From Aestuariivivens insulae (lineage in GTDB: Bacteria; Bacteroidota; Bacteroidia; Flavobacteriales; Flavobacteriaceae): a stretch of 64,000 bases of DNA. Numbering within the stretch: position 1 is the first letter of the stretch; every line of letters begins with the position of its first letter. Below the pieces are notes generated by a model, which saw only the letters and a list, made by a program, of their open reading frames with translations, did no database searches and had not been told where the DNA came from. Positions 1-64,000 of this stretch are shown in pieces. The DNA lies in contig NZ_JAKMCS010000007.1 of assembly GCF_022662195.1 (NCBI RefSeq), positions 1-64,000 on the forward strand, written 5' to 3'. The translations under genes and the position numbers were made by a program.

Positions 1-40
1 ATCCATGAGAAAAAAATTAAAAAAGAATCACTAATTTTAA

Positions 41-469
41 CACTCAAATGAAACGATTTTTGGCACTTTATTTACACTGCTCACTTTCATCCGGCACGGG
101 TGGTTCACTTTAACCGAATTTTCCACCCGGAACATCGTATTTGGGTTTAACCATTTAGGTTACCAAACCATTGAACAATATGGTGACCATGGGTTTTATT
201 GCTTTGACGATTTAGGTGCGGAACCCACGGGAAGGCACTTTGGCAAGGACTGCAATGTGATGGGTGAAATCTTGTTGTCACGACATGAACTCTTTACTAA
301 AACTTCCATGTTGAATTTTAAAATATCCAAAACGGTAAGGACCCATGCCACAACCAATCTCAATGCCCAGGAACTGGAAGATCGCTATGGGAATAGAGTC
401 CGATCTCGAATGCGAGAACTGTTTAATTTGGTGGCTTTTGATAAGGGGAGAAAGGATAAGCGAGAATAA
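41..469 (+). pseudogene. 5'-truncated DnaC-like P-loop ATPase remnant
   Basis: The frame is open from base 41 to the stop at 469, and the readable homology begins near base 71. It shows a Walker B region (YCFDDLGAEP, bases about 206-235), a sensor-like segment ending in ATTNLNAQELEDRYGNRV, and the C-terminal arginine-rich end RSRMRELFNLVAFDKGRKDKRE. This is the C-terminal half of a DnaC-like ATPase that I know from Bacteroidota mobile elements. The Walker A loop that should lie about 60-80 residues upstream is missing, stop codons at 32 and 38 close the frame, and no good start precedes the homology. The first internal ATG at 254 would give a 71-residue protein lacking both ATP motifs. I therefore read it as a remnant. 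Confidence 0.6.
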
Positions 470-506
470 GTATAAGTGAGAATAAGTTACTATTCCTTAT
501 AGGCCT

Positions 507-1868
507 CTAAGAAAGCTGATGGTTTTTTATAAAATAGGATATGTATTGGGGGATTAGGGATCCTAAATAATAAGGTAAGTTCATTAAGATGTATGGCACC
601 CCATTTGGGGTTTTCGTTTCTTGTATAGAAAACTCCCCTGCATATATTCTTATTGCATATGGATGATTGGTGCGTTCAATAAATTGGTGCAAGGATTTTA
701 AGGAACCTGAACTTCCAGATTTAATTTCAATTGGGATTACTTTACCTTCAATACTATAGACCAAATCGACTTCAGATGATGCTTGTTTCTTTTCCCTGAC
801 CCAGAAATTTGGTAGTTTAGAGGTATTGACCTGTATGGAAATCAGTTCTTGAGTGATAATATGGGGTATGATAGCGCCTTTGTAGGTTTGGCTCAAATCT
901 TCCATAACCAACATATCGGCACTAATCCCTAAAATATGGTTAAGGATACCAGTGTCTAAAAATTGCAACCTCGGCGATTTTTTTAAATCCGGAATAATGG
1001 GGACTTCCGTGGCCGTAGTTGGATATATAAGCTGAATAACCTTAGCTTGATGTAAATTTCGCATAGCTTCACCTACTTCCCTTGATCTATAATTGGAGTT
1101 GCCGAAATTTTGAAACTTAATCCGTTCGTCTATAGAGAAAGCGGCAGTTGACATAATATGCTTGATCACATTTTTCTCTGTAGTATTGGTTGCATATTTT
1201 TCTGAATCATTGATATATGAACTCCAAATACTTTCATATATGGACGATAGATCTGCTACACTCTGGTATTTTATAAATTGGTCAACAACCTCTGGCATAC
1301 CTCCAATGATGGCATAGTCATTAAACAACGATAGCAACGTTTTATGGGCAACTGGTCTTATGGGAATGTTCTTAAGTTCATTCAGGCCTGTACGGTGCCC
1401 GATGGCTTCCAGATATTCCTTGAAATTAAAGGGATACAGGTACAAAAACTCGACCCTTCCCACGGGGAAACTTTTAACATCCTTAAGGCTAAACTCAAGC
1501 AATGAACCTGCTGCTATAACATGAAGGTCTGGAATGTCTTCGAAGAAATAACGTAATAACTGTATGGCTTTTGGCTGTTCTTGAATCTCATCTATAAATA
1601 ATAGAGTATCTCCAATATCCTTTGAAATAATATTATTTGAAATCAATAAGGATTCAATAATGGTATTTACATTATCTGTTAGCTCGAAATACTGGTTGTC
1701 TGTTTTTTTTTCTAAATTTAGATAGATATGGTGTTTGTAAGTTTTTGCAAAATCATTGACCAAAGTGGTTTTACCTACCTGTCTTGCACCTCTTAAAATT
1801 AAAGGTTTTCTATTAGGATTGCTTTTCCATTTGTGTAACTGTTCTATGAGGTGTCTTTTTAGTGCCAA
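507..1868 (-). CDS. AAA ATPase with DUF4143 domain
   Basis: This is a soluble ATPase of the AAA_14/DUF4143 group, common in Bacteroidota and archaea and often found as accessory cargo. The biochemical role of the family is not well established. Numbered from a TTG at 1868, Walker A is GARQVGKT at residues 27-34, and Walker B lies in the segment LLFIDEIQEQPKAI near residue 90. The C-terminal half has the DUF4143 pattern, with a nuclease-like stretch SSEVDLVYSIEGKVIPIEIK that resembles a PD-(D/E)xK core. An ATG at 1982 would add 38 residues, but that extension is translated from 33-bp DNA repeats (an 11-residue repeat, FTLLQ...) and does not look like protein. The protein begins naturally at ALKRHLIEQLHKW, so I prefer the TTG. 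It sits alone on the minus strand, divergent from the tra operon. Confidence 0.8.
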   Translation of the reverse strand: MALKRHLIEQLHKWKSNPNRKPLILRGARQVGKTTLVNDFAKTYKHHIYLNLEKKTDNQYFELTDNVNTIIESLLISNNIISKDIGDTLLFIDEIQEQPKAIQLLRYFFEDIPDLHVIAAGSLLEFSLKDVKSFPVGRVEFLYLYPFNFKEYLEAIGHRTGLNELKNIPIRPVAHKTLLSLFNDYAIIGGMPEVVDQFIKYQSVADLSSIYESIWSSYINDSEKYATNTTEKNVIKHIMSTAAFSIDERIKFQNFGNSNYRSREVGEAMRNLHQAKVIQLIYPTTATEVPIIPDLKKSPRLQFLDTGILNHILGISADMLVMEDLSQTYKGAIIPHIITQELISIQVNTSKLPNFWVREKKQASSEVDLVYSIEGKVIPIEIKSGSSGSLKSLHQFIERTNHPYAIRIYAGEFSIQETKTPNGVPYILMNLPYYLGSLIPQYISYFIKNHQLS

Positions 1869-1877
1869 AATTATATT

Positions 1878-1987
1878 TGTTATAAAGTAAGGGTAAATAT
1901 ATAAAATATGTAACAAAGTAAACGCAATTTTCAGATTATTTTGTAACAAAGTAAATGCAGTTATTGGAGTATTTTGTAACAAAGTAA
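1878..1987. repeat. Four-copy 33-bp-phased direct repeat upstream of the DUF4143 gene
   Basis: The 13-mer TGTAACAAAGTAA occurs exactly at 1909-1921, 1942-1954 and 1975-1987, each 33 bp after the last. A degenerate copy TGTTATAAAGTAA is at 1878-1890. Flanking bases are also partly conserved (AAATGCAGTTATT against AAACGCAATTTTC). The array lies directly before the proposed start of the minus-strand ATPase. A spacing of 33 bp is about three helical turns, so all copies face the same side of the helix, as expected for a cooperatively bound operator or iteron. Confidence 0.8.
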
Positions 1988-2345
1988 GTGTTGATTAGTA
2001 AAATAGATTTAAAAGCGACTTTATATCTAATAATGCAGATAATTATTTACCAAGATTCAGAGCTAAGACAATTTTTTTGGACTTTCAATTTCAATAAAAA
2101 GTGAACAATTTTTAAGAGGAAAACTCCAAAACTGACGTTTTTGAGTTAAGAGCGATTCACATTTTACAATTTCATTAACAACTCTTTTTCGAATGCTCAT
2201 AAAACGCCCCTTAAATTAATAACAAATGATATCCTTTTAATACAAAACATATTTTATTAACAGATGTTTGGTAATCAGTGTTTTGAATGGTTTGTTGCAA
2301 TAGTTTTATGATATCAAAATTCACAAACCTTTAAATCTTTTTGAT
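1988..2345. other. Intergenic region between DUF4143 ATPase and tra operon
   Basis: No convincing coding frame of useful length is seen. The region must hold the promoter of the plus-strand tra operon and probably that of the divergent ATPase. TTTG motifs are frequent near 2267-2294, but I could not place a clear -33/-7 pair of the Bacteroidota type. Confidence 0.4.
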
Positions 2346-2633
2346 ATGAAAAAAGTAAAGTGCCTAACTGCTTCATTATTTTTAATTGTTAATCCCTTGT
2401 TTGCCCAGATAGGGGGTATTGAAGATTCAGTTAATGATATCTCCGATACCATCCGGGCCATTTTCCCCATTATTCTTGGTGTTATCTTTTTAGTTGGTTT
2501 CCTTTTTAATGCTGGACACTTCTTTGGAGAGAATGCCGACCTGAAAAAGGGTATCACCCGTGTCCTGGTTTTTGTCCTTATAGCTGGGGCTGTTGTGGGC
2601 ATCTTTACCTATCTCATTAGTATCGTAGTTTAG
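2346..2633 (+). CDS. traE: TraE-like conjugal transfer protein (DUF4134, pilin-like)
   Basis: This is a small integral membrane protein of 95 residues, first in the tra operon. A signal peptide (residues 1-20, ending LFAQ) is followed by a short periplasmic stretch and two hydrophobic helices at about residues 36-56 and 70-94. Size, topology and position directly before a TraF-like protein and the TraG ATPase match TraE/DUF4134 of Bacteroides conjugative transposons, which occupies the VirB2 position in the mating channel. The assignment rests on topology and gene order more than on specific residues. The following gene starts 3 bp after the stop, so the two are probably translationally coupled. 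Confidence 0.75.
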   Translation: MKKVKCLTASLFLIVNPLFAQIGGIEDSVNDISDTIRAIFPIILGVIFLVGFLFNAGHFFGENADLKKGITRVLVFVLIAGAVVGIFTYLISIVV

Positions 2634-2636
2634 GTC

Positions 2637-2921
2637 ATGAAACAGTTTGAGGTCTATAGGAACATTCGTAAACGTGCCTTGATCATGGGACTTCCGGTGT
2701 CGTCATTCGCGCTTATGATGACATCGGTCATCGGTTCCTTGCTGTTCATTATATTTTCCTTCAGCCTGAAAGTAATCATTTCGGTTTTTGCAATCAACGG
2801 CAAACTTTACATCGCATTGACCCATTTGGCCAAGCATCCAACATTGCTGCACTTTAAGCGGGTATTTCCAAAAGCCATTTCAAATAAAAAAACCAGTTTC
2901 CTTGATTATGATGACCATTAA
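2637..2921 (+). CDS. traF: TraF-like conjugal transfer protein (DUF4133)
   Basis: This inner-membrane protein of 94 residues lies between TraE and the TraG ATPase. It starts with a basic cytoplasmic stretch (YRNIRKRALIMGLP), then a hydrophobic block at about residues 21-52 long enough for one or two transmembrane passes, then a polar C-terminus ending DYDDH. This is the layout of DUF4133/TraF, the VirB3-like partner of the VirB4 ATPase in Bacteroidetes conjugation systems. Its 3' end overlaps the start of traG by about 14 bp, supporting coupled translation. I find no residue signature beyond topology and position. Confidence 0.7.
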   Translation: MKQFEVYRNIRKRALIMGLPVSSFALMMTSVIGSLLFIIFSFSLKVIISVFAINGKLYIALTHLAKHPTLLHFKRVFPKAISNKKTSFLDYDDH

Positions 2922-5325
2922 CCTATCTGATAGCCATCCTATATTGGACATCCAGGACAATATTGTGTTTGCCAATAATGGTAATGTGGTGTTATGTTAC
3001 CAGGTTCAATTACCTGAAATCTACTCCTTGTCGGAATCCGATTTTGAAGAACTGCATGGCAGTTGGTTTCAGGCCCTTAAATCCTTGCCAGTAGGTACCA
3101 TCATCCATAAACAGGATATTTACCAAAAAAGGCACTATTCGGCAGAAACCTTACCAAAGACGACCTTTCTGCAACAGGCGACCTATAATTATTTTAAGGA
3201 CCGGGATTGTTTGCAGCACCAAAGCTATTTGTTTTTCATTTTGCCGTTAAACAGAAACCTTAACGTTTCCAAGTATGTCAATCCTTTCAAACAGGTTGGC
3301 AAAACTATTCATAAAACATTGGATCACAAGGTTCAAGAGTTTATAGCTGCTGTGAACGATACCGTGTCATTTATCAATAATGGCAGTAAAATAACCTTAA
3401 CCAATTTAATGGAAAGGGATATCCTCCAGCTTACCAATGCCTATTTTAATGGGTTTAATGAAGGATTTGATACCGACATACAATTGGAACCTACAAAAAA
3501 GGGTAAAAGGAAATCGGTTATGGTGGGAGACCATCATTTTGATGTGTTGGCCATTAATAGTGAACTATGTTTTGGGGATATAGTACAGAGCAGTAAGACC
3601 AATGACAAGTTCACTTCGGATGATTTTGTGTTCCACCAAGGCTTTATCGATGGGCTTGGCCTAAACCTTAACGAGAACCATATTTTGAACCATATCATTT
3701 ATATGGACGATAAACAAAAATGGCGCAAACTACTGGATAAAAAGCTTGAGGAACTTAACAAGAGCTCCAATTTCGGGACACAGAATAAAGTGGTCCTTAA
3801 AAAAATACAACAAATTGTCGATCGGATCAATGAAGATGATACTTCACGTATTATCCGTGGCCATTTGAATGTCATCTTTTGGAACCAGGATTCCCAAGTG
3901 TTAAACAGAATAGCTTCCAAAATAAAAACCGAGTTTAAGGAACTCGATATGCTCCCATATTACCCGAAAGGAGAGGAACGCAAGCATTATTTCCTGAACA
4001 GCCATCCTTGCTTTGCTTCTAACTTTTCCAATGGTGATCTTTATGTCACCGACCTGAAACATGCCCTTTGTCTATACATCAACAATACCAATTACCGGTC
4101 CGATACCACCGGTGTCATCTTTAATGATCGCCAGTTTAATACCCCAGTTTTAAAAGATGTTTGGGACGAGAGAAAAAAAAGGATCAAAGCAAGGAACTTT
4201 GCCATTTTCGCCCCAACGGGAGAGGGCAAGTCCTTTCTGGCCAACAATATTTTAAGACAGTATTTTGAAGACCATGTTCGGCTGGTGATTATTGATCTCG
4301 GTGGCTCTTACGCCAAGTTTGCCAAGCTCTATCCCAATGACCATATCATATTGCGTTACGAGCAGGGCAAAAATTTGGGCATCAACCCATTTTATATTAG
4401 CAACGATGCTGACCTGACCCCGGAATGCCTTGAGGATCTTGCCATTTTTCTATTGGAACTGTTAGCCTTAAGGTCAAGTACCAAGGCCCATGAGGTGGCC
4501 ATAAAAAAGGTACTGTTGTACTATTACAATAGCATCCGAAAGTCTCATTCCTTAGCTTCCCTCTATCAGTTTGTGGATGCCAAAAAGGATACGCTAATCC
4601 AAGAATTGAACGTACAGGAAGAACACTTTAGCGTTTATAATTTTTTGCACATTCTTTCCGAATATGTGGAGGATGGCCTGTACAGCTTTCTCTTTAATGT
4701 CAGTGGGGACCTAACTTATAAAATCGAGGACAAGCGCCTGATCGTTTTTGAACTTGATGAAGTTAAGGACAATAAGGAAATCCTTTCGGTAATGCTCAAG
4801 CTTATCAAATCCGCTATCCAGCGTACCATTTGGCGTAACCGCTCCGAAAGGGGCATCATTCTGTTTGATGAGTTCGCCAAACAACTCAAGTTCGATAATG
4901 TCCTGGAAAGCGTGGAATTCTATTATCAGGCCATTAGGAAGCAGAATGGGGCTATTGGCATCATTCTGCAATCCATTAACCAATTGCCCAGTAATGCTAC
5001 ATCAGCAAGTATTCTGGAGAATACACAGGTTATTTATAGCCTTCGTAATGAAAAAGGCTATGACGAACTGCAAAAGCGCCTTAACCTGTCAAGCCATGAC
5101 CTGAACCAGTTAAGGTCTATCCGTAATAACCTGACCGGATCCCGTAAGTACACCGAAATGTTTATCAAGATCGGGAAGGAGAGCAACATCTTTCGGTTGG
5201 AAGTCCCTCCCGAGGCCTATGCGGCCTATCTAACCGATGGCACTGAAAACGAGGCCATCATGGCCATTTATGAAAGGACGGGCAATATGGAACAAGCAAT
5301 AAAGACCTTTCTAAAGAGATCATAA
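2908..5325 (+). CDS. traG: TraG, VirB4-family conjugation ATPase
   Basis: This cytoplasmic ATPase powers assembly of, and transport through, the type IV secretion channel. The protein is about 805 residues long. The N-terminal domain has the TraG pattern (VLCYQVQLPEIYSLSESDF, then a HKQD motif). The ATPase core has Walker A PTGEGKS with its lysine near residue 441 and Walker B IILFDEF with its aspartate near residue 654, followed by the VirB4-type segment AIGIILQSINQLP. Length is normal for Bacteroidetes TraG (about 800-840). I chose the ATG at 2908. A TTG at 2902 and an ATG at 2911 are alternatives, and all three overlap the end of traF. The gene is intact and central to the operon. Confidence 0.93.
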   Translation: MMTINLSDSHPILDIQDNIVFANNGNVVLCYQVQLPEIYSLSESDFEELHGSWFQALKSLPVGTIIHKQDIYQKRHYSAETLPKTTFLQQATYNYFKDRDCLQHQSYLFFILPLNRNLNVSKYVNPFKQVGKTIHKTLDHKVQEFIAAVNDTVSFINNGSKITLTNLMERDILQLTNAYFNGFNEGFDTDIQLEPTKKGKRKSVMVGDHHFDVLAINSELCFGDIVQSSKTNDKFTSDDFVFHQGFIDGLGLNLNENHILNHIIYMDDKQKWRKLLDKKLEELNKSSNFGTQNKVVLKKIQQIVDRINEDDTSRIIRGHLNVIFWNQDSQVLNRIASKIKTEFKELDMLPYYPKGEERKHYFLNSHPCFASNFSNGDLYVTDLKHALCLYINNTNYRSDTTGVIFNDRQFNTPVLKDVWDERKKRIKARNFAIFAPTGEGKSFLANNILRQYFEDHVRLVIIDLGGSYAKFAKLYPNDHIILRYEQGKNLGINPFYISNDADLTPECLEDLAIFLLELLALRSSTKAHEVAIKKVLLYYYNSIRKSHSLASLYQFVDAKKDTLIQELNVQEEHFSVYNFLHILSEYVEDGLYSFLFNVSGDLTYKIEDKRLIVFELDEVKDNKEILSVMLKLIKSAIQRTIWRNRSERGIILFDEFAKQLKFDNVLESVEFYYQAIRKQNGAIGIILQSINQLPSNATSASILENTQVIYSLRNEKGYDELQKRLNLSSHDLNQLRSIRNNLTGSRKYTEMFIKIGKESNIFRLEVPPEAYAAYLTDGTENEAIMAIYERTGNMEQAIKTFLKRS

Positions 5326-5360
5326 TCAGAATAATTAATAACCCTTAAAACTTTTTTGTA

Positions 5361-5948
5361 ATGAAACACAGATTAAACATTAAAACATTGGTATTGGTAT
5401 TAGCCTTTACCATTTCATTGCCAGGCCTTGCTAAGGCCCAGGGGATGCCGGTGTATGACAATACCAATTTTATCAGCTTGGCCAAGCAGTTGATAGAATC
5501 CGCCAAGCAGACTTCACAGCTATTAAAGACCGTAGAATTCTTGAAACAACAAAAGGAAAATCTGGAGAAGGTCAACAATGTCATTAAGCAGCTCAAGGCG
5601 GTCAAGGAACTCACCAAAAACCATCAACGTCTGTACAGTACTGTGCAAAACGATTTACGGGAGATACTCAACTCTCCTTATATCAAAGCTGATGAAGTGG
5701 GGCGTATATCAGAGACCTTTAGTGATATTATAGACAACTCATTGGAAAGCCTTAATTATATTGAACAGATACTCTCCAGTAATAGCCTTAAAATGGGAGA
5801 TGCCGAACGGGCAGCCATTCTAAAGGAAAAGGAACAACAGTCCAATGAGATGGTGGCCGAGATCGAGGCCAAGGTACGTCGCTACCATGAGATCATTGCA
5901 TTTAGGAAAATGCAGGATGCCGTAAACCATCGTGAAACCAATTATTAG
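5361..5948 (+). CDS. traI: TraI-like conjugal transfer protein (DUF4141, VirB5-like)
   Basis: This is a secreted helical protein of 195 residues. The signal peptide (residues 1-26, ending LAKAQG) is followed by a long, almost continuous alpha-helical, coiled-coil-prone region (for example QTSQLLKTVEFLKQQKENLE) running to about residue 185. The architecture and position between the VirB4 ATPase and the polytopic TraJ match TraI/DUF4141 of Bacteroides conjugative transposons, the likely VirB5-type periplasmic component. It starts 35 bp after traG, and traJ follows after 5 bp. It has nothing to do with the F-plasmid relaxase of the same name. Confidence 0.75.
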   Translation: MKHRLNIKTLVLVLAFTISLPGLAKAQGMPVYDNTNFISLAKQLIESAKQTSQLLKTVEFLKQQKENLEKVNNVIKQLKAVKELTKNHQRLYSTVQNDLREILNSPYIKADEVGRISETFSDIIDNSLESLNYIEQILSSNSLKMGDAERAAILKEKEQQSNEMVAEIEAKVRRYHEIIAFRKMQDAVNHRETNY

Positions 5949-5953
5949 TAGCA

Positions 5954-6790
5954 ATGATGTTTTTAGGGATCGGTCTTGAATATATCGATACGGTGTTTAC
6001 CGTTATCAAAAACAGTGACTTTTCACAGTATACCATTACGGGAATGAAAACGTTGGCTATCATGTTCTTTTTAGTGAACATCCTGAAAAAATACAATGAA
6101 GGGATTGCCTCGACTGATGGGCATACCTGGGGACTGACCCCGACGGAACTGGCCAAGAATTTCTTGATCGTCCTATTGGTGATTTTTTCCACACAGGTAC
6201 TGGATGTGTTTGATGGCATACTGGTAGCCATTGAAGACCGCTACCGGGATACGGCTCCGGCACTCCTTCCATTACAGATGCAGGATATAGACATCGAACA
6301 GGATGTGGGTGCCCTGGAAGCCGCCAAAAAAGCAATGGCCATGTTATATGAGGCCTTGGTTACCCCATTGTATGGTCTTAAGCTTATCAGCTTTATCATT
6401 GGCATATTCCTGTGGCTTCTGGACCTATTTATCTATCCGCTTTTTTTGGCCGAACGTTTTTTCTTGTTGGGCATCATGCAGGCCTTCTTTCCCTTAGTGA
6501 TCAGTCTGGCCGTTTTTGAAAAATTCCGCTCCCTTGCCTATAGTTTTTTTAAGCTCTATGCTGGGGTCTATATGCTGGTGCCAGCTTTTTTTCTGGTAAA
6601 CGTATTTGTCAACAATCTTTATACGGAAGTAAACGATAACTTCTGGAATGAACTCTTTGGAACGGATTGGGGCAGTCAGTTTTTTGCTCCACTTATTCAA
6701 TTGGCCTCCATAGGCTTTATAGTATTGCTAAAGTTCAAGTTGTATCGAAAGGCTATTTCCTTTACCCTCAAATTGTTTGCCGGTAGTTAA
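5954..6790 (+). CDS. traJ: TraJ, VirB6-like conjugation membrane protein
   Basis: This polytopic inner-membrane protein of 278 residues corresponds to the VirB6 channel component. Hydrophobic segments are visible around residues 26-42, 70-88, 132-165, 173-193, 198-220 and 248-266. The central block (SFIIGIFLWLLDLFIYPLFL, then an AERFFLLGIMQAFFPL-type stretch) is typical of TraJ from Bacteroidetes conjugative elements. No signal peptide is present. The start is an ATG pair (MM) at 5954, 5 bp after traI. It is shorter than the 330-residue CTnDOT homologue. Confidence 0.8.
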   Translation: MMFLGIGLEYIDTVFTVIKNSDFSQYTITGMKTLAIMFFLVNILKKYNEGIASTDGHTWGLTPTELAKNFLIVLLVIFSTQVLDVFDGILVAIEDRYRDTAPALLPLQMQDIDIEQDVGALEAAKKAMAMLYEALVTPLYGLKLISFIIGIFLWLLDLFIYPLFLAERFFLLGIMQAFFPLVISLAVFEKFRSLAYSFFKLYAGVYMLVPAFFLVNVFVNNLYTEVNDNFWNELFGTDWGSQFFAPLIQLASIGFIVLLKFKLYRKAISFTLKLFAGS

Positions 6791-6807
6791 TCCCAAAATA
6801 AGCTTAT

Positions 6808-7431
6808 ATGAAAACACCCTATCAAAATATTTATAAAGTTTTAAGACTCAACCGTTTCATTGTACTGGCAATGGTGATTGGAGCAGTTGTCACCTGTATT
6901 GTTTCCCTTATCATGGTGATTAAGCTCCATAAAGAAACCGTAAATAGTGCTTTTGTTGTTAACGGCGAGGGGCAGGTAATACCCTTAAAACTGGTCACCC
7001 AAAGGGAAAGCTTGGAAGTCGAGGCCTTGGCACACCTGGAACTCTTCCATACTTATTTTTACCATATCGATGCAAGCAACTATGAAAAGCATTTACAGAA
7101 AGCCCTATGGCTAGGTAATAGTACCGTCGATGCACTGTACCGCCAAAAGAAAGCAGATGGGGTCTATAATCGGTTGTTGCAGTATTCCCTGGTGCAAAAG
7201 GTGATCAGTATCGATTCCAAAGTCGATCTACAAAAGGAACCTTACCATTTTGAAACCACAACGGTATTTGAGATCAACCGTGGATCTGTTATTGACAGAT
7301 ATGAACTGAAAACTTCGGGAGCACTGATCCATGTGGATCGGCATTTTCCGATTAATACCCATGGACTGTTGATTACCAATTTTTTTGAAAACACTTTAAA
7401 ACGTATAGAACATGAAACTGGAAAAGAATAA
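6808..7431 (+). CDS. traK: TraK, VirB8-like conjugation protein
   Basis: This is a bitopic inner-membrane protein of 207 residues. A short cytoplasmic head (about 15 residues, QNIYKVLRLNRF) precedes one transmembrane helix at about residues 17-38, and the rest is periplasmic. The head sequence and the segment HLELFHTYFYHIDASNYEKH are the usual TraK pattern, and the periplasmic part corresponds to the NTF2-like VirB8 domain that scaffolds the channel. The last 20 bp overlap the start of traM, indicating translational coupling. Confidence 0.85.
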   Translation: MKTPYQNIYKVLRLNRFIVLAMVIGAVVTCIVSLIMVIKLHKETVNSAFVVNGEGQVIPLKLVTQRESLEVEALAHLELFHTYFYHIDASNYEKHLQKALWLGNSTVDALYRQKKADGVYNRLLQYSLVQKVISIDSKVDLQKEPYHFETTTVFEINRGSVIDRYELKTSGALIHVDRHFPINTHGLLITNFFENTLKRIEHETGKE

Positions 7432-8362
7432 AATTGTTTTTATAGCTGTTATAGCTTGTGTAGTTCTGTTTATTGGCGCTTATGCCTCGCTTATGTTGGG
7501 AGAGGAAGAAGCCCCGGTAATAGATGGCAACCAAATTCCCGTACCGAAATTGGATGAGCATAGTCAAAAAAACTTTAAGTCCAAGTTGGAGGCATTGGAT
7601 GCCTTAAAGGACGTACGTCAGACCAATGCCCCGAGTATATATGATGAACGTTTATTGGACTCCACAGGGATTTATGATAAAGACTTATTGAAGAAAGAAA
7701 AGCAACGAATAGTAGATAGCCTTTACAATGATATCCGCTTTATCAATGCCATAGATGATGACCCTGTGCGACAGGATCCTAAAACAAATGAAAGGCTACC
7801 TAATACTAGGGAAAATCAAGAGATTAAGTTTGAACCTGAAACCACGGTGACAGCGCCATACATTCCAGCCCAGGAATTGGCCCTGGAACATCAACTTTTT
7901 TTTGCCTCCGATCCCCAATCCAATCCTATATTGAACGGTCAAAGAACGGATAGTACCATTTATGTTCGGGTGGATGGTACCCAAACCGTAAAAAAGGATT
8001 TCCGACTTGGAATGCGATTGGCCAAACCTGCCCATATTAATGGAGTACTATATCCTAAGAACACTTTTGTTTATGGCTTTGTGAGTTTCAAACCGAACAG
8101 GACCATCATTTCTATACATAACATTGACCACAACCAGGTCAAGCTTAAAGCTTTTGACCTGCAGGATGGAAATGAAGGTGTTTATGTAGAAAATACCTTT
8201 AGGGCAGATGCAACACGTGAGGTCTTTGGTGATGTGGTGGATGATGTTAACATTGCAGGGGTTCCACAGGTAACCGGTATCAAAAAACTGTTTCAGCGCA
8301 ATAACCGCAACATGAAAGTGACCATTCTGGATGACTATCAATTAATTCTAAAGCCTCTTTAA
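7412..8362 (+). CDS. traM: TraM, VirB10-like conjugation protein
   Basis: This protein of 316 residues spans from the inner membrane towards the outer membrane. It has one N-terminal transmembrane helix (residues about 8-29), a polar linker of about 130 residues, and a C-terminal beta-rich domain from about residue 170. That domain contains VRVDGTQTVKKDFRLGMRL, then INGVLYPKNTFVYGFVSF, the TraM signature that replaces the TrbI/VirB10 beta-barrel in Bacteroidetes elements. It is shorter than CTnDOT TraM (about 450 residues), mainly in the linker. The start overlaps traK by 20 bp. Confidence 0.85.
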   Translation: MKLEKNKIVFIAVIACVVLFIGAYASLMLGEEEAPVIDGNQIPVPKLDEHSQKNFKSKLEALDALKDVRQTNAPSIYDERLLDSTGIYDKDLLKKEKQRIVDSLYNDIRFINAIDDDPVRQDPKTNERLPNTRENQEIKFEPETTVTAPYIPAQELALEHQLFFASDPQSNPILNGQRTDSTIYVRVDGTQTVKKDFRLGMRLAKPAHINGVLYPKNTFVYGFVSFKPNRTIISIHNIDHNQVKLKAFDLQDGNEGVYVENTFRADATREVFGDVVDDVNIAGVPQVTGIKKLFQRNNRNMKVTILDDYQLILKPL

Positions 8363-8382
8363 ATCACCTTTAAATATATACT

Positions 8383-9180
8383 ATGAAAACATTAATAACT
8401 TTTCTGTTACTTGTTTTAGTACAGACAACTTTTGCTCAAAAAACATTGGATACACTCTATGCCAATGAACATAAAAATGTAGCCTTGTTTTTCCCAAAAC
8501 CCATTAGACAAGGGATTACAGGAAATACCAATTTTGTATTTACCTATAACCGGGAAAAGGAGCAACATTTTGGATTATTGAAGGCCACACCCGGAAAGGA
8601 AAGTAACCTGCTTGCCATTACCAATGATGGACAGATATATTCATACATTTTGAAATATGCCCATAAATTGCCTAAGCTTAATTATTTTATTGGTACACGA
8701 GCAAGTATCGGTAATGAAAGGCCAAAGCCGATCAAAGTTGTCCCTGATGCCATACCACTTAAAGATAGCATAAGTCAAATAGCACATTATCAAAAATTCT
8801 GTGCCTATCTTTTGAGATCCGATAAAGGCAACTTGGTTACTAAACGAAAGAAAGGAATTAAGCTACGGTTGGAGAAAATGGTTTACAATGGCTCTGAAGT
8901 CTATCTGGTTTTGAATGTACAAAATCAGTCGGGTATTGATTTTGAAATTGATTATTTGGATGTGTTTAAAATTAATGGTAATTCAGGGCGTAAAGCATCT
9001 TTTCAGAAGCTTTGGCAGGAGGTGCTCTATAAACACCGTAGACCTGCAGTAGTCAAGGTTGGGCAATCGAAACGTTTTGTTTATGTCTTGCCAAAATTTG
9101 TTTTAGGGGTGAATGAAAAATTGCAATTGGAGTTATGGGAGTTGAAGGGAAACAGAAAAGTAAATCTAGTCAAACATTAA
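8383..9180 (+). CDS. traN: TraN, VirB9-like conjugation protein (DUF4138)
   Basis: This periplasmic or outer-membrane-associated protein of 265 residues is the last gene of the operon. The signal peptide (residues 1-18, ending TTFAQ) is followed by the DUF4138 pattern: a beta-rich N-terminal half beginning TLYANEHKNVALFFPKPIRQ and a C-terminal half with IDFEIDYLDVFKINGNSGRK and the closing strand region KLQLELWELKGNRKV. It takes the VirB9 position in the core complex. It starts 20 bp after traM and is followed by an intrinsic terminator at 9206. No traL, traO, traP or traQ homologue follows. Confidence 0.85.
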   Translation: MKTLITFLLLVLVQTTFAQKTLDTLYANEHKNVALFFPKPIRQGITGNTNFVFTYNREKEQHFGLLKATPGKESNLLAITNDGQIYSYILKYAHKLPKLNYFIGTRASIGNERPKPIKVVPDAIPLKDSISQIAHYQKFCAYLLRSDKGNLVTKRKKGIKLRLEKMVYNGSEVYLVLNVQNQSGIDFEIDYLDVFKINGNSGRKASFQKLWQEVLYKHRRPAVVKVGQSKRFVYVLPKFVLGVNEKLQLELWELKGNRKVNLVKH

Positions 9181-9205
9181 TACTTATAAAACTTAAATTT
9201 TTTGA

Positions 9206-9229
9206 GCGTCTTTTTCAAGACGCTTTTTT
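9206..9229 (+). terminator. Intrinsic terminator of the tra operon
   Basis: A perfect 7-bp stem GCGTCTT/AAGACGC (9206-9212 with 9217-9223) and a TTTC loop are followed by six T. It lies 25 bp after the traN stop codon. Confidence 0.85.
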
Positions 9230-9494
9230 GTTTTCAAATCATTAGAATGAGGTTGTTTTAAAGTTTATTAATAGGTTATATTAGTATATGCAAAGTGAAA
9301 TAGAATCAAAGCAAAAGTAACTTGTTTGGCTACCTGTATTGAAAAAATAAATGTAATTTTTTGAATATGAGGGGTATATGAAATTAGTGTTAGTCTGTCA
9401 ATGAAGAGCAATAAGTTAATTTATATTAATAGACCACATACATCACAATAATATTTTTAAATTTGTATTAGACGGAAATCGAAGACATATTTAA

Positions 9495-9518
9495 TTCGGT
9501 CAACAAATCGGTCAACAA
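9495..9518. repeat. 12-bp tandem direct repeat next to the attachment site
   Basis: The sequence TCGGTCAACAA occurs twice in tandem (9496-9506 and 9508-9518, period 12), about 50 bp inside the inferred element end. Short repeats at this position are typical of integrase arm-type or excision-factor binding sites, but no protein evidence in the window tests this. Confidence 0.5.
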
Positions 9519-9567
9519 TTGCAAAGATTAACACCAAAAGTGTAGTTAATATAAGGGACGAGAGATT

Positions 9568-9590
9568 GGTTCGAATCCTGTCCCGATCAC
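9568..9590 (+). other. Probable att site: 3' fragment of a tRNA gene
   Basis: The 23 bases read as the end of a tRNA gene: T-loop TTCGAAT (9570-9576), T-stem 3' strand CCTGT (9577-9581), acceptor 3' strand CCCGATC (9582-9588), discriminator A, then C. The matching T-stem 5' strand (ACAGG) and an acceptor 5' strand (GATCGGG) are not found upstream, so this is not a whole tRNA. A strong terminator follows at once, as expected for the original tRNA transcription unit. This is the structure left at the distal end when an element integrates into the 3' end of a tRNA gene. The isoacceptor cannot be named because the anticodon is absent. Confidence 0.7.
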
Positions 9591-9601
9591 TGATAAACAA
9601 A

Positions 9602-9627
9602 GGGCTCACAGAGTGTGAGCCCTTTTT
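9602..9627 (+). terminator. Intrinsic terminator following the tRNA 3' fragment
   Basis: A perfect 9-bp GC-rich stem GGGCTCACA/TGTGAGCCC (9602-9610 with 9614-9622) and a GAG loop are followed by five T. It is probably the native terminator of the tRNA gene whose 3' end lies just upstream. Confidence 0.85.
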
Positions 9628-10633
9628 GTTTTCATAAAAATGCACAGTTTGTGCACACTTTCTTCATTTTTGAAAAAATCATAAAATTTAACTTATTTTA
9701 ACGTTATTTTGCTACTTATTGTAGAAATTTCTGGGGCTTTGTAAGCCTAACATTTGATGTAATTTTGGATCATGCCTAAAAGTTGTGTTTATGCAAAAAT
9801 TTGAGTTAGTCTAAAAAGGAAGAACTCTGTGTTCTTGACTCCCCTGAACTGACTTCTAAAAGTCTTTACTTTGGCATATTAGGTGCGAGACTGAAAAGTC
9901 CGAAAAGAAAGTTGGAATATAAGGAAACTAAATATAGTCATTTAAAAGTTGTTTAGTTGCTGGATTATTCCAATATTTCAGAAAGTTAATTGCAAGTAAT
10001 CATTGATTTTAAAATAGGGCATTGATGAGTGATTATACAATGATGTCTAATTCAAAATTCAATGTTTTCAGTTTTAGTGGTTTAAAATGAAGTGAGTTGG
10101 TTTATACCAGTTTCTTAAACAAAATTAAATTCATTCAAAATAAGGAGGTTAGTTCTTTATATGCCATTTTTCAAGAAAATATATTAATGAAATGGTTACA
10201 TTTGATGAACAATAAGGGGCAATTTGGAAAATGCAGCCCCATTTTCCATTCCAAAGATTTACGATGTTGATGGAGGTTTTTGTGGGCATCTGTGTATTAA
10301 ATTTTCATGTAGAGGTCGAAAAGAATATAAAAATGTCATATTATACTTGCGGTAAATTAATGGCTATAGAATATGAAGAGAGAGATGCTTAGTGAGTCTT
10401 GTAAGAAATGATTGTTGCATTTTCATACAAGAGATCTAGCTCGTTTTTGCTTAATATGATTGCAACAAGGAAGAACAGCAAAGAGTAAGTACAAGTCAAT
10501 GAACACAAAAAATCAAGAAGCGAATTTTCATTAACAAAATTGAAAAAAGAGTAAACAATATTCTGCTAGAGAATATTTATGAATTTGTTGAAGAAATATC
10601 GGGCTATGTATTAAGGTTTAAACCAATTTTTAT
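9628..10633. other. Long gene-free region
   Basis: No frame longer than a few dozen codons shows protein-like composition. A frame of 19 codons at 10333-10392 is too short to judge. The stretch lies between the inferred element junction and the NUDIX gene. It is AT-rich and shows no repeat, tRNA or hairpin that I can support. It may contain decayed sequence and the promoter of the NUDIX gene. Confidence 0.4.
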
Positions 10634-11275
10634 ATGATTACAAGAGAAGAAAATGATTTTGATAAAAATCCTTGGTTGAAATGGGCAATGGAATTACAGT
10701 TTATTTCCCAGGTAGGACTGACTTATTCTGGAGATCCATTTGACATAGATAGGTTTAAAAGAATTAGGGAGATATCTGCTGAGATGATGAGTCTTAAATC
10801 TGGTTGGAATGTAGATCGTGTTAAGGAATTATTTTGTAATGAAATAGGTTATCAAACACCAAAGTTAGATACAAGAGCGGCAATATTTAGGGGCAATAAG
10901 ATTTTGTTGGTTCAAGAAAGAAACGGAAAATGGTCACTTCCAGGGGGGTGGGTTGATGTAAATCAATCAATTAGAGCCAATTTAATCAAAGAGGTGAAAG
11001 AAGAGTCTGGGTATGATGCGATTCCATTAAAACTTATAGCAGCTCTAGATAGAAAAATGCATAACCTCCCAGTATACCCCTATGGTGTTTGCAAAATTTT
11101 TGTCTTGTGCGATATAAAGGAAGGTGATTTTGTTGAAAACATAGAAACAGTTGATCGAGGGTTTTTCAAAATAAATGAATTGCCTTTGCTTTCTACCGAA
11201 AAAAACAATACCGAACAAATTGAGATGTGCTTTAATGCATATCAATCTAACGATTGGGAAGTTGTTTTTGATTGA
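10634..11275 (+). CDS. NUDIX hydrolase with Nudix_N_2-type N-terminal domain
   Basis: This cytoplasmic NUDIX-fold hydrolase of 213 residues probably acts on a nucleoside diphosphate derivative such as ADP-ribose. The substrate cannot be read from sequence. An N-terminal helical domain (WAMELQFISQVGLTYSGDPF, residues 17-36) is of the type preceding the NUDIX fold in YjhB-like proteins. The NUDIX box begins at G105 in LPGGWVDVNQ and ends with KEVKEESGY at 119-127. The first glutamate of the canonical box is Q111 and the arginine is K119, while E120, E123 and E124 that bind metal are present. Lysine at the arginine position is familiar in this subgroup. It stands alone, convergent with the AraC gene 28 bp downstream. 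Confidence 0.85.
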   Translation: MITREENDFDKNPWLKWAMELQFISQVGLTYSGDPFDIDRFKRIREISAEMMSLKSGWNVDRVKELFCNEIGYQTPKLDTRAAIFRGNKILLVQERNGKWSLPGGWVDVNQSIRANLIKEVKEESGYDAIPLKLIAALDRKMHNLPVYPYGVCKIFVLCDIKEGDFVENIETVDRGFFKINELPLLSTEKNNTEQIEMCFNAYQSNDWEVVFD

Positions 11276-11303
11276 TTAAATATATTGAGGTCTTTTTTGG
11301 TTT

Positions 11304-12191
11304 CTATTTTAGTATGCTTTGTTTGTATTTTCTAGGTGATTTTCCCATGAAATTTTTGAAAATACGCGAAAAATATAAAGGGTCTTCAAATCCGACTTGA
11401 AAACTTATTTCTTTAATAGATAAATCAGTATAATTTAAAAGCTCACAGGCTTTTTGGATTTTTTTTAAATTAAAAAAAACTAATAGCGGGTATCCAGTTT
11501 TGTTTTTAAACTTGGTATGCAAATACGATTTTGAATAATTAAACTTGGCTGCGATATCATCAAGTGTAAATTTTTCGCTTAAATTATCCGTTAAATATCT
11601 AATTATAGAATTTACGGTAGTGTCTTCAGAGCTTTTCTTGACATTAGATTCGAAATCGTGATAAATAAAATAACTAATAAAATTTAAGCTTAATAGATTA
11701 GCGTACTCTATATGGTTTTCTAAATAGTTGCTATTGAAAAGTTCAAATATTTTTTCGAATAATTTAATTCTATCTAAGGAGAATGGGATATTTTTGTAAT
11801 TGGCCAAATGGGTGCTTGAATATCTTTTATAAAGTTTGTCTGCTAATATCCCATTAATGTGAAACCAATAGATGCTCCAGGGGTCAGTGTCATCGGCTTT
11901 ATATTCATGCATATTGTTTTTAGGAATAATATAAAACTGGTTGGGACTTATTACCGTCCTTACATTGTTTAAGTAAATTTCTCCTTTTCCTTTTGTACAA
12001 TAAATAAAGATATGCTGTTTGGCACCTTTTTTTCTAAAACGGTAATGGTGGTGAGCTCTTGGGTAGTATCCTAAATCACTTACATAAAAATTTTGTGTAA
12101 TTTCATTTGCCTTTGAGGTGTTGATTATAGATCTTGGTAAGGCAATCATTTTTTGGCCTATAAACCCTTCTTTTAAAGTGATATTATCCAT
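11304..12191 (-). CDS. AraC-family transcriptional regulator
   Basis: This one-component DNA-binding regulator of 295 residues has an N-terminal cupin-like sensor domain (about residues 25-160, with HHHYRFRKKGAKQHIFIYCT and VISPNQFYIIPKNN typical of AraC_binding). The C-terminal double helix-turn-helix runs from about 190 to 293, with FTLDDIAAKFNYSKSYLHTK for the first motif and IKEISFQVGFEDPLYFSRIF for the second, ending in the family signature GKSPRKYKQ. It is divergent from the SusE-SusC-SusD operon that begins 520 bp away, the usual position for a regulator of a polysaccharide utilisation operon. The inducer is probably a sugar or oligosaccharide. This is inferred from context. Confidence 0.9.
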   Translation of the reverse strand: MDNITLKEGFIGQKMIALPRSIINTSKANEITQNFYVSDLGYYPRAHHHYRFRKKGAKQHIFIYCTKGKGEIYLNNVRTVISPNQFYIIPKNNMHEYKADDTDPWSIYWFHINGILADKLYKRYSSTHLANYKNIPFSLDRIKLFEKIFELFNSNYLENHIEYANLLSLNFISYFIYHDFESNVKKSSEDTTVNSIIRYLTDNLSEKFTLDDIAAKFNYSKSYLHTKFKNKTGYPLLVFFNLKKIQKACELLNYTDLSIKEISFQVGFEDPLYFSRIFKNFMGKSPRKYKQSILK

Positions 12192-12711
12192 TTAAGTGAG
12201 TTCTTGTTAGTATAAATATTTTAATCGTTGAGTGAGATATGGCTAAATATAGGATATTATACCATAATATCTGTCATGTACCATACTAAATTAAGAAGGA
12301 CATTCAATTTTGTTGTTTTTCCGATTTTATGGGCTTTAATTTCTTGATTTATTTAAGAGCTAAAGATAATAGATTTTTAGAGTAATAAATATTCTTTTGT
12401 ATCCAACTTATTTGGATTTTACCTAATAATAATGAAGTATTAAGAGCGCGGCGATGCTATATTGTTGAGTGGTTTGTGTTAAAAAGCAATATAGTCCATG
12501 TATTAGGTTTTTGTGTCTATTCTTTTAAGGCTTATGGATTATACTTTTGTAACGTTGATGTTTTGATAAACATAAAACTAAGTTAAATGTTAATTTAATA
12601 ATACTTCCAGGGTGAAGGAGGAACATCAATTATGAAAAGGGAATAATCATTATTTAATCAATATTATAATCAGGGCTTGATTATATTAACTAAACTCGAT
12701 AATATATTAAA
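12192..12711. other. Divergent promoter region between AraC regulator and the first Sus operon
   Basis: No gene is seen. The region should carry promoters for both flanking transcripts. The only match I find to the Bacteroidota -7 element TAnnTTTG is TACTTTTG at 12542-12549. A TTTG at 12510-12513 is slightly too far upstream to be a standard -33 element. A transcript from there would have a leader of about 150 bases. A weak inverted pattern around 12252-12272 (AGGATATTATACCATAATATC) may be an operator, but this is speculative. Confidence 0.35.
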
Positions 12712-14130
12712 ATGAAAACAATTAAAGCAAAACTAGTTGTCCTTATGGGGCTATTAACCATTTTATTGGGATGTGGTGATGACGATTCAGTTAGTGTAGA
12801 TTCTATACCGGAATTTCAGTCGTTAAATCAACAGGTTTCTTCTTTGCCAGGAGAGGAGTTTCTCTTTGAGGGTATCGTAACAGATCCAGCGGGTATTAAA
12901 TCTGTGAATTTTAAGTATGAAGCGTGGTTTCTAGATAAAACCATAATGAAAGATTCCTTACCTGAAACATATACAATTTCGTATAAGTTTAAGGTGCCAG
13001 ACGATGCTACAGAATTTAGTGTTCACACCATACCAGTTACCATTACCAATGCCGGTAATGTGTCATCAACAAAAGAGGTGGTGGTAACTTTAGATAAAGA
13101 TATTGCTGCACCTTCAATTAATATAAATTCTCCTGTTAACGGGGCGACCATACTAATTGGTGATGGAGATGAAATTAATTTAGATATTGATTTAGCTGAT
13201 AGAGAACTAGCTGAATTAAAAATTGAAAGTAGTATCTTGAATGAAACCCTTGCTATTTCAGGAGCTTCTTATAATTATAGTAATTCAATTAATGTAACTG
13301 ATGAGGGAGATTATGAGTTTATAATTACGGCTACTGATGCTACTGGAAACGAGGCTACTGCAAGTGTATCTGTAAGCGTTGTAAGTGATTTGCAGTTTAA
13401 TGCTATGTATTTAACCGATGAGACTAGTGATACTGCACTAAATCAAGATATTTTCGGAATCCCATTTAGTACAGTAGCCAGTGAATTGTCTGGTGAAGAT
13501 GGATACGTGTTTACTGGGCGTTATTATTCCGCTGCTGCTAACTCAGAGGTTAGATTCGTTCCTCAGCAAGGGTCTTTTAAGCCCTTTACGTTTGGAGCAG
13601 ATCCCAGCAATCCAGGGAAGTTGTTGTTGGGTCAAGATGAAACAGTAGCTCCTATTATTATGCCTGGAGTAGGTTATTATGAGGTGGCCATGGATATTAG
13701 AGATCTTTCTTACACTGTAACCCCTTATACTCCAACAGATACCCCATACGATCAGGTTTATATCCTAGGAAGAGGAATTTATATTGATGCTGTAACATCT
13801 ACATGTACGAATAATAATGATGGAAGTACACAATGTTGGCATTTCAACTCAGGAAAACCGTTTGCCCTAAGTACTTACAATCTATATTTGTGGACTATTG
13901 ACGTGACCCTAAAGGATCAACCCAATGATGCTGGGGCCAATGGTTTTATTCTAAATGCAAACCCTTCTGGATGGGCGCCGTTTTGGAGAGTGGATGTTGC
14001 TGGAGGAGATCCTTCTCGAACTATTCCTGGAGGGGGTAATAATTATGTGTTTGATGACAGTGCTCTAAATAAAGATTACACATTCATATTTGATACACAT
14101 CTTAATAGAATAATAGCAAAACTGAGGTAA
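12712..14130 (+). CDS. SusE/SusF-like surface glycan-binding lipoprotein
   Basis: This is a predicted outer-membrane lipoprotein of 472 residues whose job is to bind glycan next to the SusCD importer. The lipobox LLGC gives Cys21, followed by an acidic run (GDDD) like the surface-export signal of Bacteroidota. Two Ig-like beta domains follow (about residues 30-130 and 133-225, the second starting PSININSPVNGATI). The C-terminal half (about 230-472) has the SusE/F-type pattern: a YILG strand near residue 348, cysteines in STCTNNNDGSTQCWHF, and an aromatic platform WAPFWRV. It precedes susC rather than following susD. Sequence similarity of such proteins is low, so the family name is partly based on position. 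Confidence 0.7.
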   Translation: MKTIKAKLVVLMGLLTILLGCGDDDSVSVDSIPEFQSLNQQVSSLPGEEFLFEGIVTDPAGIKSVNFKYEAWFLDKTIMKDSLPETYTISYKFKVPDDATEFSVHTIPVTITNAGNVSSTKEVVVTLDKDIAAPSININSPVNGATILIGDGDEINLDIDLADRELAELKIESSILNETLAISGASYNYSNSINVTDEGDYEFIITATDATGNEATASVSVSVVSDLQFNAMYLTDETSDTALNQDIFGIPFSTVASELSGEDGYVFTGRYYSAAANSEVRFVPQQGSFKPFTFGADPSNPGKLLLGQDETVAPIIMPGVGYYEVAMDIRDLSYTVTPYTPTDTPYDQVYILGRGIYIDAVTSTCTNNNDGSTQCWHFNSGKPFALSTYNLYLWTIDVTLKDQPNDAGANGFILNANPSGWAPFWRVDVAGGDPSRTIPGGGNNYVFDDSALNKDYTFIFDTHLNRIIAKLR

Positions 14131-14191
14131 GGTAATATTGTCTCCTTTGATATATTAATCAATAACAACTAATATATAAACAATAAATTAA

Positions 14192-17100
14192 ATGAAACAA
14201 ATAGCTTTAATTACATTCAGTATGTTGTGCTTCAGTTTTTCAATTATGGCTCAGAATACTGTTAAAGGAACAATTACGGACGAACAGGGGCAACCAGTGC
14301 CAGGTGTTAATGTCCTTGAGAAAAATACAGCTAATGGGTTTGTGTCTGATTTTGATGGAAATTATACCATTTCTGTTGGAGATAATGCTATCTTGGTTTT
14401 TAGCTACCTAGGCTTTAAAACACATGAAGAGCCTGTAAACAACAGAAATACTATAAATGTAACTTTAATTGAAGATAGCGAACAATTAGATGAAGTTGTG
14501 GTTATAGGTTATGGAGCTGTTAAAAGAGATAAAATTGCCACCTCCATAGCTTCTGTGGGGGCTGAGGAAATTTCCAAACAAGTGGCAAGTAATGCTGCGG
14601 AGGCTTTGCAAGGTAAAGCTGCTGGTGTGCAAGTATTATCATCTGGTGGTTCTCCAGGGGCATCGCCTCGTATTTTAGTACGTGGTATTACAACATTCAA
14701 TTCAACTACCCAGCCTCTTATAGTTATTGATGGAGTTTTGCAGCCAAATGGAACATCATTAAATGCTGTAAACCCTCAAGATATTGAAAGTATGGATATT
14801 TTAAAGGATGCGGCAGCATCTGCTATTTACGGGTCTAGAGCTTCCAATGGTGTTGTGTTGATTACTACAAAAAGAGGTAAGTCGGGCAATACTACTATTA
14901 ATTTTGATTTTAACTATGGAGTTCAAGGATGGGATAAGGTAGAAACAGCAGGTGCTCAAGAATATATTGAAGTGTGGAACGCTAGAAGACTTGCTGATTT
15001 AGACATAAATCCAAATCCAGTGTTACTCGATCCAAATGATTATGGAGCGGGTACAGATTGGTGGGATGAAGTTGTAGAAAACTACGCGCCAGTTGTAAAT
15101 GCTAATCTAAGAGCATCTGGAGGAAATGAAAATATTAAGTATAATGCTAGTGTTAGTTTCTTTGATCAGCAATCTAATTATGCTAAAGGGTATTATAAAA
15201 GAGTTACAGGGCGTTTTAATGTAGATTTTAAAATATCAGATAAAATTACTTTAAAACAGGATTTGAGCCCAAGAGCTGAAATATGGGAGAACACACCTAA
15301 TCTGTTGTATAATGCGCTAAGGATAGATCCATTGACCCCTGTTTTTATACCTCAAAGTGAACGAGAAGGACGTAATATTTACAGTATATATGCTGAATCT
15401 AGGAATTTGGTGCCAAACCCAGTTGGGGCAATAGCAAGACAGTTTGCGGATAATACGTTCTTTGGGTTGTTTTCTAACACGCAATTAGATATTAAAATAA
15501 CACCAGATTTCACTTTCACATCGCAATTAGGGCTTAACGTTGACGCATTGACTTGGGAGACGTTTAATCCGAAATATTTTATAGGACCCAATCGTCAAAA
15601 CGAAATTAATAATTACACCAAAAATGTTACCCAGAGTTTTGATTATGTAATTAATAACACTATTACTTTTGAAAAAACCATACTCGATAAGCACTACTTA
15701 AATGTGCTTGGAGGTGTGCTGTATGACTCAACAAATCAAAATTGGTTACAAGGTTATCGTGATGGGCTTCCAAGTGATACCAATGAAAATCTATGGCAAT
15801 TGGCAGCAGCTAATGGAGAAACGGTAAGAGCAAATGGTAACAAGAGTACAGCTAACATTTGGTCGGGGGTGTTTAGAACTATTTATAGTTTTGATAACAA
15901 ATATACACTAAATGCATCAGTAAGGGTAGACCAGTCTTCTCGTTTTCCTAAAGATGGAAGAACTGGTATCTTTTCTAGTGCATCCTTGGCTTGGGATGTA
16001 GATTCTGAAGATTGGTTTAAAAGTGAAACTATTAATAACTTACGATTGAAAGTGGGAGTTGGAGAGGTTGGAAACCAAAATATTGCAGTTGACGGGCAGT
16101 TTTTTTCAATAGGATCTGATAGTTATGTTTTAGGTGGTCAGAGAGTGCTATCAAACTTCTTAAGCCAATTTGGAAATGAAGATTTAAGATGGGAAACCGT
16201 TAGGGATAAGAATTTTGGGGTAGACTTGGGATTATTTAATGATGACTTGACACTTTCTGCAGAGTACTATATTAAAACTTCAGAAGACTTATTGTTTAAT
16301 GTAGAATTGCCTAATTACACGGGTGTTCCAGGTACTGTAACGCAAAACGTGGGTAGTTTCGAGTCTAAAGGTATTGATATTGCCATAGGTTATAATAAAA
16401 CTTGGAACGACTTCAATTTAGGGTTAAACTTAACAGTTTCAACAAATGAGAGCAAGGTAGTAGAATTAGCTCCTGGAAATGAACAGCTTATAGGTTTAAG
16501 AAGAGAGATTTTGGGAAATCAATATGCTAAAATAACAGAGTTAGGACAAGTGGTAGGTTTATTCCAAGGATTTCAAACAGACGGTATTTTTCAAAATCAA
16601 ACTGAGTTAAATTCCCATACCTCTGAAGATGGAACAATCATTCAGCCTGATGCACGAGTAGGTGATTTACGATATGTAGATCAAAATGGTGACGGGGATT
16701 TAACTATTGATGATTATGTTACTCTTGGAAATCCATACCCAGATTTTTTTGGAGGTTTAAATGTTAACATGAGTTACAAAAAATTAGATTTTTCTATGCA
16801 GTGGTATGGTACCTTTGGTAACGATGTGTATAACGCTAATTTAGAATATATTCGTGCGGGTACACAAAACTTAAATGTTCTTGCGGGAACCACTAATGTG
16901 GTATGGTCTCCAGATAAAACAGGAGCAAGGTTTCCAAGACTCACTGAACAGGATTTAAATGGGAACTACAAAAATCCATCAGATTTATTTATAGAAGATG
17001 GTTCTTATCTAAGGTTGAGAAACGTTCAACTTGGATACAATTTTGACATCAAAGGGTTTCAAAAATGCAGGCTGTACGTTTCTGGACAGAACATAATAAC

Positions 17101-17227
17101 CATTACTGATTACAGTGGATTTGATCCTGAAGTGCAATCTGGTAATGTTATAGATGGGTCTGGAGTTGATTTTGGAAGAAACCCTGTAGCCAAGACATAT
17201 ATATTAGGACTAAATTTAACTTTATAA
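14192..17227 (+). CDS. SusC-type TonB-dependent outer-membrane transporter
   Basis: This is an outer-membrane importer of oligosaccharides, 1011 residues long, normal for the family. The signal peptide (1-20, ending IMAQ) is followed by a carboxypeptidase-regulatory-like domain (about 22-98, VKGTITDEQGQPVPGVNV), the TonB-box-like DEVVVIGYG (about 100-108), a plug domain (about 110-225, ending IYGSRASNGVVLITTKRG) and a beta-barrel to the C-terminal NLTL. An EF-hand-like DQNGDGDLTIDDY lies near residue 830, as in many SusC proteins. The susD partner starts 4 bp after the stop. Confidence 0.95.
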   Translation: MKQIALITFSMLCFSFSIMAQNTVKGTITDEQGQPVPGVNVLEKNTANGFVSDFDGNYTISVGDNAILVFSYLGFKTHEEPVNNRNTINVTLIEDSEQLDEVVVIGYGAVKRDKIATSIASVGAEEISKQVASNAAEALQGKAAGVQVLSSGGSPGASPRILVRGITTFNSTTQPLIVIDGVLQPNGTSLNAVNPQDIESMDILKDAAASAIYGSRASNGVVLITTKRGKSGNTTINFDFNYGVQGWDKVETAGAQEYIEVWNARRLADLDINPNPVLLDPNDYGAGTDWWDEVVENYAPVVNANLRASGGNENIKYNASVSFFDQQSNYAKGYYKRVTGRFNVDFKISDKITLKQDLSPRAEIWENTPNLLYNALRIDPLTPVFIPQSEREGRNIYSIYAESRNLVPNPVGAIARQFADNTFFGLFSNTQLDIKITPDFTFTSQLGLNVDALTWETFNPKYFIGPNRQNEINNYTKNVTQSFDYVINNTITFEKTILDKHYLNVLGGVLYDSTNQNWLQGYRDGLPSDTNENLWQLAAANGETVRANGNKSTANIWSGVFRTIYSFDNKYTLNASVRVDQSSRFPKDGRTGIFSSASLAWDVDSEDWFKSETINNLRLKVGVGEVGNQNIAVDGQFFSIGSDSYVLGGQRVLSNFLSQFGNEDLRWETVRDKNFGVDLGLFNDDLTLSAEYYIKTSEDLLFNVELPNYTGVPGTVTQNVGSFESKGIDIAIGYNKTWNDFNLGLNLTVSTNESKVVELAPGNEQLIGLRREILGNQYAKITELGQVVGLFQGFQTDGIFQNQTELNSHTSEDGTIIQPDARVGDLRYVDQNGDGDLTIDDYVTLGNPYPDFFGGLNVNMSYKKLDFSMQWYGTFGNDVYNANLEYIRAGTQNLNVLAGTTNVVWSPDKTGARFPRLTEQDLNGNYKNPSDLFIEDGSYLRLRNVQLGYNFDIKGFQKCRLYVSGQNIITITDYSGFDPEVQSGNVIDGSGVDFGRNPVAKTYILGLNLTL

Positions 17228-17231
17228 GATT

Positions 17232-18812
17232 ATGAAAAAGATTGTTTTATTAATAACTGTTATTGCAACTTTGTCTATTTCAAGTTGCGATAAAGAAGAT
17301 TTTTTAGACCAACCTTTGCAAGGTAGGTTGACATTGGAAGATTTCTTTGCAGATTCGAGCAACTCAGAGTTTGTTATCAATGGTATTTATAGAAAAGTAA
17401 ATGGAGAAAGCTGGTGGCAAGTTAACTTTCAGCGCCAGATTAATGAGATGGCATCCGATGACAACTGGGCAGGTAACACAGCACAACCAAGACCGGATAT
17501 TACAGGAATTGCACAATATAACGTTTTTCCGGGATCTACTTATTTCAATTCCTTTTGGGAAAGCCATTATATTGGTATTACCAGAGCTAATTTGGCATTA
17601 GATCAGATTCCAATTTCTGATATTAATGAAGATAAAAAAACCCAGTTTATAGGAGAAGCTAGATTTTTACGTGCATTTTTCTATTTTGATTTAGTGAGAA
17701 ATTTTGGAGGTGTTCCTATAGTTTCCTCTTATCAGGAAATTTTAGACCCTTCTATAAATGATAAAAAGCGTGCTTCTGTTGAAGAAGTATATGCTTTTAT
17801 AGAAGAAGATTTGAAAGAAGCTGTCAATAATTTGCCAAGAAAAAGTGAGTATGCATCTGCAGATTTAGGAAGGGCGACCAAAGGAGCGGCGCAATCATTA
17901 TTGGCCAAAGTGTATTTGTACCAAGAAAAATGGGGGCAGGCGCAATCTATGGCTAAAACGGTTATGGATTCAGGAGAATACAGTTTGGAGTCTGATTTTG
18001 CAGATCTTTATAAAGTAGGTAATGCACATGGTGTTGAATCTATATTTGCTATAGAATTTATAAATAACCCAACTTTTAGTGAGGTTGGAGCTCAATACCC
18101 TATTACTAACGGTAGTCGTGGTGATCGTGGCTGGGGATGGGGCTCACCTACCAGTGATTTAGAAAATGCATTTTTAAGCGAAGGTGATAATATTAGATTA
18201 AGATCAACAATTATAAAGCATGGAGAACCTGTTTTTGACGATCCGGCAGTAACAGAATTTGATGGTAAACCAACTGAGAATAAATCGGGGCGTACTAATA
18301 GAAAATATTATACACCAGTTGGTGAGAGGCCAGAACCTTATTCAAGAGGTCAGATACCAGGGCAGTATATACATATTAGATTAGCTGACGTTATTTTATT
18401 CCATGCAGAAGCCGCTTTTTTTAACGGTGATGAAACTGCTGCAAAGAACTCTTTAAAGGAGGTAAGAGACAGGGTTAACTTGACAACCAATATGTCATTA
18501 ACTGGAACAGCTTTGAGAGATGCTATATGGAAAGAAAGACGTTTGGAAATGGCACTAGAGCAGCATAGGCTTTACGATATAAGAAGGCAAAAAATAAATG
18601 GTGTTCCTAGAATTGTATCGATTTTAGGTCCTAATGGTTCATTTGTAAAATACAATACTCAAGTAAGTACAGATCCTTTCGAAACTACAAACTTATTAGA
18701 ACCGCAGAATAGTGGCGCCTTGTTCGATCCAGATATCCACATGGTTTGGCCTATTCCTCCAGAAGAAATACAATTATCAAGAGGTAATATAACTCAAAAT
18801 CCTGGGTACTAA
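17232..18812 (+). CDS. SusD-type surface glycan-binding lipoprotein (RagB/SusD)
   Basis: This surface lipoprotein of 526 residues forms the lid of the upstream SusC channel and captures oligosaccharide. The lipobox SISSC gives Cys19, followed by the usual DKEDFLDQPLQG start. The TPR-like helices of RagB/SusD are recognisable: FIGEARFLRAFFYFDLVRNF near 137-156 and YIHIRLADVILFHAEAAFFN near 376-395, then WKERRLEMALEQHRLYDIRR and the C-terminal IPPEEIQLSRGNITQNPGY. All family landmarks are present, so the gene is intact. The coupling to susC (4 bp) fits the obligate complex. Confidence 0.95.
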   Translation: MKKIVLLITVIATLSISSCDKEDFLDQPLQGRLTLEDFFADSSNSEFVINGIYRKVNGESWWQVNFQRQINEMASDDNWAGNTAQPRPDITGIAQYNVFPGSTYFNSFWESHYIGITRANLALDQIPISDINEDKKTQFIGEARFLRAFFYFDLVRNFGGVPIVSSYQEILDPSINDKKRASVEEVYAFIEEDLKEAVNNLPRKSEYASADLGRATKGAAQSLLAKVYLYQEKWGQAQSMAKTVMDSGEYSLESDFADLYKVGNAHGVESIFAIEFINNPTFSEVGAQYPITNGSRGDRGWGWGSPTSDLENAFLSEGDNIRLRSTIIKHGEPVFDDPAVTEFDGKPTENKSGRTNRKYYTPVGERPEPYSRGQIPGQYIHIRLADVILFHAEAAFFNGDETAAKNSLKEVRDRVNLTTNMSLTGTALRDAIWKERRLEMALEQHRLYDIRRQKINGVPRIVSILGPNGSFVKYNTQVSTDPFETTNLLEPQNSGALFDPDIHMVWPIPPEEIQLSRGNITQNPGY

Positions 18813-18841
18813 TTTTTATAAAGTTTTTTAAATTAAAGATC

Positions 18842-20464
18842 ATGTTGAAATTGTATAGGTATATTTTAACTTTAGTAAGTGTTGGGGTGTTTTTTAGTTG
18901 TAGCTCAGATAATGCTACAGATCCTAATGATCCAAAGTTTGATATACCTGAAGAAGGGGTATCCCTTAACTTAAATAACACGTTTCAAGTGATTGATCAT
19001 TTTGGAGCTTCGGGTGGTTTTCAGGACCAATGGATTGGAAAATGGCCAGATGCTACCAGAAACCAAGCGGCTAGATTGCTTTTTAGTAATGAAACGGATA
19101 CACAAGGAAATCCGCGAGGTATTGGGCTTTCACTTTGGAGAACCATTATAGGTGAAGGATCTGCAGACCAGAGTAATAGTGGATTTAAGGCTTCAAATTG
19201 GTTTCGTGAAATGGAGTGCTATTTAGCTCCAGATGGCAGTTACGACTGGACAAAGCAAGCTGGAGAGCAATGGTTTATGACAAAGGCCAAAGAGTACGGT
19301 GTGGATAAATTTACAATGTGGACTGGTTCGCCACCTTACTTCATGACCAAAAATGGCTATGTTTTTAGTACTGCCGATGTTCCAACTTTTAATTGTCAAC
19401 CTGATAAATATGATGATTTTGCTAATTTCTTGGCGGATGTAGTGAAAAATTATGAGGATAAAGGTTATAATATTACAACGGTGTGTCCCTTTAACGAGAC
19501 ACAATACGAATGGAATGCCGAAGTAGGCAATGCTCAACAATCTGGTACGAAAGCAACTAACGCTGAAATAGCATCAGTGACCCGAATAATAGATGCAGTT
19601 TTTACGCAGAAAGGTGTAAAAGCCAAAATAATGGTGCCTGAGGCTGCGCAATTAAAATATTTGGTTGAGGGCAGTAGTAACACTACAAATCAGGTTAACG
19701 ATTTTTTTAATACTTCTAGTTCGAATTATATTGGTGATTTGGTTAAACTTTCAAAAAATGTTGCAGGACATAGTTATTTCAGTAATGGAACAACAAATGA
19801 GTCTTTAAGACAACGGAAATCCCTGAGGTCAACTTTGGTAGGTTATGGTCTAGATTATTGGCAGACAGAATATAGTTTGTTGGGGACGGCGTATCAACAA
19901 AATAAAGATGTGTCTACGCTTCAAGAGATTGACTATGCGTTATGGATGAGTCGTATTATTCATACCGATTTGGTATTTGGTAATGCGGCAGGATGGAGTT
20001 TCTGGACGGCATTTAACCAGTCTACTTTTGGAGATCATCCTTTTAGGTTTAATTTAATTCTGTATCAGCCTAATTCTAACGGTCCAGCGCATACGGATGG
20101 TTCAATTACCGATAATAAATTGCTTTGGGCACTTGGTAATTTTAGCCGATTTATAAGACCTGGTATGGTTAGATTTGATGTGAAGGATCCTGATTATGGT
20201 GAAACAGCCTCGGTTGAAAATTTTATGATTTCGGGTTATAAGAGTACTACTAACAACGAGTTGGTATTGGTTTGCATCAATAACACCGATAATGTTAGAG
20301 ATATCACTTTGGATAACTACGGCGAGGATTTTGAAGTGGTTAATGATAGTTTTGAAGCTTATACAACCTCTCTGGGAAGTAATTTGAGGAAGTCAACAAT
20401 GAATATTGATAACATTAGAATTCCATCTAAGTCTATAGTCACGCTAAAGGCTACGCTTAAATAA
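18842..20464 (+). CDS. GH30 glycoside hydrolase, surface lipoprotein (beta-1,6-galactanase-like)
   Basis: This is a retaining glycoside hydrolase of 540 residues. The lipobox VFFSC gives Cys20, so it is probably exposed at the cell surface. The catalytic (beta/alpha)8 barrel starts at IDHFGASGGFQDQW (51-64). The acid/base is E219 in CPFNET and the nucleophile E343 in YWQTEYS, followed by the short C-terminal beta domain of GH30 (about 440-540). The start pattern and NPRGIGLSLWR resemble Bacteroidota GH30 proteins often annotated as endo-beta-1,6-galactanases. That specificity is from memory of the family and not proven. Residues 20-34 match the N-termini of the neighbouring GH-A lipoprotein and of the distant GH16 lipoprotein. 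A GH30 paralogue lies two genes downstream. Confidence 0.85.
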   Translation: MLKLYRYILTLVSVGVFFSCSSDNATDPNDPKFDIPEEGVSLNLNNTFQVIDHFGASGGFQDQWIGKWPDATRNQAARLLFSNETDTQGNPRGIGLSLWRTIIGEGSADQSNSGFKASNWFREMECYLAPDGSYDWTKQAGEQWFMTKAKEYGVDKFTMWTGSPPYFMTKNGYVFSTADVPTFNCQPDKYDDFANFLADVVKNYEDKGYNITTVCPFNETQYEWNAEVGNAQQSGTKATNAEIASVTRIIDAVFTQKGVKAKIMVPEAAQLKYLVEGSSNTTNQVNDFFNTSSSNYIGDLVKLSKNVAGHSYFSNGTTNESLRQRKSLRSTLVGYGLDYWQTEYSLLGTAYQQNKDVSTLQEIDYALWMSRIIHTDLVFGNAAGWSFWTAFNQSTFGDHPFRFNLILYQPNSNGPAHTDGSITDNKLLWALGNFSRFIRPGMVRFDVKDPDYGETASVENFMISGYKSTTNNELVLVCINNTDNVRDITLDNYGEDFEVVNDSFEAYTTSLGSNLRKSTMNIDNIRIPSKSIVTLKATLK

Positions 20465-20551
20465 AAGTATAAAGCAACACATTTTAATGAAATTAAGGAT
20501 GTGGTGGAAAAGCTGCGTTATTTCCTATAGGCTACTATTGAATATTAAGAA

Positions 20552-21991
20552 ATGAAAAATATAATGATAAGGTTTCAGAAGTTTTTTTCGCTAATGCTCA
20601 TCGGATTGGTATTGGCTTGTAGTACTGGTGGTTCAACAGATCCGGATGATTCGCAATTTGATGATATAGATGATGGACCCATTGGTGGAGGACCCTCAGG
20701 AGCCGACATTACTTTAATTGTTGATGCAGCTGATGCCGTTGATATTTACCCCGATATCTTTGGGGTTAATAATGATTGGCGTCAAATACCTGATAATACG
20801 TTTTCAAATTTCGCAAATACATTAGGTAATATAGGTGCAACTGTTGTTAGATATCCTGGTGGTTGGGAGTCTGAGTTTTATGCATGGACAAGCAATACAA
20901 CACCTGGTTGGGATAATACACCCTCGCAACCAGGAGCTTCGGTTACAACCTTAAAGAATCATATTTCAAATTATAGCGTTGTAATTCCTACAACGGAAGC
21001 TATGAATACCTCTGTTGGTTCATCGCAATACAATACTGCTATTTCAAATTTAAAATCAAGAGCGAAACAGGCTGTTGACGTATCAAATATAAATGCTAGG
21101 AATGGTGGACTTATAGAAATAGGTAACGAATGGTGGTTGCAATGGGCAGGAGGTGTTAGCAGAGCTCAGAAACTTGATAAGTACGTTAATATCGCTATGG
21201 ATCTAACAGAATATCTAGTTGGTGAATATCCAAATCGCAAATTCAGATTACTAATAAACGGTGACTATACACAGCCTCAAGAGTTTACTACTATGAAGAA
21301 TAAGTTTACTCGGGCTTATACTGAAATTGATGGGGTAGCACTGCATACATATACTGGATATAATACAACAACCCATAATATTGCCGATTTAGAGCAACGT
21401 ATTAAAGATTGTGCTAATAATTTTAATCCAAATAAAAATTTTAAGTATTTATCAGAATGGATGCCATCTAGAGATTACAATGACAGAGCACTGTATATGG
21501 AAGCAGCTAATATTCTTCCTGATATTGTTCATATTTACGCAAGAGCTGGTTCTCAAGCAGCTGCTTTTTGGCCTCCTATAAACTCATCAATTCCAGGGCT
21601 AGGGTTAACAAATTGGAATTATTCAAAAGTTTTTCCCACAGGGCAGATTTTAGGTGAACTAGCCGATTCTTACAAAGGGAAATCTTTAAAAACAACCTCT
21701 AACAAATTTCATTTAGCTGCGGCTCTTCAAGACGCTAATACAATGGTGTTGTTCATTACTGGAGGAAAGGAGAATGGTAAAAAAGTGGCTGTAAAGATAA
21801 ATGGTTTTACAGTTAGCTCAATACAGACAGTAGAACGATATGTGCCATTTGATTATGGTGATACTGCAGCCGCTGAACCTTATATTACTCAAACCGTTTC
21901 AGCTGAAATTAGCTCAGATAATGAGGTGGTTGTGGATGTCAATATACAAGGGTTGTATCAAATTTATAAAATTGTGGTTAAAGGAAATTAA
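20552..21991 (+). CDS. Clan GH-A glycoside hydrolase, surface lipoprotein, family uncertain
   Basis: This lipoprotein of 479 residues (lipobox VLAC, Cys23) has an acidic, glycine-rich linker to about residue 50. The rest has clan GH-A features: a strand ending VRYPGGWESEFYAW (99-112), an acid/base E193 in EIGNEWW, and a nucleophile E302 in YLSEWMPS, then a C-terminal beta domain from about 380. The RYPGG element and spacing recall families such as GH51, GH39 and GH79, but I cannot place it in one family. Those families include arabinofuranosidases, xylosidases and glucuronidases. It sits between two GH30 genes, and its first 15 mature residues match the lipoprotein GH30. It probably acts on the exposed polymer or its side chains. 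Confidence 0.65.
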   Translation: MKNIMIRFQKFFSLMLIGLVLACSTGGSTDPDDSQFDDIDDGPIGGGPSGADITLIVDAADAVDIYPDIFGVNNDWRQIPDNTFSNFANTLGNIGATVVRYPGGWESEFYAWTSNTTPGWDNTPSQPGASVTTLKNHISNYSVVIPTTEAMNTSVGSSQYNTAISNLKSRAKQAVDVSNINARNGGLIEIGNEWWLQWAGGVSRAQKLDKYVNIAMDLTEYLVGEYPNRKFRLLINGDYTQPQEFTTMKNKFTRAYTEIDGVALHTYTGYNTTTHNIADLEQRIKDCANNFNPNKNFKYLSEWMPSRDYNDRALYMEAANILPDIVHIYARAGSQAAAFWPPINSSIPGLGLTNWNYSKVFPTGQILGELADSYKGKSLKTTSNKFHLAAALQDANTMVLFITGGKENGKKVAVKINGFTVSSIQTVERYVPFDYGDTAAAEPYITQTVSAEISSDNEVVVDVNIQGLYQIYKIVVKGN

Positions 21992-22098
21992 AACAATATA
22001 ATCATCCATAAATTGGGTTAAGGAGTCTATTTTTATCTTAATTATTAACCCTAAATTTGACTTGAATTTAATTGTAATTCTTTGTTATTATTAATGTT

Positions 22099-23694
22099 AT
22101 GCCAAAAATGAATATAAAAAAACAAATTTTAAAAAATAACAATATAATACATCTTGTTAGTTTGGTTTTTTGTTTTTTTATGTCTTCGTTTTTCCTTAAT
22201 GCACAAACGCTAAAAATCAATATTGATAAAAAATATAAGTTTCAAACCATTGATGGTTTTGGAGCTTCAGACGCATGGCGTTGTCAATATGTTGGTGCCC
22301 ATTGGCCCGACGAAAAAAAACAGAGAATTGCTGAACTGTTATTTAGTAAAGAACTTGATGGTGATGGCAACCCGAAGGGTATTGGGCTATCCATCTGGAG
22401 ATTCTATATTGGCGCTGGTACTATGGAACAAGGGGGTGCCTCTGATATAAAAAATGATTGGCGTAGAGCTGAATCGTTTGTTGATTATAAGGGGAATTAT
22501 GATTGGAGTAAACAAAAGGGGCAGCAATGGTTTTTAAATGAAGCGAAAAAATTTGGAGTAGATAAGTTTTTGGCATTTTCTATATCTGCACCCGTACATT
22601 GGACCAAAAATGGCAAAGGATATAATGGAGATAATAAAGATGGGGAGATTAATCTAAAACCTGAATATTTTGATGTGTATTCCCAATTTATGGTTGAAGT
22701 TTTAAAACATTTTGACTCCAAAGGTTTAAAGTTTGCATACTTAAGTCCAATTAATGAACCGCAATGGGATTGGGAAAAGAAAACTCAAGAAGGTACACCT
22801 GCAACCAATTCGAACATTTTAGAGCTAACAAAGCTTTTAGTTAAAGATATTGAAGAAAGTAATTTGGAAACGGAAATCGTTTTGGCCGAAGCAGCAGATT
22901 TAAGATGGCTGTATTCTAGCTATGGTAAACCTGAAAGGGGAAATCAAATAGATTACTTTTTTGATGCCGAAAATAATGTTAGGGCATTGAATAATGTAAA
23001 AGGCAACATTTCTGGCCATAGTTATTTTACCACCTGGCCAGTTGATAGTTTGATTACCATTAGGCAAAAATTAAATAAACAATTATCTACTCATAATATT
23101 GATTATTGGCAAAGTGAATTCTGTATTTTAGAAAAAACAGATGATATTGGTAGTGGTCATAAGAGAGATTTAGGTATGGACACCGCGCTCTATGTGGCTC
23201 GAGTTATTCATGCTGATTTAACTTTAGCCAATGCTTCTTCATGGCAATGGTGGACAGCATTAACCAATGCCAATTTTAAAGATGGTCTTATATATCTTGA
23301 TACTGGAGATGAGGAGGATTTATTCAATTTGGATAAAATGAAGTCTGATGGAGTGTTTCATGATTCAAAACTATTATGGGCATTGGGTAATTACGCTCGT
23401 TTTGTTAGACCAAATATGACGCGGGTAAAGATTGGTCTTCAAGATGATGATTCTCTGATTGATGACGATTATAATGGAATCATGTTCTCTGCTTATACAA
23501 GTCAGAAAGAATCAGAATTAGTTATAGTAGGAATCAATTATGGTAATGAACCTATTACCTTGGATTTTAAAGACTATAACATAGTTTCAAAATATGTAAC
23601 ATCAAAGGATAAGGATTTAGAGTTTGAGAGAGTAGTTGATAAAAAAATAACTCTAGAAGCGCGTTCTGTTAATACGTTAATTGGAAACTTCTAG
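22099..23694 (+). CDS. GH30 glycoside hydrolase, probably periplasmic
   Basis: This is a second GH30 enzyme of 531 residues. The signal peptide (about 1-35, ending FLNAQ) has no lipobox, so signal peptidase I processing and a periplasmic location are likely, unlike the GH30 lipoprotein two genes upstream. The barrel starts at IDGFGASDAWRCQYVG (51-66). The acid/base is E220 in SPINEPQWDW and the nucleophile E340 in DYWQSEF. Extensive shared blocks (NPKGIGLSIWR, GNYDWSKQKGQQWF, DSKLLWALGNYARFVRPNM) show it is a paralogue of that enzyme with its own sequence around the active site. The family also contains glucosidases, xylanases and fucosidases. A beta-galactan substrate is an inference. The start could be ATG 22099 or 22108. 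Confidence 0.87.
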   Translation: MPKMNIKKQILKNNNIIHLVSLVFCFFMSSFFLNAQTLKINIDKKYKFQTIDGFGASDAWRCQYVGAHWPDEKKQRIAELLFSKELDGDGNPKGIGLSIWRFYIGAGTMEQGGASDIKNDWRRAESFVDYKGNYDWSKQKGQQWFLNEAKKFGVDKFLAFSISAPVHWTKNGKGYNGDNKDGEINLKPEYFDVYSQFMVEVLKHFDSKGLKFAYLSPINEPQWDWEKKTQEGTPATNSNILELTKLLVKDIEESNLETEIVLAEAADLRWLYSSYGKPERGNQIDYFFDAENNVRALNNVKGNISGHSYFTTWPVDSLITIRQKLNKQLSTHNIDYWQSEFCILEKTDDIGSGHKRDLGMDTALYVARVIHADLTLANASSWQWWTALTNANFKDGLIYLDTGDEEDLFNLDKMKSDGVFHDSKLLWALGNYARFVRPNMTRVKIGLQDDDSLIDDDYNGIMFSAYTSQKESELVIVGINYGNEPITLDFKDYNIVSKYVTSKDKDLEFERVVDKKITLEARSVNTLIGNF

Positions 23695-23712
23695 AAACAA
23701 AATATATAAGAA

Positions 23713-25341
23713 ATGAACTTTTTAAGAATCAAGTTAGTTAAGTTTGAGTTAGTTTTAGTTTTTTGTCTTTGTTTTACAACCATTCTTTTGAATGGTTGTA
23801 AAAACAAGGATAATGAGAAAAAAGAGGAAACAGAATCTAAGAAACCTAACATTGTCTTTATTCTTGCTGATGATTTAGGCGCACATGATTTAAGCTATGC
23901 AGGTAGCCAGTATTATGAAACACCTAATATTGATGCCATAGCCAAAGAAGGTGTACAGTTCACTCAAGGCTATGCTGCATGTCAAGTATGTAGTCCATCT
24001 AGAGCTAGTTTAATGACGGGGCAATACACCGCACGCCATGGTGTGACGGATTGGATTGGAGCCGCTACTGGTGAAGAATGGGGCGATTATTACAATACTA
24101 AAGTGATGCCTCCAGAATATGAACATGCTTTAGCTGATTCAACCATAACAATTGCCGAGGCCCTTAAGGCTAATGGGTATAAAACATTTTTTGCTGGAAA
24201 ATGGCATCTTGGAGATGAACCTTTTTCTCCAGAGAATAATGGTTTTGATATTAATATAGGCGGTTGGGAAGTTGGAGGCCCTAAAGGAGGATACTATGCA
24301 CCTTGGAGAAACCCAAAGTTAGATTATAAGTACGAAGGGGAAAACCTTACTAAGCGTCTGGCTCTAGAAACAGCAGAGTTTATTTCAGTAAATAAAGATC
24401 AGCCATTTTTCGCATACCTTTCTTTTTACGCAGTACATGGCCCTATAGAAACTACAGAGGAGAAATGGAAAAAGTACAGAGATAAGGCCGAAGCACAAGG
24501 AATTCCTGAATCTGGTTTCGAAATGGAAGCTAGATTACCCATTAGAACCGTACAGGATAATCCTGTTTATGCAGGTTTGGTAGAATCTATGGATGATGCT
24601 GTTGGTGTTGTACTTGATAAATTAAAGGAGTTAGGATTAGAGGATAATACCATTATAGTCTTCACATCAGATAATGGTGGTGTGGCAAGTGGTGACGCTT
24701 TTTCAACTACAAATTATCCGTTACGTGGCGGTAAAGGTTATCAATGGGAAGGTGGTATTAGAGAGCCTTATTTAATTAAAGCACCAATGCTAAAAAACAC
24801 ACCCAAGCAAATTGATTATCCAGTTTCAGGGATAGACTTCTATCCTACACTTTTAGGCTTAGCTGGTTCTGAAAAACATCCTCAACATGTTGTCGATGGA
24901 GTGAGTTTGGTGCCGCTTTTAAAAGGAGAAAGTTTAGAGACTAGGCCTTTATTCTGGCATTATCCGCATTATGGAAATCAAGGAGGAGATCCTGTGAGCA
25001 TCATTAGAAAAGATCAGTATAAACTTATCCATTACTGGGAAGATGGACATGATGAACTATATAATTTAACATCAGACCCAGGTGAAGCAAAGAATATAGC
25101 AGATGAAAAACCGGAGATTGCTCAAAATTTAAGAAAGGAGCTTGATGTATACTTAGAAAGTGTAAATGCTAGAATTCCTGAAGCGTATGCTAAGTATGAT
25201 GATAAGAAGGCAAAAGCCAAATATGAAGAGCGAAAAACTAAAATGAAACAACGTTTAGAAAAACAACGTATGGATTTTCTAAGTAAAAATTTTAATCCCA
25301 ATAATAATTGGTACGACAGTAGTTTGAATACAAAAGATTAA
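23713..25341 (+). CDS. Type I (S1) sulfatase, lipoprotein, S1_16-like
   Basis: This formylglycine-dependent sulfatase of 542 residues removes sulfate esters from the glycan. The lipobox LLNGC gives Cys29. The metal-binding LADDLG has D53 and D54. The signature CSPSR begins at Cys93, the residue to be converted to formylglycine, which needs a maturase encoded elsewhere. GKWHLGD (about 155) and FTSDNGG (about 318) complete the active site. The segment GFDINIGGWEVGGPKGGYY is the kind I associate with subfamily S1_16, which includes exo-acting enzymes on algal galactans and ulvan. The C-terminus is a basic, helical tail (about 495-530). It is co-transcribed with GH30, 18 bp apart. Confidence 0.92.
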   Translation: MNFLRIKLVKFELVLVFCLCFTTILLNGCKNKDNEKKEETESKKPNIVFILADDLGAHDLSYAGSQYYETPNIDAIAKEGVQFTQGYAACQVCSPSRASLMTGQYTARHGVTDWIGAATGEEWGDYYNTKVMPPEYEHALADSTITIAEALKANGYKTFFAGKWHLGDEPFSPENNGFDINIGGWEVGGPKGGYYAPWRNPKLDYKYEGENLTKRLALETAEFISVNKDQPFFAYLSFYAVHGPIETTEEKWKKYRDKAEAQGIPESGFEMEARLPIRTVQDNPVYAGLVESMDDAVGVVLDKLKELGLEDNTIIVFTSDNGGVASGDAFSTTNYPLRGGKGYQWEGGIREPYLIKAPMLKNTPKQIDYPVSGIDFYPTLLGLAGSEKHPQHVVDGVSLVPLLKGESLETRPLFWHYPHYGNQGGDPVSIIRKDQYKLIHYWEDGHDELYNLTSDPGEAKNIADEKPEIAQNLRKELDVYLESVNARIPEAYAKYDDKKAKAKYEERKTKMKQRLEKQRMDFLSKNFNPNNNWYDSSLNTKD

Positions 25342-25381
25342 TAAAAAGCATAATTCAACAACTAACCAAAATAACTGAAGC

Positions 25382-26785
25382 ATGAGAGACACTAAATTCA
25401 ATTTTACATACTTACTATTTCTTGCACTAGTATCGGCTATGGGAGGATTCCTTTTTGGTTATGACTGGGTAGTTATAGGTGGTGCGAAACCGTTCTACGA
25501 GCTTTATTTTGATATTACTTCAGAGCCCACTTTACAAGGATGGGCCATGAGTAGTGCTCTTATTGGTTGTATTTTTGGAGCTGTTATCTCAGGATTTGTA
25601 GCCGATAAATTTGGTAGAAAGATACCGTTAATCTTGGCAGCTTCATTGTTCATTGTTTCTGCCTTTGGAACTGGATATGTTGATAATTTTACTCCTTTTA
25701 TAATTTACAGACTCATAGGTGGTTTAGGTATTGGATTGGCTTCTACATTATCCCCCATGTACATTGCTGAAATTGCTCCTGCAAAATATCGAGGTCAGTT
25801 CGTGGCTATCAATCAGTTGACTTTAGTTATAGGAATATTGGCAGCTCAAGTAGCTAATTATTTTATAGCAGAAGCTATTCCTGAAAACAGTACACCGGAA
25901 ATGATTTTAAACTCTTGGAACGGACAAACAGGTTGGCGCTGGATGTTTTGGGCAGAACTAGTATCAGCAATATTGTTTTTTATACTCATGTTTGTTGTTC
26001 CAAAGAGTCCAAGGTTTTTGGTAAAGATAAATCAGGATGAAACTGCCAAAAAAGTGTTGGCAAAAATAGGTGGAGAGACCTATGCTCAAGAAGAATTAAA
26101 TAGTATTAAGTTGACTTTGCAAGAGAGTGGACATGCTAAAGTCAATATCGCTGATTTAAAATCGGCCAAAATAAAACCCATTTTGGTTATAGGCATTGTA
26201 TTGGCTGTTTTCCAACAATGGTGTGGTATAAATATCATTTTCAATTACGCCGAAGAAATATTTACTGCTGCTGGTTATAGTGTAGGCGATATGTTATTCA
26301 ATATAGTGATTACCGGAAGTGTCAATTTAATTTTCACACTAGTGGCTATGCGTACTGTAGATAGTTGGGGACGAAGAAAATTGATGTTGTTAGGTTCTAT
26401 TGGATTAGGAGTTGTGTATTTAAATTTGGGTGGTGCTTACTTTTTCCAGTTTACAGGTTGGCCAGTATTATTATTAGTAATTACTGCTATTGCTATTTAT
26501 GCCATGTCTTTAGCACCAATTACATGGGTAGTACTATCTGAAATTTTTCCTAATAAAATTAGAGGGGTTGCCATGTCTATCGCTACATTTTCTTTGTGGG
26601 TAGCATCGTTTGTTTTAACGTTTACATTCCCAATTTTAAATGATGCTTTAGGAGCTTCGGGAACCTTTTGGGTATACAGTTTAATATGTATTGTTGGGTT
26701 CTTGTTTATTAAATCAAAGTTACCCGAAACTAAAGGTAAAAGCCTTGAAGAAATAGAACTAGAATTGACAAAAGATAAGGAATAA
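25382..26785 (+). CDS. MFS sugar porter
   Basis: This is an inner-membrane sugar:proton symporter of the sugar porter family, 467 residues with twelve predicted helices. The landmarks are GGFLFGYDWVVIGG in helix 1, DKFGRKIP (about 77-84) and DSWGRRKL (about 321-328) between helices 2-3 and 8-9, YIAEIAPAKYRGQFVAINQL after helix 4, and the family end PETKGKSLEEIE. These place it near the xylose, galactose and glucose transporters, and the sugar itself cannot be read. Inside a Sus operon it would import the monosaccharides released in the periplasm. The next gene begins 5 bp downstream. Confidence 0.93.
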   Translation: MRDTKFNFTYLLFLALVSAMGGFLFGYDWVVIGGAKPFYELYFDITSEPTLQGWAMSSALIGCIFGAVISGFVADKFGRKIPLILAASLFIVSAFGTGYVDNFTPFIIYRLIGGLGIGLASTLSPMYIAEIAPAKYRGQFVAINQLTLVIGILAAQVANYFIAEAIPENSTPEMILNSWNGQTGWRWMFWAELVSAILFFILMFVVPKSPRFLVKINQDETAKKVLAKIGGETYAQEELNSIKLTLQESGHAKVNIADLKSAKIKPILVIGIVLAVFQQWCGINIIFNYAEEIFTAAGYSVGDMLFNIVITGSVNLIFTLVAMRTVDSWGRRKLMLLGSIGLGVVYLNLGGAYFFQFTGWPVLLLVITAIAIYAMSLAPITWVVLSEIFPNKIRGVAMSIATFSLWVASFVLTFTFPILNDALGASGTFWVYSLICIVGFLFIKSKLPETKGKSLEEIELELTKDKE

Positions 26786-26790
26786 AAAGC

Positions 26791-27549
26791 ATGAAAAAAG
26801 TACTTGGTATATACTTGATTTTAGGGGTGTTTTTAGTTTGTAGCCCCTATAAATCTTATGCTCAAGAATTAATTGAAACAAATGATTGCCCACATTCGGT
26901 ACATTACTTAGATTCCTTGAAAAGTGAACTTAAAGTTAAATGGCCAAATAACCGCACTATAAACTTAGTGTTTCATGGACATTCGGTACCAACAGGATAT
27001 ACTACAAGAGGTGTGTTAGATAGGTTAAATGCTTACCCTTATCGCACATTAAAAAAGGTAAATGATTTTTATCCCTATTCTGTTGTAAATACTATAACCA
27101 CATCAATTGGTGGTGAACAGGCAGAACAAGGAGCTAAACGTTTTAAGGCGGAGGTTTTAATATATAAACCAGATGTTTTGTTTATTGATTATGCACTAAA
27201 CGATAGAAGTATCGGCCTAGAACGTGCTAAAGTTGCTTGGGAACAAATAATTGAGGAAGCTTTGGAATACGGTACTAAAGTTATTCTATTAACTCCCACA
27301 CCTGATACCAGAGAAGATATTACTGCAGATGAGGCACCACTTGCAAAACATAGCGAGCAAATAAGGGCACTTGCAAAAAAGTACAAAGTAGGCCTTGTAG
27401 ATAGTTACGCTTTATTTAAAGAATTAGCTGAATCTGAGCCTCTAATTGGCTATATGTCTCAGAATAATCATATCAACCAAAAAGGACATCAGTTTGTTGC
27501 GGATGCCATTTTTGAATATTTCAAAACTTCGAATTGTGAAACCAATTAA
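26791..27549 (+). CDS. SGNH-family hydrolase, possible carbohydrate esterase
   Basis: This secreted protein of 252 residues has a signal peptide ending YAQE. SGNH blocks are visible: the nucleophile block FHGHSVPTG with S65, the glycine block SIGGEQ with G117, the asparagine block DYALNDR with N137, and the last block QNNHINQKGH with H227. The catalytic aspartate expected three residues before the histidine is Q224, so the triad may be a Ser-His dyad or the aspartate lies elsewhere. Family members in such operons are often acetyl esterases acting on decorated glycans. Position between a sugar porter and a GH2 enzyme (8 bp) supports a role in removing ester groups, but the substrate is not shown. 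Confidence 0.75.
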   Translation: MKKVLGIYLILGVFLVCSPYKSYAQELIETNDCPHSVHYLDSLKSELKVKWPNNRTINLVFHGHSVPTGYTTRGVLDRLNAYPYRTLKKVNDFYPYSVVNTITTSIGGEQAEQGAKRFKAEVLIYKPDVLFIDYALNDRSIGLERAKVAWEQIIEEALEYGTKVILLTPTPDTREDITADEAPLAKHSEQIRALAKKYKVGLVDSYALFKELAESEPLIGYMSQNNHINQKGHQFVADAIFEYFKTSNCETN

Positions 27550-27557
27550 TTATAGAA

Positions 27558-30398
27558 ATGAAGATTTTTAGTAAACATATCATTCTCCTTTTAATAGCAA
27601 TAGGCTTCACTTTACACAATTGCAAAAGTGATGAAACTGCTCATATCGATTTGTCTGGAAAGTGGAATTTTAAAATTGACTCACTAGACCAAGGCGAAAA
27701 GGAAAAATGGTTCATTTTAAATTTAGAGGACAGTATTAATTTACCTGGGTCAATGCCCGAAAATGGTAAGGGTAATGATATATCGGTCAAAACTAAGTGG
27801 ACGGGTAATATGTGGAACGATAGCCTTTGGTACAAGTCTGAAGACATGAAAAGGTACAGACAAGATGGTAACGTGAAAGTGTCTTTTTGGTTAACGCCTG
27901 TTAAAGATTACAAAGGAGCGGCTTGGTACCAGAAGAAAATAACCATACCAAAATCCTATGAAGGCAAAAATATTGTTTTAAATCTGGAGCGCGTACATTG
28001 GGAATCTAAAGTTTGGGTAGATGATAATAAACTGGGAATGCAGAACAGTTTAGCGACTGCCCATTATTATAATTTAGGTGAATTAGCAGCAGGAGAACAT
28101 ACTATATCCATTCGTGTAGACAACCGTGTAAAAAGCATCAATGTAGGTTTAGATGCCCATAGTATTTCTGATAATACTCAAACCAATTGGAATGGTATTG
28201 TTGGTGATATATCGCTTTCCGCAGTTCCAAAATTATCCATAGGAAATGTGAAATTGTATCCTAACGTTTCAGATAAAACAGTTAGAGTTACAGTTCAAAT
28301 TGAAAACGGAACCGGGACAAATCAATCAGCAGAATTAACACTTCAAGCCAAGGAGAGATCAGTAAACGGACGAACTCTTGAAGTTTTAAAGGAGTCAATT
28401 CAAATTGATGATTCCAAAATAGTTGAGTTGGAGTATCCAATGGGTGATGGGACTAAACTCTGGGATGAGTTCAATCCCAATTTATACGACATGCATCTGT
28501 CTTTAAATTCTGAAAAAGGTTTAGACGAAAAAGTGGAAACTTTCGGAATGCGGGACTTTAAGGCTAATGGAACAATTTTTACTATTAATGACCGAGCACT
28601 ATATCTTAGAGGAACTCTAGAATGTGCCATTTTTCCATTAACAGGATATCCACCTACAGATGTGGATTCTTGGAAACGCATCATAAACATTATTAAGGCA
28701 CATGGTTTAAATCATATCCGTTTTCATTCATGGTGTCCACCCGAAGCGGCATTTGAGGCTGCCGACGAAATGGGTATTTATATTCAAGCTGAAGCATCTG
28801 CATGGAGATCCGGTCTGGGGGATGGTGAACCTGTGGATACATGGTTGTATAAGGAAGGCGAGGATATTATCAATGCTTACGGTAATCATCCGTCGTTTGT
28901 GCTCATGACTTATGGTAATGAACCGAGTGGAAAAAATCATAAGCAGTATTTAACAAAGTATGTCAATCATTTTAAAGCATTTGATAACCGCAGGTTATAT
29001 ACCAGTGGCGCTGGGTATCCATACCTTGAAAACATGGACTATTACAATCACCGAGGTCCAAGAATTCAGGGTTGGAACGAGAACTTAGAAAGTATCATCA
29101 ATGCAAAAGCACCACAGACAGAGTTTGATTGGAGTAAGTTTATAAACAAAACACCAATGCCATATGTAAGCCATGAAATGGGGCAATGGTGCGTCTATCC
29201 TAATTTCAAAGAAATGTCGAAATATACAGGTGTTTTAAGACCTAAAAACTTCGAGATTTTCAAAGAATCGTTGGAAGAAAACGGAATGCTAAAATTAGCA
29301 GATAGCTTTTTGTTGGCATCAGGAAAATTGCAAACTCTTTGTTATAAAGCAGATATTGAAGCTGCCCTAAGAACAAAAGGAATGGCAGGTTATCAGTTAT
29401 TGGATTTACATGATTTCCCAGGTCAAGGTACGGCTTTAGTGGGTATTTTAGATCCTTTTTGGGATGAAAAAGGATATACTTCACCCGAAGAATTCAAAGC
29501 ATTCAGTGGTAACACCGTTCCGCTGGCGCGTTTATCAAAACGAACATTAAAAAATACAGATACACTAACCGCTAAAATTGAAATAGCTCATTTTGGGGAA
29601 TATCCTTTAAAAGAAGTAACTCCAAAATGGGAATTAATTCAAAAAGATGGCAGTGTTTTTTCCCAAGGAGAATTGGATAAAACGGATATTTCAATAGGTA
29701 GCGGTATTCAATTAGGTGTTGTAAATCAACCTTTAAATACTATTACAAAAGCACAAAAACTAACCTTAAATGTAACTGTTGGTGATTTTAAAAACAGTTG
29801 GGATGTTTGGGTGTATCCTGCGAAGAAAGAGCCTATTGAAAATGAGGATGAAATACTGGTGGTGAGCAAATTAGATGCAAAAACCATCAGCTATTTGGAA
29901 AATGGGGGTAATGTGCTTTTAAACATTAATGAAGGTGATATTGCGCCCGAAAAAGGAGGTGATATTGGTATTGGTTTTTCAAGTATTTTTTGGAATACCT
30001 CTTGGACGAATGAACAGAAACCGCACACCTTGGGGATTTTATGTAACCCACAGCATCCAGGTTTATCCAACTTCCCAACAGAATACCATTCCAATTGGCA
30101 ATGGTGGGATGCCATGAGTCATTCCAATGCTATTGTTTTTGACGATTTACCTGAATTAAATCCTATTGTAAGAGTTATTGACGATTGGTTTAAAAATAGA
30201 AAACTCGCTTTAATTTTTGAAGTAAAAGTTGGTAAAGGAAAGTTGATTTTTTCAGGAATTGACCTGCATACAGATTTAGAAAATAGACTGGAAGCTCAAC
30301 AGTTATTATACAGTTTAAAAACATATATGACCAGTCAGGATTTTAATCCTAAAAACGAATTAAAAATTAGTCAGCTAAAAGCACTATTAACCTATTAG
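27558..30398 (+). CDS. GH2 glycoside hydrolase, lipoprotein
   Basis: This is a retaining exo-glycosidase of 946 residues, in a family that covers beta-galactosidases, beta-glucuronidases and beta-mannosidases. The signal peptide has lipobox-like LHNC (Cys22). A GH2 sugar-binding jelly roll (about 30-225, starting DLSGKWNFKI) and an Ig-like domain (about 230-335) precede the TIM barrel. That holds HIRFHSWCPPEAAFEAADE (about 396-414), the acid/base E455 in YGNEPSG and the probable nucleophile E540 in VSHEMGQW. About 300 residues follow, ending in beta-rich and helical parts. A close paralogue is encoded at 37168. Galactose and glucuronate are both plausible, and specificity is not readable. Confidence 0.9.
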   Translation: MKIFSKHIILLLIAIGFTLHNCKSDETAHIDLSGKWNFKIDSLDQGEKEKWFILNLEDSINLPGSMPENGKGNDISVKTKWTGNMWNDSLWYKSEDMKRYRQDGNVKVSFWLTPVKDYKGAAWYQKKITIPKSYEGKNIVLNLERVHWESKVWVDDNKLGMQNSLATAHYYNLGELAAGEHTISIRVDNRVKSINVGLDAHSISDNTQTNWNGIVGDISLSAVPKLSIGNVKLYPNVSDKTVRVTVQIENGTGTNQSAELTLQAKERSVNGRTLEVLKESIQIDDSKIVELEYPMGDGTKLWDEFNPNLYDMHLSLNSEKGLDEKVETFGMRDFKANGTIFTINDRALYLRGTLECAIFPLTGYPPTDVDSWKRIINIIKAHGLNHIRFHSWCPPEAAFEAADEMGIYIQAEASAWRSGLGDGEPVDTWLYKEGEDIINAYGNHPSFVLMTYGNEPSGKNHKQYLTKYVNHFKAFDNRRLYTSGAGYPYLENMDYYNHRGPRIQGWNENLESIINAKAPQTEFDWSKFINKTPMPYVSHEMGQWCVYPNFKEMSKYTGVLRPKNFEIFKESLEENGMLKLADSFLLASGKLQTLCYKADIEAALRTKGMAGYQLLDLHDFPGQGTALVGILDPFWDEKGYTSPEEFKAFSGNTVPLARLSKRTLKNTDTLTAKIEIAHFGEYPLKEVTPKWELIQKDGSVFSQGELDKTDISIGSGIQLGVVNQPLNTITKAQKLTLNVTVGDFKNSWDVWVYPAKKEPIENEDEILVVSKLDAKTISYLENGGNVLLNINEGDIAPEKGGDIGIGFSSIFWNTSWTNEQKPHTLGILCNPQHPGLSNFPTEYHSNWQWWDAMSHSNAIVFDDLPELNPIVRVIDDWFKNRKLALIFEVKVGKGKLIFSGIDLHTDLENRLEAQQLLYSLKTYMTSQDFNPKNELKISQLKALLTY

Positions 30399-30431
30399 AA
30401 ACAAACAAACTAAGCATAAAATTTAAAGATT

Positions 30432-33400
30432 ATGAATACAGTAAAAGCTTGGCACGAGAGAGTAACCATTCCTACATACGAGGTAGGGACACCAGAGAAA
30501 TATCCAGTTTTTTTAGAAAAACGCGTATATCAAGCGAGTAGTGGTGCAGTATATCCAAATCCTGTTATTGAAAAAATCAGTGACGAGAAGGTGGATAAGC
30601 AATGGGATGCCATTTTTATTGAAAATGATTACATCAAATTAATGATTTTGCCAGCTTTAGGTGGGCGAATCCAAAGAGCGTATGATAAGATTCGTGAGCG
30701 CGATTTTGTCTACTATAATCATGTTATCAAACCAGCTTTGGTGGGGTTAACAGGGCCTTGGATTTCTGGTGGTATTGAGTTTAACTGGCCACAACACCAT
30801 AGACCAAGTACTTACGACCCAACAGATTTTTATATTGAAGACAATGAAGATGGTAGTAAAACCGTTTGGGTAAGTGAGTTGGAGCGTATGTTCCGTACTA
30901 AAGGGATGGCTGGTTTTACCTTACACCCTGATAAGGCATATATTGAAATTAAAGCACATTTGTATAATAGAACACCGCACCCTCAAACCTTTTTGTGGTG
31001 GGCAAATCCTGCTGTGGCGGTTAATGACCATTACCAGTCTGTTTTTCCACCTGATGTAAATGCCGTGTTTGATCACGGTAAGCGTGATGTATCGGAATTT
31101 CCAATTGCTAAAGGCGAATATTATAAAGTAGACTATTCACCAGGAACCGATATATCTAGATATAAGAATATCCCAGTACCAACAAGCTATATGGCCATCA
31201 CTTCAAAATACGATTTTGTGGGAGGTTACGAAAATGATTCAAAAGGTGGATTGCTTCATGTGGCAGACCATAATGTGTCTCCTGGGAAAAAACAATGGAC
31301 TTGGGGTAACGGAGAATTTGGTAAAGCTTGGGACAGAAACTTAACTGATGAAGACGGACCCTACATCGAATTGATGTGTGGGGTTTATACCGATAACCAA
31401 CCAGATTTCTCATGGATGCATCCGTATGAAGAGAAGAGTTTTAAGCAATATTTTATGCCTTATTACAACGTGGGCGTTGTAAAGAATGCAACTAAAGAGG
31501 CCTTAGTAAACCTTGAAATGGTAGATGGTAAAGCACAGGTTAAAGTATATGTTACTTCTACATACGATAATTGTGTTATCACATTAAGTGCTAACGGTAA
31601 AGTGTTGCATGAAGAGGTGTTAGATCTCTCTCCTGAAGTTGGTTTTGAAAAAATGATTGACATTGGATCTAATATATTTGATGATTTACAAATTTCAGTG
31701 AATGATAGTGCAGGCAATGTTTTAGTGGCTTGGGAGCCAGATAAATATTTGTCAGATGAAATTCCTGAACCAGCTAAAGCGGCTAAAGACCCTAAGGATA
31801 TTGAAACTATTGAGGGCTTGTATTTAAGAGGACTGCATTTAGAGCAATACAGACATGCTACTTTTGTGGCTAAAGACTATTATGAAGAAGCCTTAAGACG
31901 CTCACCAAAAGACGTACGTAACAACAATGCTATGGGGCTTTGGTATATGCGTAAAGGGCAATTGGAAAAAGCTATCGGGTATTTTGATACTGCTATTGAA
32001 ACCTTGACTAGCCACAATCCAAATCCTTATGACGGCGAGCCTTATTTTAACAAAGGTATGGCCTTGAGTTATTTAGGTAAAAAAGAAGAAGCTTATGCTA
32101 GTTTCTTTAAAGCCTGTTGGAATGCCCAATGGCAAGATGCGGGTTATTTCAATTTAGCACAAATAGATTGCTCAAGAGGTGATTTGGAAAAAGCTATGGA
32201 TTTGGTAGACAGAGCTTTAATAAAAAACTGGCGTAACCATAAAGCAAGACACCTAAAAACCATTTTGCTTAGAAAAACTGGTAAGATTGAAGAGGCTAAA
32301 CAGTTAATAGAAGCTTCTTTAGCTATTGATAAATTCAATTTTGGGGTACTTTATGAAAAGTACATCTTGTCTAATGCTGATGAAGATTTGAAAGCTTTTA
32401 AGGATATCCTTAGAAATTATGCTCATAATTACATTGAGTTCTCTTTAGATTATGCTATGGCAGGTCAATTTGATGAAGCAGTTGCCTTATTAAAATTGTA
32501 TACCGATGCTAATAGTGAAGTGTACCCAATGGTATACTATTTCATGGGATGGTATTTAGACCAGAAAGGGGATAGTAGTAGTGCTCTAGAAGCTTACAAA
32601 AAAGCGTCAAAAATGCCAGATACTTATTGTTTTCCAAATAAAGTAGAGGAAGTTAGAGCACTTCAATCTGCATGTAAAGCCAATCCGTCAGACGCAAAAG
32701 CATTTTATTATTTGGGTAATTTCTGGTATGCCAACAGACAATACAAAGAAGCACAAGCGTGCTGGGAAACTTCAGTAAAACTAGACGATAGTTTCGCAAT
32801 TACGCATCGTAATTTAGCTTTGTTGTATTATAACAAAACCAATCAAAAAGAATTGGCAGTGATGCATTTAGAGAAAGCTTTCCAATTGGATAATAACGAT
32901 GCTAGACTGTTGATGGAATTAGATCAATTGTACAAAAAGATTAATGTGTCAATTGATAAGCGTTTGGCACTGTTAGAAGCATATATTGATTTAACTAACT
33001 CTAGAGATGATTTGTACTTAGAACGTATTGCGCTTTATAACTTGAAAGGCGATTTTGAAAAAGCAAAAGCTTTGATAGATAAACGTCAATTCCATCCATG
33101 GGAAGGTGGCGAAGGCAAAGTACCTTTTCAATATCTAACAAGTAATATAGAACTTGCAAAAAAATATATCTATGTAAAGAATTATGAAGACGCTATTGAA
33201 CTTTTAATGCAGTCTAAAGATTATCCTCATAATCTAGGTGAAGGTAAATTACATGGTACGGTTGAAAATGATATTGATTACTGGTTAGGATGTGCCTATG
33301 AAGGTCTTGGTGAAGATGACAAAGCCAAAGCTTATCTCGAATTAGCTTCGAAGGGATTGAGTGACCCAAGTCCAGCAATTTTTTATAACGACCAGCAACC

Positions 33401-33734
33401 CGATAAAATTTTCTATCAAGGACTGGCATTACAAAAACTAGGCAGAATGGACGAAGCCAATACCCGGTTTGATAATTTGTTAAATTATGGAAAAACCCAT
33501 ATAAATGACAATGTTAAATTGGATTATTTTGCTATTTCTTTACCTGATTTATTGATTTGGGAAGAAGATTTGAATGTCATTAATAAGATTCATTGTAATT
33601 ATATGATTGGTTTGGGACAGTTAGGTAAAGGCGAGGATTGTAAAGCCACAGAAGCTTTCACCAAAGTTACTGATACCAATTCGTCGCATATTCCAGCGCA
33701 TATTCATCAAGCACTAGTTGGTGTTAAATATTAA
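30432..33734 (+). CDS. DUF5107 domain protein with TPR repeats, cytoplasmic
   Basis: This 1100-residue protein lacks any signal peptide or membrane segment, so it is probably cytoplasmic, unlike most of its operon neighbours. Residues about 1-330 form the DUF5107 domain (LPALGGRIQRAYDKIRERDF near 75; GPWISGGIEFNWPQHHRPST near 113), which I believe has a galactose-mutarotase-like beta-sandwich. A beta-rich stretch to about 430 is followed by tandem TPR motifs from about 465 to the end (for example FDTAIETL and AYKKASKMP helices). The histidine-rich motif WPQHHRP and acidic residues in the first domain could form an active site. Function is unknown to me. Context between two GH2 genes and before two sulfatases suggests late oligosaccharide processing. 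Confidence 0.75.
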   Translation: MNTVKAWHERVTIPTYEVGTPEKYPVFLEKRVYQASSGAVYPNPVIEKISDEKVDKQWDAIFIENDYIKLMILPALGGRIQRAYDKIRERDFVYYNHVIKPALVGLTGPWISGGIEFNWPQHHRPSTYDPTDFYIEDNEDGSKTVWVSELERMFRTKGMAGFTLHPDKAYIEIKAHLYNRTPHPQTFLWWANPAVAVNDHYQSVFPPDVNAVFDHGKRDVSEFPIAKGEYYKVDYSPGTDISRYKNIPVPTSYMAITSKYDFVGGYENDSKGGLLHVADHNVSPGKKQWTWGNGEFGKAWDRNLTDEDGPYIELMCGVYTDNQPDFSWMHPYEEKSFKQYFMPYYNVGVVKNATKEALVNLEMVDGKAQVKVYVTSTYDNCVITLSANGKVLHEEVLDLSPEVGFEKMIDIGSNIFDDLQISVNDSAGNVLVAWEPDKYLSDEIPEPAKAAKDPKDIETIEGLYLRGLHLEQYRHATFVAKDYYEEALRRSPKDVRNNNAMGLWYMRKGQLEKAIGYFDTAIETLTSHNPNPYDGEPYFNKGMALSYLGKKEEAYASFFKACWNAQWQDAGYFNLAQIDCSRGDLEKAMDLVDRALIKNWRNHKARHLKTILLRKTGKIEEAKQLIEASLAIDKFNFGVLYEKYILSNADEDLKAFKDILRNYAHNYIEFSLDYAMAGQFDEAVALLKLYTDANSEVYPMVYYFMGWYLDQKGDSSSALEAYKKASKMPDTYCFPNKVEEVRALQSACKANPSDAKAFYYLGNFWYANRQYKEAQACWETSVKLDDSFAITHRNLALLYYNKTNQKELAVMHLEKAFQLDNNDARLLMELDQLYKKINVSIDKRLALLEAYIDLTNSRDDLYLERIALYNLKGDFEKAKALIDKRQFHPWEGGEGKVPFQYLTSNIELAKKYIYVKNYEDAIELLMQSKDYPHNLGEGKLHGTVENDIDYWLGCAYEGLGEDDKAKAYLELASKGLSDPSPAIFYNDQQPDKIFYQGLALQKLGRMDEANTRFDNLLNYGKTHINDNVKLDYFAISLPDLLIWEEDLNVINKIHCNYMIGLGQLGKGEDCKATEAFTKVTDTNSSHIPAHIHQALVGVKY

Positions 33735-33747
33735 TAGTAAAAAGGAG

Positions 33748-35262
33748 ATGAAATTGTCAGCTCTCATCAAGAGTATAGTGTTTAGCACTTTGTTTTGTAT
33801 AGCGTTTCAAGCTTGCGCCCAAAGTACTCATCCTAATATTGTGATCATATATGTTGACGATTTGGGCTATGGCGACATTGGCGTAAATGGTGCTATTGGG
33901 GTGGAAACACCTCACATAGACACACTGGCCAAAAATGGGCTAAATTTTACAGATGCGCATTGTTCTGCATCAACCTGTACACCGTCGAGATATTCTTTGT
34001 TAACAGGAAGTTATGCCTTTCGGAATAAGGCTGAAATTTTAGAAGGCGATGCACCATTAATAATAGACCCCAATATAGAAACCTTACCAAAGATGCTAAA
34101 AAAAGCAGGTTACAGAACGGGGGTGGTTGGTAAATGGCATTTAGGGCTAGGAAAGGGTAAAATCAATTGGAATAGAAAGATACCGTTAGGCCCTGAAGAA
34201 GTTGGATTTGATTATAGTTTTTTAATTCCGGCTACGGGAGATAGGGTACCCTGTGTGTTTTTAGAAAACCAAAAAGTTGTTGGTTTAGATCCTAACGACC
34301 CAATAACAGTAAGCTATGGAGCTAAAATAGAAGGTTATCCTTGGGGCTTTCAGCATCCTGAACTTTTAAAACAACATACAGACCCTTACCATCAAGGAGC
34401 CGTAATCAATGGTATTAGCAGAATTGGTTATATGAAAGGTGGGAAAGATGCCCTGTGGGTAGATGAGGAATTTCCTTATGTACTTACGGATAAAGCAAAA
34501 GCCTTTATAGACGCTAGTAATGATAAACCCTTCTTTCTCTATTTTTCGTTACATGATATTCATCAACCCAGAGTCGCCAATATCAAATTTGTAGAAAGCA
34601 GTACCATGGGACCTCGTGGCGATGTAATAGCCCAAATGGACTGGTGTGTAGGTCAAATTAAAGAAGCACTCGAAAAACAGGGGTTGCTGGAGAATACCCT
34701 AATTATTTTTACAAGTGATAATGGCCCTATCTTAGATGATGGTTATTTTGATTATGCAAGGGAATTGGTAGGTGACCACAAACCGGGAGGTATCTACAGA
34801 GGTAGTAAATACTCAGCTTATGAGGCTGGAACACGAATGCCCACTATTGTACATTGGCCAAAGGAAGTTAAACCTGGTACAAGTTCTGCATTGTTGTCCC
34901 AAGTTGATTTGTATGCGTCTTTAGCTTACTTAGTTAATCAAAAGATTGAAAAAGGTGATGCTGTAGATAGTCAAAATTTTATGGATGCTTGGTTAGGAAA
35001 ATCCGATAAAGGGCGCAAATTTTTGTTGGAAGAGTCATACACTTTTGGTTTTAGAATGGATAATTGGAAATACATTAAACCTAAAGCTCAACCTGTACCA
35101 AATTGGATAGTGCAGAAGTTTGTTGACCCCGGGTTTAGAACAGAACCACAGTTATTTAATTTAGACGAAGACCCTTCTGAAGAAAAAAATTTGGCAAGCG
35201 AGTATCCAGAAATCGTAGCTAAAATGGAGGCGAAATTAAAAGAAATTCTATGTGATAAGTAA
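33748..35262 (+). CDS. Type I (S1) sulfatase, S1_15-like
   Basis: This is a formylglycine-dependent sulfatase of 504 residues counted from the ATG at 33748, which follows an AAAGGAG stretch. An upstream ATG at 33718 would overlap the previous gene and spoil the signal peptide. The N-terminus (FCIAFQACAQ) can be read as a lipobox with Cys22 or as a signal peptidase I site. The metal-binding VDDLG has D37 and D38. The signature CTPSR starts at Cys77, and GKWHLGLGKG and FTSDNGP follow. The segment GFDYSFLIPATGDRVPCVF is what I recall for subfamily S1_15, which contains 6-O-sulfatases on galactose-type sugars. It is 13 bp after the DUF5107 gene, with a third sulfatase 3 bp downstream. Confidence 0.92.
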   Translation: MKLSALIKSIVFSTLFCIAFQACAQSTHPNIVIIYVDDLGYGDIGVNGAIGVETPHIDTLAKNGLNFTDAHCSASTCTPSRYSLLTGSYAFRNKAEILEGDAPLIIDPNIETLPKMLKKAGYRTGVVGKWHLGLGKGKINWNRKIPLGPEEVGFDYSFLIPATGDRVPCVFLENQKVVGLDPNDPITVSYGAKIEGYPWGFQHPELLKQHTDPYHQGAVINGISRIGYMKGGKDALWVDEEFPYVLTDKAKAFIDASNDKPFFLYFSLHDIHQPRVANIKFVESSTMGPRGDVIAQMDWCVGQIKEALEKQGLLENTLIIFTSDNGPILDDGYFDYARELVGDHKPGGIYRGSKYSAYEAGTRMPTIVHWPKEVKPGTSSALLSQVDLYASLAYLVNQKIEKGDAVDSQNFMDAWLGKSDKGRKFLLEESYTFGFRMDNWKYIKPKAQPVPNWIVQKFVDPGFRTEPQLFNLDEDPSEEKNLASEYPEIVAKMEAKLKEILCDK

Positions 35263-35265
35263 CTT

Positions 35266-37137
35266 ATGAAAACACTGCTTTATATATCGTGTCTGCTGAC
35301 TTTGCTATCATGCAAAACTCAGGATAAACCTAATATTCTTTGGATAACCATTGAGGATACATCGCCTCAATTCATTGGGTGTTATGGCAATACAAATGCT
35401 AGTACACCAGTAATTGATAAACTAGCAGACGAAGGTGTTCGTTTTACTAATGCGTTTTCTACGGGTACCGTATGTTCTCCAAGTAGATCATCTATAATTA
35501 CGGCAGTACCAACCTACAAAATGGGTACAGGGCATCAAAGGAGTCAGTATCCAATTCCAGATTTTATCAAAGGGTTTCCTTATTATCTCAAGCAATTAGG
35601 GTATTACACCACCAATAATTCTAAAACAGATTATAATATCGCCAACGAAAAAGATTTTGTAAAAGAGGCTTGGGATGAAAGTTCCAACAAAGCAACTTGG
35701 AAAGATAGGGCGGAAGGGCAACCCTTCTTTGCAGTATTTAATTTTGCAGAATCGCATCAGTCACGAACTATGTCGTGGACCTTTAAGCAATATGAAAAAC
35801 ATGTTTGGAATCATCTGCCTGAAGAAGATAGAATTGCAGACGATGCTTTTGATATGCCTCCTTTTTATAACGATACCCCAGAAATGCGTAAACAATTTGC
35901 TAGGGTATACAATTCAATTAAATTAACTGACAATAAAATAGGTGAGTTATTGCAGAAGCTAGAAGACGATGGTTTAAAGGATGATACCATTATTTTCTTT
36001 TATGCAGATCATGGTGAGGGTATTCCAAGGGCCAAAACCACTGGGATTAACTTAGGATATCGGGTGCCATTTGTAGTTTGGTTTCCAGAAAAATTCAAAC
36101 ATTTATCACCTTGGGAGACGGGAAGTATAACTGATGAACTTATCAGTTTTGAAGATTTAGGGCCTACTATGATTGACCTGTTGGGAGGTGAGATTCCAGA
36201 ACAAATGAATGGCAGATCATTTTTTAAGAAAGACTCAGAAGCACAGCCTAAATATCTATCACTTTCAACAGATAGGGTGGATAATGGTTTAGACCTAGTA
36301 CGAAGTGTTACCGATGGCAGGTTTGTGTATTCAAGAAACTTTATGCCATTTATACCAGAAGTGCGATATATTAATTATTTGGAGATTGCAGATATTACCA
36401 AACACATGCGTAACGATTTAAAGCATGGTAAACTCAATGAATTTCAATCTCGCATTTTTGATGAGCGTCCTTACGAGGTGTTGTATGATATTGAAAATGA
36501 CATTTGGGAGGAACATAACTTAGCAGAAAACCCAAAATACAAGTCCGTTTTAGAGGGTATGCGACAGTTTTTAGATAGCACCCTTTTAAAGTCGAAGGAT
36601 ATATTATTTATACCCGAGTATGATATAGCTAGAATATCAGAAACGCAAACACCATATGAGTATCGTTTGCAGGATGATTATGATTTTGATGAGATATATA
36701 AAGTAGCCTCATTATCGGGTAAAAAAAGTGAACAAGTAGTGAAAGCTCAAATAGAATTACTAAAGCATGAAGATAAATTTGTAAGATATTGGGCAAGTAT
36801 AGGGTTAATGTCCCAAAATAAAGTGGTATTGCAACCCTTTCAAAAGGAGTTGAGTGAAGCTCTTCAGGATGTGTACCCTCCTGTTTCTATTACCATTTCG
36901 GCTATTTTATATAATAAGTTTGAAAGTAAAACCGCTTCTGAGGTCTTAAGTAACTTTGCTAAAAATAACAATTGGCACTTGTCTTTAATAGCTGTTAATA
37001 ATATGCTTTATTTTCAAGAGAGAGCACCATTTGAAACTACAATTGAAGAATTATTACAAAATCCTAAACTTAATTCGCACGTTAAAAACGCTTGCTTCGA
37101 TTTTGTGGAAAGTCAAAGACTAAGAAAGGAGATCTGA
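35266..37137 (+). CDS. Type I (S1) sulfatase, lipoprotein, S1_8-like with HEAT-like tail
   Basis: This is a sulfatase of 623 residues. The lipobox LLSC gives Cys16. The metal-binding segment is ITIEDTSP (E30, D31), a variant of the usual DD. The signature CSPSR starts at Cys70, and FYADHGEG near 244 carries further metal ligands. The pattern of substitution (IED, short insert loops, AESHQSRTMSW) resembles subfamily S1_8. The last 130 residues or so (about 485-620) are helical, with LLKHEDKFVRYWASIGLM, which looks like a HEAT-type repeat. It begins 3 bp after the previous sulfatase, so both are almost certainly co-translated. Three sulfatases with different subfamily features imply several sulfate positions on the substrate. 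Confidence 0.9.
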   Translation: MKTLLYISCLLTLLSCKTQDKPNILWITIEDTSPQFIGCYGNTNASTPVIDKLADEGVRFTNAFSTGTVCSPSRSSIITAVPTYKMGTGHQRSQYPIPDFIKGFPYYLKQLGYYTTNNSKTDYNIANEKDFVKEAWDESSNKATWKDRAEGQPFFAVFNFAESHQSRTMSWTFKQYEKHVWNHLPEEDRIADDAFDMPPFYNDTPEMRKQFARVYNSIKLTDNKIGELLQKLEDDGLKDDTIIFFYADHGEGIPRAKTTGINLGYRVPFVVWFPEKFKHLSPWETGSITDELISFEDLGPTMIDLLGGEIPEQMNGRSFFKKDSEAQPKYLSLSTDRVDNGLDLVRSVTDGRFVYSRNFMPFIPEVRYINYLEIADITKHMRNDLKHGKLNEFQSRIFDERPYEVLYDIENDIWEEHNLAENPKYKSVLEGMRQFLDSTLLKSKDILFIPEYDIARISETQTPYEYRLQDDYDFDEIYKVASLSGKKSEQVVKAQIELLKHEDKFVRYWASIGLMSQNKVVLQPFQKELSEALQDVYPPVSITISAILYNKFESKTASEVLSNFAKNNNWHLSLIAVNNMLYFQERAPFETTIEELLQNPKLNSHVKNACFDFVESQRLRKEI

Positions 37138-37167
37138 GCTTTAAAACCACTAAACTAAAACATACAA

Positions 37168-39954
37168 ATGATGAGATTATTTCAAACCACAATTATATTT
37201 TTTTTACTCGTATTAAGTGCTTGTGCACCAAAGTTAGAACGTATTGATTTGTCTGGAGAGTGGCAGGTAAAGTTAGATTCTACCAATGTAGGGATGCAAG
37301 AGAATTGGGCTTCATCTAAAATTGATGGCACAATAATTAGATTGCCAGGTACTTTAGATGACGCAGGATTAGGAACTCCAAATACTTTGGAGCCAGCCAT
37401 TAATAACTATGTGATGTCTAATTTGGCAAGAAAGCACCAATACATTGGCAAAGCATGGTATCAAAAGGAAATTGATGTTCCAAGTAATTGGAAAGATGAT
37501 GCCATTACGCTAATTTTAGAACGTGTGCTTTGGGAATCTACTGTTTACATTGATGGCAAAAAAATGGGGTCTGCAAATAGCTTGGTTGGAACGCATGTTT
37601 TCAAACTAAAGGATTTAAGCCCAGGAAAGCACATGCTTACTATTGTGATAGATAATTCAAATAAGTTTCCGGATATTAACGTTGCTGGTAGCAAATATCC
37701 AGATAAGATTAATAAAGATATGGCGCATGCCTATACCAACCATACCCAAATTAAATGGAACGGTATTTTGGGTGATATCGTTTTAAAGGCTTCAAGTAAT
37801 AATGATCCAGCTGATCTTCAAGTGTATCCGAATAAAGATTTAGATAAATTAAAAATCACCTTTAATCAACCAGTTCCTGAAGCAAATGCTGTGCAGTTGG
37901 TGATTAAAACGATTGATGGAAAGGCTGTTTATAGCAAAAGTGTTAAAGCTTCTGTTTCTAATCAAAATCAATATACATTGGAGATTGATAAACCAGAAGG
38001 CGTTGAATTATGGGATGAGTTTAATCCTAAATTATATGATGTTTTTGTAACCACATCAACTGGAACGGTTAATGCGCGATTTGGATATAAGTTTATAAGT
38101 AATGAAAACGGAAATCTTGCACTTAATGGAAGACGCATTTTTTTGCGTGGAAATTTAGAGTGCGTTATTTTTCCGCTAACAGGATACCCACCTACTAAGA
38201 AAGCGGATTGGGCCAAACTCATCGGTCAAGCTAAAGACTATGGATTAAATCATCTCCGTTTTCATTCTTGGTGCCCTCCAAAAGCGGCATTTGAGGCTGC
38301 AGATGAAGCGGGTTTTTATTTCCAGATAGAACTGCCACATTGGAGTTTAAAATTTGGTGAAGATGTTAAAACTGTAACTTTTTTAAAATCTGAAGCGCAT
38401 AAAATCATAAAAGATTATGGGAATCATCCATCCTTTATTTTTATGGCAATGGGTAACGAACTGCAAGGTGATATGGAGCAACTTAATAGTTTTGTTGCAG
38501 AATTAAAACCGTTGGACAATAGACGTTTATATGCGACAACAGCTTTTTCATTTCAACGCCCAGCAGGAACACGTCCTGAACCCGAAGATGAATTTTTTAT
38601 AGCGCAGTGGACTAAAAACGGATGGATTCGTGGTCAAGGTATTTTTAATGCTAAACCACCTCATTTTGATGCCGATTTTACAGCTGGAGCTGAATTTGTT
38701 GAAATTCCGTTAGTATCGCATGAAATTGGACAGTATTCTGTTTATCCTGATATGAGCGAAATTGAAAAATATACCGGCGTTTTAGAACCACTTAATTTTA
38801 TAGCTGTAAGAAATGATTTGGAGAAAAAAGGTCTTTTAGAATTAGCTCCAGATTTTACCTATAACTCAGGAAAATTAGCATCCATTTTATATAAAGAAGA
38901 GATTGAGCGAGCTATGAAAACACCAAGTTTTGATGGTTTTCAATTATTACAATTGCAAGATTTTCCTGGGCAAGGTACAGCACTTGTAGGTTTGTTAAAT
39001 GCCTTTTGGGAATCAAAAGGTGTGATTTCAGCAGAAGAATTTAGGCAATTCAATAGCGAGTTGGTGCCTCTTTTAAGGTTTGAAAAAGCTGTTTACGAAA
39101 ACGGTGAAACGCTCAAAGCCTTAATTGAGGTGGCAAATTTCTTTAAACCCTTAAATAATCAAAATATAAATTGGAGTATTAGCGACGAAGCAGGAAAGGT
39201 GTTAAGTAATTCCAAAATTCAAGGTTCCAATTTAACCATTGGTAACAATGCCAATTTAGGGGAAATAGCTTTTGAAGTTAATACGCAGACAGCTAAAAAG
39301 CTTAAGGTAGAAGTGAGTTTAGAAGGCACCAAATACAAAAATTCATGGAACATTTGGGTATACCCTAAAACAGTTGATTTATCAAAAAATGGTATCGTGG
39401 TAACCTCGTCTTTTGTTGTTGCCGAGCAAGCTCTTAATCAAGGTAAGAAAGTACTGTTTAATCCTGATTTTAAAACACTAAAAGGTATAGAAGGAAGATT
39501 TGTGCCAGTGTTTTGGAGTCCGGTTCATTTTCCTAATCAGCCTGCTACAATGGGATTAATGGTGGATGTTGAACATCCTGCGTTAAATGATTTTCCAACT
39601 GATACCCATACCGATTGGCAGTGGTGGGATCTATGCATTAATTCGAAATCTGTTATTACGGACTCTTTAGATGTAACGCCAATAGTGCGTGTAATAGATA
39701 ATTTTGTTACCAATCATCATTTGGCTAACGTTTTTGAGGCCAAAGTAGGTAGTGGTCTGTTAGTGTTTTCATCTATTGACCTTACATCTAACTTAATCGA
39801 TCGGCCAGTTGCCAGGCAGCTACGTAATAGTTTACTGGAGTATATGGAAAGTGATGCTTTTAAGCCTTCAAAGACTATAACAATTGAAGACTTGGAAAAA
39901 ATGAAATTAGTTAAAAAACAAAATAGCTTTTCGACTAAAGATATTTATGATTAG
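37168..39954 (+). CDS. GH2 glycoside hydrolase, lipoprotein (second copy)
   Basis: This is a second GH2 enzyme of 928 residues, last in the first Sus operon. The lipobox VLSAC gives Cys19. The same domains appear as in the GH2 encoded at 27558: an N-terminal jelly roll (IDLSGEWQVKLDS), an Ig-like domain, then a TIM barrel with NHLRFHSWCPPKAAFEAADE, acid/base E431 in AMGNELQG and probable nucleophile E519 in VSHEIGQY. Shared runs such as IFPLTGYPPT and LQDFPGQGTALVGLL show an ancient duplication. Active-site surroundings differ (NELQG against NEPSG, and ELPHWS against EASAWR), which suggests different exo-specificities. An intergenic gap of 452 bp follows, so the operon probably ends here. Confidence 0.9.
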   Translation: MMRLFQTTIIFFLLVLSACAPKLERIDLSGEWQVKLDSTNVGMQENWASSKIDGTIIRLPGTLDDAGLGTPNTLEPAINNYVMSNLARKHQYIGKAWYQKEIDVPSNWKDDAITLILERVLWESTVYIDGKKMGSANSLVGTHVFKLKDLSPGKHMLTIVIDNSNKFPDINVAGSKYPDKINKDMAHAYTNHTQIKWNGILGDIVLKASSNNDPADLQVYPNKDLDKLKITFNQPVPEANAVQLVIKTIDGKAVYSKSVKASVSNQNQYTLEIDKPEGVELWDEFNPKLYDVFVTTSTGTVNARFGYKFISNENGNLALNGRRIFLRGNLECVIFPLTGYPPTKKADWAKLIGQAKDYGLNHLRFHSWCPPKAAFEAADEAGFYFQIELPHWSLKFGEDVKTVTFLKSEAHKIIKDYGNHPSFIFMAMGNELQGDMEQLNSFVAELKPLDNRRLYATTAFSFQRPAGTRPEPEDEFFIAQWTKNGWIRGQGIFNAKPPHFDADFTAGAEFVEIPLVSHEIGQYSVYPDMSEIEKYTGVLEPLNFIAVRNDLEKKGLLELAPDFTYNSGKLASILYKEEIERAMKTPSFDGFQLLQLQDFPGQGTALVGLLNAFWESKGVISAEEFRQFNSELVPLLRFEKAVYENGETLKALIEVANFFKPLNNQNINWSISDEAGKVLSNSKIQGSNLTIGNNANLGEIAFEVNTQTAKKLKVEVSLEGTKYKNSWNIWVYPKTVDLSKNGIVVTSSFVVAEQALNQGKKVLFNPDFKTLKGIEGRFVPVFWSPVHFPNQPATMGLMVDVEHPALNDFPTDTHTDWQWWDLCINSKSVITDSLDVTPIVRVIDNFVTNHHLANVFEAKVGSGLLVFSSIDLTSNLIDRPVARQLRNSLLEYMESDAFKPSKTITIEDLEKMKLVKKQNSFSTKDIYD

Positions 39955-40406
39955 TTGAAATATTTTATTAACAAACATGCTAACTCGGGTGTTCGTTAAA
40001 TGATGTGGTTTTGTCCATAATAATTAATAGGGTGGAGTTGCCATTGATAAAAATGGGCTGGTTATACATGTAAATTCTTGTTTCTGTTTAATGCCCAGAG
40101 GAAACTTTTGTATTTAGACTTATTGATGCCTTTTGATTAAAGTGTTTAGGTGTATAGTAATTGTTTTTATAGACTCACTTTAACTTGATAAAATAATAAT
40201 ACTCCCTAAGAATTAGGTCTTATTTATTCATTATTACCACGTCATCTTAAAAAAGGGGAAGAGTTAAACTAGAAGTCTAAAAAAGACTAATAATTTATTT
40301 TTTAAGAATTATAATCCATGTTTGAGCAATGATTATCCATTTTAGTCATTGAGGAAATATTTACTTTTAATGTTTTAAATATTAACCAACTAAATAATAT
40401 AACTAC
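39955..40406. other. Intergenic region before the second susCD operon
   Basis: No gene is seen. The region probably ends the first operon and starts the second. A small hairpin AGTCT-AAAAA-AGACT near 40277-40291 is too weak to call a terminator. I find no clear -33/-7 pair. Confidence 0.35.
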
Positions 40407-43400
40407 ATGAAACAAAAACAACTAATTTTTTTATTTTTTCTCCTAATGAGTTTTTTGGGGGTGGCCCAGAGTACGGTTTCTGGGACCGTAAAAGATAATG
40501 GAGGTACACCTTTAATTGGTGCTAATATTATAGAAAAAGGTACTGCTAATGGTGTTCAAACGGACTTTGATGGTAATTTTTCCATTACGGTCAGTAATGA
40601 AAATGCTATTCTCGTAATTTCTTATATCGGTTTTGTTGGAAGAGAGATTGCAGTAATTGGGCAATCAAGCTTAGATATTGTATTGGAAGAAGACATTGCA
40701 AGTTTAGATGAAGTGGTCATTGTTGGTTATGGTTCTCAAAAGAAAACATCGTTAACCGCTTCTGTGTCTTCTGTTAAAGGAGATGATGTTGCTAGAAGGC
40801 CGGTAACTAACATTTCAAGTGCCTTAAGTGGTATGGCTCCTGGTTTGATATCAAGACAAGGCAGTGGTGAGCCAGGACAAGATGGTACTGCTGTTTTGAT
40901 TAGAGGGGCAGGTACCACAGGTAATGCCAGTCCTTTGGTGATTGTCGATGGGGTGCCAAGAAGTTATAACCAGCTTGACCCCCAAAGTGTTGAAAGCATT
41001 AGTATTTTAAAAGATGCTGCCGCTGTAGCGCCTTATGGTGTGGCCGGAGCGAATGGGGTTATTTTGATCACTACTAAGAAAGGAAATACAGGAAAATTAC
41101 AATTAAGTTATAATGCCTTTTATGGATTTCAAAATCCAACGGTATTGCCAGAGATGGTTTCGACTCTTGAATATCTTAACATGCGTAATGCAGCAGCAGT
41201 TAATGGAGGGCAGGCACCTGTTTATAGTGACGAGGACATACAAAAGTATGTAAGTGGGTCTGACCCAGATGTGTATCCAAGTCACGATGTTTACAACGAA
41301 CTTATAAATAAAGATGTGCCCATGATGTCTCACAACATTTCTATGTCTGGAGGATCAGACAAGTTAAGATTCTATGGAGGTATAGGTTTTCTCGACCAAA
41401 AAGGGATGTGGGGCTCCACTAGATTTAAGCGTTACAACCTTACATCTAATGTTACAGGAAAGGTTACCAATACTACTACGTTTGGTATTAATTTAAGTGC
41501 TCGTATAGAGCAAAAGGATTATCCTTACACGTCAGCGGGATCTATTTTTCAACAATTGTTTAGAACGCCACCCATTTCGCCGCTAACCTATACAAATGGT
41601 CTTTATGGTTCACATATTGGTAGAGCGGTATATGGTCAAATCCATAATAGTGGTTATAATAAAACTGTGAGCCCAATTGCTCTAACACAAATTAGTTTGG
41701 AGCAAAAGCTTCCTATTGAAGGGTTAAGTATAAAGGGAGTGTTTAGTTATGATTATAATGATAGTAGCAATGGTAACAATGTTGGTGGTACCTCTTATAT
41801 TTGGGAAACACCTATACCTTTTTATGGTGTCGATACCTCTACAACGCCTTATACGTATCCGGAGATAGGGACTGACGGTCCAGCTAAGCCCAGATATGAG
41901 ATTCAAAATAGACAAAGACAGTCTTTTACCTATCAAGGGTTCTTAAACTATAGTAATACGTTTGGCAAGCATGATGTGGGGGCTACATTTGTATTGGAGG
42001 CCCGTAACACAAAATTACAATATTTTAGCGCAGAGCGAGTTAATTACAACGTAAATATTCCAGAACTTAATAATGGTGGGCCTGCAGCTGCTGATAAAGA
42101 TAATAGTGGCTTCTCTGCAGAGAGTAAACAACGCGGTGTTGTGTTTAGGGCCAATTATGGTTTTGATGGTAAATATTTATTTGAAGTGTCCGGTAGATAC
42201 GATTCTCATTATGCCTTTGCACCTGGAAAACGTTGGAATTTGTTCCCGGCTTTTTCTGCTGGATGGCGTATGTCTGAGGAATCGTTCATGCAAAATATAG
42301 ATTGGGTTGATAATTTGAAAATAAGGGGGTCTTATGGTGAGAGTGGTGCACTTCCTACAGGAGATGCATTCCAATACTTAAGCGCTTTTAATTTGTATGG
42401 TAATAGTGCTGTTTTAAACGGAGCCATAACACAAGGGCTTCGTGAGAGTTTAGAACCAAACGTTAATATTACTTGGGAAACCGCTAAAAAAATCAATGTT
42501 GGTTTTGAATTATCGGCTTTAAAAGGGCTATTAAGAATTGAAGCCGATTATTTCTCAGAGAAAAGAGATAATATGCTAGTGTCACCGCAAGTATTAGTGC
42601 CTTCTGAGTACGGTATTGGTATAGCCCAAGAAAATGCTGGTAAAATGAAAAATAAGGGTGTTGATTTTACAATAGGTTCGAGACATACTTTTGATAATGG
42701 TTTGAATGTAGGTTTGAATATAGTTTATACCTATGCAAAGAATAAGCTTATTGAGACTTTCGAAAATGATGTTACTAGGGAAAATCCTAACAGATCTCGT
42801 ACAGGTAGGTCTTTGGGTACGCAATTTGGTTATGAGGCCGTTCGTTTATTTCAGTTGAGCGACGATACCAATGGCAATGGTGTTATTGATACTTCTGAAT
42901 ATCCGGTTGCCCAATTTGGTACCTTACGACCAGGTGATATTATGTACATGGATCAAAATGGCGACAACAAAATTGATGCAAATGACGAGGTGGTTATAGG
43001 AAGACCAACGACGCCTCAAGTCATTTATTCATTTGCACCTCATGCATCTTACAAAGGGTTTGATCTAAACCTTCTTTTTCAAGGAGCGGCTAAACAAAGT
43101 TTCTACTTAGGTGGACAAGCAACCTTCCCATTCAATAATGGAGGTTCGGCTTTGAAAAAGACATTGGACTATTGGACACCAGAGAATCCAGATGCTAAAT
43201 ATCCAAGGGTGTTGGCAGTACCATCTAATAACACCACACAGACGTCTTCTTGGTGGATTAGAGATGGTGACTATTTAAGACTTAAGTCTGCTGAGATAGG
43301 ATATACATTACCAAATAGTATACTAGACGAAATTAACATTGATACCGTTCGTCTTTATATATCTGGTCAAAACTTGCTGACTTGGAGTAAAGACTGGAAA

Positions 43401-43487
43401 GATTTTGATCCAGAAACAAGCAACGCTAATGGAAATAGTTACCCACAGCAAAAAGTAATATCTTTTGGTATAAATGTTACTTTCTAA
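40407..43487 (+). CDS. SusC-type TonB-dependent outer-membrane transporter (second)
   Basis: This is an outer-membrane oligosaccharide importer of 1026 residues. The signal peptide (1-20, ending GVAQ) is followed by the regulatory-like domain (about 22-100, VSGTVKDNGGTPLIGANI), the TonB-box-like DEVVIVGYG, the plug (to about 228, ending GVAGANGVILITTKKG) and the barrel ending SFGINVTF. An aspartate-rich DQNGDNKIDANDE is near 850. It is clearly different from the SusC at 14192, so it probably imports a different oligosaccharide or chain length. The partner susD follows after 13 bp. Confidence 0.95.
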   Translation: MKQKQLIFLFFLLMSFLGVAQSTVSGTVKDNGGTPLIGANIIEKGTANGVQTDFDGNFSITVSNENAILVISYIGFVGREIAVIGQSSLDIVLEEDIASLDEVVIVGYGSQKKTSLTASVSSVKGDDVARRPVTNISSALSGMAPGLISRQGSGEPGQDGTAVLIRGAGTTGNASPLVIVDGVPRSYNQLDPQSVESISILKDAAAVAPYGVAGANGVILITTKKGNTGKLQLSYNAFYGFQNPTVLPEMVSTLEYLNMRNAAAVNGGQAPVYSDEDIQKYVSGSDPDVYPSHDVYNELINKDVPMMSHNISMSGGSDKLRFYGGIGFLDQKGMWGSTRFKRYNLTSNVTGKVTNTTTFGINLSARIEQKDYPYTSAGSIFQQLFRTPPISPLTYTNGLYGSHIGRAVYGQIHNSGYNKTVSPIALTQISLEQKLPIEGLSIKGVFSYDYNDSSNGNNVGGTSYIWETPIPFYGVDTSTTPYTYPEIGTDGPAKPRYEIQNRQRQSFTYQGFLNYSNTFGKHDVGATFVLEARNTKLQYFSAERVNYNVNIPELNNGGPAAADKDNSGFSAESKQRGVVFRANYGFDGKYLFEVSGRYDSHYAFAPGKRWNLFPAFSAGWRMSEESFMQNIDWVDNLKIRGSYGESGALPTGDAFQYLSAFNLYGNSAVLNGAITQGLRESLEPNVNITWETAKKINVGFELSALKGLLRIEADYFSEKRDNMLVSPQVLVPSEYGIGIAQENAGKMKNKGVDFTIGSRHTFDNGLNVGLNIVYTYAKNKLIETFENDVTRENPNRSRTGRSLGTQFGYEAVRLFQLSDDTNGNGVIDTSEYPVAQFGTLRPGDIMYMDQNGDNKIDANDEVVIGRPTTPQVIYSFAPHASYKGFDLNLLFQGAAKQSFYLGGQATFPFNNGGSALKKTLDYWTPENPDAKYPRVLAVPSNNTTQTSSWWIRDGDYLRLKSAEIGYTLPNSILDEINIDTVRLYISGQNLLTWSKDWKDFDPETSNANGNSYPQQKVISFGINVTF

Positions 43488-43500
43488 AAAAAATAATTTT

Positions 43501-45159
43501 ATGAAAAAACAAATGAAAAAAACAAATTTATATGCATTGTTATTACTCCTGTTTATAACGATGCTAGCATGTAACGATGATAACTTGGACGTCGTTCCAA
43601 GAGATAAGTTTTCTGATGCTAACGTATGGGTTGATGAAGGAGCTAGTGATCTGTTCTTAAATGATGTTTATAACAGAATAATGCCTGATTTTAACAACAC
43701 ATATGATCCTATAGAAAATTGGTCAGATAATGCTATTTGTGGTTATGCGTGGCCTAGATCAAGAAACACAATACAGCGTTCTTTACAAAACCCAACAAAT
43801 AATCCATTCGCACACATATCTGATTATCTTAGATGGGATGTTGTATATAATAATATAAGGAGAACTAATGTTTTTATCAAGAATGTTACAGAATCTACAG
43901 CCTTATCTGATGATTTTAAAAAGTTGCGCCTTGCGGAGGCCAGATTTTTAAGAGCTTATGCATATCAGTGGCTTTATATGACTTATGGAGGTGTTCCGTT
44001 AATTGAGGTGCCTTTGGATAGGGTAGAGCAGGGGGAAGATATATTTTACCCTAGAAGCACTGCCGAAGAGACTGTTCAATTTATAACGAGTGAGTGTGCT
44101 GCCATTTATGTGGATTTACCAACAACACCAGAGCAAGGGCGTATAGGAAAAGGAGCTGCGATGGCATTAAAAGGTTGGGTTGAATTATATGCCGGGAAAT
44201 GGGCAGATGCCGCTGCAAGTAATAAGAAAATCATGGATGAGTTAGATTACGACTTACATCCTGATTATGAAGGTTTCTTCTTGTTAAAACCAGGAGAAGC
44301 CAATGTTGAAGGTATCTTGTATAGGCAATATTTTCCTCCTGCAAAAGGCGGTAGATTGGATGGATTTATTGGGCCTACATTTACAGATGGAGGAGCGGAG
44401 ACCAGTTGGGGTGGTTGTAACCCTACTCAAGAACTTGTGGATGATTATGCCATGGATAACGGTAAGCCAATAGATGACCCAACTTCGGGATATGACCCAC
44501 AAAATCCATATGAAAACAGAGAGCCTAGATTTTATCAATCTATTGTTTATAATGGATCTTATTTTTATAATCATACCTTTAGTATGGTTGAAGGCAGCAA
44601 GAATGCCATTGACCTTACAGATAAGGACGATGCTACCCAAACAGGATATTATTTCCGTAAAAGGCTGGATGATAAAACCTTAACTTTAGGAGCGGCCAAT
44701 TGGAATGGCCGTACCAGTTATCAAAACTATAATTGTTTTAGGTATGCAGAAGTTTTATTAAACTATGCTGAGGCTCAAAATGAAGCAGTTGGACCGGATT
44801 TATCTGTGTATGATGCGGTGAATGAAGTGAGGGATAGAGCAGGTATACCTGATTTGCCACTGGGGTTAAGCCAAGATGATATGCGTACAGCAATACGACG
44901 TGAAAGACGTGTAGAATTGGCATTTGAAGACAAACGATTCTGGGATTTACTGCGATGGAAAACAGCTGAAGTAAATATTAACAAACCATTAACGGGTGTT
45001 AAAATAACCGAGGGGCCAACAGGACTGGTTTATGAATATGTGGATGCTACTGGAGGTGATAGACAGTTTGACGCTTCTAAAAACTACCTGTTCCCAATAC
45101 CTCAAAGTGCTATAGAAGCAAATAGTGAACTGCAAGGAGACCAAAACCCAGGTTACTAA
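43501..45159 (+). CDS. SusD-type surface glycan-binding lipoprotein (second)
   Basis: This is a RagB/SusD lipoprotein of 552 residues from the ATG at 43501. An upstream frame from 43474 overlaps susC and is unlikely. The lipobox TMLAC gives Cys24, followed by acidic NDDN. Family landmarks are KLRLAEARFLRAYAYQWLYM (about 142-161), CFRYAEVLLNYAEAQNEAV (about 413-431), RRERRVELAFEDKRFWDLLR and the end GDQNPGY. It forms the lid of the SusC encoded just upstream. A perfect 12-bp hairpin terminator follows at 45213. Confidence 0.94.
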   Translation: MKKQMKKTNLYALLLLLFITMLACNDDNLDVVPRDKFSDANVWVDEGASDLFLNDVYNRIMPDFNNTYDPIENWSDNAICGYAWPRSRNTIQRSLQNPTNNPFAHISDYLRWDVVYNNIRRTNVFIKNVTESTALSDDFKKLRLAEARFLRAYAYQWLYMTYGGVPLIEVPLDRVEQGEDIFYPRSTAEETVQFITSECAAIYVDLPTTPEQGRIGKGAAMALKGWVELYAGKWADAAASNKKIMDELDYDLHPDYEGFFLLKPGEANVEGILYRQYFPPAKGGRLDGFIGPTFTDGGAETSWGGCNPTQELVDDYAMDNGKPIDDPTSGYDPQNPYENREPRFYQSIVYNGSYFYNHTFSMVEGSKNAIDLTDKDDATQTGYYFRKRLDDKTLTLGAANWNGRTSYQNYNCFRYAEVLLNYAEAQNEAVGPDLSVYDAVNEVRDRAGIPDLPLGLSQDDMRTAIRRERRVELAFEDKRFWDLLRWKTAEVNINKPLTGVKITEGPTGLVYEYVDATGGDRQFDASKNYLFPIPQSAIEANSELQGDQNPGY

Positions 45160-45212
45160 TTGGGGGGTATAATGATGAGAATTCTATTGATAATGAAATA
45201 GAAAATAGTTGT

Positions 45213-45245
45213 AAATTCCCCAGACCTTTCTTCTGGGGAATTTTT
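45213..45245 (+). terminator. Terminator or attenuator after the second susCD
   Basis: A perfect 12-bp stem AAATTCCCCAGA (45213-45224) pairs with TCTGGGGAATTT (45232-45243), with a 7-base loop and T-rich end. It lies between susD and the FG-GAP gene, whose ATG is only 13 bp downstream, so it may reduce rather than abolish read-through. Confidence 0.85.
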
Positions 45246-45257
45246 ATATTGGATGAT

Positions 45258-48200
45258 ATGTTAAAAACAATGAATTATATTATAAGTACAATTATGGTTT
45301 GTTTTGTGTTACTATTCAGTTGTCAAGATAAAACCGTAACAGCTAATGTAGTGGAAGACGAACCGCTTTTCGCATTGTTGCCAGCTTCAGAAACTGGGAT
45401 AGATTTTAATAATCAACTTACCGAAGCATTGAATACCAATGTGCTGATGTACGAGTATTTTTACAATGGTGGAGGAGTAGCTATAGGAGACCTTAATGGC
45501 GATGACCTAGAGGATGTTTATTTTACCGCTAACATGACAGATAATAAGCTTTACCTTAATAAAGGAAACCTGAAGTTTGAGGACATAACTAAAGTATCGC
45601 AAGTACAAGGGCGCCCTGGGCCCTGGAAAACAGGTACCACTTTGGTAGATATAAACGGCGATAATAAATTGGATATTTTTGTGTGCTATTCTGGAAAATT
45701 ATCAGGTAAAAAGCGTATTCCTCAATTGTTCATAAATCAAGGTAATAATGAGGATAATATTCCTGTTTTTAAAGATGAAGCCATAGCTTATGGTATAACA
45801 GATTCTACATTTTGTACCCAAGCCTATTTTTTTGATTATGATAGGGATGGTGATTTGGATATGCTCCAGCTAAATCATAACCCAACTCGAATTGGAAATA
45901 TCGATGATGCAAGAATAAAGTCTTTAATAGCTCAAAAGAATAGCCAGTATGGCACGCGCTTGTTGAAAAATGTTGATAACAAGTTTGTTGACGTTTCTTC
46001 CGAATCAGGAATTGTAAATTCTACCTTAAGTTATAATTTGGGGGCCTCAATTACAGATATTAACAATGATGGTTGGCCCGATGTATACATTGCAAATGAT
46101 TATTTGGTGCCGGATTATTTATATATCAATAATGGAGATGGCACTTTTACCAATAATCTTGGTAAAAGTATGGGGCATACATCACAATTTTCTATGGGAA
46201 ATGATGCCGCAGACATCAATAATGATGGTTTAACCGATATAATATCGTTAGATATGTTACCTGAGGATAATAGACGCCAGAAACTTCTATTTGCCCCAGA
46301 TAACTACGAAGAATTTGATATGATTGTTCGCTCTGGTTTTCATAGGCAATTTATGCGGAACATGCTACAACTTAATAATGGGGACGGCACTTTTAGTGAA
46401 ATTGGCCAATTGTCAGGCATTTCTAATACCGATTGGAGTTGGGGACCTTTAATGGCGGATTATGACAATGATGGGTGGAAAGATCTTTTTGTGACCAATG
46501 GGTACTTAAGAGATTATACTAATATGGATTTCTTAAAATTCATGACTGATTATTTGCAGCAAAAAGGCACAGCAGTTTATCGTAGAGACCTTTTTGAATT
46601 GGTGCAAAAAATCCCAGCATCAAATATTGTCAATTACATATACAAAAATAAAGGGGATCTTCAGTTCGAAAATAAACAAAAGGATTGGGGAATCAATCAG
46701 CCATCTAATAGTAATGGTGCTGCCTATTCCGATTTGGATAACGATGGAGACCTAGATTTAGTGATTAATAATATAAATAATATTGCTTTTGTTTATAAAA
46801 ATAATGCGAGTAAGGAAAATTCGGTTAATTTTATTAAGGTAAAATTAAAAGGAACTAAAAAAAATACGCAAGGGATTGGGGCCAAGGTTTATGTGTATTC
46901 TCAAGGTAATACTCAACTAATAGAACAAATGCCAGAAAGAGGCTTTCAATCTTCAGTGTCGCCCACTTTACATTTTGGTGTTGGTTCGTCTAAGTTAATT
47001 GACTCCGTAAAAGTCAATTGGTTAAGTGGGGTAAGTCAGACTGAGTATAATGTTAAAGCAGGGAATAGTGTGGTTTTTGATGAAAAAGTAGCTGTTGAGC
47101 CAGAATATAAAGGCTTGTCATCATCAAATGTCGTTTTTTCGCCTATAGATTCTCCAGTAGATTATCAACATGTTAATTATTCTGTTAATGATTTTAAAAG
47201 ACAACCTCTTTTGGTGAATCCACTGTCATTTCAAGGACCATTTATAAAAAAATCAGATATCAATCAAGATGGCTTGGAAGATATTTTTATAGGAGGTGGA
47301 CATGATCAGCCAGCACAAGTTTTTATCCAAAATAGGAATGGTAGTTTTAAGAGTCTCCCTCAACCTGCATTTCATGAAGATAGAAAAAGTACAGATGCTG
47401 ATGCTTTATTTTTTGATGCTAATGGAGATGGTAAATTGGATGTATATATTGTCTCAGGAGGGTATAATCAGTATATGTCCAATGACCCTTTATTGGAGGA
47501 TCGACTTTATCTAAATGATGGACAATCTAATTTTGTAAGGGTCAAGAACGCATTGCCAAAACACCTAGTTAGTGGTAGTTGTGTTAAGTCAAATGATATT
47601 AATGGCGATGGCTTGCAAGATTTATTTGTTGGAGCAAAAGTAGTTCCTGGGCGTTATCCAGAAATTCCGGAAAGCCGCATTTTGATAAACGATGGGAAGG
47701 GGCATTTTATTGATCAAACTAATGCTTTGGCTTCAGGTATAGAAAATATAGGGATGGTAACCGATGCAGTTTGGGTTGACTTGAATAATGACAAAAAGGA
47801 TGATTTAATAGTAGTTGGTGAATGGATGCCAATAACTGTTTTTGTTAACCATGAGGGAAAATTAACAAACAGAACATCAGATTATTTTGATAAAGAATAT
47901 AGTGGTTGGTGGAATACGATTAATACAGGAGACTATAATAATGATGGTATTACAGATATTGTTTTAGGCAATATGGGGCTTAATACACAATGCAAGGTAT
48001 CGTTTAAAGAACCAGCTGAGTTATTCTACAAGGATTTTGATAGCAATGGTGCCATAGATCCAATATTTTGTTCATACATACAAGGTACTTCGTACCCTTG
48101 CGTTTCAAGGGATGAACTTTTAGATCAAATACCGTCGATGAGAACAAAGTATCCCGACTATAAATCTTATGCAAATGTAAGGTTCGATGATTTGTTTACT

Positions 48201-48593
48201 GACGATCAAAAATCTGGGATGAAATCATTACAGGTCAATTGTCTTGAAACAGTTCTGTTTAAAGGGAATGAACAACATCGATTTTCTAAAGTTGACTTAC
48301 CTATTGAGGTACAGTTTGCCCCCATATATTCTATAGCCGATTTAGACTTTGATAAAGATGGAGATATGGATTTATTGTTATCTGGAAATATCAATAATGC
48401 AAGGCTTCGTTTTGGAAATAGTGATGCCAATTATGGTGTTTTATTGGAAAATGATGGGAAAGGAAACTTTACTTACATAAACCAACAGCATTCCGGTCTT
48501 CAGGTTAAAGGAGATGTAAGAAGTACCGTTGTGTTATCAAACTATGTCTTATTTGGTGTTAATCAGCGGCCTTTGGTAGCTTATAAATTCTGA
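45258..48593 (+). CDS. FG-GAP/VCBS repeat lipoprotein with ASPIC/UnbV domain
   Basis: This is a large lipoprotein of about 1111 residues (lipobox LLFSC, Cys22 from the ATG at 45258; a TTG at 45249 is the alternative). It carries at least a dozen calcium-binding-like loops of the form D-x-[ND]-x-D-[GD]-x-x-D (DLNGDDLED, DINGDNKLD, DYDRDGDLD, DINNDGWPD, DLDNDGDLD, DANGDGKLD and others), which mark blades of beta-propellers. An ASPIC/UnbV-like segment (GIGAKVYVYSQGNTQLIEQM, about 536-555) lies in the middle, dividing two propeller halves. Such proteins often accompany SusCD pairs in marine Bacteroidota, and their role is not established. Glycan binding at the surface is plausible. The next gene begins 5 bp after the stop. 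Confidence 0.88.
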   Translation: MLKTMNYIISTIMVCFVLLFSCQDKTVTANVVEDEPLFALLPASETGIDFNNQLTEALNTNVLMYEYFYNGGGVAIGDLNGDDLEDVYFTANMTDNKLYLNKGNLKFEDITKVSQVQGRPGPWKTGTTLVDINGDNKLDIFVCYSGKLSGKKRIPQLFINQGNNEDNIPVFKDEAIAYGITDSTFCTQAYFFDYDRDGDLDMLQLNHNPTRIGNIDDARIKSLIAQKNSQYGTRLLKNVDNKFVDVSSESGIVNSTLSYNLGASITDINNDGWPDVYIANDYLVPDYLYINNGDGTFTNNLGKSMGHTSQFSMGNDAADINNDGLTDIISLDMLPEDNRRQKLLFAPDNYEEFDMIVRSGFHRQFMRNMLQLNNGDGTFSEIGQLSGISNTDWSWGPLMADYDNDGWKDLFVTNGYLRDYTNMDFLKFMTDYLQQKGTAVYRRDLFELVQKIPASNIVNYIYKNKGDLQFENKQKDWGINQPSNSNGAAYSDLDNDGDLDLVINNINNIAFVYKNNASKENSVNFIKVKLKGTKKNTQGIGAKVYVYSQGNTQLIEQMPERGFQSSVSPTLHFGVGSSKLIDSVKVNWLSGVSQTEYNVKAGNSVVFDEKVAVEPEYKGLSSSNVVFSPIDSPVDYQHVNYSVNDFKRQPLLVNPLSFQGPFIKKSDINQDGLEDIFIGGGHDQPAQVFIQNRNGSFKSLPQPAFHEDRKSTDADALFFDANGDGKLDVYIVSGGYNQYMSNDPLLEDRLYLNDGQSNFVRVKNALPKHLVSGSCVKSNDINGDGLQDLFVGAKVVPGRYPEIPESRILINDGKGHFIDQTNALASGIENIGMVTDAVWVDLNNDKKDDLIVVGEWMPITVFVNHEGKLTNRTSDYFDKEYSGWWNTINTGDYNNDGITDIVLGNMGLNTQCKVSFKEPAELFYKDFDSNGAIDPIFCSYIQGTSYPCVSRDELLDQIPSMRTKYPDYKSYANVRFDDLFTDDQKSGMKSLQVNCLETVLFKGNEQHRFSKVDLPIEVQFAPIYSIADLDFDKDGDMDLLLSGNINNARLRFGNSDANYGVLLENDGKGNFTYINQQHSGLQVKGDVRSTVVLSNYVLFGVNQRPLVAYKF

Positions 48594-48598
48594 TAGTT

Positions 48599-49909
48599 AT
48601 GAATAAAATTGTTTATATAGCCATGTCTATGGTTTTACTTGTGAATGCTTGTAAACCAGAACTTAAAAAGGAGATGGTTTTTCATGATAGTAAAGAAATA
48701 AGAAAAGTAATTGAAGAAATGACAGATATTATGGTGCACGATGTGACCAATCCACCATTGGCGGCTCGATTTTTCTCTTATTCATGCTTGGCGGGTTATG
48801 AAGTTGTTGCAAAAAACAATAGTCGTTTTAAAAGTATGCATGGGATATTAAATGACTTTCCTGAAATGGATTTTGTACATCCAGATGGAGTATATAACTA
48901 CCAGTTAAGTGCATTGCTAGCTATTATTAAAACAGCTAAAAAACTACAGCCATCAGGCTTGCAATTGGAAGAATTGGAAAATAGAATAATTGATTCCTGT
49001 AATGTTGCTGGACTTAGTCAAGAAATTGTTGACAACTCAAGAATTTATGCAGATCGAGTGAGTAGTGAGATGTTGAAGTATGCCAAGGACGATAAATATG
49101 TTGAAATAAGCAACTATCCTCGTTATGAGCCTTCTAAAAAACCAGGCTCTTGGTATCCGACACCTCCGGCTTTCATTGCAGCTATAGAACCCTATTTTAA
49201 TAAAGTACGCCCTTTCACATTGGATTCGGCAAGCCAGTTTAAACCAAAACCTCCAGTACCTTTCTCTACAGATCCTAAATCTCACTTTTATGAAATGATG
49301 ATGAAAAATTACAATGATGTTCTTACGGAGGAGAGTGCTGCTATTGCTTCTTTTTGGGACTGTAACCCTTTTGCTGTAGATAATATTGGTCACTTAATGT
49401 CTGCTGTAAAGAAAATTTCACCTGGAGCCCATTGGCTCGGAATTGCGGGTATAGCTTGTGAAAAGGATGGTAAAGGATTTGATGAGTCAATGGAAATACA
49501 CGCCGTAGTTTCTGTTGGTCTAATGGATGCTTTTATGTCTTGTTGGGATGAAAAATATAGAAGTGATCGAATTAGGCCAGAGACAGCCATTAGAAACCAA
49601 ATAGATCCCCATTGGCAACCTTTATTGCAGACCCCGCCGTTTCCAGAATACACTAGTGGTCACTCGGTAATTTCAGCGGCTAGTGCAAAAATACTAACTC
49701 ACTATTTTGGTGACGAGTTTGAATTTGATGATACAACGGAAGTGCCATATGGACTTCCTGTAAGAAGTTTTGCCTCTTTTGAACAGGCTAGTAAAGAAGC
49801 TGCCATTTCACGCTTTTATGGAGGAATTCATTATATGGATGCCATTGAAAATGGAGTAGACCAAGGAAAACTTGTTGCCGATTGGGTACTCGATAAAATT
49901 TATAATTAA
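48599..49909 (+). CDS. Vanadium-dependent haloperoxidase-like protein (PAP2 superfamily), lipoprotein
   Basis: This is a predicted lipoprotein of 436 residues (Cys18 in LLVNAC). The vanadate/phosphate-binding triad of the haloperoxidase and PAP2 superfamily is complete: K319-x6-R326-P327 in KYRSDRIRP, S353-G354-H355 in YTSGHSV, and S404-R405-x5-H411 in SRFYGGIHY. The motif has threonine where most have proline (PSGH). Sequence alone does not separate haloperoxidases from acid phosphatases. In the family the fold binds vanadate and oxidises halide, or hydrolyses phosphate esters. It is coupled to the FG-GAP gene (5 bp) and downstream of a SusCD pair, so a surface or periplasmic role linked to glycan use is likely but unproven. 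Confidence 0.85.
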   Translation: MNKIVYIAMSMVLLVNACKPELKKEMVFHDSKEIRKVIEEMTDIMVHDVTNPPLAARFFSYSCLAGYEVVAKNNSRFKSMHGILNDFPEMDFVHPDGVYNYQLSALLAIIKTAKKLQPSGLQLEELENRIIDSCNVAGLSQEIVDNSRIYADRVSSEMLKYAKDDKYVEISNYPRYEPSKKPGSWYPTPPAFIAAIEPYFNKVRPFTLDSASQFKPKPPVPFSTDPKSHFYEMMMKNYNDVLTEESAAIASFWDCNPFAVDNIGHLMSAVKKISPGAHWLGIAGIACEKDGKGFDESMEIHAVVSVGLMDAFMSCWDEKYRSDRIRPETAIRNQIDPHWQPLLQTPPFPEYTSGHSVISAASAKILTHYFGDEFEFDDTTEVPYGLPVRSFASFEQASKEAAISRFYGGIHYMDAIENGVDQGKLVADWVLDKIYN

Positions 49910-50229
49910 TGCCGATCTCGAATAAACACAAAGTTTTTAGTAGTATATGCTTTTGGTATTTAGTATACTGAATAATTTAAAACTTTTAGCAAAGTACTCC
50001 GTTAACTTAAATCCTATAATTGTTTGCAACTTCTGGCCGAAAAACCCTTGTATTAAAGGTAAAACGATTAATTATGATCGAATTGACCTGTTTAAAAAGG
50101 AATTCGCTTATTCTTGGTTTCATAAGCGCAAGGTTTAAGTGTTTTTGTACATGTTTACACTAATTTGATTCATGTTTTTGATTAGAATAACGGGTATTTT
50201 TACACAATACTCTAAACTAATTAACGACT
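49910..50229. other. Intergenic region before the Asp-box propeller gene
   Basis: One frame of 63 codons at 49947-50138 has no recognisable features and is probably not a gene. The region likely contains the promoter for the operon starting at 50230. No canonical promoter pair or hairpin could be fixed. Confidence 0.35.
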
Positions 50230-53200
50230 ATGAAAAAAAAAATACGTTTAGACGGACTTTTCGCTTTACTTGTTATTTCTACATTAATTTTTCTTTCCAG
50301 AAATAAGCCTCTAGAAAATACTGAAGAATATTGTTATGAGTATCATGAAGGTTATGAAGAGGAAAGCCCAGAAGAAATAGCCTATGAAATGGCCATGGAT
50401 GGTGAATCACTTCCCAAACCATTTGATTTTTTAAAGCTTAATGGTGAGAACTTGGATAATTATGACAATTGGGTTGCGGATGTAACTAGGTCAGGATTTC
50501 AATTTAGTACAACAAAAGATTTCTCATCTTATTTTGAATCTGCCAAAAATAATATGGAAATGCCTATACAGGATAAGTATTTCTATGCTAATAATACGCT
50601 ATCAGGAACTTGGGATCAGAAATACCTGCACATGATCTCTACCACAGCGCCTGGATATAATGAGGGTGGGTTCAGGACAGATGGTTCATTATATGATCCA
50701 GTGAATGACGAAATGTACATTGTATCCTTTGCTGGACATATTTATAAAATAGATGAAAATGCGCCTGTAAAATGGTCACTTAGAAATCAAAGTAAAAGTT
50801 TTGAAGGAGATAAATTCAATGGAGTTAACTTACCAGATGGCTCTTTTAGGCTTCTAAATCAAAAAACGACTGGAGGTATGGAGTTTTCAGATGATGAAGG
50901 TAGAACTTGGATGGAGGCCAATGGTGCCTTTTTCGAGGGAAGCGCAAACTACACTACAGTAGTTACCAAAAAGGGTACAGATAAACGGATTGTTGCTCAT
51001 GGCGCAAGAAGGAATGTCTCAGATGGAAATGCTTGGTACGATTATGTTTATATCTCTACAGATTATGGATTAAATTATTCTACATCCACATTAAATTTTA
51101 AAAGTGATGTATTTGATGTTGAAATATTAAAGCCTCATGGCAGTAAGGATGTGTACCTTTTTTCAAGACGTAAAAGCAATTCAAAATTATATGTTTATAA
51201 AATGGGAGAATCTGATGATGATTTTTCATTAATCTTCGAGCCAACGGTCGTATTGGAGAAGTTGGATTCTGTGAAAGGAACAACCGTTGCGGGTACTACA
51301 CATTTTTATATAAGCTATGATAATACAGTTATTTTCTATTCAGGTAATGAGGGAGCTACATGGTCGCAAAGCGTCACAGCCAGTGATACAGGAAGAAATA
51401 TTTCAGAAGTTCACCCAACGCAACCAAATATAGTTTTTAAGGGATTTGTAGAATTATGGATTTCTACAGATTACGGAGTAAACTGGACTAGAAATCAGCA
51501 TGTTCTTAGTAACAATGATATCTACGTTTGGGATTTGCAACATTTTAAAACATTTGATAAAGAGGAAGGTGGTTTTTTAACAATATCTGGATACGATTTT
51601 GGTACCTATTATTCAACCACACCTGAAGATTGGAATTCTTGGGTGAGCGTTAGTAGAGGCAATCCAACAATCATGTGCTACGATGCTGAAACTAGTGAAA
51701 AATATGATTTAGTATATACAGCTAATCAGGACAGAGGTTCCCAAAGTTTTTCTGGAGTTAATGGTTATAATAAAAGTCTACCTCTAATAGCCTCGAGGGA
51801 AGCGAATACCGACGTTCTAAGAGTCACCGTAGCTAATGGAGGTGAATCTGCGTGGTATTGGTATTATTATGGGGCAATAGGTCGAAGCTCAGTGGTTAAT
51901 GGTGGCAATTTTAAGACTGTCGTGTCTCAAGGAGGCCTTTATTCTAACTGGGCGGCTACTAGTATGGTACCTTCACCTAATGAAAATGAGGACGCAGTTT
52001 ATATTCCATGGGGAAACCAGTTACATAAAATTAGTTATGACGGTAGTACCGTTTCAAGAAGTTTGCATTCACATGTTTTTAATGAAGGCACTAGTAGTTT
52101 TGGCTATTCAGAAATAAACAAAAATCGTTGGTATGTGGGACTAAAATCTGGAAAATTCATGTACTCAACTGATGGAGGAAGCTCATTTGTGGCGTCCAGT
52201 TACAACGGTGTTTGGCCACAGGAGGAAAGTTCACATAGAAAAAGGCGCCAAGTCATTGCAACAAGTCCGGTAGACGAGGCTACTGTCTATTATGCGGGTA
52301 AAGGCAATATTTTTTTGATATCAATTGATGGTGGAAAAACTTTTACTAATCACAATACGGGACTGAATGTTGATCGCATATCAGAAATGGATGTGTCTCC
52401 CAACGGTCAATATATTTTTGCGGCTTGCGAATTTGACGGTGCATGGGTTTATTCGGTACAACAGGATCGTTGGTTTAAAATGGGTGGCATTGATGTTCCA
52501 GATGCTGTAGGCTATACAGATGTACAGTTTATTGAATCTGAAAATGCAGTTCGTTTTGCTACCTATGGTAGTGGCGTTTTAGATTTTATTTTAGATCAAG
52601 ACTTCTCAGAATTATTTATAGCGGCTGATAACTTTACCATAGAGACTATAGATGAGACTTGTCAAGGTAAAAATGGACAGATAAAAATTAATACAAAATT
52701 TAAACACAATTATGTAGTTAGCATTGCAGGGACAGAATACAGTTTTAATGAACTTTTAAATATTCCTAATTTAGAGCCAGGTGCATATGGTATCTGTATT
52801 GGTGTAAAAGATTGGGATTACCAATACTGCGTAAATCTTAAGGTGGAAGCTTCCGATTTGCTCTCTGGAAAAATAGGTCCTGTTAAGTCAGGAAAAGTAG
52901 CTGTAAATATAAAATCTGGTACTGCGCCCTATAAAGTTTTTGTCAATAATATTCAAATATTTGAAACTTCTGAAAAATCATTCAATATACCTGTTAATGA
53001 TGGTGATATTATTAATGTGGAGGCCAAAGCCACCTGTGAAGGTAAATTGACTGAAGTTATTGGGGGCAATAGTCTTAAAGCCTATCCGAATCCTGTTATA
53101 GATCAATTTGAGTTGAGTATTCCTGAAATTACAAAAGCTGATGTCAATTTAGAATTGTATTCCATAAGCTCTGGCTTAATCGCGAAAAAGCAGTATACTG

Positions 53201-53307
53201 TTTTCGGAGGCAAGGTTATGATTGACATGCAGGAGTATGCACCAGGAATTTATATTGTAAGATTAGATTCAGATACGCCAAAAGCCTTAAAAATTGTAAA
53301 GCAATAA
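50230..53307 (+). CDS. Asp-box (BNR) beta-propeller protein with type IX secretion sorting domain
   Basis: This is a secreted protein of 1025 residues. An N-terminal hydrophobic segment (about 9-22) serves as signal. Asp-box motifs S-x-D-x-G-x-[TSN]-[WFY] recur: FSDDEGRTW, ISTDYGLNY, YSGNEGATW, ISTDYGVNW, YSTDGGSSF and ISIDGGKTF, spread over about residues 215-710. This marks a sialidase/sortilin-like propeller. Two beta domains follow, the second with TCEGKL. The last 75 residues (SLKAYPNPVIDQFELSIPE to LKIVKQ) are a type A sorting domain, so the protein crosses the outer membrane by the type IX system. No catalytic residues of sialidases or GH74 can be assigned. Glycan binding or cleavage is possible. 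Confidence 0.8.
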   Translation: MKKKIRLDGLFALLVISTLIFLSRNKPLENTEEYCYEYHEGYEEESPEEIAYEMAMDGESLPKPFDFLKLNGENLDNYDNWVADVTRSGFQFSTTKDFSSYFESAKNNMEMPIQDKYFYANNTLSGTWDQKYLHMISTTAPGYNEGGFRTDGSLYDPVNDEMYIVSFAGHIYKIDENAPVKWSLRNQSKSFEGDKFNGVNLPDGSFRLLNQKTTGGMEFSDDEGRTWMEANGAFFEGSANYTTVVTKKGTDKRIVAHGARRNVSDGNAWYDYVYISTDYGLNYSTSTLNFKSDVFDVEILKPHGSKDVYLFSRRKSNSKLYVYKMGESDDDFSLIFEPTVVLEKLDSVKGTTVAGTTHFYISYDNTVIFYSGNEGATWSQSVTASDTGRNISEVHPTQPNIVFKGFVELWISTDYGVNWTRNQHVLSNNDIYVWDLQHFKTFDKEEGGFLTISGYDFGTYYSTTPEDWNSWVSVSRGNPTIMCYDAETSEKYDLVYTANQDRGSQSFSGVNGYNKSLPLIASREANTDVLRVTVANGGESAWYWYYYGAIGRSSVVNGGNFKTVVSQGGLYSNWAATSMVPSPNENEDAVYIPWGNQLHKISYDGSTVSRSLHSHVFNEGTSSFGYSEINKNRWYVGLKSGKFMYSTDGGSSFVASSYNGVWPQEESSHRKRRQVIATSPVDEATVYYAGKGNIFLISIDGGKTFTNHNTGLNVDRISEMDVSPNGQYIFAACEFDGAWVYSVQQDRWFKMGGIDVPDAVGYTDVQFIESENAVRFATYGSGVLDFILDQDFSELFIAADNFTIETIDETCQGKNGQIKINTKFKHNYVVSIAGTEYSFNELLNIPNLEPGAYGICIGVKDWDYQYCVNLKVEASDLLSGKIGPVKSGKVAVNIKSGTAPYKVFVNNIQIFETSEKSFNIPVNDGDIINVEAKATCEGKLTEVIGGNSLKAYPNPVIDQFELSIPEITKADVNLELYSISSGLIAKKQYTVFGGKVMIDMQEYAPGIYIVRLDSDTPKALKIVKQ

Positions 53308-53317
53308 AAGAATTATC

Positions 53318-54022
53318 ATGAAAAAATCCCTAAATATATTAGTATTATTAGCTCTAGCTAGTTTTTCTTGTTCCTCTGGAAGTGATGATCCTGCAGGAGA
53401 TGATGGAAACACGAATAGTAAGCCTTCTGCACCAGTTTTAGTGTTTCCTTCTCAAAATCAATTATGTACAACCAATGTTTTAAATTTTGAATGGCAGGCT
53501 TCTACAAATCAAGACGGTAGTTCTGTGATCTATAAATTAGAGATAGCGAAGGATAATCAATTTACTAATAAAGTAGTTGATGAAGTGCTAACTGGTTTAT
53601 CGAAAATAGTAACCTTAGAAAAAGGTCTTGCTTATTATTGGAGAGTTAGGGCCAGAAGTACAAAAAGTGTTGAGAGTGATTATTCATCTGTAGCACAATT
53701 TTATACAGAAGAGGTGCCAAATAGTAATCATTTGCCTTTTGCACCATCGCTGATTTCACCCTTTCTAGGTCAAAAATTAGAAGTAGGAACGGCAACTGTT
53801 AAACTGGAATGGACAGGTGCTGACGTCGATAATGACCCATTAACTTATGATGTTTATTTTGGCAAGGATAAGAATGCCCTAAATTTAGTAGTAGATAATA
53901 CATCTGCTAAAACTTTTGAAGTTAATTTAGATTCTTCTGATGCTACCTATTATTGGAAAGTTGTAGTAAAGGATGATAAAGGAGCTTCTGTAACAGGACC
54001 TACTTGGTATTTTAGACTTTAA
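53318..54022 (+). CDS. FN3-like two-domain lipoprotein
   Basis: This is a lipoprotein of 234 residues (lipobox SFSC, Cys18) with an acidic Ser/Asp/Gly linker (SSGSDDPAGDDG) typical of surface-exported lipoproteins. Two fibronectin-III-like domains follow (about 36-132 and 137-234), each ending in a YYWRV or YYWKV strand. Such modules bind or space other proteins at the surface and carry no catalytic residues. It lies 10 bp after the propeller gene and 40 bp before the GH16 gene, suggesting a shared surface complex. No specific ligand is evident. Confidence 0.75.
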   Translation: MKKSLNILVLLALASFSCSSGSDDPAGDDGNTNSKPSAPVLVFPSQNQLCTTNVLNFEWQASTNQDGSSVIYKLEIAKDNQFTNKVVDEVLTGLSKIVTLEKGLAYYWRVRARSTKSVESDYSSVAQFYTEEVPNSNHLPFAPSLISPFLGQKLEVGTATVKLEWTGADVDNDPLTYDVYFGKDKNALNLVVDNTSAKTFEVNLDSSDATYYWKVVVKDDKGASVTGPTWYFRL

Positions 54023-54062
54023 TCAATTTAAAATTTCAACTAAATTAAAAGCTAATATAAAA

Positions 54063-54935
54063 ATGAAAATTAACAAAATGATTGGAAGGTTGTTCTTTAC
54101 ATTACTGTGTTATGTACTAGTTATGTTTAATTCTTGTTCAACCGATGGTAAAACCTCCCCAGATGATGAAAAATTTGATGACAGTGATAATCCAACCACA
54201 TTTGCTAAACCAGTTTTAAATTCCATAAACACCAGTGATTGGACCTTAATGTTTGAAGATAACTTCGATCAGTTTGAATCTACAAAGTGGACTAAGAATA
54301 ATTCAACTAACAGCAGAGCGGCAAGACCAGGGATTGGAATTAATCAATGGTTTTGGAAACCAGAGAATGTCTCTTACAGCAATGGTAATTTAGTTCTTAA
54401 AAGTGAGAAAGTTGCAAACGATGTGTTGCATTGTGGTGGTGTTTTTTCTAATAATTTATTTGAATTTAAATACGGATACATTGAGGCCAAGATTGATATT
54501 GCAGAAACCATGTTTGGAACGCACACAGCGCTATGGTTGCAAGGTGATAATATGGGTAATGTAGATGGTACAGGAAATGATGGTGCGGAGATTGATGTTT
54601 TTGAATCTGCTTGGGTTGATGATTTCACTAAAAGTGTGGTCCATATCGATGGTTATGCGGCATCTCATAAAGCTAATACTAAGAAATATGATACACCGGG
54701 TATTCACTCCGGATATCATACTTATGGGTTGCTATGGAATAAAGACATGCTAGAAATATATTATGATGGAGAGCTTAAAACTCGATACCAAGGCATTTGG
54801 GTGCCTCAGGTAGAAGAGTTTTTGTGGCTATCAACTGGGGCAAGTTTTGGAGGTACGGCAGATTTTACTTCTAGGGATGTTGGGGATTATACCGAAGCCA
54901 AGGTAGATTATATTAGAGTTTGGAAAATGAATTAG
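54063..54935 (+). CDS. GH16 endo-glycanase, surface lipoprotein
   Basis: This is a retaining endo-beta-glycanase of 290 residues with a beta-jelly-roll fold. The lipobox FNSC gives Cys25. The catalytic motif ExDxxE is complete as E176-I-D178-V-F-E181. This bulged form, shared by laminarinases, agarases, porphyranases and galactanases, separates it from lichenase-type ExDxE. Aromatic residues (NQWFWKPENV, 94-103, and TALWLQGDN) line the cleft. Substrate cannot be read, but with sulfatases and GH30 nearby, a beta-1,3 or beta-1,4 galactan backbone is a reasonable guess. The mature N-terminus repeats the motif seen in two lipoproteins of the first operon. Confidence 0.92.
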   Translation: MKINKMIGRLFFTLLCYVLVMFNSCSTDGKTSPDDEKFDDSDNPTTFAKPVLNSINTSDWTLMFEDNFDQFESTKWTKNNSTNSRAARPGIGINQWFWKPENVSYSNGNLVLKSEKVANDVLHCGGVFSNNLFEFKYGYIEAKIDIAETMFGTHTALWLQGDNMGNVDGTGNDGAEIDVFESAWVDDFTKSVVHIDGYAASHKANTKKYDTPGIHSGYHTYGLLWNKDMLEIYYDGELKTRYQGIWVPQVEEFLWLSTGASFGGTADFTSRDVGDYTEAKVDYIRVWKMN

Positions 54936-55203
54936 TCTGTTGTCAAAAGCACTAATTGATTGATGTTTTTTAATAAAGATAGGTGCTTTAAAATCTCATG
55001 GGTTTAATAAGTATTTCCGTTTATGTTTTCTTTAGAAGTCTAATAAAAAGTTTAATGGATTTATTTTATTGAAGTATAGTTCTTTGTGCAAAGTGGTTTT
55101 ATTTATTCAATAAAGTAATATTATCTATGTATAAATAAATTTGGTCCATTAATATAAGGTTTATACAAACTAATTTTAGAGGTGTAAATTACTAACTAAA
55201 ATT

Positions 55204-56067
55204 ATGGACATTATGAAAAAAATTACTTTATTGAATTTACTACTTTTCCTTTGTACTTTTTATGGATTTGGACAGACCATGGTGGATGATTTTGAGTCTG
55301 GATCTGGGGGATTGCTTTCGAATGCTGGAAATATCTCAAGTACAGTGGTGACTAATCCGAACCCATCTGGAATAAACACAACTGCTAATTGTTTGGAGCT
55401 TAAGAGAACTTCGGGAACACAGTGGTGGATATTGGCCGGCATTAATGTAGACCCGGATTTAGCAATTTCGAATGCAGAAACTAAATACTTAAGTATGATG
55501 GTGTACTACCCTGCTCAACCAGATTTGGGGTGTCGTTTTGCAGGACCTGATGATAATACAAATGGTGCTGGTGGGTCAGAAGTTAGAGCTTTAAACACTT
55601 ACAAACAACCATTTAACACGTGGCAGGAAATTGTTTTTGAGATTAAAGATAACACAGCTGCAACTTCATTCAATTATGGTACTTTGTATAGAATAGATTT
55701 TCATCCTGATATGGGATTTCAAAATGATCCTGTAGGACAAGTGTTAAGTGATCCAACAATAGCTGGGTATATCGATCAAATCCAAATTTTGGATTCTAAT
55801 CCTTTATTGAGTACTTCAGATTTTGAAATAAATAATGATATATCATTATATCCAAATCCAACGCAATCAGAATTTACTATTAAGGCCAATAATAGAACAA
55901 AAATTTCTAGTGTTTCGATATTTAATACCCTAGGAACCAAAATCGATGATGTCATAAGTCTATCAGAAAACAAATATGACATTAGCCATTTGTCTTCAGG
56001 TTTATATTTGGTTAAAGTTTTTGGTAATGATGGAACAGCAACGACTATGAAGTTGTTGAAAAATTAG
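55204..56067 (+). CDS. Type IX-sorted protein with probable carbohydrate-binding jelly roll
   Basis: This is a secreted protein of 287 residues. The signal peptide (about 1-24 from ATG 55204, ending FGFGQ) is followed by a beta-rich domain of about 170 residues beginning MVDDFESGSGGL. Such DDFE-starting modules in Bacteroidota are often carbohydrate-binding jelly rolls. Here NTWQEIVFEIKD and IDFHPDMGF resemble that group. The C-terminal 75 residues (ISLYPNPTQSEFTIKANN to MKLLKN) form a type A sorting domain. The protein is thus probably anchored at the surface as a binding protein. A second start at 55213 (MKK) is equally good. Confidence 0.75.
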   Translation: MDIMKKITLLNLLLFLCTFYGFGQTMVDDFESGSGGLLSNAGNISSTVVTNPNPSGINTTANCLELKRTSGTQWWILAGINVDPDLAISNAETKYLSMMVYYPAQPDLGCRFAGPDDNTNGAGGSEVRALNTYKQPFNTWQEIVFEIKDNTAATSFNYGTLYRIDFHPDMGFQNDPVGQVLSDPTIAGYIDQIQILDSNPLLSTSDFEINNDISLYPNPTQSEFTIKANNRTKISSVSIFNTLGTKIDDVISLSENKYDISHLSSGLYLVKVFGNDGTATTMKLLKN

Positions 56068-56111
56068 GTTTAATTAATTTAAAATTTTATCATCATCCTA
56101 TAAGACGGTAC

Positions 56112-56293
56112 AACTCTTAATTTTTAATCTTCTAAGCGATTTTGCAAATTTTTACTTCGCCGTGAGGGATTAAGAGTTTTACTTAGAAGAAGGTTTGGAC
56201 ATGTCCATTTCCATTGCTCCTGTTGCATTTAAGCTGTGTCGTGAGCTTGAATAGACATTCTTCATGACACAATTGGGGATGGACATGTCCAAA
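56112..56293. repeat. Cluster of nested and interleaved inverted repeats
   Basis: Four inverted pairs lie within 182 bp. AACTCTTAAT (56112-56121) pairs with ATTAAGAGTT (56169-56178). TCTTCTAAG (56128-56136) pairs with CTTAGAAGA (56182-56190), interleaved with the first. TTTGGACATGTCCAT (56194-56208) pairs with ATGGACATGTCCAAA (56279-56293), each half itself containing the palindrome TGGACATGTCCA. Inside that, TGTGTCGTGA (56235-56244) pairs with TCATGACACA (56262-56271) at nine of ten bases. This is far more pairing than the flanking AT-rich DNA shows. It could be a structured RNA, a small non-autonomous element or a protein-binding region. Confidence 0.75.
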
Positions 56294-57110
56294 TTTTAGG
56301 GCATGTTTGTCCACTGCTTTGATTTCCTTAGTGGTATTATCGGTAGTCTAGCTAGGTCATATCTAAAAAACAAGCCATTGTCTTCTGGATTTAAGGGGTT
56401 TAACATTGGGTAAAGCCTTTGTTTGTTTTTCTAGGCATCAAAAAACAGGCTTTACATGACTAATACTGGTGTAACCATATTTGATTATTATCTTAACTGC
56501 CCGAACACTCATACCCAATTGAATTTAAAAGAATTGCTAATGCCCAATGGAACTTGTCAAGATTGCAACAAGTTTTAGGAAAAAATAAGGTTTCTACCTC
56601 ATTGAAAACCCAATTTATCCATTAGTGCTTCGCACTTAATAAATCATACAAACACTCCTTAAACTTTAATTACACTATCAAAAGTGTGACGATCCTAACA
56701 TAATTGAATGGAAGAAAAAATGAATTGAAAATTGCTGTTAGGGATAAAGCAAGGGCAGGTACATCTATTAAACATTTCATTTATTTATGATTAGAGTTTT
56801 AGTTTTTATTGTTGTCTATAGTTCTTTGGAAACCATAATAAGAAAGTAATAGGTTGTTTAAATACAGGAAATAGGCATTGCAAATATTCAAAAAAGCAGA
56901 ATACCAAAGACCTTATTCCTAGGTGTGATTTTTGAAAACTTATTTTAATTGCACATGATATTATTTAAACAATTTATTAAATAAATATTGTGTTAGAATT
57001 GTCGGCCAATACAACGTTGGTAATTATAGTTTGCAATGAGATTAATACGGTTTATGATAATGTAGATGAATTGAATTTAAATGGCTGAATTTTTTTTTAA
57101 AATTATCTAA
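56294..57110. other. Long gene-free region before the GntR gene
   Basis: No supported gene is seen. A frame of 40 codons (56456-56578, ending CQDCNKF) is short and unrecognised. AAAGCCT at 56413-56419 pairs with AGGCTTT at 56447-56453, part of an imperfect hairpin. The rest is AT-rich and without visible structure. It may contain a decayed gene. Confidence 0.35.
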
Positions 57111-57125
57111 AGGATAGAACAGGAT
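57111..57125. promoter_or_regulatory. Candidate GntR operator box 1
   Basis: AGGATAGAACAGGAT is a direct repeat of AGGAT with a 5-base spacer, about 80-100 bp before the GntR-type gene. The identical 15-mer is found before the third susC. Repeats one helical turn apart are compatible with binding of a dimeric regulator. Confidence 0.6.
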
Positions 57126-57205
57126 GGGGTCTAAAAAAAAAAAAACTTTCTTTGATGAATTCAATTTTATAATAGTTGCTTGTTGAAGGTGTTTTACTAT
57201 TGGTA

Positions 57206-58228
57206 ATGTTTAATCTAAATAACAATATGATTGATAATAACATTGTGCTAAGAAACTTAAATGGAAATGAAAGTCCAAAGTACATCAAAATAATTAGTGC
57301 AATTAAGGAAGCTATAGAAATTAATAAACTTAAATTCGGAGACAGAATACCATCAATTAATGAATTTAGCAAGGGTTATAAGGTATCAAGAGATACAGTT
57401 TACAAGGCCTATACTTTATTGAAAAAAGAAGGTTATATTCAGTCAACGCCTAATAAAGGATATTATATATCAAAAAGCACCAGAAAAATACTGCTTTTAA
57501 TTAGTACGTTTAAGGCATATAAAGAGGTGTTTTATCATTCTTTTATGAATTGCTTACCCGAAAATGTTATAGTTGATTTACAGTTTCACCATTATAATAT
57601 AAAGAATTTTAAATCCATGATAGATGTAGATAATGCTAAGTACTATAAATATATCGTTATGGGCTTTGATCACCCTGATGTTTATGGGGTACTTTCCAAA
57701 ATTGATAAAAAAAAACTCTTGCTTATTGATTGGAAGGCTAACTTGGAAGGATTTGAAAACTATATATATCAAGATTTTGGTAAGGCTTTTTATTCATGTT
57801 TGCAAGAAGCTAAGTCTTTGTTTTCTAAATATAGAAAACTCATGTTTGTTTATCCAGAATTTACCCACCATCCTTACGAAAGTGTAGTTTATTTTGAAAA
57901 GTTCTGTGTTTCAAATGGTTTTGAATTTGGAGTTTGTGAAAATTCTAAGAAATTGTCGGTCGAAAAAGACACGGCATATATTAGTGTGAACGATCGTATT
58001 TTGTATAAACTTTTAAACCAATGTAATGATGAACATCTAGAAATTGGTAAGGATGTGGGCATTTTATCATATAATGATACTCCATTAAAGAAGTTTACTT
58101 ATAAAGGTATAACGGTTGTCTCTATAGATTTTAAGGAATTCGGTGCTAAAGTGGCCAATTTTATTACTTCCGATCAAATATTGGCATCTTATTTAAATAC
58201 GGAATTAATATTAAGGGATTCTTTATAA
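57206..58228 (+). CDS. GntR-family regulator with C-terminal sugar-sensing-like domain
   Basis: This is a transcriptional regulator of about 340 residues. The winged helix is at about 20-85 (PKYIKIISAIKEAIEINKLK, then IPSINEFSKGYKVSRDTVYK and a wing GYIQSTPNKGYYISKS). The C-terminal domain of about 250 residues is of the periplasmic-binding-protein/LacI type (YIVMGFDHPD; VGILSYNDTPL; ITVVSIDFKEFG near the end), a known combination in Bacteroidota. The start is taken as ATG 57206. ATG 57227 is the alternative, and TTG 57176 is less likely. It precedes genes for uronate catabolism, and 15-bp direct-repeat boxes are found before it and downstream genes, so it probably controls that set in response to a sugar or sugar acid. 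Confidence 0.88.
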   Translation: MFNLNNNMIDNNIVLRNLNGNESPKYIKIISAIKEAIEINKLKFGDRIPSINEFSKGYKVSRDTVYKAYTLLKKEGYIQSTPNKGYYISKSTRKILLLISTFKAYKEVFYHSFMNCLPENVIVDLQFHHYNIKNFKSMIDVDNAKYYKYIVMGFDHPDVYGVLSKIDKKKLLLIDWKANLEGFENYIYQDFGKAFYSCLQEAKSLFSKYRKLMFVYPEFTHHPYESVVYFEKFCVSNGFEFGVCENSKKLSVEKDTAYISVNDRILYKLLNQCNDEHLEIGKDVGILSYNDTPLKKFTYKGITVVSIDFKEFGAKVANFITSDQILASYLNTELILRDSL

Positions 58229-58584
58229 AACAGCAGTCCATACTTTATTGAAAGTAGGATCTTATTGGACGGGGAATAACTACAAATTCCTTGAAGAGGT
58301 GCATGGATTGGTTACGTTTTTTTATATGCTTTTCACAGGACACAGCAGGACAGTTTGGCTGGCCTTGTTTAATAATTTTGTTATAACACCACTTAGTTCG
58401 GGAAGGTTTTCTTTTTAACTTTTTTAAACCCCATAAGTGGAGGTATTTGTCGATGTGACATCAGTTTAATAGGCTAATAATTCAGTATCGTGTAATTAGG
58501 AATGAAATTGATTGTACTGCATTGAAACACCAATTCAATTTTTGAAATTAATATAATATCAGGTGATTAATAAAATTTAAACGA
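58229..58584. other. Intergenic region between GntR gene and SDR gene
   Basis: No gene is seen. The stretch contains candidate operator box 2 and a 7-bp inverted pair CCACTTA/TAAGTGG spanning about 58393-58440. It should carry the promoter of the SDR-uxuA operon. Confidence 0.4.
58337..58351. promoter_or_regulatory. Candidate GntR operator box 2 (diverged)
   Basis: AGGACACAGCAGGAC matches box 1 at 11 of 15 positions and keeps both AGGA direct repeats with the same 10-base spacing. It lies about 235 bp before the SDR gene, in a region without genes. Confidence 0.45.
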
Positions 58585-59412
58585 ATGAAAAAAACAATTG
58601 TAATAACAGGAGCTGGAGGTGTATTATGTAGTACTTTGGCAGAGGCATTGGCCATGGAAGGTCATAAAGTTGCCTTATTGGATTTGAATAAGGAATCTGC
58701 AATTGCTGCTGCAAAAAACATTAAGGACAAAGGGGGTGAAGCTATTGGAGTTGAAGCTAATGTTTTGGATGAAGCGTCTTTAAGGCAGGCAAAACAAGAG
58801 GTAAACAATGTTTTTGGTAAATGTGATATCCTTCTTAATGGAGCAGGGGGAAATCATCCTTTAGGAACTACTAGTGATCCATTTTTACAAGAGGATGATT
58901 TAAAGATCAAAGTTGAAGGGTTTAAAACGTTTTTTGATTTGGATCCGGATGGAATACAGTTCGTGTTCAATTTAAATTTTATAGGAACCTTATTGCCCAC
59001 ACAAATTTTTGCGCAAGATATGGTTGGTAGAAATAACTGTAGTATTTTAAATATTTCATCAATGAATGCTTTTAAGCCTTTAACAAAAATACCAGCATAC
59101 AGTGGGGCTAAGGCGGCGGTATCTAACTTTACCCAATGGTTAGCAGTGCACTTTTCAAAAGTGAATATACGTGTTAATGCCTTGGCGCCTGGGTTTTTCT
59201 TAACGGAACAAAACCGAACCTTGTTAACTAATGGTGACGGTAGTTTAACATCTCGTGGAAATCAAATAATTGAGAGAACTCCTATGGGCAAATTTGGCAA
59301 GCCAGAAGATTTAATAGGTACAACGTTATGGTTATGCGGAGAAGAGGCTTCATTTGTAACAGGAATTGTTGTTCCTATTGATGGAGGGTTTAGCGCATAT
59401 AGTGGCATTTAG
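58585..59412 (+). CDS. SDR oxidoreductase, probable D-mannonate oxidoreductase (fructuronate reductase)
   Basis: This is a cytoplasmic NAD(P)-dependent short-chain dehydrogenase of 275 residues. The nucleotide-binding motif is TGAGGVLC (8-15), with the last canonical glycine replaced as usual in this subgroup. NGAGG (85-89) matches the NNAG position. The catalytic residues are S158 or S159 in NISSM, Y172 and K176 in YSGAK. The C-terminus has GKPEDLIGTTLWLCGEEASF and IDGGFSAYSG. It is 30 bp before mannonate dehydratase, so interconversion of fructuronate and mannonate is the likely reaction. It would replace the unrelated long-chain UxuB. Confidence 0.85.
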   Translation: MKKTIVITGAGGVLCSTLAEALAMEGHKVALLDLNKESAIAAAKNIKDKGGEAIGVEANVLDEASLRQAKQEVNNVFGKCDILLNGAGGNHPLGTTSDPFLQEDDLKIKVEGFKTFFDLDPDGIQFVFNLNFIGTLLPTQIFAQDMVGRNNCSILNISSMNAFKPLTKIPAYSGAKAAVSNFTQWLAVHFSKVNIRVNALAPGFFLTEQNRTLLTNGDGSLTSRGNQIIERTPMGKFGKPEDLIGTTLWLCGEEASFVTGIVVPIDGGFSAYSGI

Positions 59413-59442
59413 TATTAATTTGTAAAAGCTTAGCGACACAAG

Positions 59443-60627
59443 ATGGAACAAACATGGAGATGGTATGGGCCAAATGATCCCGTAACCTTATCAGATATAA
59501 AGCAGGCGGGAGCTACAGGGGTGGTTTCGGCATTGCATCATATTCCTAATGGAGAGATATGGACGATTGAAGAGATACAAAAAAGAAAAAATATCATAGA
59601 GCAAGCTGGATTGATTTGGAGCGTCGTTGAAAGTATTCCTGTTCATGAAAATATAAAAACACGTTCCGGTAATTACAATACCTATATAGAACATTACCAA
59701 AAGAGTATAGAAAACTTAGCGTATTGTGGTGTTAAGATTGTATGTTATAACTTTATGCCGGTATTGGATTGGACGCGTACTGATTTGGGTTTTGAAGTTG
59801 AAGATGGTTCCAAAGCTTTGCGTTTTGATATGACTGCTTTTGCGGCATTTGAATTGTATTTATTAAACCGGCCAGGAGCAGAATGTAATTACTCTGAAGC
59901 ACAGCAAAGGACAGCAAAGAAATATGTGGATAATCTATCTGAAGAAGCAAAAGCACAACTTATAAATAATATTATTGCAGGTCTTCCAGGAGCTGAAGAG
60001 GGTTATACTTTGGAGCAGTTTCAAAGTGTTTTGGATACTTACAATGATATTGATGCCAAGACCCTTAGGGAGAATTTAGTATCGTTTTTAAAAGAAATTA
60101 TTCCAGTGGCATCTAAAAATGATGTTTTAATGTGTATTCATCCAGACGACCCTCCCTATCCCATCTTGGGTTTGCCGAGAGTGGTCAGTACAGAAGCAGA
60201 TTATGCATACTTGTTCGAGAGTGTTCCAGATAGGTCTAATGGCATTACATTTTGTACAGGTTCATTAGGGGTGAGGGCAGATAATAATTTGCCACAAATA
60301 TTTAGGCGGTTTGCAGATAGAGCTCATTTTCTACATTTAAGAAGCACTAAGCGTGATGAACATGGCAATTTTTACGAAGCGAATCATCTGGAAGGCGATG
60401 TCGATATGTATGCCGTAATAAAAGAAATCCTTGTTGAGGAAAAAAGGAGAAGGGATCTGGGGTATGATCACTCGATCATTCCCGTAAGACCTGATCATGG
60501 ACACCAAATGTTGGATGATTTAAACAAAAGAACTAATCCTGGATATTCTGGGATTGGAAGGTTAAGGGGCTTGGCAGAACTGCGGGGCTTAGAGTTTGGA
60601 ATTAGTAAAAGTCTGGATTATGAGTAA
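59443..60627 (+). CDS. uxuA: Mannonate dehydratase UxuA
   Basis: This is a cytoplasmic metal-dependent enzyme of 394 residues that dehydrates D-mannonate to 2-keto-3-deoxygluconate in glucuronate catabolism. It is full length. Family landmarks are [20 protein letters not shown] at the start, [32 protein letters not shown] (about 102-115), [20 protein letters not shown] (about 227-246), [23 protein letters not shown] and [11 protein letters not shown] with [17 protein letters not shown] near the end. The upstream SDR would supply mannonate from fructuronate. Later steps (KDG kinase, KDPG aldolase) and the isomerase UxaC are not in this window. Confidence 0.96.
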
Positions 60628-60737
60628 AATGGATTTTAAACAGTCCATATGGGATAATTTTATTGGTCTCAAATTTAGTTAAAACTATACGCTTTAGTAC
60701 ATCTCGCTTTAGCTTCTAAAAATATTTTACGCACGAA

Positions 60738-60753
60738 CCTGCCGACAGGCAGG
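60738..60753. repeat. Near-palindromic CCTGCC repeat
   Basis: CCTGCCGACAGGCAGG is an imperfect palindrome of a kind I recall as a dispersed element in many Flavobacteriia genomes. It is GC-rich against AT-rich surroundings and is the only copy I noticed in the window. Its dispersal elsewhere cannot be tested here. Confidence 0.5.
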
Positions 60754-61009
60754 TAATCAAAAATTATTTACAATAAAAACAAAAAGTATTCGTGAATTAG
60801 TAACAGAAAAGATCACGAATGGATAGGGCTATCAGTACGCAATTGAACTATGTCGCTTTAGTCCATAGTGGTTTAGTTTAAGGTCATAAGCATTCCAAGT
60901 ACAATTGCTTTTTTAGGAGGTACGAATTCAAAAATCAGCTATATTATGTCATTTCCTATTTGATAGTACTGTAATATCAAATGGGAAATAGTATCAAAAA
61001 AGGGATATT

Positions 61010-61194
61010 GTGGATCCCGTAGGTAGCGGTGGCGGCATGATCTATGGCCTGTTGACCTACCCAGAGGACGATAAAATGCATTGGGCTTTTCCGTGACGAC
61101 AACCTCCTTGAAGCATACCATAAAAGGCAATGCCAGCTTGGTGACCGTTGCAGAAGTTGGGACGTTAATGTGGGTGACGCCACAGGACGTGTAG
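61010..61194 (+). pseudogene. Unidentified broken gene remnant
   Basis: This block of about 185 bp is near 50 percent G+C against about one third around it. Two plus-strand frames are protein-like and overlap by one base: VDPVGSGGGMIYGLLTYPED and onward (from 61010, stop at 61094), then TTTSLKHTIKGNASLVTVAE and onward (from 61096, stop at 61192-61194) in another frame. This fits a frameshifted fragment of one gene. I do not recognise the family. A chance open frame in a transferred fragment is the alternative. Confidence 0.3.
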
Positions 61195-61650
61195 CACGAT
61201 AGAACTAAACGATAAGAATAAATGTTATAATAGCAATGGGTATAAGCAATGATATGGACAGGTCATATTACATGTATATCCTCCTAGGGTAAGTATTGCT
61301 AATATTTTGAAATCTCAAAAAAAAAAGATTTGCCTCTAGAGGTCTTTCTTTATAGCGAAAGGATTTTTATTGTTTTTATACTGAAGCAAAATTCTTCTTG
61401 TATTTTACACGAATATAAATAGTTTAAATAAAATCCTTGCAATTTCAACGCTAGCTACAATTAAAGATAATTTTAGAGAGTACACCTCTTTTTTGTATTG
61501 TTAAAATGGCATGAAGCAGGTAACTTTTTGTGCAATTTTTAAGAAAACCTAAAGAATTGGTGCTATTCTAATTCTTATAATGAAATGGATAATTTATCTT
61601 AATATTCATTAGCAATATTTAATTAAATCACCAAGATAATACTTCGTCAC

Positions 61651-61665
61651 AGGATAGAACAGGAT
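61651..61665. promoter_or_regulatory. Candidate GntR operator box 3
   Basis: AGGATAGAACAGGAT is identical over 15 bp to the box before the GntR-type gene and lies about 100 bp before the third susC start. Both copies keep two AGGAT repeats ten bases apart. Confidence 0.65.
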
Positions 61666-61763
61666 ACACTTATTTAACTTTAATCGTAAAATTGCTACAT
61701 ATTAATATGACTTTATTAGAGCTATTGCTCTTAATAATCATACTTACTAATAAACCATAATAT

Positions 61764-64000
61764 ATGTTAAAACTACAACTCAAAATGAAACAAAAAATGA
61801 AAAGACAATCTTCTGATTCTGTGTTTTTATTATTACTTGTTCTGGTATTTTCCAGTTTTACAAGTGTTAATTTAGAAGCTCAGAATAGGATTACAGGCAC
61901 AGTCACTGGGACAGATGGATTTCCAATTCCTGGTGTAAATGTAGTTCAGAAAGGAACTTCTAATGGTGCTTCTACAGATTTTGATGGTAAGTTCAGCTTG
62001 CTTCTTCAATCTGGCAGTCAAACCTTAGTGCTTTCTTATATTGGCTACAAAACCCAAGAAGTTGCTATAGGTAGTCAAACCACACTAAATATATCACTTG
62101 AAGAAGATATTGCAGCCTTGGATGAGGTGGTTGTAATTGGTTATGCACCTATTGAACGTAAAAAAGTATTAGGTTCTCTTGTTTCTGTCAAGGCAGAATC
62201 AATAGAGCAAGCTACTCCGGTACAAGCATTTGATGCGGTTCAAGGTAAACTTTCTGGTGTTCAAATTTTATCTAACAATGGGCCAGGTAACGGATTCGAT
62301 ATCAAGATCCGTGGAGTGTCTACGTTTGGTAGTGGAACATCACCTTTATATGTTGTAGATGGACAACAGCTTGATAATATCGATAACATAAACCCAGATA
62401 ATATAGCTTCTTTAGAGGTTTTAAAGGATGGTGCAACGGCCGCTATTTATGGTGCGCAAGCTGCAAATGGGGTTGTTTTAATCACTACCAAATCTGGTAA
62501 GACAGGAAAAATGAGATTGGATATTTCTACGGTAACAGGGATAAATGCTTTGGTAGGTGATTTACCAGTAGCCAATACAAAAGAAAGATTGCTTTATGAA
62601 AGCTTAAGAAGAAATAACTCTACTACACTGTTAGGGCAAGAAAGAGACTCATTAAGTTTGCTTAACAGAAATTCTTACGATTTACAGAAATTATTAACCA
62701 GACCTGCAGTTAGGCACCAAACCAATGTGTCTTTAAGTGGAGGTACAGATAAGGTTAAATATTATTGGAATACAGGGTTTTTAAATGAAGATGGTATTGT
62801 AAGAAATAGTGGTTATAAGAGGGTTAATACCCAAGTGAAGCTGGACATTAATGCTACTAATAAATTAAAAGCAGGAACTAGAGTAGCACTTTCTTACGAA
62901 AATCAAGGAGGTATAGCTACGGGGAATGTATTACAGCAATTGGTGGAACGAATTGCTTATTATCCCTTATTTGAACCTAACGGAGATTTTACACCTACGT
63001 TGTTTGGTCGTCAAAACCCGATTGCTAATGCCGAATTAAGAACGATTGACAATAGAAATTTTAGAGCCCAAATATTTAATTATGTGCAGTTGGAGATTTT
63101 ACCTAAGTTAACGTTAAAGTCAACATTAGGTATTAACTTTAGGCTGCAAAAACGAGATGATTTTACACCATCTTTATTAATTGGAAACGGAGGTGGAGGA
63201 ACGCCTAGAGGTAGAGAACGTAATTATTTAAGTTATAGAATTCAAAATGAAAACTTTGTAAATTATAAAAACTCATTTGGCAAGCACGATGTTGCAGCTT
63301 TTGCTGGGATGCAGATAACAAAAGATGTAAGAGAGTTTTCGGACTTTAGCAGTTTGTTTAATGATGATTTGATCCAAACTTTCAATAACACTGCGCCTAT
63401 GGCAATCACAAGTGCAAGTGAAAATTCAAGAAACAATCTCTATTCGTTGTTTGGTGGTATTAATTATGATTTTGCAGATAAATATTTGATAGGTGCTACA
63501 ATAAGACGTGACGGATCTTCTAGATTTGGAGATGAAAATGAATTTGGTATTTTCCCATCAGCAAATGTAGGTTGGAGGATAAGTAGTGAGGGTTTTCTTA
63601 AAGGAAGTAGTACGATTAATAATTTATTGTTAAGAGCAAGTTATGGTGTGGTTGGTAATCAGGCTATACCGAATTATGAATTTACCGGCGCCCTGTCTCC
63701 GGGATTTAATTATGCTGGTTTAGGAGGGGTGGCCCCAACGCGTTTAGGTAACTCAGATCTGAAATGGGAAAGAACAGAATCAACAAACCTTGGTTTTGAC
63801 CTATCCATGTTCAAAAATAGATTAACCTTAAATTTTGATGTTTGGGAGAAAAAGACAACCGACTTATTGGCAATAACGCCGTTACCTGAAGAATCTGGTT
63901 TTGCTGGTATAAGAAGAAATGTTGGTGCTGTGGAGAACAGAGGTATAGATATCAGTATTACAGGTACAATCTTAAAAACAAAGGATTTTACTTGGAGTAG
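61764..64000 (+). CDS. SusC-type TonB-dependent outer-membrane transporter (third, 3' end outside window)
   Basis: The frame is open from the ATG at 61764 to the last base, about 745 codons, and the gene is cut by the window edge. ATGs at 61785 and 61797 are possible starts. The long signal region ends NLEAQN (about residue 40). A regulatory-like domain follows (ITGTVTGTDGFPIPGVNV), then EDIAALDEVVVIGYAP (TonB-box-like), a plug (FDAVQGKLSGVQIL, later IYGAQAANGVVLITTKSGK) and the first half of the barrel. It is preceded by the same 15-bp box as the GntR-type gene and follows uxuA, so it probably imports a uronate-containing oligosaccharide. A susD gene is expected just beyond the window. Confidence 0.93.
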   Translation, partial: MLKLQLKMKQKMKRQSSDSVFLLLLVLVFSSFTSVNLEAQNRITGTVTGTDGFPIPGVNVVQKGTSNGASTDFDGKFSLLLQSGSQTLVLSYIGYKTQEVAIGSQTTLNISLEEDIAALDEVVVIGYAPIERKKVLGSLVSVKAESIEQATPVQAFDAVQGKLSGVQILSNNGPGNGFDIKIRGVSTFGSGTSPLYVVDGQQLDNIDNINPDNIASLEVLKDGATAAIYGAQAANGVVLITTKSGKTGKMRLDISTVTGINALVGDLPVANTKERLLYESLRRNNSTTLLGQERDSLSLLNRNSYDLQKLLTRPAVRHQTNVSLSGGTDKVKYYWNTGFLNEDGIVRNSGYKRVNTQVKLDINATNKLKAGTRVALSYENQGGIATGNVLQQLVERIAYYPLFEPNGDFTPTLFGRQNPIANAELRTIDNRNFRAQIFNYVQLEILPKLTLKSTLGINFRLQKRDDFTPSLLIGNGGGGTPRGRERNYLSYRIQNENFVNYKNSFGKHDVAAFAGMQITKDVREFSDFSSLFNDDLIQTFNNTAPMAITSASENSRNNLYSLFGGINYDFADKYLIGATIRRDGSSRFGDENEFGIFPSANVGWRISSEGFLKGSSTINNLLLRASYGVVGNQAIPNYEFTGALSPGFNYAGLGGVAPTRLGNSDLKWERTESTNLGFDLSMFKNRLTLNFDVWEKKTTDLLAITPLPEESGFAGIRRNVGAVENRGIDISITGTILKTKDFTWS

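Follow-up and report, generated by a model that had tools for sequence, protein, structure and literature searches.

The window, by which we mean the whole 64,000-nucleotide stretch analyzed here, opens at the start of its contig with ICE tra genes on the plus strand (2908–9180), where Pfam identified TraG P-loop, TraM and DUF4138/TraN alongside neighboring genes. The tra genes are followed by a polysaccharide-degradation run of ~120 kb (SusC/D-like, GH30, GH2, GH16, sulfatases), and the block of inverted repeats studied here (56112–56293) lies within it; this polysaccharide utilization locus is possibly ICE-borne or ICE-adjacent. Downstream of the block, 57206–60627 encodes a GntR-type regulator with a sugar-binding-like domain, then an SDR oxidoreductase and mannonate dehydratase (UxuA), which together form a uronate-use operon. 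A separate perfect 15-bp inverted repeat, AT-rich, spans the start of the gene at 55204 (55105–55119/55222–55236).

The inverted repeats of the block are far above chance. Repeat A/A′ (10 bp) pairs 56112–56121 with 56169–56178 and repeat B/B′ (9 bp) pairs 56128–56136 with 56182–56190, so that the two are interleaved in the order A B A′ B′. Next to them stands a nested hairpin whose outer arms, 56194–56208 and 56279–56293, form a perfect 15-bp pair that is still 90% matched when lengthened to 20 nt; both arms contain the palindrome TGGACATGTCCA (56196–56207 and 56280–56291). All arms were re-located where the earlier note on this DNA had placed them, and the interleaved order and the lack of an open frame across the block, both claimed there, were confirmed. 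None of 3000 dinucleotide shuffles produced an interleaved 10 + 9 bp pair, which is unique within the 64 kb, and a perfect inverted repeat of at least 15 bp was likewise reached in 0/3000. When folded as RNA, 56100–56300 gave −71.4 kcal/mol on the plus strand (z = −7.4 against shuffles) and −54.4 kcal/mol on the minus strand (z = −5.9).

DNA searches found the block to be single-copy in its own genome. The palindrome TGGACATGTCCA occurs once more in that genome, within a copper-ATPase-like coding sequence, and this occurrence is therefore unrelated to the block. Searching 60 relatives with the block alone returned chance-level matches only, as did the entire intergenic gap when searched against phage and plasmid records, and the exact paired-palindrome pattern was absent from the other 396 of 397 family genomes. 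Rfam covariance models run against the window matched eukaryotic or archaeal families, at chance level only. The earlier note had suggested a BLASTN search for other copies and had held that a lack of homologues elsewhere would argue against an RNA gene or mobile repeat. Homologues do exist; they were reached through the neighboring segment 56351–56671 and then through a covariance model.

Within this segment, 56413–56595 matched a second site in the same genome (locus L015) with an E-value of 3e-17. The L015 core follows a tyrosine recombinase gene (Pfam) at ~90 bp and precedes a gene for a small mobilization-type protein, the latter without a Pfam match and named by eye from its sequence. 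Relatives of the L015 site were present in 43 of 299 family genomes, and named genome contigs contained the exact 20-base family motif in at least 119 stretches, nearly all of them from Flavobacteriaceae. An intact homologue matched nothing among 72,556 plasmid records or the phage records, the exact motif had no match in IMG/VR, and Rfam covariance models did not match L015 or 12 homologues. We found no earlier description of the module in the open-access library searched.

The position of the module is constant. An ssb gene, confirmed as SSB by Pfam, lies downstream in 98 of the 108 copies with enough sequence, nearly always ~390–410 nt from the motif, whilst about 9% of family copies, like that in the window, have no ssb at the expected place. 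In one of the family loci (L129, about 990–1700), transposase-like genes follow directly after the core where ssb would be expected, and such insertion may be one route to orphan copies. By Pfam, a DUF6876 or RadC gene comes after ssb and DUF932 lies upstream of the module. The wider order, ParB – DUF932 – cargo – module – ssb – DUF6876/RadC – oriT candidate – small mobilization protein – relaxase – coupling protein – tra, was drawn from four ICE neighborhoods and is most complete in two, with tra, relaxase, coupling and other non-Pfam assignments made by eye. The conjugation genes of intact ICEs are on the strand opposite to ssb. The module is thus a fixed component of an ICE family. The oriT candidate is a conserved non-coding stretch 5′ of the small mobilization gene (L183:15711–16001, continuing in L184:1–352, and also at about 2066–2108 of L015), and AGCAAGAGGGTA within it is common even to an ssb-less element.

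The block is the upstream half of a diverged copy, ~570 bp in length (about 56100–56671), of this conserved non-coding ICE module of Flavobacteriaceae. It very probably represents the hairpin part of an orphan copy, one that has diverged and lost some of its sequence, of a ~700-nt non-coding module; in Flavobacteriaceae ICEs this module stands directly 5′ of ssb and separates the cargo hot spot from the transfer genes. The conserved module core (56351–56613, plus strand) carries the family motif CATTTTAAGGGGTTTATAAT...AAAAGAATTGCTAATGCCC...GGAACTTGTCAAGAC; about 30 homologues match it at 71–80% identity, with E-values down to about 4e-51. The 3′ part (56605–56671, plus strand) resumes after a ~50–70-nt deletion, and with it included, 56351–56671 is 71–84% identical to the module core and 3′ part. 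In the family, ssb would begin about 50–80 nt further on. The corresponding site in the window (56672–57205) lacks ssb and precedes the GntR-family regulator (ATG at 57206), and tblastn found neither ssb nor an ssb pseudogene at 56000–57300 or across the whole window.

The interleaved repeats occupy the 5′ flank of the module (56108–56190). The conserved family flank GGGAAAAGAGCTTCACTACAAA can be aligned here to 56165–56190; its window equivalent, GGGATTAAGAGTTTTACTTAGAAG, supplies the right-hand arms of both A/A′ and B/B′, and the left arms are window-specific. Some family members have a shorter counterpart of A/A′ (GCTCTT...AAGAGC), in which the flank pairs with an upstream GCTCTT, and no counterpart of B/B′ was seen in the family. 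The pseudoknot geometry recognized in the earlier note is thus present in the window, but is peculiar to it.

The nested hairpin, noted earlier as a 100-bp structure, corresponds to the long hairpin B of the family (56190–56298, minus relative to the family ssb direction) and is the positional counterpart of the family hairpin TTGGAC...GTCC. A covariance model of that hairpin, R1, was built from 53 copies with the window excluded. With filters off, its best match in the 64 kb was 56165–56296 on the minus strand (19.5 bits, E 0.008), a score that is modest against the 50–160 bits of most family copies. The match covers the full model length in the family orientation and adjoins the core; it was not among the results of a genome-wide R1 search. 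A sequence-only profile (nhmmer) did not detect the nested hairpin in the window; its top window match (E 0.05) was instead a remnant of a further hairpin, C (56312–56383, plus strand), which has an internal deletion and was also placed by the family fold. In the family, C is a second conserved hairpin directly 5′ of the core, and the long hairpin B lies beyond it.

The covariation analysis proposed in the earlier note was carried out on the family copies, where hairpin B covaries and pairs better on the minus strand than on the plus strand. Standard pairs filled 91.5% of the cells on minus, a share that fell to 57% when the partner was shifted by one column, and both sides had changed in 11 of 29 pairs; 0/500 shuffles reached any of the five measures. 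On the plus strand the standard share was 78.9%. Wobble-type mismatches that pair on one strand only, counted with no folding rule, numbered 234 for minus and 49 for plus; automatic arm anchoring missed 20 of 92 copies in this count, most of which were later recovered by the covariance model. RNA energies made minus the more stable fold in 65/66 copies and DNA energies did so in 63/66, and composition-aware z-scores also favored it (median −3.1 versus −2.2, 40 copies). Hairpin C showed the same wobble bias (69 versus 22), and RNAalifold energies were lower on the minus strand for the C, core and 3′ segments. These were computed segment by segment, as RNAalifold found almost no structure in the whole 756-column alignment, in which the variable hairpin arms misalign. 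The strand counts are not independent, the copies being related and a few columns supplying most of the wobbles. The minus strand is the template strand of ssb; the earlier note had described the plus strand, and in the family it is the opposite one on which the structure forms better.

Extra hairpins are common. Counted by hand, 35 of 100 loci hold 39 extra copies between them, which all share one orientation and are mostly tandem duplicates; several that lie dispersed are 26–361 nt 5′ of codirectional cargo genes. The hairpin often occurs as two to three tandem copies, about 210–230 nt apart, 5′ of the core (L133, L174, L159, L120, L183 and others). A coarse test of 91 hairpin copies for promoter motifs at a conserved position (TAnnTTTG, TTGACA, TATAAT) found none. 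Flavobacteriaceae promoters differ from the −35/−10 consensus tested.

Unlike the family, the window copy is more stable on the plus strand, and parts of hairpin C and of the 3′ region are missing from it. With no ssb, partial deletion and a better fold on the other strand, it has probably been freed from the constraint acting on the family, and most likely persists as a relic in a polysaccharide-utilization cluster near an ICE tra module. The copy and the tra genes of the window point the same way, whereas ssb is opposite to tra in intact ICEs; the copy may therefore come from another ICE than those genes, and we do not claim a common origin. Further traces are present in the same genome, namely the core at L015 and a hairpin at L191 (E 1.5e-6), as well as an ssb-RadC-mobilization-relaxase set with neither core nor hairpin. 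The L191 hairpin (L191:1501–1580; G000:C11) is a second, compact relic beside mobilization-type gene fragments.

On balance, the explanation that we consider best, and somewhat probable, is that the block is a relic of an ICE module whose hairpins act as folded ssDNA in transfer. The preference for the minus strand and the layout of hairpin, ssb, oriT candidate and relaxase together suggest a folded, single-stranded transfer strand, and the placement, opposite the relaxase, of the stretch from oriT candidate to cargo suggests a leading region. If so, the template strand of ssb (minus) would be first to enter the recipient. A hairpin folded on that strand could serve as a single-strand promoter, a priming site (Frpo/ssi- or sso-like) or both, such that ssb and other leading genes, the second strand, or both would be made at once on entry; extra hairpins of the same orientation stand before cargo genes. 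We infer here which strand is transferred, that ssDNA is the acting form and that the role is that of a promoter or priming site, with the polarity and nick site taken from the layout only. By analogy with known systems, this mechanism for intact ICEs, with hairpins acting as folded ssDNA on the first-entering strand, is plausible, though we lean slightly to doubt. More tentatively, and with the chances rather against it, the module could be a previously undescribed and unusually large ssDNA regulatory module that, through several covarying hairpins of the transferred strand, activates ssb and the cargo genes in the recipient ahead of second-strand synthesis; it would then be a counterpart of Frpo that evolved independently in another phylum and has spare hairpins before cargo genes.

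The wobble asymmetry fits an RNA made from the minus strand as well as ssDNA and cannot separate the two. The block could be a diverged domain of a large structured non-coding RNA, an ICE-borne ornate RNA transcribed divergently from ssb, since an RNA would be expected to show such minus-strand covariation, wobble pairs included, along all of the ~700 nt. We consider this unlikely, as Rfam gave no match, hairpin B varies in number (0–3 tandem copies) and is also found without the core, unlike a domain of one RNA, and no terminator-like T run was seen on inspection of the far end. The structured RNA guessed at in the earlier note survives insofar as the block is a structured nucleic acid with a covarying family hairpin; a self-contained small RNA does not. 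The constant distance to ssb would also suit a cis-acting leader of that gene, working as dsDNA or mRNA (an operator, attenuator or riboregulator), but pairing is clearly worse on the plus (mRNA) strand than on the minus strand and extra copies lie 5′ of other, unrelated genes, which makes such a leader quite unlikely.

Integron attC sites form imperfect hairpins on the bottom strand and lie between cargo genes that point the same way. The hairpins described here share this arrangement: they are imperfect, keep pairing more than sequence, prefer one strand and are scattered in one orientation between cargo genes, as they would be if they recombined single-stranded at a recombination or cassette-capture site and punctuated the cargo region. 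However, no RYYYAAC/GTTRRRY core boxes were seen when alignments A2 and A3 were read by eye, and the hairpins lie 188–331 nt after the preceding gene, usually in tandem beside ssb and without the spacing of one site per gene, so that an attC-like site is improbable. Least credible, to the point of being nearly dismissed, are a palindromic element of the MITE or REP type and a multi-site operator serving the GntR regulator: despite the palindromic halves TGGACATGTCCA and a regulator gene 900 bp downstream, the block lacks the multiple copies of a MITE, its paired palindromes are confined to this one genome among the 397 of the family searched and its flanking homology makes it part of a larger module, so that of the earlier note's small palindromic mobile element only the link to mobile elements stands (as one module of a large ICE), and its operator is not borne out.

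If the family does act on the transferred strand, as in the ssDNA reading that we favor, it would offer the first testable entry-stage control site for the conjugative elements of marine Flavobacteriaceae, whose ICEs carry metal-resistance and other cargo and, in the window, lie near polysaccharide-degradation genes. Single-stranded DNA promoters or priming sites would then extend past the proteobacterial and Firmicutes cases. The module can also be used as a marker of ICE boundaries and relics, and here reveals an ICE trace within a sugar-degradation cluster.

The module family would be new, whilst hairpins acting as ssDNA on conjugative elements are already known, and we do not claim membership of Frpo or sso for it. 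The account of Frpo/ssi in PMC11541004 (citing Masai and Arai, 1997), in the part that concerns us, is of folded single-stranded promoters of F-type conjugative plasmids, one of them directly 5′ of an ssb gene. As far as that account goes, both systems have imperfect hairpins in a transfer-element region beside mobilization genes, upstream of ssb and in more than one copy (PMC11541004), and the strand-specific folding of the family, although not of the window copy, fits an entering strand used as template. Against the same account, the module is much larger, has several hairpins, resides on ICEs and belongs to another phylum, with no −35/−10 seen in its stem and no DNA match in the 72,556 plasmid records. 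The sso single-strand origins occur on rolling-circle plasmids and ICEBs1, where sso1 was found by its similarity to plasmid sso's (PMC4595007). Sequence similarity to these would not be expected of the module, for which a priming role is a candidate by analogy; what the two have in common is a folded ssDNA site on an ICE, proposed for the conversion of incoming ssDNA (PMC4595007).
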